DNA of 21,114 nt from a virus: IMG/VR virus record IMGVR_UViG_3300047668_000910, positions 1 through 21,114 of that record; one strand, 5' to 3'. Each line of letters begins with the position of its first letter. The first letter of the stretch is position 1. Below the pieces are notes generated by a model. That model had not been told where the DNA came from, did not search any database, and worked only from the letters and a program-made list of their open reading frames with translations. This document shows positions 1 to 21,114 of this stretch, piece by piece. A program made the translations under genes and the position numbers.

Positions 1-93
1 TGATTTACCATTTTTGAAAGTTACTTCAATGATTTGATTTTTTCCGATGAGTGATTGTCTGATGACGAATCTTTTTGAATTTAATTTTGACAT
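1..93 (-). CDS. Leftward gene of unknown function, N-terminal part only (cut by window edge)
   Basis: Reading the minus strand from an ATG at 93, 31 codons stay open to the window edge without a stop. The visible protein begins MSKLNSKRFVIRQSLIGKNQ and continues with a strand-like, basic segment ending near FKNGKS. The start is preceded by an A-rich leader with no Shine-Dalgarno sequence, like the rightward genes. About 22 bases upstream lies a 48-base block that recurs upstream of the other leftward gene (258-356), and both proteins start MSK. That shared upstream sequence is the main support for this being a real gene. Function is not recognisable from 31 residues. By position it would belong to a leftward, possibly early, transcription unit diverging from the virion genes. 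Confidence 0.6.
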   Translation of the reverse strand, partial: MSKLNSKRFVIRQSLIGKNQIIEVTFKNGKS

Positions 94-115
94 AGTTTAT
101 TTATTTGATTATTAT

Positions 116-163
116 TTTGTTACATTTATATTATCTGTTTGATAGAATATTTTGTTTGTAAAG
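116..163 (-). promoter_or_regulatory. Bipartite upstream block, copy 1 (candidate phage promoter/leader)
   Basis: On the minus strand this reads CTTTACAAACAAAATA, then 8 variable bases, then AACAGATAATATAAATGT and ACAAA. It ends 22 bases before the ATG at 93. It matches the block at 371-418 at 41 of 48 positions, and six of the seven mismatches fall in the 8-base spacer. Two conserved boxes around a free spacer is what a promoter looks like. TTTACA and TAATAT resemble sigma-70 boxes but are 23 bases apart, so standard recognition is unlikely. The role is inferred. Confidence 0.5.
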
Positions 164-197
164 AGTGTATATTTATTTAGTAGTTGTAAAAGTGGTT

Positions 198-247
198 AAG
201 TACTTAGTCGACATGTCAATATGTCTGACTTATGACACAATGTCATA
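198..247. promoter_or_regulatory. Cluster of palindromes between the two leftward genes (operator or hairpin candidate)
   Basis: Several inverted repeats are packed together. AAGTACTT (198-205) is a perfect palindrome. GTCGAC (207-212) and ACATGT (211-216) are palindromes. AGTCGACAT (206-214) pairs with ATGTCTGACT (221-230) with one bulged base. TATGACA (231-237) pairs perfectly with TGTCATA (241-247) over a CAA loop. On the minus strand the cluster begins just after the stop of the 32-residue gene and precedes the promoter-like block for the edge gene. No U-tract follows, so a simple terminator is less likely than operator sites or an RNA processing structure. Confidence 0.4.
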
Positions 248-257
248 CTTACTATAA

Positions 258-356
258 CTAACTCATTATGTGGATTGTTACTATTATTAGTGATGGAATG
301 ATGAAACCAAATGTGATAGTGAGACCGATAATGTTACTGATTTTTTCTTTTGACAT
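258..356 (-). CDS. 32-residue putative single-pass membrane peptide
   Basis: The minus strand from ATG at 356 to TAG at 258-260 encodes 32 residues. A short charged head (MSKEKISN) is followed by a strongly hydrophobic stretch of about 22 residues rich in Ile, Leu, Val and Phe, which is enough for one membrane helix, and then a short tail. The case for a real gene rests on the copied upstream block (371-418) and on a shared TTTTGACATAGT at the start codon (348-359), also found at the start of the edge gene (85-96). Small membrane peptides are common among phage early genes, often acting on the host envelope, but no specific function can be named. A rightward open frame across 268-531 overlaps it and is judged a shadow. 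Confidence 0.4.
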   Translation of the reverse strand: MSKEKISNIIGLTITFGFIIPSLIIVTIHIMS

Positions 357-370
357 AGTATTAATGTTTG

Positions 371-418
371 TTTGTTACATTTATATTATCTGTTACCGAA
401 AGTATTTTGTATGTAAAG
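371..418 (-). promoter_or_regulatory. Bipartite upstream block, copy 2 (candidate phage promoter/leader)
   Basis: This is the second copy of the block at 116-163. A run of 24 bases (371-394 versus 116-139) is identical, the 8-base spacer differs, and the distal box (CTTTACATACAAAATA on the minus strand) differs at one base. It lies 14 bases upstream of the ATG of the 32-residue membrane peptide. Conservation of two boxes with a diverged spacer supports a regulatory role over a simple recent duplication. Confidence 0.5.
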
Positions 419-718
419 GTGAAATGTTTAGAGTGAATGTGAATTGTAATGTGAATAGGTTATGTGGAATGTGGAGGAAAATGTCTAATAAAACATGTGA
501 AACGAGTGAAAAGTGGCTGGGGACGGCGTAAAAATAAGCGTTTTACTGAGAAAAGTGAAGCGAAAAAGAGGAGGAGGGGTGCTACTGCCCTGTATTTGTA
601 ATACTTTTTTATTTTAGTGACATAAGCCTTATAAGTTATATAAGTAACTACCTATTGTCACACTTGTAAAAACTTCTTTAAATATGTAAGTATATAGGAT
701 ATAACAAACACAAAATAA
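419..718. other. Non-coding part of the divergent control region
   Basis: No convincing gene is visible on either strand. Three local structures stand out. GTAAAA (528-533) pairs with TTTTAC (541-546) over a 7-base loop. An unusually G-rich patch (about 568-592, GAGGAGGAGGGG then TGCTACTGCCCTG) stands out in an otherwise AT-rich stretch and can form GGG/CCC pairing. GTGACA (617-622) pairs with TGTCAC (656-661) around nested ATAAG/CTTAT palindromes. The stretch ends in the A-rich leader of the gene at 719. It presumably holds the rightward late promoter, but no box matches the Bacteroidetes consensus (TTTG then TAnnTTTG) with proper spacing. Confidence 0.4.
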
Positions 719-1186
719 ATGGCAGATATAATATCATACCCACTGGGTACACCGGCTGCAGACACACTACTCGTAGGAACACAGATGAATGTGCAGCAAC
801 TAGATGGTGGAGAAGCCAATTTAACTAGAAACTTTACACTATCTAATGTAGCTTCACTTATAAACACAGGTTTCGCTGGAGGTTATAAAGTATATACAGC
901 TTTACTCACGCAAGCAGGAGTTGTTAATCCACCAGTTGCTACAATAATGCAAAACACTACAGGTGGAACAATAGCATGGACAAGAACAGGAGCAGGTGCA
1001 TATACTGCTACTATAGAAGATTCTTTCTTTACCTTAAACAAAACAATGGTATTTATAAATGGAGGTTCTGCAACAGCAACTGCTAACATAGAGTGGGCAA
1101 GTCCTACCACAACTACCGTAACCATAGACACTAGTTTCGATTCACTTCTAACAGCAGCATCGATAGAAATAAGAGTCTACGCATAA
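719..1186 (+). CDS. Small virion/tail-associated protein, paralogue-like N-terminus
   Basis: A 155-residue protein rich in Thr, Ala, Ile and Val, with the alternating hydrophobic/polar pattern of beta-sandwich virion proteins. It has no signal peptide or membrane segment. The N-terminus (MADIISYPLGTPAADTLLVGT, then NLTRNFTLSNVASLIN) follows the same plan as the next gene (MARISSYP, IGT, TKQFTASAVANYLN). This is a short attachment-like module at the front of many phage fibre proteins: a lead strand, then a D..(L/I)xGT turn, then an N/QFT...V..(L/Y)(I/L)N helix. The C-terminal half (GGTIAWTRTGAGAYTATIEDSFF onward) looks like an exposed beta domain. It is the first rightward gene, follows an A-rich leader, and is 11 bases from the next gene. 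A structural/fibre role is inferred from composition and neighbours. The precise role is unknown. Confidence 0.75.
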   Translation: MADIISYPLGTPAADTLLVGTQMNVQQLDGGEANLTRNFTLSNVASLINTGFAGGYKVYTALLTQAGVVNPPVATIMQNTTGGTIAWTRTGAGAYTATIEDSFFTLNKTMVFINGGSATATANIEWASPTTTTVTIDTSFDSLLTAASIEIRVYA

Positions 1187-1197
1187 AAAAATAAAAC

Positions 1198-1902
1198 ATG
1201 GCAAGAATAAGTTCGTATCCATATAAACCAGTTGTTACTGACAACGATGCTTGGATAGGCACAAACGCGGGTAACCGTAGCACGAAGCAATTCACAGCAT
1301 CAGCTGTAGCTAATTACTTAAACTTAAGTGGCAAAGTAAGTGTTGGTGGCCAAATGATATTTACATGGTCTGACACACAGAACGGTGGAACAGGTACTGT
1401 TTCTAAAACCGGCGGTGGTGGATCTGGAACTGCTTTTAATACTTTAACTGAATTAAGATTTTCTATTACAGAAGCAAACAAACAAAATGTAGTGGCATTT
1501 CTTGACTACTTAGTAGGAACAGATATATTGATTGGCCAAGGAGATCAGATAAGTCAATTTGGTCATTATAAATTAGATACATATGCAGTAGATCCAGCAA
1601 CGGCTAGCTACTACATAGCAACAATAACATACATTGGAGGAAACGGTACTATAGCACAGCAAGGTACTCAATACACTGTTATAGATTTTAATATATCGGG
1701 TGGTGGCGATGTAAACTTAAAACAAAACTTTAATGCATCCAATCAATGGGTGATTAATAATACAACAGGCAAAGCAGAACCATCTGTAACGTTAATTGAT
1801 AACGGTGGAGATGAAATATACGGAGCAGTTGAATATACTAACGCAACAACAATAACAGTCGACTTTAACAGCAATATAGCGGGGTCATCAATTTTAAACT
1901 AA
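1198..1902 (+). CDS. Small virion/fibre-associated protein, paralogue-like N-terminus
   Basis: A 234-residue protein, starting after an A-rich leader (AAAAAAATAAAAC) with no Shine-Dalgarno sequence. Residues 1-45 share the layout of the preceding protein (MARISSYP, IGTNAGN, TKQFTASAVANYLN), suggesting that both dock to the same virion structure. The body is Gly/Thr/Asn-rich with beta-type alternation. It contains a predicted strand-turn region around GDQISQFGHYKLD and a C-terminal repeat-like stretch (NLKQNFNASNQWVINN, then GDEIYGAVEYTNATTITVDF) that resembles the tip domains of other fibre proteins, where a short Val/Ile-rich strand precedes the end. It sits between a related small protein and the first long fibre, so a tail-fibre or baseplate-decoration role is likely. 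It is not assignable to a named family by eye. Confidence 0.75.
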   Translation: MARISSYPYKPVVTDNDAWIGTNAGNRSTKQFTASAVANYLNLSGKVSVGGQMIFTWSDTQNGGTGTVSKTGGGGSGTAFNTLTELRFSITEANKQNVVAFLDYLVGTDILIGQGDQISQFGHYKLDTYAVDPATASYYIATITYIGGNGTIAQQGTQYTVIDFNISGGGDVNLKQNFNASNQWVINNTTGKAEPSVTLIDNGGDEIYGAVEYTNATTITVDFNSNIAGSSILN

Positions 1903-1919
1903 ACTAACAAAAAAAAACT

Positions 1920-4268
1920 ATGGCAATTAATTATTACGCTAATATTGGACTAATAGGTTCTGATATTGAATTCAACTACAATGAACTATTACTACCAGTA
2001 GTAGATAATGAGACCTCCGCTCCTGCAACAGGAAATGAAGTAAAAGGTCAGATGTACATGGATACCACATCCAACGTTATGAAATTCTACGATGGAACCG
2101 CATGGGTTTCAATGGATGGATCTGGATCTGGTGTATCAGGCTTTACAAATGCAAATGGAACGTTTGTTTCAGCGGCTGTAGTAAATACAAACGCAAAAGG
2201 ACTTGTATCAACAGGTGTTATAGATCTTTCTGCAACTGGAACACCAGGAGGCACTACTTTCTTAAGAGGTGATAATGTTTGGGCAACACCAGCAGGATCA
2301 TATACTTCTTGGAGTTTAGAAGGAGATACTGGTACAGCTGTAAATATAACGGATGGCTTAAGAGTAGATTTCACAGGTGGAACAGGTATAAGCACAGCAG
2401 TTTCAACCGCTACACCTAATCTATTAACAATTACCAATACAGGTGTAACAAGCATTGTAGCTGGTACTAATATAACGGTAAGTGGCGCAACAGGTGCTGT
2501 AACTGTAAGTGGTACAGCAAATACAACTTCATTAGGCATTGCAGATTCTGCAGGTACAGAGCAGTTTGCAGTTACTGATACTGTAGATTTACAGTTTGCT
2601 GCTTCAGGCGGTGCAAGTATTGCTTTTGATTCTACAAATAAAAGAGTAACATACACAGCACCATCCGATACAAACGAAACATATACGTTACCAGTTGCCG
2701 CTGGAGGCGCTAATTCTGCTGTTCTTAATTTAACAGCTGGAGGTACTGGTACTGGTATCAAGTCTGCCGTAACAATAAACGGTACAACTAGTCAAATAGC
2801 TATTTCAGAATCTGTTGGAAATAATGGTAGTGTTACTGTTGGTTTACCAAGCGCTGTTACAATAGGCGGATTGTTTACTGCAGGATCGCTTGATATAACT
2901 GCTTCCGCTGCTATTGGAGCAGATCTTTCAGTTGGTGGTGATTTAGATATGACTGGCGTTATAGACATGAACGCATCTAAGATACGAAGCTTAGCCTCTG
3001 GTACTCTTAGTGGAGACGCTGTTAATTTAGGTCAAGTTGAAACACTTATTGCTGGTACTTCAGCATTTCAAGGCGGATACAACGCAGCAACTAACACACC
3101 TGATTTAGATACAAGCCCTGCAACTTCAATAGAACAAGGTTATTTCTGGGCAGTAACAGAAGCTGGAACATTCTTTGCTGAAACAGTACAGCCAGGTGAT
3201 TTAATATTTGCAAATCAAGATAATCCAGGTGCTACATTTGGTAACTGGACAGTTGTTCAGTCTGGACAAGAAGTAGCGGGCCAAGGAGCAACTGATGGCG
3301 CTACTACAAAAGGTATTGCAGGTTTTGATTCTGCTACATTTAGTGTAACAGCAAATGGATTTGTTACTTCTGATATATACGGCGGAGCTTCCGCATTAGG
3401 TGTTGTACCTTCTGGTGGTGGTGGTACTACGTTTTTAAGAGGTGATGGTACTTGGGTAGTCCCAACAGACACAAACACTCAAAGAGCTGCGGGAACAGGT
3501 TTAAGTTTAAATACTAATACTATTGATGCTAATGTAAACGCAACAGTTCAAACAGTAGCAAAAGAATCAGTTTCTGCTACAGCTGGTAGAACATATGAAT
3601 TACAAGTTGATTCAAGTGATCAGTTAGTAGTTAACGTGCCTTGGTCAGCTGGTTCAGACACTGGTGTAACAAGTGTTTCTTTAGCTTTAGGAGCTTCAAC
3701 TGGCGTACCTTTAGATGCCGCTATAGTTGGAAGAGCATTAAATTTAACTTCAAAATCTTACGCAGGTACAACTAGAGTTGGTTATGTTCCAACTGGCGGT
3801 AGCAATACTACGTTCTTACGTGGTGATGGTACTTGGGTCACTCCTACAGATTCAACACCAGTTGATTCAGTTACAGCAGCTACAAACGCTGACTTAGATG
3901 GTATGTCAGTTACACCTACAACAGGAGCTGTTGTTGTTGGACTAGATATAAATAGTCTTACTATTGAATCAGCGCCAACTACAGATGAATGCTATGTTGC
4001 TGTTAGAACAGATGATGCTGGAAACGTAAAAACACTTATTCAAGATCTTCTTCAGTTACATACTTTTAAGTCTGGAACAGTAACAGCTTATGGAGCTATA
4101 ACCCATAGTTTAGGTACTTTTGATGTAATGGTTCAGATTTATGATGAAACTACAAAAGACACAATACACATGGAGGTAGAAAGAAATTCAGTAAATCAAG
4201 TTACTATTAGTGGTACTGGTACTTTCCCTTCAGGTGGAGTTATAGTGTTAGTAAGTAGAATGGGATAA
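1920..4268 (+). CDS. Tail fibre protein with FLRGDGTW repeats and receptor-tip-like C-terminus
   Basis: A 782-residue Gly/Thr/Ala/Ser-rich fibre. The N-terminus (MAINYYANIG, then VKGQMYMDTTSNVMKFYDGT, then W) carries the G.+Y.D...++.+YDG..W element that recurs in phage tail fibres. Three copies of TTFLRGD(G/N).W lie near residues 112, 502 and 630, each followed by a Pro/Thr linker; this motif is a common marker of phage fibres. The middle (DLSVGGDLDMTGVIDMNASK, then LGQVETL) resembles shaft-type repeats. The last ~60 residues (HSLGTFDVMVQIYDETTKD through VTISGTG) match the H.LGT.DV.VQ.YD tip domain seen at the ends of many fibres, probably the receptor-contact end. It would be assembled on the tail and act outside the host cell. 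The next gene begins with the same MAI.YYA lead, implying a shared attachment site. Fibre identity is strong; the receptor is unknown. Confidence 0.9.
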   Translation: MAINYYANIGLIGSDIEFNYNELLLPVVDNETSAPATGNEVKGQMYMDTTSNVMKFYDGTAWVSMDGSGSGVSGFTNANGTFVSAAVVNTNAKGLVSTGVIDLSATGTPGGTTFLRGDNVWATPAGSYTSWSLEGDTGTAVNITDGLRVDFTGGTGISTAVSTATPNLLTITNTGVTSIVAGTNITVSGATGAVTVSGTANTTSLGIADSAGTEQFAVTDTVDLQFAASGGASIAFDSTNKRVTYTAPSDTNETYTLPVAAGGANSAVLNLTAGGTGTGIKSAVTINGTTSQIAISESVGNNGSVTVGLPSAVTIGGLFTAGSLDITASAAIGADLSVGGDLDMTGVIDMNASKIRSLASGTLSGDAVNLGQVETLIAGTSAFQGGYNAATNTPDLDTSPATSIEQGYFWAVTEAGTFFAETVQPGDLIFANQDNPGATFGNWTVVQSGQEVAGQGATDGATTKGIAGFDSATFSVTANGFVTSDIYGGASALGVVPSGGGGTTFLRGDGTWVVPTDTNTQRAAGTGLSLNTNTIDANVNATVQTVAKESVSATAGRTYELQVDSSDQLVVNVPWSAGSDTGVTSVSLALGASTGVPLDAAIVGRALNLTSKSYAGTTRVGYVPTGGSNTTFLRGDGTWVTPTDSTPVDSVTAATNADLDGMSVTPTTGAVVVGLDINSLTIESAPTTDECYVAVRTDDAGNVKTLIQDLLQLHTFKSGTVTAYGAITHSLGTFDVMVQIYDETTKDTIHMEVERNSVNQVTISGTGTFPSGGVIVLVSRMG

Positions 4269-4275
4269 TAAAATT

Positions 4276-4310
4276 CAATTAAATTTAATTAATAAATAAA
4301 CTAAATGTAA
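4276..4310 (+). promoter_or_regulatory. A/T-rich leader of the giant fibre gene with an ATG-TAA start-stop pair
   Basis: The leader contains CAATTAAAT (4276-4284), which also occurs in the leaders of groEL (9405-9413) and the gene at 16612 (16592-16600). Just before the real start it has ATG TAA (4305-4310) abutting and in frame with the ATG at 4311. A ribosome starting at the first ATG would stop at once and could restart on the next codon. Whether this tunes expression is speculative. Confidence 0.35.
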
Positions 4311-7300
4311 ATGGCTATAATATATTATGCAGATCAAGATGTAAAAGGCTCGTTAACCACCGGAGGAATTATAACCTCTGGTGGTATAATGACAGCGCCG
4401 GGTGGTACGTCTACTCAGTGGAATACTTCGTATGACAACTCTATAGTAAGTTTAGCTGTATCAGGAACTAATACAAAAACGTTAACAGCCACTCAACAAG
4501 ACGGGGGTACTATTACAGCTTCTTGGGCAGACGATTCAGGAAGTAACAATTATTTGACCAGCTTAAGTTTTAATACTACTAGTGGTATATTAACAGCAGC
4601 AAGACAAGGCTTAAGTAGTGTAACAGTAGATCTGGATGGAAGATACGTTACGTCTTCAGGCGTAACATCTGTAGCTACATCAGGCACAAAAAACGGGTTA
4701 ACACTAACTGGAGGTACTATTACTTCTACAGGAACCATAGTATTAGGTGGAACTCTTGCTATTAACAATGGCGATTGGTCAGGTACAGATCTATCAATTG
4801 CCAACGGAGGTACAGGTGCTTCTTCAGCAACATCAGCATTAAGTAACTTAGGAGCTGCAACTATTGGTAAATCAATGTTCACGCTTGCGGATCCAAACGC
4901 TATAACTTTCCCAAGGTTTAACGCAAATAATAGCGTTACCGCGCTAAGTGCTAGTGCGTTTAGAACAGCAATTGGAGCAGGTACTTCATCCTCAACAGGT
5001 ACAGTTACAAGTGTAGGAATTTCTCATGGAGGAAATGCATTTAACACAGGTTCAGCAGTAACTACATCAGGTACACTTGCTATTACAATGGCAGGATCTG
5101 CTTCTCAGTATGTAAATGGTGCAGGTAATTTAACTACCTTCCCGAGTATACCTCAGGGTGATATAACTGGAGTTACCGCAGGTACAGGTATGACAGGTGG
5201 TGGTACTTCAGGTTCAGTAACACTAAACGTTATAGGAGGAACAGGTATTACCGCTAATGCAAATGATGTGGCTATAGATTACGCAGGTTCTGATTCTATT
5301 GTTATGGCTGCTCCCGGTGGATCTACTCCAGACGCAGATGATTATATGATTTACGGATCTGATTCTTCTGATGACGGATCTTCTAAAAATGTTCAATTTA
5401 TAGATATCCCTTTAAGTATTCTTGATAATGATTCTGGGTTTACATCATTTGCTGAACCAGGTATATTCTCTGGTGGAGGAACACCTACTTTAGCCTCAGG
5501 TGTAACAGCAGCAGAAGTTAGAACTTTAATCGGAGCTGGAACATCAAGTAGTGCAGGAGTAACGTCTATAGCAACAAGTACAGGATTATCTGGTGGTACA
5601 ATAACAAGTACTGGAACTTTAACCAATACAGATAGAGGATCATCACAAGCTATATATAAAAACTTTACAGCAAGTTCAGGTGGCACAGCTACTGCAAATA
5701 GTAACAATGATACGTTAACTATTGCGGCAGGTAGTAATATTACGACAGTTAGGTCTGGCGATACAATAACTATTAATGCTACTAATGATGGCCAAGGTGT
5801 AACATCTGTTGCAACAAGTGGCAGTGTAAATGGAATAACATTAACTGGAGGAACAATAACCTCTACAGGTACTATTACTTTAGGTGGATCAGTTGTTATT
5901 AATAACGGAAACTGGTCAGGTACAGACTTATCTGTAGCAAACGGTGGTACTGGATCAAGTTCTGCGTCTGGCGCAAGAAGCAATTTAGGTGTTGTCAATG
6001 ATACAGGTACTCCCGCGATTTTATCTAATGGTACTGTACCAAGTTTAAATACAGGTATATCAGCAGCTGAGGTTAGAAGTTTAATAGGAGCAGGAACAAG
6101 TTCAAGCGCAGGTGTAACATCTGTAGCTACTTCTGGTAGTGTAAGTGGTTTAACGCTTACAGGAGGTACTATTACAAGTACTGGAACTGTAACTTTAGGA
6201 GGAACTCTTTCTTTAACAAGCGCAAACGTAACAAGTGGTTTAGGATTTACTCCTTACAACGCTACTAATCCTGCAGGATACACTACCAACACGGGTACAA
6301 CAACAGCCTCAAACACACAAACTTTTACTAACAAATCCGGTAATATTAGTCAATGGACAAATGATTCGGGTTATACTACAAATGTAGGTGATATTACAGG
6401 AGTTACAGCGGGAAGCGGTATGTCAGGAGGAGGAACTTCAGGTACTGTAACTTTAACTAACGCAGACAAAGGGTCATCACAAAACATATATAAGAATATT
6501 GCAGTAAGTGGGCAATCTACTGTTGTTGCTGATAGTAATAATGATACTTTAACTTTGGTTGCTTCAGGTGGTATGACTATTACTACAAATGCTACTACAG
6601 ATACTATTACGTTTAATCCAAATGATAATAACGATAACTTTTATCTTGATGGTATAAGTAAATCAGGAAATACACTTACGTTTAGTGTATTAGGTACTAC
6701 AAACCAAACGTATACATATGGCTCTAATGCTTTTAATAGCACTACAATAGCAACAAACAATAACCAACTTACCAACGGTGCAGGTTATGTAACTAGTTCA
6801 GGTAATACTACTATAGGAACATCAACTAACATTGGTATTAGTGCAGGCGGTGCGGTTCTATCTACTGTAAGTTTAACACAAGGTGTTATAACTGCGTTTA
6901 CTACTAGAACAATGACATTAGCTAACTTGGGTTATACAGGCGCGACTAATGCTAATTATATTACAAATAACAACCAATTAACTAACGGAGCAGGATATGT
7001 AACGTCCTCAGGAGGTTCAATGTCTACCTGGATTTTAAAAGAAGGAAATGGTACAGAAACAAGTACTGTTACAAATGGCGAAACAGTAACTTTTGCACAG
7101 GGTGATGGTATACAATCTGAACTTACTTCTACTTCAAGTGGAGGAACATTAACTATAACTAACACAAAACCTAACATTGTTCAGACAACAATAACAGGTA
7201 ATGCAGGTTCTGCAACTGTGTTGCAAACAGCAAGAACTATAGCTGGTGTTTCATTTAATGGTTCAGCAAATATATCTTTAAATAATAACGCTATAACTAA

Positions 7301-9029
7301 TGGTGCAGGGTATACTACTAACACAGGGACTACAACAGCTTCAAATACACAAACTTTTACAAACAAAAGCGGTAATATATCACAATGGAGTAATAACAGT
7401 GGGTACACGACAAACACAGGAACTACAACTCCAAGTAATACACAAACATTTACCAATAAATCAGGTAACATATCACAATGGACTAACGACTCTGGGTATG
7501 TAACATCTTCAGGAGGATCAATGTCTTCTTGGATTATTAAAGAAGGTAATGGAACAGAGAGCACTACAGTTACTCAAGGAGAAACATTTACTATAGCTCA
7601 AGGAGTAGGAATTACATCTGAGATGACTTCTACTTCAAGTGGAGGAACTATACAAATTACTAACACAGGTAATACCACTATAGGGACCAACGACGATATT
7701 ACTCTTAATGATGCAAACGTTCTACAAACGTTAAACATGACGCAAGGTGTTGTAACTTCATTTATCACTAGAACATTAACTTTATCTAACTTAGGATATT
7801 CTGGTGCAACTAACGCAAACTACATTACTAACAATAATCAACTTACTAATGGCGCTGGGTACACAACAAACACTGGAACAACAACCGCCTCTAATACACA
7901 AACTTTTACTAATAAAAGTGGTAATATTAGTCAATGGACTAATAACTCAGGATATACTACTAACACAGGTACAATAAGCAGTATAAATGCAACAACCAAC
8001 GGTAATTCTTTAGAAGGATCTAACACGCTAACAGGAAACGGCACGCTGACATTAACCTGGAAAGGCAATACCGCTTCTTACGTAAGAGGTGATGGTTCGC
8101 TGGCTACTTTTCCAAGTATACCACAAGGTGATATAACAAATGTTACTGCAGGAACAGGTATGACAGGAGGTGGCTCTTCAGGCTCAGTTACATTAAATGT
8201 AATAGGCGGAGACGGTATAACGGCTAACGCAGATAATATTGTTGTAGATGGCACAGTTGTAAGAACATCGGGTACACAGAGTATTGCTGGTGCAAAAACA
8301 TTTACAACAACACCTATATCTGTAACAAGGGCAACAGCAGATAGTTCTACCTACTTAGCTACAACTGCATTTGTTAAAAATCAAGGTTATACTTCAAACG
8401 TAGGAGATATAACTGGCGTAACAGCAGGCACAGGCTTAAGTGGTGGAGGAACGTCTGGAACGGTATCAATAGGTGTGGATCTTAACGAGTTAAATGACAT
8501 TGATGGAGATGATCCAAATATAAAAGATTTTGTTGTAGTTTCTGGCGAAGATGAAAGTTGTAGGATTAGTTATAGCGATGCGGTTTTTGAAATAAATCAA
8601 GAATTACAAACACTACCTAACTTTCAGCAAACTCAATTTACAAGTAATTTTCTTGACGCTACATCAAGCACGTCTTACTTTATGATACCATTTAATAACA
8701 ACATTGAATCTACTTCCAATCAATATTATAATAATATTCCCGCTGCTGCTAATGGTAGAGTTGAAAAAATAATGTTAATGCATACTTCTGGCAGCATGAG
8801 CACCTCTTTTACTACGCAGTTAAGAGTTATAAAAAATGGAATTACAGCCGCTACGTCAGGAGAACTAACGCCCTCAAACGGTGCTAACGATGGAAGTTAC
8901 GTAGAATACGATGCAAACGTTAGTTTTTCAAAAGGAGATAGATTAAGATTTGCATATCAAAAAAGCGCAGGTAGTAAATACTGGCAAGGCGCAAGTGCAA
9001 TAGTAGTATTGTCATTTAAATCAGTGTAA
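4311..9029 (+). CDS. Giant modular repeat fibre protein (1572 residues)
   Basis: The largest gene in the window. It starts MAIIYYADQDVKGSLTTGG, echoing the previous fibre (MAINYYA). The shaft is built from shuffled modules. VTSVATSG...LTLTGGTITSTGT occurs at about nt 4660, 5797 and 6113. WSGTDLS(I/V)ANGGTG occurs twice. NTGTTTASNTQTFTNKSGNI then SQW occurs at about 6289, 7318, 7411 and 7864. SGGSMS.WI.KEGNGTE occurs near 7010 and 7510. GDITGVTAGTGM then GGG recurs four to five times. ADSSTYLATTAFV near nt 8340 is a widespread tail-fibre repeat. From about residue 1433 a non-repetitive beta-rich domain (FQQTQFTSNFLDATSS to the end) is probably a receptor-binding or trimer cap. The start follows an in-frame ATG-TAA pair directly abutting the real ATG. 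A long side-tail or central fibre is inferred. Confidence 0.88.
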   Translation: MAIIYYADQDVKGSLTTGGIITSGGIMTAPGGTSTQWNTSYDNSIVSLAVSGTNTKTLTATQQDGGTITASWADDSGSNNYLTSLSFNTTSGILTAARQGLSSVTVDLDGRYVTSSGVTSVATSGTKNGLTLTGGTITSTGTIVLGGTLAINNGDWSGTDLSIANGGTGASSATSALSNLGAATIGKSMFTLADPNAITFPRFNANNSVTALSASAFRTAIGAGTSSSTGTVTSVGISHGGNAFNTGSAVTTSGTLAITMAGSASQYVNGAGNLTTFPSIPQGDITGVTAGTGMTGGGTSGSVTLNVIGGTGITANANDVAIDYAGSDSIVMAAPGGSTPDADDYMIYGSDSSDDGSSKNVQFIDIPLSILDNDSGFTSFAEPGIFSGGGTPTLASGVTAAEVRTLIGAGTSSSAGVTSIATSTGLSGGTITSTGTLTNTDRGSSQAIYKNFTASSGGTATANSNNDTLTIAAGSNITTVRSGDTITINATNDGQGVTSVATSGSVNGITLTGGTITSTGTITLGGSVVINNGNWSGTDLSVANGGTGSSSASGARSNLGVVNDTGTPAILSNGTVPSLNTGISAAEVRSLIGAGTSSSAGVTSVATSGSVSGLTLTGGTITSTGTVTLGGTLSLTSANVTSGLGFTPYNATNPAGYTTNTGTTTASNTQTFTNKSGNISQWTNDSGYTTNVGDITGVTAGSGMSGGGTSGTVTLTNADKGSSQNIYKNIAVSGQSTVVADSNNDTLTLVASGGMTITTNATTDTITFNPNDNNDNFYLDGISKSGNTLTFSVLGTTNQTYTYGSNAFNSTTIATNNNQLTNGAGYVTSSGNTTIGTSTNIGISAGGAVLSTVSLTQGVITAFTTRTMTLANLGYTGATNANYITNNNQLTNGAGYVTSSGGSMSTWILKEGNGTETSTVTNGETVTFAQGDGIQSELTSTSSGGTLTITNTKPNIVQTTITGNAGSATVLQTARTIAGVSFNGSANISLNNNAITNGAGYTTNTGTTTASNTQTFTNKSGNISQWSNNSGYTTNTGTTTPSNTQTFTNKSGNISQWTNDSGYVTSSGGSMSSWIIKEGNGTESTTVTQGETFTIAQGVGITSEMTSTSSGGTIQITNTGNTTIGTNDDITLNDANVLQTLNMTQGVVTSFITRTLTLSNLGYSGATNANYITNNNQLTNGAGYTTNTGTTTASNTQTFTNKSGNISQWTNNSGYTTNTGTISSINATTNGNSLEGSNTLTGNGTLTLTWKGNTASYVRGDGSLATFPSIPQGDITNVTAGTGMTGGGSSGSVTLNVIGGDGITANADNIVVDGTVVRTSGTQSIAGAKTFTTTPISVTRATADSSTYLATTAFVKNQGYTSNVGDITGVTAGTGLSGGGTSGTVSIGVDLNELNDIDGDDPNIKDFVVVSGEDESCRISYSDAVFEINQELQTLPNFQQTQFTSNFLDATSSTSYFMIPFNNNIESTSNQYYNNIPAAANGRVEKIMLMHTSGSMSTSFTTQLRVIKNGITAATSGELTPSNGANDGSYVEYDANVSFSKGDRLRFAYQKSAGSKYWQGASAIVVLSFKSV

Positions 9030-9062
9030 AACAAACAATTAACAAGTAATAATAGAAATATA

Positions 9063-9073
9063 CCCGGCTCGGG
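9063..9073 (+). other. Short GC-rich hairpin between fibre module and chaperonin module
   Basis: CCCG (9063-9066), loop GCT, CGGG (9070-9073) forms a small GC-only stem in an 81-base spacer that is otherwise A/T-rich, between the giant fibre gene and the gene at 9111. No U-tract follows, so it is a weak terminator at best. It might instead mark an RNA processing point or a 5-prime stabilising structure for the next unit. Confidence 0.3.
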
Positions 9074-9110
9074 AAGAGCGATAACCAAATAATAACTAAT
9101 ACCAATACCA

Positions 9111-9401
9111 ATGACAATTTTTTACCAGACTAGTTCGTGGAGTAGTCAACCACAAATTACACAAGAAACCTTAAACCTTTGGAAGCACGTAGCTGATAAA
9201 TCAAATTGGCGTATTGTGCAATTACCAAATGGTTTCTATCAAACCGAACACCAAGATCCAAATGAAAAAGATACTTGGCACGACGTCACAAGACGTGAAA
9301 CTTTAGAAGGAGCAGAACAAGCGATTGATTCATCAGTTGCTCATTACGCTAAAAAGCTAGAGTTCGCTAATGGACCAAAAGTCGTAAAGACCTTTAAGTA
9401 A
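9111..9401 (+). CDS. Small protein of unknown function between fibre and groEL
   Basis: A 96-residue soluble, charged protein (MTIFYQTSSWSSQPQITQET at the front). It has a beta-hairpin-like centre (WRIVQLPNGFYQTEHQDP, then WHDVTRRETLEGAEQAIDSS) and an amphipathic helix ending in KKLEFANGPKVVKTFK. There is no membrane segment, cysteine or catalytic motif. The start has a distinctive leader (ATACCAATACCA) after the short GC hairpin, so it may begin a new transcription unit. The arrangement (ETLEGAEQAIDSS followed by a helix) gives the impression of a conserved small accessory protein of marine phages that sits near tail fibre genes, possibly a fibre chaperone or connector, but that is an impression and not a demonstrated match. 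It lies 28 bases upstream of groEL. Confidence 0.7.
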   Translation: MTIFYQTSSWSSQPQITQETLNLWKHVADKSNWRIVQLPNGFYQTEHQDPNEKDTWHDVTRRETLEGAEQAIDSSVAHYAKKLEFANGPKVVKTFK

Positions 9402-9404
9402 AAT

Positions 9405-9429
9405 CAATTAAATCTAATCAAATTAAATT
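9405..9429 (+). promoter_or_regulatory. groEL leader with shared CAATTAAAT/AATCAAATT elements
   Basis: The sequence between the 9111 gene and groEL carries CAATTAAAT (9405-9413) and then AATCAAATT (9416-9424) just before the ATG. The same two elements occur in the same order directly before the gene at 16612, and the first also occurs before the giant fibre gene. There is no Shine-Dalgarno sequence. It may be a shared translation leader or part of a promoter. Confidence 0.35.
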
Positions 9430-10986
9430 ATGTCAGACTCAATAGTCAAAAATCTTAACTTCGGTGACGAAGCTAGGAAAAATGTATTTAAAGGTATAAC
9501 TAAACTCACAACTGCTGTTAGCTCCACATTAGGAGCTAGCGGTAAATGTGTAATGCTAGAAGATGCTAGCGGAAGACCAGTTATAACAAAAGATGGAGTT
9601 ACAGTTGCAGACTCAATAGTATTACTAGACCCAGTTGAAAACATGGGTGCTACTCTATTAAAAGAAGCAGCAAGAAAAACGGTGAGAGAAGCAGGTGACG
9701 GTACAACTACCGCAACTGTATTAGCTCATGCTATATTAGAAGAAGCTTATAAAGTTTCTAATAAAACAAATTCAAGAGAATTAAAAGATGGTATTAATTC
9801 TGCAGTTAAAAAAGTTATAAAATATTTAGAATCTACATCAATAGAAGCTAAAGGGCAAATGATAAATCAAATTGCCACTATATCTACCAACAACGACAAA
9901 GAACTTGGTTGTATCATTGCAGACGCTTTTAGATCTGTAGATAACACGGGTGTTGTCATGATGGAGACATCTGCTTCGGGTAAAACAGTGTTTGAAGTAG
10001 TTGATGGAGTTCAATATGATAAAGGAATTACTAATTCTCATTTTGTAACTAATCAACAATCAAAAACAGCAGAACTAGAAAATCCACTAGTGCTGTTAAT
10101 TGAATCACCAGTTGATACAATTAGACAAATACAATCAGTGCTAGAGTATGTAATAAAAAACAACAAACCTTTGCTTATTATAGGCGACTTAGAACAAGGT
10201 GTTTTATCAGCTTTAGCAATGAATAAAAAGAAAGGCAATATCAAGGTAAATGTTATAAACGCACCAACATATGGTGTTAATAAAAAACAAATACTTGATG
10301 ATCTTTCTTTGTTAACAGGTGCTACTATTATAAATGAAGATTTAGGCGATGACTTAGATATGATTCAAATAGAACATTTAGGATCTTGTTTAAAAAGCGT
10401 AACAACTCACCAAGATACAGTTATTCAAATAAAAGAAACATCAAAAGATGTTAATTTAATTATAGAAGATATAAAAGAAAAACTATCTAAAGATTTACCT
10501 GCTTATGAGGTAATAAAATTAGAAAAAAGATTAGCAATGCTCGCGGCTAGAATAGCCATAGTAAAAGTAGGTGCTAATTCTGATATTGAATTAAAAGAAA
10601 AAACAGATAGGGTTGAAGACGCTATTTGCGCTACGAAAGCTGCTGTTAAAGAAGGTATAGTATCAGGAGGTGGAATCGCTTTATTAAATGCCGCGCAACA
10701 TATTAAATCTAAATCAATAGGTGAGCAAGTATTATTAGAAGCAATTAAATCACCCTTTAGAACAATATTAGAAAACGCAGGCATTGTAGAGTATGATCTA
10801 CCTATTATGAAAGGTAAAGGTCTAAACGTGGTTACAGGAAAAATGGTAAATATGATTAAGTCAGGTATTATAGATCCTTTACTCGTTACAAAAAGTGCTC
10901 TTCAAAACGCAGCTTCAGTAGCTACCACGATATTGTCAACCGATTGTGTAATCAATAATTTAAGAATCGATGAAAGCAATAGGTAG
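9430..10986 (+). CDS. groEL: Phage-encoded chaperonin GroEL (Hsp60), lacking the GGM tail
   Basis: A 518-residue group I chaperonin, colinear with bacterial GroEL across equatorial, intermediate and apical domains. ATP-site residues are present: ITKDGVTVA with D55 (E. coli D52), GDGTTTATVLA with D90 (D87), VEDA with D397 (the hydrolysis D398), GGG at about 411-413, and DP in GIIDPLLV (D495). It should therefore be an active ATPase that folds proteins in the cytoplasm. The TLGPKGR loop is changed to TLGASGK. The apical groove is altered: E. coli GYLSPYF is GITNSHF here, so client or GroES contacts may differ. The flexible C-terminal GGM tail (about 25-30 residues) is missing; the protein ends soon after TTILSTDCVI. 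Its last 17 bases overlap groES. The groEL-then-groES order is reversed relative to bacteria. Likely clients are the phage's own capsid or fibre proteins (inference). Confidence 0.96.
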   Translation: MSDSIVKNLNFGDEARKNVFKGITKLTTAVSSTLGASGKCVMLEDASGRPVITKDGVTVADSIVLLDPVENMGATLLKEAARKTVREAGDGTTTATVLAHAILEEAYKVSNKTNSRELKDGINSAVKKVIKYLESTSIEAKGQMINQIATISTNNDKELGCIIADAFRSVDNTGVVMMETSASGKTVFEVVDGVQYDKGITNSHFVTNQQSKTAELENPLVLLIESPVDTIRQIQSVLEYVIKNNKPLLIIGDLEQGVLSALAMNKKKGNIKVNVINAPTYGVNKKQILDDLSLLTGATIINEDLGDDLDMIQIEHLGSCLKSVTTHQDTVIQIKETSKDVNLIIEDIKEKLSKDLPAYEVIKLEKRLAMLAARIAIVKVGANSDIELKEKTDRVEDAICATKAAVKEGIVSGGGIALLNAAQHIKSKSIGEQVLLEAIKSPFRTILENAGIVEYDLPIMKGKGLNVVTGKMVNMIKSGIIDPLLVTKSALQNAASVATTILSTDCVINNLRIDESNR

Positions 10987-11230
10987 AAATTTAATTATAC
11001 AAAAAACAAAAGAAGGAACCACTAAAACAAAAGGTGGTTTACTTCTTGCAGAAAACCAGAGAGAAGACATTAGATACGTAGAAGCAACAGTTGTTTCGGT
11101 AGGATCTGATATAGTTGGAATGAAAGAGAACGATAAGATCTTTTTTGATAGACACGCTGGTCATAAAATAGAATTAGAAAAACAAACGTATCATGTGATT
11201 AAAGCTCAGGATGTAGTTGTTGTTTTATGA
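10970..11230 (+). CDS. groES: Phage-encoded co-chaperonin GroES (Hsp10)
   Basis: An 86-residue GroES-fold protein, somewhat shorter than the bacterial ~97. The first strand is IGRNLIIQKTKE. A mobile loop (about residues 13-33) contains GGLLL, with LLL at the place of the GroEL-binding IVL tripeptide. A VEATVVSVGS strand corresponds to RGEVLAVG. ENDKIFFD corresponds to VGDIVIFN. The terminal strand is YHVIKAQDVVVVL. It would cap the GroEL ring and close the folding chamber in the cytoplasm. The start lies inside groEL (17-base overlap), so the two are probably translationally coupled and made in similar amounts. The stop overlaps the next start as ATGA. The hydrophobic tripeptide suggests a working partner for the adjacent GroEL, and possibly for host GroEL. 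Confidence 0.93.
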   Translation: MKAIGRNLIIQKTKEGTTKTKGGLLLAENQREDIRYVEATVVSVGSDIVGMKENDKIFFDRHAGHKIELEKQTYHVIKAQDVVVVL

Positions 11231-11670
11231 GAATAAGCGCACGTGACATTAAGGACTTAAACTTAATAAAACATTACAGAATAATACGTAAGTGGGCATG
11301 TAAAAACAATGACTTAAATGATGCTGATTTAGAACTATTAATTTATTTAGATTGTATAGGTTTTTTTAATAAAAAAGATTTTAAAATGGGTAGTTATTCT
11401 TACAGTTGGGATAACAGAAGATGGAATAGATTACTTAAAGAAGGTTGGATAATTGTATGGAGAAAAAGAAATAGATCTACACAGATGTTTAATATATACG
11501 AAGTGTCTTTTAAATGTAAGCAATTAATAAGTAGAATATACAGAATAATGCTAGGTGAAGAAGATCTACCAATAAGTAAAAGAAGAAACAAATTAATAGC
11601 TGGTAGTAGTTACACAGACAAAGTAATGACAAAAGCTATATATAATGTAAATAAAGATAAAAATAGATAA
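11227..11670 (+). CDS. Small basic protein, possible winged-helix DNA-binding protein
   Basis: A 147-residue, Lys/Arg-rich protein starting on an ATGA overlap with groES. The layout suggests helix (ARDIKDLNLIKHYRIIRKWA), helix (DADLELLIYLDCIGFF), recognition helix (NRRWNRLLKEGWII) and a beta-wing (VWRKRNR, MFNIYEVS), followed by a long basic helix (KQLISRIYRIMLGEE) and a basic tail. The phrase LLKEGWI.VWRKRNR followed by a strand is typical of winged-helix proteins of the MarR/replication-initiator kind, where a helix is followed by a hairpin. No enzyme motif is visible. Being translationally coupled to the chaperonins, it could regulate the late operon or act in packaging near DNA. The winged-helix reading is by eye and moderate. 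Some other small basic virion protein is the alternative. Confidence 0.7.
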   Translation: MRISARDIKDLNLIKHYRIIRKWACKNNDLNDADLELLIYLDCIGFFNKKDFKMGSYSYSWDNRRWNRLLKEGWIIVWRKRNRSTQMFNIYEVSFKCKQLISRIYRIMLGEEDLPISKRRNKLIAGSSYTDKVMTKAIYNVNKDKNR

Positions 11671-11671
11671 A

Positions 11672-12607
11672 ATGGCAAAAGGAGGACAAAAAGATCATTC
11701 TGGAATGAACAAAGAAACCTATGACAGGCATTACACAGCAAATAAATACGTAGGCGGGCATCATGGTTCACCAGCTCATATGAAAGGAAGCCAATCAGAT
11801 CACGGACAAAGTTCTAAAGAATTTGCTGATCATGAAGCTAGAGTTGGTACTGATGGTCATGGTTCTGCTGCGAAAATGGTTTCACCTTTAAACAGTGAAG
11901 GCGGTATAGATAAACACGGTCATATAATGAACGCTGGAGGAGGTGGAAAAATTTCTAGTGCTGAACGTTGGGCAAGACATCAAAAAGGAGCTCCGCATCA
12001 TGGAGGTAAACCTGGCGGAGATAAAAAACATGGTTCTGCTGCGAAAATGGTTTCACCAGTTAAACAAGTTATGGATCCGTCGTTAGCACAGCAACCACAA
12101 AGTTTAATGTCTAACGTGCCACCTCAGCAAGCTAACACGATGGGTCAAGCACAACCAGTTTTTAGCCCACAAACTCAACAAGTAGCTCAAGGTATGTTTG
12201 GCAGTACTCAGTCTATGCAAAACTCTGTAGGTGCAACACCTTTGTTTCAAGTTCAAGAATTACCAGCTGTTGATCTAGGTACTGTTAAATCAGATTATAA
12301 AGATAAAGCTTTTGGTTTACCTTTTCCTGGTGACAAGATGTATAAAGGAACTGATGGGTTTGGAAAGTACGGTGGCAAGTATACAAAAGAAATGACGGAT
12401 GCTAATTCAAACTACACGCGTCAACACAACTTAGCTAACAAGCCAGGTTATGCAGAAATGAAGCAAAACCAATTGCAAGAGGAAGCTTCCGTTGTAAAAA
12501 CTGAAGACGAAGGTATGAGTAACATGTTACAAAGACAAGAAAACGAGCGTAGAAGTATAATGGAGCAAACAGAATTATCAGATAGAACAGAATTATCAGA
12601 AGATTAA
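11672..12607 (+). CDS. Low-complexity Gly/His/Ser-Pro repeat protein, probably virion-associated
   Basis: A 311-residue, mostly disordered protein. The N-terminal third is rich in His, Gly and Lys and has short repeated units: HGSPAHMKGS near residue 31, then HGSAAKMVSP twice, the second encoded by an exact 29-base DNA repeat (11858-11886 and 12029-12057). The middle is Gln/Pro/Met-rich (MDPSLAQQPQSL, TQQVAQGMFGSTQSMQN). The C-terminal part is charged, with a coiled-coil-like stretch (EMKQNQLQEEASVVK, MLQRQENERRSIMEQTELS) ending in a duplicated LSDRTELSED-like tail. The Ser-Pro-Ala/Leu motif recurs in the next small proteins (12841, 13055, 13685), so the group may bind one common partner. A minor capsid, scaffold or internal protein is possible. 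It has no enzymatic signature and is not assignable to a named family. Confidence 0.75.
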   Translation: MAKGGQKDHSGMNKETYDRHYTANKYVGGHHGSPAHMKGSQSDHGQSSKEFADHEARVGTDGHGSAAKMVSPLNSEGGIDKHGHIMNAGGGGKISSAERWARHQKGAPHHGGKPGGDKKHGSAAKMVSPVKQVMDPSLAQQPQSLMSNVPPQQANTMGQAQPVFSPQTQQVAQGMFGSTQSMQNSVGATPLFQVQELPAVDLGTVKSDYKDKAFGLPFPGDKMYKGTDGFGKYGGKYTKEMTDANSNYTRQHNLANKPGYAEMKQNQLQEEASVVKTEDEGMSNMLQRQENERRSIMEQTELSDRTELSED

Positions 12608-12622
12608 TATAAAATAAAAATT

Positions 12623-12841
12623 ATGCATAGTAACAAATACGATCCAGCAATGGAAAAATTAAAACCAGGTACTAAAGTAGGAGTAGTAGGTGAATCTCAT
12701 ATATGGGATGGACCATTAGACCAAAATGATAGACCTCATGGTTTAGGTTCAAGTTCAGGTATTACAGGAATGTCAATACTAAAAGCGCCAACTTATTATA
12801 AAGGTATGCCAATAACGCAATGCGCTAAAGTATATAAATAA
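12623..12841 (+). CDS. Small protein of unknown function (72 residues)
   Basis: A 72-residue protein preceded by an A-rich leader (TATAAAATAAAAATT). It is soluble, and Gly/Pro/Lys-rich in its central part (KPGTKVGVVGESHIWDGPLD, then RPHGLGSSSGITGMSILKAP), with a single Cys near the end (ITQCAKVYK). No membrane segment or catalytic motif is visible. The short strand KVGVVGES followed by HIWDGP suggests a small beta-barrel-like piece, but no family can be named. Its last base is the first base of the next gene (TAATG), so the pair is translationally coupled inside the run of small late proteins. Confidence 0.65.
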   Translation: MHSNKYDPAMEKLKPGTKVGVVGESHIWDGPLDQNDRPHGLGSSSGITGMSILKAPTYYKGMPITQCAKVYK

Positions 12842-13038
12842 TGAATTCTCCATTTTATAAAAAAGGATTTCCTGAAATAAAACCAGAGAATAAAGGTAAA
12901 TTTACAGCTTGGGCTAAAAAGAACGGTTTTAAAGACGCTTGTTCTGCTGCTAGTGCCGTAATGTCAAAGAAAAATAATTATAGCGAAGAAGTAGTCAAAA
13001 TGGCTAACTACGCAAACAACTTCGGTTGTAAAAACTAA
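12841..13038 (+). CDS. Small basic helical protein with Ser-Pro N-terminus
   Basis: A 65-residue basic protein starting on a TAATG overlap. After a Ser-Pro lead (MNSPFYKKGFPEIKPENK) it has two helices: GKFTAWAKKNGFKDACSAAS and the segment KNNYSEEVVKMANYANNFGC. The arrangement GKFT.WAK..G followed by an A-rich helix, a short K/N turn and (V)K.A.YA.N resembles a short basic motif seen in small virion proteins of several large DNA viruses, where it may bind nucleic acid or pack inside the particle. That resemblance is from general pattern and is not verified. The N-terminal SPF also appears in the next gene (MSSPFAKKF). Two cysteines (in DACSAA and FGCKN) could bridge. A small capsid or internal DNA-associated protein is the best guess. 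Confidence 0.65.
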   Translation: MNSPFYKKGFPEIKPENKGKFTAWAKKNGFKDACSAASAVMSKKNNYSEEVVKMANYANNFGCKN

Positions 13039-13054
13039 ACTAAAAATAAAAAAA

Positions 13055-13438
13055 ATGAGTTCACCATTTGCAAAAAAATTTATGGGTTCAGCTTTAGCTA
13101 AAACCTTAAAAGGAGGTCAAGTAAACCTACCAGAACATTTACAAGAAGCTATTAAAGCTTCTCCGCTTAATGATAAACTACCTGGAGATAGTCACCCACA
13201 TGACGCAAAAGGAGAGCATAAACGCGGATCATCACCAGCTGAAATGAATGAATCTCCACTATACAATCATGGAGATAAGCATTTGAAAAAAGCTAAAAAA
13301 CTATCCTTAGAAGGTGGTGAAGACGGCGATTATGATTACGAAAACAAAGAAGTAATGAGCTTAGTTGATAAAGGTAATGCTAAAAATGCTAGTCACGAAA
13401 AAAAAGAACCCAAAGAAAAAAAAACTCAAGTCCGCTAA
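13055..13438 (+). CDS. Ser-Pro motif late protein, zero-frame product (probably continues by -1 shift)
   Basis: A 127-residue, highly charged, probably disordered protein. It carries the recurring motif four times: MSSPFAKKF, KASPLNDKL, GSSPAEMN and NESPLYNHG. An acidic patch (LEGGEDGDYDYENKE) and a Lys/Glu tail (KKEPKEKKTQVR) follow, before the stop at 13436-13438. The tail is encoded by runs of A (13398-13405 and 13416-13424). The -1 frame is open from 13393 to 13665 and encodes a sensible continuation that again starts with the motif (NSSPLNSYSNPDS). The stop therefore looks like the end of a short isoform, or the result of one lost A in the sequence. The full product would be about 200 residues. 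Function is unknown; a virion-associated or scaffold role is inferred from its neighbours. Confidence 0.7.
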   Translation: MSSPFAKKFMGSALAKTLKGGQVNLPEHLQEAIKASPLNDKLPGDSHPHDAKGEHKRGSSPAEMNESPLYNHGDKHLKKAKKLSLEGGEDGDYDYENKEVMSLVDKGNAKNASHEKKEPKEKKTQVR

Positions 13439-13665
13439 ATAGTTATTCAAATCCTGATTCAGTAAAGTATTTTTCTAATGCAGCAGATTTTCAAAAACTG
13501 CAAGATGATATAGCTGATGGAACTGATTTAGCTATGGATGTTACAAGAGAAAAAAAAGGTTTAGAAAAACAAGGTCCTTCACACACTGGAAGGTCATCAG
13601 GTATGGGTCAAAACATGCAATGCCAACCTGGTTATACTTGGGACGGAAATAAATGTATAAAATAA
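13393..13665 (+). CDS. -1 frame continuation of the 13055 gene (frameshift extension)
   Basis: This is the -1 frame relative to the 13055 gene, open from 13393 (after a TAG at 13390) to the TAA at 13663-13665. From the A-run it reads KKNSSPLNSYSNPDSVKYFS, then a helical stretch (FQKLQDDIADGTDLAMD), a charged linker and a Cys-bounded end (CQPGYTWDGNKCIK). Codon use and composition look genuinely coding, and it repeats the SPLN motif of the upstream part. The only in-frame ATG is late (13534), so it is best read as the C-terminus of the upstream gene. The heptamer A-AAA-AAA (13417-13423, in the zero frame) is a classic -1 slippery string, with a second at 13399-13405. No stimulatory hairpin or internal Shine-Dalgarno sequence is obvious. 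A one-base indel in a homopolymer is the alternative. Confidence 0.65.
   Translation, partial: SRKKRTQRKKNSSPLNSYSNPDSVKYFSNAADFQKLQDDIADGTDLAMDVTREKKGLEKQGPSHTGRSSGMGQNMQCQPGYTWDGNKCIK
13417..13423 (+). promoter_or_regulatory. Candidate -1 ribosomal slippery heptamer (A AAA AAA)
   Basis: The run of nine A at 13416-13424 contains X-XXY-YYZ in the zero frame of the 13055 gene (A|AAA|AAA at 13417-13423), 12 bases before its stop. It lies inside the only stretch (13393-13435) where a shift could join the two open frames. Slippage by RNA polymerase on the same run would give the same result. Confidence 0.45.
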
Positions 13666-13684
13666 AACAAAAAAAATAATAACC

Positions 13685-14116
13685 ATGGAATCAAACTCAC
13701 AAGAAAAAAAGAATTTAATGCAAGACATGCCAATAGATAGAATCGCCGGAGGCGCTGGATCTTGGATGTCAAAACACTCAATGGCCGGTGGATCACCAGT
13801 CCATAAAGGAGGATCATATAAAGGATCACCAGCTCATCAAAGCGATGTAGCCGCGGAATCAATGATGGTAGACGATCATCCAAGCGCTAGCAATGCCGCT
13901 GGAGAATCGCAAAGAGATGTTATAAGTAGAGTTAATAGTCAAGTTGGTAAAAAATTAATGTCAGCTAACTCAACAATTGAAAGAAATAATGCTTTGATAG
14001 ACTCTTTAAGTGGTGATTCTAAAATGAAAATGAATGCTTACGATAAAGCTAATTTGCAGCGAGTGAAAACCACAGACTCAATCAAGGGTGTAAACAAAAT
14101 AACATTTAAACAATAA
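13685..14116 (+). CDS. Ser-Pro/Gly-Ser motif late protein with helical C-terminus
   Basis: A 143-residue soluble protein after an A-rich leader. The N-terminal half is Gly/Ser/Met-rich with the recurring motif twice in 15 residues (AGGSPVHKGGSYKGSPAHQS), nearly the same wording as the 11672 protein (HGSPAHMKGS). The C-terminal half is a set of amphipathic helices (ESQRDVISRVNSQVGKKLMS, STIERNNALIDSLSG, MNAYDKANLQRVKTTDSI), likely a coiled coil, ending in KGVNKITFKQ. This architecture (disordered motif-bearing head and helical tail) fits a scaffold-like or internal virion protein. It is the last of the Ser-Pro motif cluster and is followed by a 64-base spacer before a beta-rich protein. No enzymatic residues are seen and no named family is recognised. 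Confidence 0.7.
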   Translation: MESNSQEKKNLMQDMPIDRIAGGAGSWMSKHSMAGGSPVHKGGSYKGSPAHQSDVAAESMMVDDHPSASNAAGESQRDVISRVNSQVGKKLMSANSTIERNNALIDSLSGDSKMKMNAYDKANLQRVKTTDSIKGVNKITFKQ

Positions 14117-14180
14117 AACAGAGAGGACTGTACAAACCTCAGCCAAACATAAACACTAACATAAACTTAAACAAAACAAA

Positions 14181-14552
14181 ATGGCAAAATTTTTAAAAGT
14201 ACCTCTAGCAACAGGGGATGAATTATTCGGAATTAGTAACATCGTTAACGTACGCGCTGGAGACGTTGCAGCTCCAATTGGAAATCTAACTACAACAACA
14301 ACTATTATAACTGATGGTATTGCTGGAGCGCAAACTTACACTTTTACACACACGGCAGCACTAGTAGGTGGGCAGACTGTATTAGAAGCATTTAATGCTG
14401 CTATAGCTGCTAATCCAGGTGGAATAATATCTACACTAGGTAAGCCAATTGCAACTCAACAAGTACCAGCACCACAATCTGGTCAAGTTGGTCGTATGGT
14501 TGTTACATCTGCTCCAGTATTTGTACAATACGCAAGTGTAGCAATAGCTTAA
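14181..14552 (+). CDS. Small beta-rich structural protein
   Basis: A 123-residue protein (MAKFLKVPLATGDELFGISN, then IVNVRAGDVAAPIGNL) with a Thr-rich strand (TTTTTIITDG), a helix (GGQTVLEAFNAAIAANPGG) and a closing Val/Ala-rich strand (GRMVVTSAPVFVQYASVAIA). The strand-helix-strand plan and the lack of charge clusters suit a small virion protein, such as a decoration or head-tail joining protein, but nothing is diagnostic. The leader is long and A-rich (CATAAACTTAAACAAAACAAA without GG). Two bases after its stop, the 51-residue CGC protein starts, so they are co-translated. It is the first of a new set of late proteins after the Ser-Pro cluster. Confidence 0.65.
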   Translation: MAKFLKVPLATGDELFGISNIVNVRAGDVAAPIGNLTTTTTIITDGIAGAQTYTFTHTAALVGGQTVLEAFNAAIAANPGGIISTLGKPIATQQVPAPQSGQVGRMVVTSAPVFVQYASVAIA

Positions 14553-14554
14553 CT

Positions 14555-14710
14555 ATGAAATCAACAGGTTTAGGAGACGACATAGAGAAGTTTACTAAAG
14601 CTACTGGTATCAAAAAATTAGTAGACAACGTCGCAAGCGGATTAAATATCCCTTGCGGCTGCGCTGCTAGAAAAGGAGCACTCAATAAAATATTTCCTTA
14701 CAAACAATAA
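14555..14710 (+). CDS. 51-residue Cys-Gly-Cys protein (GLGDxIEKFTKATGIKK type)
   Basis: This short gene, from ATG at 14555 to TAA at 14708-14710, begins MKSTGLGDDIEKFTKATGIK. It continues as an amphipathic helix (KLVDNVASG) and then a compact Cys motif (IPCGCAARKGALNKIFPYKQ). From recall, small proteins with a GLGD.IE..TKATGIK front, a C-G-C turn and an LN..FPY end occur near structural genes in phages of Bacteroidetes hosts; this is unconfirmed here. The CGC could bind a metal or form a disulfide. Gene spacing is very tight (2 bases upstream, 1 base downstream), typical of this operon. Function is unknown; a small tail or lysis-region protein is possible. Confidence 0.75.
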   Translation: MKSTGLGDDIEKFTKATGIKKLVDNVASGLNIPCGCAARKGALNKIFPYKQ

Positions 14711-14711
14711 T

Positions 14712-15020
14712 ATGGCTTTTAAATTAACAAATCCACCTTACATGGTAGATAGTACTCCTATTTATAAAATAGACATGGAAGAAGGTGTTATGGGTAAAGC
14801 TAATAACAATGGTTCTATAGTTATAAATAAAGACTTAGATCCAAGTGAAGTTGAAGGAGTTGTTGAGCATGAAAAAATTCACCTAGAACAAATGGAAAGA
14901 GGTGATTTAGATTATGACAATGACAATGTTTATTGGAAAGGTAAAAAATACTCAAGAGCTGATATGGAAGAAGGTGCAAAGAATTTACCTTGGGAAGCTG
15001 AAGCTTATAAAAGATCATGA
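14712..15020 (+). CDS. Putative HExxH mini-metallopeptidase
   Basis: A 102-residue protein with a zincin signature. HEKIH (residues 53-57) sits in the helix VEGVVEHEKIHLEQMERG, and a C-terminal helix LPWEAEAYKRS supplies E95 and E97 as candidate third zinc ligands, as in gluzincins (HExxH...E). The stretch before it (GSIVINKDLDPSE) is a strand followed by a short loop, also as in that fold. At this length it would be a minimal domain with no signal peptide, so it would act in the cytoplasm or inside the particle. It overlaps the next gene by 4 bases (ATGA) and lies 203 bases from the holin. Possible jobs are a prohead or maturation protease or a lysis-linked peptidase. Activity is inferred from the motif alone. 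Confidence 0.7.
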   Translation: MAFKLTNPPYMVDSTPIYKIDMEEGVMGKANNNGSIVINKDLDPSEVEGVVEHEKIHLEQMERGDLDYDNDNVYWKGKKYSRADMEEGAKNLPWEAEAYKRS

Positions 15021-15226
15021 AAGGTTTTTCAGAAAAAGGTTATCTAAGTGATAGTCCTGATGTAAATGAACATCAAAATATAATACAAGGAAACAAAATA
15101 ACGATGAAAGGCGTTAATTTTAAAGTACTAGGAACAGACGATAGAGGTTATACCAAGGTAATGTACCCAGGTTATGATTATACGTTTCCTGGAGCTAAGT
15201 ATGTAATTGAAACAAAGATAACATGA
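15017..15226 (+). CDS. Small protein of unknown function upstream of the holin
   Basis: A 69-residue soluble protein on an ATGA overlap with the HExxH gene, and itself ending in an ATGA overlap with the holin gene. The first half is polar (SEKGYLSDSPDVNEHQNIIQ). The second half has the look of a small beta-barrel: NKITMKGVNFKVLGTDD, RGYTKVMYPG, YDYTFPGAKYVIETK. A DSP triplet recalls the Ser-Pro motif of other late proteins, though with a different context. No catalytic or membrane features. Coupling on both sides makes it part of the protease-holin cassette. Function is not recognisable. Confidence 0.65.
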   Translation: MKGFSEKGYLSDSPDVNEHQNIIQGNKITMKGVNFKVLGTDDRGYTKVMYPGYDYTFPGAKYVIETKIT

Positions 15227-15621
15227 AAAAGATTTGGGAATGGTTAAGTGGTAATGTCATCAAAGATGTTGGTGACGTTATCGATAAACTAACAACTACA
15301 GACGAAGAAAAACTTGAAATTAAAAAAGAAATTCAAGTCATAGTTGAAAAAGCCGCAGCTAATGCAGAAGACCAAATAACAAAACGTTGGGAATCGGACA
15401 TGACTTCAGATTCATGGTTAAGCAAAAATACGCGTCCTATGGCGCTTATATTCTTATCGTTTATGGCTATAGCTTTTATATGGGTTGATAGTCATCACGA
15501 AATATCTTTTACTGTAGAACAGGAATGGATAGAATTATTAAAACAACTATTAACAACCGTATACGTGGCTTACTTTGGTTCACGTGGTTTTGAGAAATAT
15601 AAATCAATAAGTAATAAATAA
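15223..15621 (+). CDS. Holin, three-helix gene-transfer-agent type (GTA_holin_3TM-like)
   Basis: A 132-residue membrane protein matching the layout of the GTA_holin_3TM family. An amphipathic N-terminal helix (MKKIWEWLSGNVIKDVGDVI) is followed by a long charged coiled coil (DEEKLEIKKEIQVIVEKAAA) and the characteristic RWESDMTSDSWLSKNTRP box. Then comes a transmembrane helix (ALIFLSFMAIAFIWV, about residues 74-90) and a second hydrophobic segment (LLKQLLTTVYVAYFGSRGF) with the FGSRG.EK end typical of the family. It would insert in the inner membrane and time lysis by forming holes for the endolysin, which is not in this window. The gene is coupled to the preceding small gene (ATGA). Recognition of the box is strong. 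Its direct role in lysis is by family knowledge. Confidence 0.85.
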   Translation: MKKIWEWLSGNVIKDVGDVIDKLTTTDEEKLEIKKEIQVIVEKAAANAEDQITKRWESDMTSDSWLSKNTRPMALIFLSFMAIAFIWVDSHHEISFTVEQEWIELLKQLLTTVYVAYFGSRGFEKYKSISNK

Positions 15622-15632
15622 AAAAATAAAAA

Positions 15633-16553
15633 ATGGGACAATTTCCAACAAGTGACAGTATTATAGGTAAAGCGTTACAAGTATTGCCTATCCTAGATAC
15701 CGCGATAGATCCTAGATCAGCTTGGTTATTTGAAAACCAATCTGGAACATTAGGTACAAATTTAAATAGCTCTGTGCTTTATGTTAGTGAAATAACTGGC
15801 ACGCCAGCCGCTACAAAGGCTGATGTTGCCGTTATACTCTCTGGAGTTGAAGGTGTTATAGGAGCTGTAGCTGCAGGAGGATTTAAATCTTTTGATCCTT
15901 ACACATCAAGCCCTAGTTATAATGCTTTTTCAAATGGTGCTGGTTATTTTACAGCTACCGGATTATTAACATCAGTAACTAGTTCAGTACCTAAATCACC
16001 AGCTAAACAACCAAGTGGTTTGACTGTAGATATAACAGTAGCTGTACCAACGTCTGCTCTTGTAGTTGGCCAAGGTGGAACTACTTATACTGCAGGTAAC
16101 GCATTCACAAGTACTGTTGCTCCAGCTGGAGGAACAGGTATAATAGGTACAATTGCTACAACTAGCGGTGGAGGTGCAACAGGTCCTGCTGCAACTCTTA
16201 CTATTACAAGAGGTGGCTCAGGGTATTCTGTAAATGATGTAATTACAATTGTTTCAGCTGGCAGTGATAACTTAGCTAAGTTTACTATAACAGGCGCGCT
16301 TAACGGAGCAATAACAACTATAGCTGTAAATGCTGCTGGATCAAATTATTCTCCAGGAGATATTATAACAGTAACACAAGCTGGAGCTAGCGGAGGTACA
16401 AGAGCTATACTAAGAGTCGTTGACTCAGCTCCAACAATAGGTGACGCTGTGATATTTAAAAACGTGCCAATGGGAACTATACTACCAGTATCTGTAGATT
16501 ACCTTATGGCAACTGGCTCAACAGCTAACCTTGTGTGTATTGCAGGTAAATAG
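15633..16553 (+). CDS. Spike- or decoration-like particle protein with GGxGYxxxDxxT repeats
   Basis: A 306-residue, Gly/Thr/Val-rich protein. Residues 1-80 (ILDTAIDPRSAWLFENQSG, LYVSEITG, VILSGVEGVIG) and the last 35 (VIFKNVPMGTILPVSVDYL, then MATGSTANLVCIAGK) together look like one beta domain. The ending F.NVP.GT.LPV.V......TGSTA is common in small phage particle proteins. Between them lies an insertion of beta-hairpin repeats: GGTTYTAGNAFTST (about 148-161), RGGSGYSVNDVITIV (193-207) and AGSNYSPGDIITVT (235-248). The insert suggests a surface-exposed spike added to a particle-attached base. A KSPAKQPSG at about 121-129 again carries the Ser-Pro motif. It follows the holin by 11 bases. A head spike or decoration is most likely. 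Confidence 0.75.
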   Translation: MGQFPTSDSIIGKALQVLPILDTAIDPRSAWLFENQSGTLGTNLNSSVLYVSEITGTPAATKADVAVILSGVEGVIGAVAAGGFKSFDPYTSSPSYNAFSNGAGYFTATGLLTSVTSSVPKSPAKQPSGLTVDITVAVPTSALVVGQGGTTYTAGNAFTSTVAPAGGTGIIGTIATTSGGGATGPAATLTITRGGSGYSVNDVITIVSAGSDNLAKFTITGALNGAITTIAVNAAGSNYSPGDIITVTQAGASGGTRAILRVVDSAPTIGDAVIFKNVPMGTILPVSVDYLMATGSTANLVCIAGK

Positions 16554-16611
16554 TGTAAAAACAAGTAACTATATAAATAAGTAAATATTAACAATTAAAT
16601 AAAATCAAATT

Positions 16612-16875
16612 ATGAGTAAAGTAAAAAAAATGGAAAAACCAATGATTACCGAAGAACAGTTAAAAACTGTTAACGACCAACAAAGTAAATTAAGCGAACT
16701 ACTAAGAACTTTAGGTGTTTTAGATGTTCAAAAAATGAATATTCATGACAAAGTTAAGGAAGTTTCTACTCAAATTGAAGTAACTAAAAAAGAATTAGAA
16801 GATGAATATGGTCAAGTAAATATAGACTTAACAGACGGATCTTACGCAGAGATTGAAAAAGAAGATGATAAATAA
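16612..16875 (+). CDS. Small coiled-coil protein
   Basis: An 87-residue, highly charged protein. A long helix (about residues 13-68; EEQLKTVNDQQSKLSELLRT, VQKMNIHDKVKEVSTQIEV, TKKELEDEYGQ) should form a coiled coil, followed by a short strand (VNIDLTDGSYAEIEKEDDK) with an acidic tail. Such a helix-then-hairpin plan is common in small phage structural accessory proteins. The leader before its ATG shares CAATTAAAT and AATCAAATT with the groEL leader. Its end overlaps the next gene by 11 bases. Likely an oligomeric accessory protein of the head or packaging region; no specific function is assigned. Confidence 0.7.
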   Translation: MSKVKKMEKPMITEEQLKTVNDQQSKLSELLRTLGVLDVQKMNIHDKVKEVSTQIEVTKKELEDEYGQVNIDLTDGSYAEIEKEDDK

Positions 16876-17092
16876 TATTAGAAAGATAAGTATTGGGTCT
16901 GACTACAAAAACGATGCTATGCATTATTCTGTAGGACAGCAAGTTTATGGTGGTCACGAAATATCACATATAATATTTGAAGACTCAGACAAATCCTATA
17001 ATATACATATTAAAAAAAACAATGAGGTATTGCCATGGAAGAAATTTAATTCTAACATGGCTATATCCGTTGAATATGATTTAGAATATTAA
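16865..17092 (+). CDS. Small conserved-looking protein upstream of the GroES-like gene
   Basis: A 75-residue protein, starting at ATG 16865 rather than the upstream TTG at 16853; ATG gives an 11-base overlap with the preceding stop. The sequence INNIRKISIGSDYKNDAMHY, VGQQVYGGHEISHIIFED, YNIHIKKNNEVLPWKKF, ISVEYDLEY is beta-rich with an amphipathic pattern and ends in a short acidic strand. The regular layout (lead strand, DYKNDAMHY, then VG..VYGG with paired strands, PWK, and a terminal strand) suggests a small conserved domain among related phages. I recall it only as a general pattern and not a named family. The TAATG overlap with the next gene implies coupled translation with the double GroES-like protein. 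Confidence 0.7.
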   Translation: MINNIRKISIGSDYKNDAMHYSVGQQVYGGHEISHIIFEDSDKSYNIHIKKNNEVLPWKKFNSNMAISVEYDLEY

Positions 17093-17697
17093 TGAATAGT
17101 TTATATGATTTTATTGTTGAACCTTTAGGTGATAAATACAGCAATACAATTATGGTGGATGGCAAAGAATTAGTAGTCAATACCAAAATAGAGGATTTTA
17201 AATTTGTAAATAGATTAGCTAAGGTTATAAAAACACCTTTAGCTTTTAATTTAGATATTAAAATTGGGGACATAGTAGTAGTTCACCAAAACGTGTTTAG
17301 AGTTTTCTATGATATGAAAGGAAAGAAAAGAAAAAGTAGATCTTTTTTTATAGATGATTTACATTTTTGTTCTATAGATCAAATATATTTATATAGAAAT
17401 AGTGAAGGTTGGAATACCGTAGGTGACAGGTGTTTTATAAAACCTATAAAAAGCAATCAATCTCTAACGGTTGATAAAGAACGCAGTCTTATTGGTATAC
17501 TTAAGTATGGCAATAGCTCTTTAAATGATTTAGAAATCAACCCAGGTGACTTAGTAGGTTATACACCTAACGGTGAATGGGAATTTTTAATTGAAAAAGA
17601 AAGACTTTATTGTATGAAATCTAATGATATTGTAATTAAGTATGAATATAAAGGAGACGAAGAAGAGTATAATCCTAGCTGGGCACATAGCGGTTGA
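17092..17697 (+). CDS. Double (tandem) GroES-like protein
   Basis: A 201-residue protein that can be read as two GroES folds in a row. Repeat 1 (about 5-101): DFIVEPL like the GroES lead strand RVIVK; NRLAKVIKTPL like the strand before the dome; NLDIKIGDIVVVH matching E. coli LDVKVGDIVIFN closely; DDLHFCSIDQIYLY like the closing strand. Repeat 2 (about 112-183): RCFIKPIKS, IGILKYGNSSL, INPGDLVGYTPN, RLYCMKSNDIVIKYE. A tail (EEEYNPSWAHSG) follows. A genuine GroES is encoded separately (10970-11230), so this one may have another role, such as a specialised cap for the phage GroEL or a virion structural use of the fold. Its loops lack the GroES-type hydrophobic tripeptide in an obvious place. 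It sits just before the terminase genes. Homology is inferred from sequence pattern. Confidence 0.75.
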   Translation: MNSLYDFIVEPLGDKYSNTIMVDGKELVVNTKIEDFKFVNRLAKVIKTPLAFNLDIKIGDIVVVHQNVFRVFYDMKGKKRKSRSFFIDDLHFCSIDQIYLYRNSEGWNTVGDRCFIKPIKSNQSLTVDKERSLIGILKYGNSSLNDLEINPGDLVGYTPNGEWEFLIEKERLYCMKSNDIVIKYEYKGDEEEYNPSWAHSG

Positions 17698-17923
17698 AGA
17701 GTTAATTAAAGTTGCTAAAGAGGCTATTATAGATTCAAAAGATGACATATCAGCTGATAGATTAAAAAATGCCGCTGCTACAAAAAAACTTGCTATATTT
17801 GATGCTTTTGAAATTCTGAATAGAATCAAAGAAGAAGAAGATATGTTAGAGGATAAACCTAAGGAAGTTAAAGAAGAAAAATCTTTTAAAGGTTTTGCTG
17901 AAGGAAGATCTAAAAATGTATAA
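17642..17923 (+). CDS. Putative terminase small subunit
   Basis: A 93-residue, almost wholly helical, charged protein (LAGHIAVEELIKVAKEAI, then DDISADRLKNAAATKKLAIF, DAFEILNRIKEEEDMLE), with a basic/acidic tail ending SFKGFAEGRSKNV. It lies directly upstream of the large terminase, overlapping it by 8 bases, and overlaps the double GroES-like gene by 56 bases in another frame. Small terminases are helical DNA-recognition proteins that form rings and deliver the phage genome end to the large subunit. Size, helix content and position fit, but no winged helix is evident. The identity therefore rests mostly on position. Start ATG 17642 is the first in frame and is taken as likely; a shorter start would still lie inside the overlap. 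Confidence 0.55.
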   Translation: MNIKETKKSIILAGHIAVEELIKVAKEAIIDSKDDISADRLKNAAATKKLAIFDAFEILNRIKEEEDMLEDKPKEVKEEKSFKGFAEGRSKNV

Positions 17924-20126
17924 GCAAACTTTATATAAAGTCTTAAAAGACTACGTGAAACCTAAAGTTCTTAATAGAATCAATAGGTATAAAAAATGGG
18001 AATATGGTTATAACAAAGAGCATGATTTAATAGTTATAAGTAAGACAGGTGAAATAGGTGAGATTTATGAAATCCAAAATCTTAAAATAGCTTTGCCTAA
18101 ACAAAAAGATGTTGTTGAGTTTGAAGATGACAAATGGACCTATACACAATACCCAAAACAATTAAGTAGAATTAAATCTGTTTTTGACTGGGAAGAATAC
18201 CCACCAGAATTTAAAGAAAAATGGTATGACTATATTGATAAAGAATTTACAAGACGTGAAGAAGGTTTTTGGTTCATTAACAAAGGTATTCCTACTTATA
18301 TTACTGGTACTAATTACATGTACCTGCAGTGGTCCAAGATTGATGTTGGGCAACCAGACTTTAGGGAATCAAATAGATTATTCTACATTTTCTGGGAAGC
18401 TAGCAAAGCCGATATCAGGTCTTACGGGATGTGTTATCTTAAAAACCGTAGGTCAGGTTTCTCATTTATGTCCTCAGCTGAATCAGTTAATCTTGCCACA
18501 ATATCAACAGATTCACGATACGGAATATTATCTAAATCTGGTGCCGATGCTAAGAAGATGTTCACCGATAAAGTCGTACCAATATCCGTTAACTATCCCT
18601 TCTTTTTCAAACCGATTCAAGACGGTATGGACAGACCTAAAACCGAACTTGCTTATAGAGTGCCTGCCTCTAAATTTACCCGTAGAAAACTTGATTCAAA
18701 TCAAGCCATCAAAGAGATTACCGGTTTGGATACCACCATTGACTGGAAGAACACCGGTGATAATGCTTACGATGGAGAGAAGCTTAGGCTCCTTGTTCAT
18801 GATGAATCAGGTAAATGGGAAAGACCAAATAATATTCTTAACAACTGGCGCGTTACAAAAACAACCCTTAGATTAGGTAGTAGAGTTATTGGAAAGTGTA
18901 TGATGGGATCAACATCAAATGCTTTAGATAAAGGAGGTAGAAATTTTAAGAAACTATACGATGATTCAGACGTTACAAAAAGAAACGCCAATGGACAGAC
19001 TCGCTCAGGATTATATTCTTTGTTCATACCTATGGAATGGAACTACGAAGGATACATTGATTCTTATGGCTTTCCTGTATTCGAAAAACCATCTAATGAA
19101 ACAGTAGGACCTGATGGTTTGCGTATAGGTATAGGTGTTATTGAATATTGGAACAATGAAGTAGATGGCCTTAAAGATGATCAAGATGGATTAAATGAAT
19201 TTTACAGACAGTTTCCACGTACAACTAAACATGCATTTAGAGACGAAAGTAAACAATCTTTATTTAATCTAACTAAGATATATCAACAGATAGATTATAA
19301 CGAAGATGAAAGAAATTCTTTAAGTGTAACTAAAGGAAGTTTTCAATGGGAAAACAACAAAAAAGACTCAAGAGTTATATTTATGCCAAATAAAAATGGT
19401 AGATTTTTAATAACTTGGGTACCGCCTTTTAATTTACAAAACAAAAGGTTTATAAAAAATGGTGTTAACTATCCAGGCAATGAGCATTGCGGTGCTTTTG
19501 GTTGTGATCCATATGATATATCAGGAACAGTAGATGGTAAAGGTTCTAATGGATCTTTACATGGTTTAACTAAGTTTAGTATGGAAGAAGTTCCACCTAA
19601 TCATTTCTTTTTAGAATACATAGCTAGACCTCAAACTGCTGAGATCTTTTTTGAAGATGTATTAATGGCCTGTGTATTTTACGGCATGCCAATATTAGCA
19701 GAAAATAATAAACCTAGACTCTTGTATCATTTTAAACGTAGAGGTTATAGAGGGTTTGCAATGAACAGACCAGATAAAAAAAGAAATAAATTATCAATTA
19801 CAGAAAGAGAAATAGGTGGAATACCTAACTCTAGTGAAGATATAAAACAATCACACGCTTCTGCTATAGAAACATATATAGAACACTTTGTTGGATTAAA
19901 AGAAAATGGTTATGGAGATGTTTACTTTCAAAGAACGTTAGAAGACTGGGCACATTTTAATATAAATAATAGAACAACGCATGATGCTTCTATTAGTTCA
20001 GGTCTAGCTTTAATGGCTTGTAACAAACACATATACTCTCCAGTAAATAAGATAGAATTACCGGCGATTGATCTTGGTATAAAGAAATATGATAACAAAG
20101 GAACTACATCAAAAATTATAAGTTAA
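17916..20126 (+). CDS. terL: Terminase large subunit (packaging ATPase-nuclease)
   Basis: A 736-residue DNA-packaging motor. The upstream TTG at 17895 is rejected in favour of the ATG at 17916, which overlaps the previous stop by 8 bases. The N-terminal region carries the REEGFWFINKGIPTYITG, then YMYLQW element typical of this terminase group. The Walker A place is KNRRSGFSF (about 176-184), an unusual form without a canonical GK(S/T). Walker B is RLLVHDE with D296-E297. The C-terminal RNase H-like nuclease has D531 in FGCDPYD and D690 in THDASISSG as likely metal ligands. It powers DNA entry into the prohead and cuts concatemers. The portal gene follows with a TAATG overlap, the usual order. 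Recognition is strong from several motifs. Confidence 0.92.
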   Translation: MYKQTLYKVLKDYVKPKVLNRINRYKKWEYGYNKEHDLIVISKTGEIGEIYEIQNLKIALPKQKDVVEFEDDKWTYTQYPKQLSRIKSVFDWEEYPPEFKEKWYDYIDKEFTRREEGFWFINKGIPTYITGTNYMYLQWSKIDVGQPDFRESNRLFYIFWEASKADIRSYGMCYLKNRRSGFSFMSSAESVNLATISTDSRYGILSKSGADAKKMFTDKVVPISVNYPFFFKPIQDGMDRPKTELAYRVPASKFTRRKLDSNQAIKEITGLDTTIDWKNTGDNAYDGEKLRLLVHDESGKWERPNNILNNWRVTKTTLRLGSRVIGKCMMGSTSNALDKGGRNFKKLYDDSDVTKRNANGQTRSGLYSLFIPMEWNYEGYIDSYGFPVFEKPSNETVGPDGLRIGIGVIEYWNNEVDGLKDDQDGLNEFYRQFPRTTKHAFRDESKQSLFNLTKIYQQIDYNEDERNSLSVTKGSFQWENNKKDSRVIFMPNKNGRFLITWVPPFNLQNKRFIKNGVNYPGNEHCGAFGCDPYDISGTVDGKGSNGSLHGLTKFSMEEVPPNHFFLEYIARPQTAEIFFEDVLMACVFYGMPILAENNKPRLLYHFKRRGYRGFAMNRPDKKRNKLSITEREIGGIPNSSEDIKQSHASAIETYIEHFVGLKENGYGDVYFQRTLEDWAHFNINNRTTHDASISSGLALMACNKHIYSPVNKIELPAIDLGIKKYDNKGTTSKIIS

Positions 20127-21114
20127 TGAATATATATACTAACACCAATAGCGCTTTCCCTAGTCAAGTAGTGAGTGATGCAGAAAAAGCAAGTATTGAA
20201 TACGGTAGTCAAGTAGCAATGGCTATTGAATACGAATGGTTTCGTTCAGGAAGAACTGCTGGTAATAGATACTTAACTAATTGGAATAATTTTCACGACT
20301 TACGACTCTACGCTCGTGGAGAACAAAGCATACAAAAATACAAAGATGAATTGTCTATTAATGGCGATTTGTCTTATCTTAATTTAGACTGGAAACCAGT
20401 ACCAATATTATCTAAGTTTGTAGATATAGTTGTTAATGGTATATCTAGTAAAAGTTACGACATAAAAGCTTATGCTCAAGATCCTTCTTCTGTAAAGAAA
20501 AGAACAGAATATGCCTCTAAACTACAAGAGGACATGGTTGCTAAAGAGTATTTAGAATCATTAAAATCTACTTTAGGTATAAATCTATATCAAAGTCCAA
20601 ATCCAGAAACAATACCTGAAAGTCCAGAGGAACTAGAATTGCACATGCAACTTAGTTATAAGCAATCCATAGAAATAGCAGAAGAAGAAGCTATATCAAC
20701 TGTGTTGGCCCAGAATAAATACGACTTAATAAGACGTAGGATAAACATGGACTTGACTACAATAGGTATTGGAGCAACTAAAACAAATTTTAATCTAGCC
20801 GAAGGAGTTACAGTTGATTATGTAGATCCTGCTTATATGGTTTATTCGTATACTGAAGATCCTAATTTTGAAGATATATATTACGTAGGTGAATTAAAAT
20901 CTATAACAATACCTGAGCTTAAAAAAGAGTTTCCTAATATTTCAAAAGAAGAATTAGATAGAATTCAAAAAATGCCAGGTAATAGATCATATGTAACTGG
21001 TTGGGGTGATTATGACGAAAACACTGTTCAAGTGTTGTATTTTGAATACAAAACATATCACAATCAAGTTTTTAAAATAAAACAAACAGATCAAGGTTTA
21101 ATGAAAGCTTTAGA
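20126..21114 (+). CDS. Portal protein, N-terminal part (runs off the right edge)
   Basis: An open frame of 329 residues and still going. It starts MNIYTNTNSAFPSQVVSDAE on a TAATG overlap with the terminase. Residues 30-110 (EYGSQVAMAIEYEWFRSG, LTNWNNFHDLRLYARGEQSI, LNLDWKPVPILSKFVDIVVN) fit the start of portal proteins: a helix followed by a conserved D(W/L)KP.PI..KF.D...NG.  Later features (RRINMDLTTIGIGATKT, then VDYVDPAYMVYSY) match the typical portal core, where DP.Y/F.. marks the strand before the crown. It would form the dodecameric channel at one head vertex where terminase docks. The C-terminus is outside the window. The call rests on pattern and on the classic terminase-portal order. 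Confidence 0.88.
   Translation, partial: MNIYTNTNSAFPSQVVSDAEKASIEYGSQVAMAIEYEWFRSGRTAGNRYLTNWNNFHDLRLYARGEQSIQKYKDELSINGDLSYLNLDWKPVPILSKFVDIVVNGISSKSYDIKAYAQDPSSVKKRTEYASKLQEDMVAKEYLESLKSTLGINLYQSPNPETIPESPEELELHMQLSYKQSIEIAEEEAISTVLAQNKYDLIRRRINMDLTTIGIGATKTNFNLAEGVTVDYVDPAYMVYSYTEDPNFEDIYYVGELKSITIPELKKEFPNISKEELDRIQKMPGNRSYVTGWGDYDENTVQVLYFEYKTYHNQVFKIKQTDQGLMKAL

Follow-up and report, generated by a model that had tools for sequence, protein, structure and literature searches.

In green plastids, single and tandem co-chaperonins form hetero-oligomers with seven Cpn10 domains, and chloroplasts (Chlamydomonas CPN11/20/23, Arabidopsis Cpn20) combine their own Cpn60 with single and head-to-tail tandem Cpn10 proteins (PMC5780408). 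Phage T4, which relies on host GroEL, encodes the co-chaperonin gp31, in which the mobile loop is longer and the roof loop is missing (PMC6318259); RB49 CocO is likewise a phage co-chaperonin with a longer loop. Phages EL, OBP, and AR9 encode GroEL-like ATPase rings (gp146, gp246, and gp228, respectively) that are independent of a co-chaperonin, and single-ring forms exist (PMC9598537). Genes for both GroEL and GroES occur in the Flavobacterium phages elemo and immuto, Cellulophaga phage phi38:1, Maribacter phage Panino, and the Manatee Spring phage, and the Panino paper names both homologues (PMC11590407). GroEL was reported in related marine Bacteroidetes phages, in 36 environmental genomes belonging to a Flavobacteriaceae phage group of which phi38:1 is a member (Nishimura 2017; PMC5332604). 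In phi38:1, GroEL peptides turned up both in infected cells and in samples of free virions (PMC13288928), showing that the protein is made by this relative at least.

The stretch of DNA analysed here (the window) is a whole IMG/VR record of 21,114 bases, classed as linear and probably a fragment. The virus belongs to a common aquatic group whose hosts are probably Bacteroidota, judging from the hosts of its relatives. Unlike T4, the phage encodes its own GroEL together with two co-chaperonins. Unlike the proteins of EL, OBP, and AR9, its GroEL comes with a GroES and retains the classical group I signatures (EL GroEL is ~26% identical to it); the two co-chaperonin genes set the locus apart from the EL/OBP/AR9 type, in which no co-chaperonin is encoded beside the ring gene. 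The features to which we refer are as follows:

4311-9029, upstream of groEL: 1572-aa repeat-rich fibre-like protein (BppL_N match)
9111..9401, + strand: 96-aa protein upstream of groEL, function unassigned, retained in many but not all relatives
9430..10986, + strand: groEL, 518 aa, group I chaperonin subunit (Pfam, PHROG, residue alignment)
10970..11230, + strand: groES, 86 aa, single-domain Cpn10 (Pfam, PHROG)
11227..11670, + strand: MarR-like winged-helix protein, 147 aa (PHROG_17028), 4-base overlap with groES
17092..17697, + strand: second co-chaperonin, 201 aa, predicted tandem Cpn10-fold (PHROG, AlphaFold2 model)
17642..17923, + strand: 93-aa ORF between the tandem co-chaperonin gene and TerL (ORF call)
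17895..20126, + strand: terminase large subunit, TerL (PHROG), landmark for the tandem gene
20126..21112, + strand: portal protein, open at the contig end, so that only the gene start is in the record

As here, a GroEL, a single-domain GroES, and a tandem-type co-chaperonin are all encoded by four named phages, elemo (Elemovirus, NC_055853; gp43/gp44/gp30), Panino (PP540027), Manatee (MW202828), and phi38:1 (KC821614), whose GroELs are only ~33-41% identical to the window protein. The GroEL gene precedes the GroES gene in elemo, Manatee, and Panino, as in the window, while in phi38:1 GroES comes before GroEL. A first-pass annotation of the window had proposed that the phage carries a folding chamber of its own. 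A complete, selected pair of phage lineage is indeed present, but such pairs are already known and annotated in cultured phages; the new part is the tandem second co-chaperonin.

The GroEL-GroES pair and its surroundings

The first-pass annotation had described full-length GroEL and GroES genes overlapping by 17 bases in reversed order, with intact ATPase aspartates and altered apical residues in GroEL, and each of these points was confirmed. The coordinates are exact, the two genes lie on the same strand in different frames, and Pfam and PHROG agree on both products. GroEL matched PF00118 (Cpn60_TCP1) with an E value of 3e-57, above the curated cut-off, and PHROG_5725 with an E value of 5e-132, covering positions 6-510. 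Equivalents of the E. coli ATP/Mg residues G32, D52, D87-T91, D398, and D495 show no variation among the 78 clade members compared; with its full-length Cpn60 fold and ATPase signature residues, the protein is a group I chaperonin. Six apical substitutions have become fixed across the clade (Y199L/I, S201N, Y203H, L234Q, V263A, and V264M); F204 and L237 are retained. The GGM tail is absent, as had been noted, but its absence lends no support to the specialised client range that had been read partly from it, since the tail is absent or shortened in 21 of 21 phage GroELs compared; it is present in 77 of 79 bacterial GroELs. Two further segments are shorter than in all 79 bacterial proteins (10 versus 15-18 aa, and 21-22 versus 25-28 aa), and these are the segments that in E. 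coli GroEL bear the inter-ring contacts, around E434 and S463/V464. Because these contact segments are shortened, the phage GroEL ring is predicted to be single or weakly paired.

The groES product matched PF00166 (Cpn10) with an E value of 2.8e-14, above the curated cut-off, and PHROG GroES with an E value of 4e-13. It is a Cpn10 domain with a mobile loop and a hydrophobic tripeptide, and the GGLLL mobile loop is invariant or nearly so. The loop is 3 aa longer than that of E. coli GroES (26 versus 23 aa). The roof segment is 9 aa shorter than in E. coli (11 versus 20 aa), a gap that is smaller relative to the likely host, since Bacteroidota GroES roofs are ~15 aa. In both respects phage GroES resembles the gp31 type, whose traits relative to GroES are a longer mobile loop and a missing roof.

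An IMG/VR scan with GroEL revealed 526 contigs encoding a relative, the best 80 at 77-100% identity. In the best 80 of these 526 relatives, the order GroEL then GroES is kept in 80 of 80 and the two genes share 1-23 bases (almost always 17 or 20), whereas among bacterial or phage loci with a GroES within reach, GroES comes first in 76 of 77. Relatives of GroEL were also found in 277 GenBank phage records, in 208 of them over at least 80% of the length. Relative to the window, dN/dS ranged over 0.07-0.16 in groEL and 0.14-0.19 in the tandem gene and reached 0.22 in groES, whose closest pair gave zero, the overall span of 0.07-0.22 referring to divergent pairs of all three chaperonin genes. The three genes are under purifying selection; this and their intact frames rule out a pseudogene or frameshift.

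Every gene-like ORF across 719-21112 lies on the + strand, and the label of a late operon given to the chaperonin pair is plausible on this account. A scan for sigma-70 promoters and terminators returned 43 sites versus 36 expected, which is not informative. The pair had been described as flanked by fibre and virion genes, which is correct upstream, where the 1572-aa fibre-like protein with recurring NTQTFTNKSGNISQW-type motifs is encoded, but not directly downstream: groES is followed by the gene for the MarR-like protein, and further on come small unknown proteins, a holin, TerL, and the start of the portal gene. In most of the best 80 IMG/VR relatives, the MarR-like gene has the same 4-base overlap with groES as in the window; it adjoins groES in nearly all relatives and also in elemo and the Manatee phage, there on the opposite strand. 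The MarR-like protein is a candidate regulator of the chaperonin genes.

The 201-aa protein encoded near TerL

The more unusual feature of the window, the gene at 17092-17697, was missed by the first-pass annotation. Its product matched PHROG_13932 (co-chaperonin GroES) over the full length with an E value of 3e-23. A Pfam search with the window protein gave no match; Cpn10 was matched weakly by 17 of 42 family members, and the phi38:1 copy (gp089, 5848-6432 of the stretch examined, annotated as hypothetical) scored above the Pfam Cpn10 cut-off with its C-terminal domain. An AlphaFold2 model built from 42 relatives (mean pLDDT 84.5) contains two domains, at about 1-104 and 105-185, followed by a clade-specific C-terminal tail. 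The best PDB match of the model is 7ekq_R (Foldseek E value 4.3e-6; VIA Z 9.6, rmsd 4.7, 157 residues over model positions 1-185, ~12% identity), a Cpn20 co-chaperonin subunit of the Chlamydomonas ClpP complex with two Cpn10 domains arranged head to tail. The next structural matches are GroES chains, which cover the C-terminal half only (Z 8-9), and T4 gp31 gave a Z of 6.5. Among BFVD models, the 'Chaperonin cpn10' of Cellulophaga phage phi18:3 was matched over the full length (E value 6e-14). A plain GroES was rejected as the identity of this protein, which has 201 aa and is predicted to repeat the fold in a second domain. The tail (17668-17697), conserved in the window clade, has NPSWA near its end and is missing from the versions of the elemo and Manatee types.

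At the level of profiles, domain 2 aligned to bacterial GroES with a probability of 94%, and none of 60 column shuffles equalled this result. Domain 1 fell short of significance against bacterial, phage, and combined Cpn10 profiles (one of 100 shuffles was equal), so the evidence for its fold comes from the predicted model together with the tandem match; its weak alignment to phage GroES falls in the expected register. The whole protein aligned to phage GroES by hhalign with a probability of only 20%. A search for sequence similarity between domains 1 and 2 found none, which argues against a recent internal duplication. Model confidence is low where the two mobile loops are expected (about 20-40 and 121-130). 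In domain 1, residues 27-29 form a hydrophobic tripeptide, [LF]-[IV]-[VL], in most of 44 sequences; the domain 2 loop has none, and domain 2 may for this reason not bind GroEL. The product of 17092-17697 is thus predicted to consist of two head-to-tail Cpn10-fold domains, as in Cpn20; both are present in the model, and domain 2 is recovered by profile too.

Records selected for carrying this GroEL had the tandem gene in 16 of 16 cases (searched whole or over the covering region), and those selected for the tandem gene had one GroEL and one single-domain GroES in 9 of 9. Its profile gave no match in eight other GroEL phages (immuto, Va1, SJC03, D506, cr108_1, MW202566, JM-2012, and EL), and no copy was found in a Flavobacteriaceae sample of 397 genomes, where scoring covered only the leading candidates of each genome. 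Five phages were compared for gene position (the window, elemo, Manatee, Panino, and phi38:1): in each, the tandem gene immediately precedes TerL or is separated from it by a single small ORF, whereas groEL/groES varies in place and strand. The constant position therefore ties the tandem protein to the head/packaging module. In the window, the tandem gene and groES are ~6 kb apart. The 93-aa ORF at 17642-17923, for which a family search gave no match, may by its position encode the small terminase subunit. In the four named phages, existing annotation of the tandem protein goes no further than GroES or hypothetical; in Panino, the single-domain GroES beside groEL (PP540027, 68128-68394) is labelled hypothetical and the tandem protein carries the GroES name. 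We found no mention of the double-domain nature of these proteins in the accessible papers, and no phage tandem co-chaperonin or phage Cpn20 in the open-access subset of the literature.

Compared with chloroplast Cpn20, the phage tandem protein is ~12% identical, its two domains are dissimilar in sequence, and the loop of domain 2 is degenerate. A profile search of PDB sequences with the tandem family did not reach the 7ekq chains, and sequence kinship with plant or algal Cpn20 was not found. Most likely, the phage protein arose independently of plastid Cpn20, and we propose that it works like a plastid Cpn20 rather than being one.

A proposed folding system and the alternatives

We consider it probable (about 0.6) that GroEL, the single-domain GroES, and the Cpn20-like tandem co-chaperonin form a dedicated three-part machine for the folding of virion proteins. 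The GroEL ring with its intact ATPase would be the first part of the phage's own system; the overlapping frames would ensure that ring and GroES lid are made together, and the tandem co-chaperonin would be supplied from the head/packaging module beside TerL. Late in infection, phage proteins in a non-native state, most likely those of the head, would enter the ring, which, once loaded, would be capped with ATP. We infer that the tandem protein caps the phage GroEL ring. The lid may be assembled from both kinds of subunit, by analogy with green plastids; for example, three tandems and one single subunit would provide seven Cpn10 domains. Alternatively, there may be two lids, each for different clients. 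Because the tandem gene is constantly found beside TerL, the clients are probably proteins of the head rather than fibres. A more specific version, with a hetero-oligomeric lid of single and tandem subunits that evolved independently of chloroplasts, possibly sits on a single-ring GroEL, and serves head assembly, is offered tentatively. Speaking against the three-part machine are the lack of significance of domain 1 at the profile level and the missing tripeptide of domain 2; in addition, the tandem gene and groES, given the distance between them, may differ in timing, and host co-chaperonins could suffice.

It seems unlikely that the tandem protein caps a different ring, i.e., host GroEL, host ClpP, or a ring of the phage head/packaging module, for example portal or terminase. 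The location of its gene in the TerL-portal module, away from groEL, would fit such a role, as would one degenerate loop out of two and the best structural match, in which Cpn11/20/23 caps chloroplast ClpP; yet the tandem gene accompanies phage GroEL and GroES in every whole record tested and was not found in the eight outside GroEL phages, and domain 1 retains its hydrophobic tripeptide at the position of the GroEL-binding motif. An ordinary GroEL-GroES pair that boosts host folding, with no specialised client and no functional tie to the tandem protein, could be expected from the unrelated phages immuto and SJC03, which have GroEL and GroES and in which the tandem gene was not found. We regard this as quite improbable, given the clade-fixed apical substitutions and shortened inter-ring contacts of phage GroEL, the gp31-like loop and roof of phage GroES, and the conservation of a second co-chaperonin in the GroEL-GroES phages of this set.

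Group I chaperonins are bacterial in origin, and this counts for the view that the genes are recent host cargo, which we nevertheless consider highly improbable. A database search and a GroEL tree, which the first-pass annotation had proposed as a check, placed the protein outside host clades, with undecayed active sites. The closest bacterial GroELs in GTDB contigs are ~43% identical, and none higher was found, while viral relatives number in the hundreds. In a quick tree of 100 proteins, including 79 bacterial rows, the window clade groups with the Bacteroidota-phage GroELs of elemo and Panino and lies apart from every bacterial row, though the phage branches are long and deep joins were not used. 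Identity of at most 43% to bacterial GroELs and this placement exclude a recent acquisition of GroEL from a host. In the same tree, the GroEL of Vibrio phage Va1 clusters with gammaproteobacterial GroELs, suggesting a separate, host-derived acquisition.

To our knowledge, a parts list of GroEL, a single lid, and a double-length lid is otherwise known only from chloroplasts. If the three-part machine is real, the same list would have been reached independently in small, cultivable phage genomes (elemo, phi38:1), where plastid questions would become testable: for what reason both single and double co-chaperonins are required in green plastids, and how a lid with an even number of domains can sit on a seven-fold ring. 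A virus would then supply an entire folding chamber, specialised lid included, and this would be relevant to how widespread aquatic Bacteroidota phages build their heads in an otherwise taken-over host.
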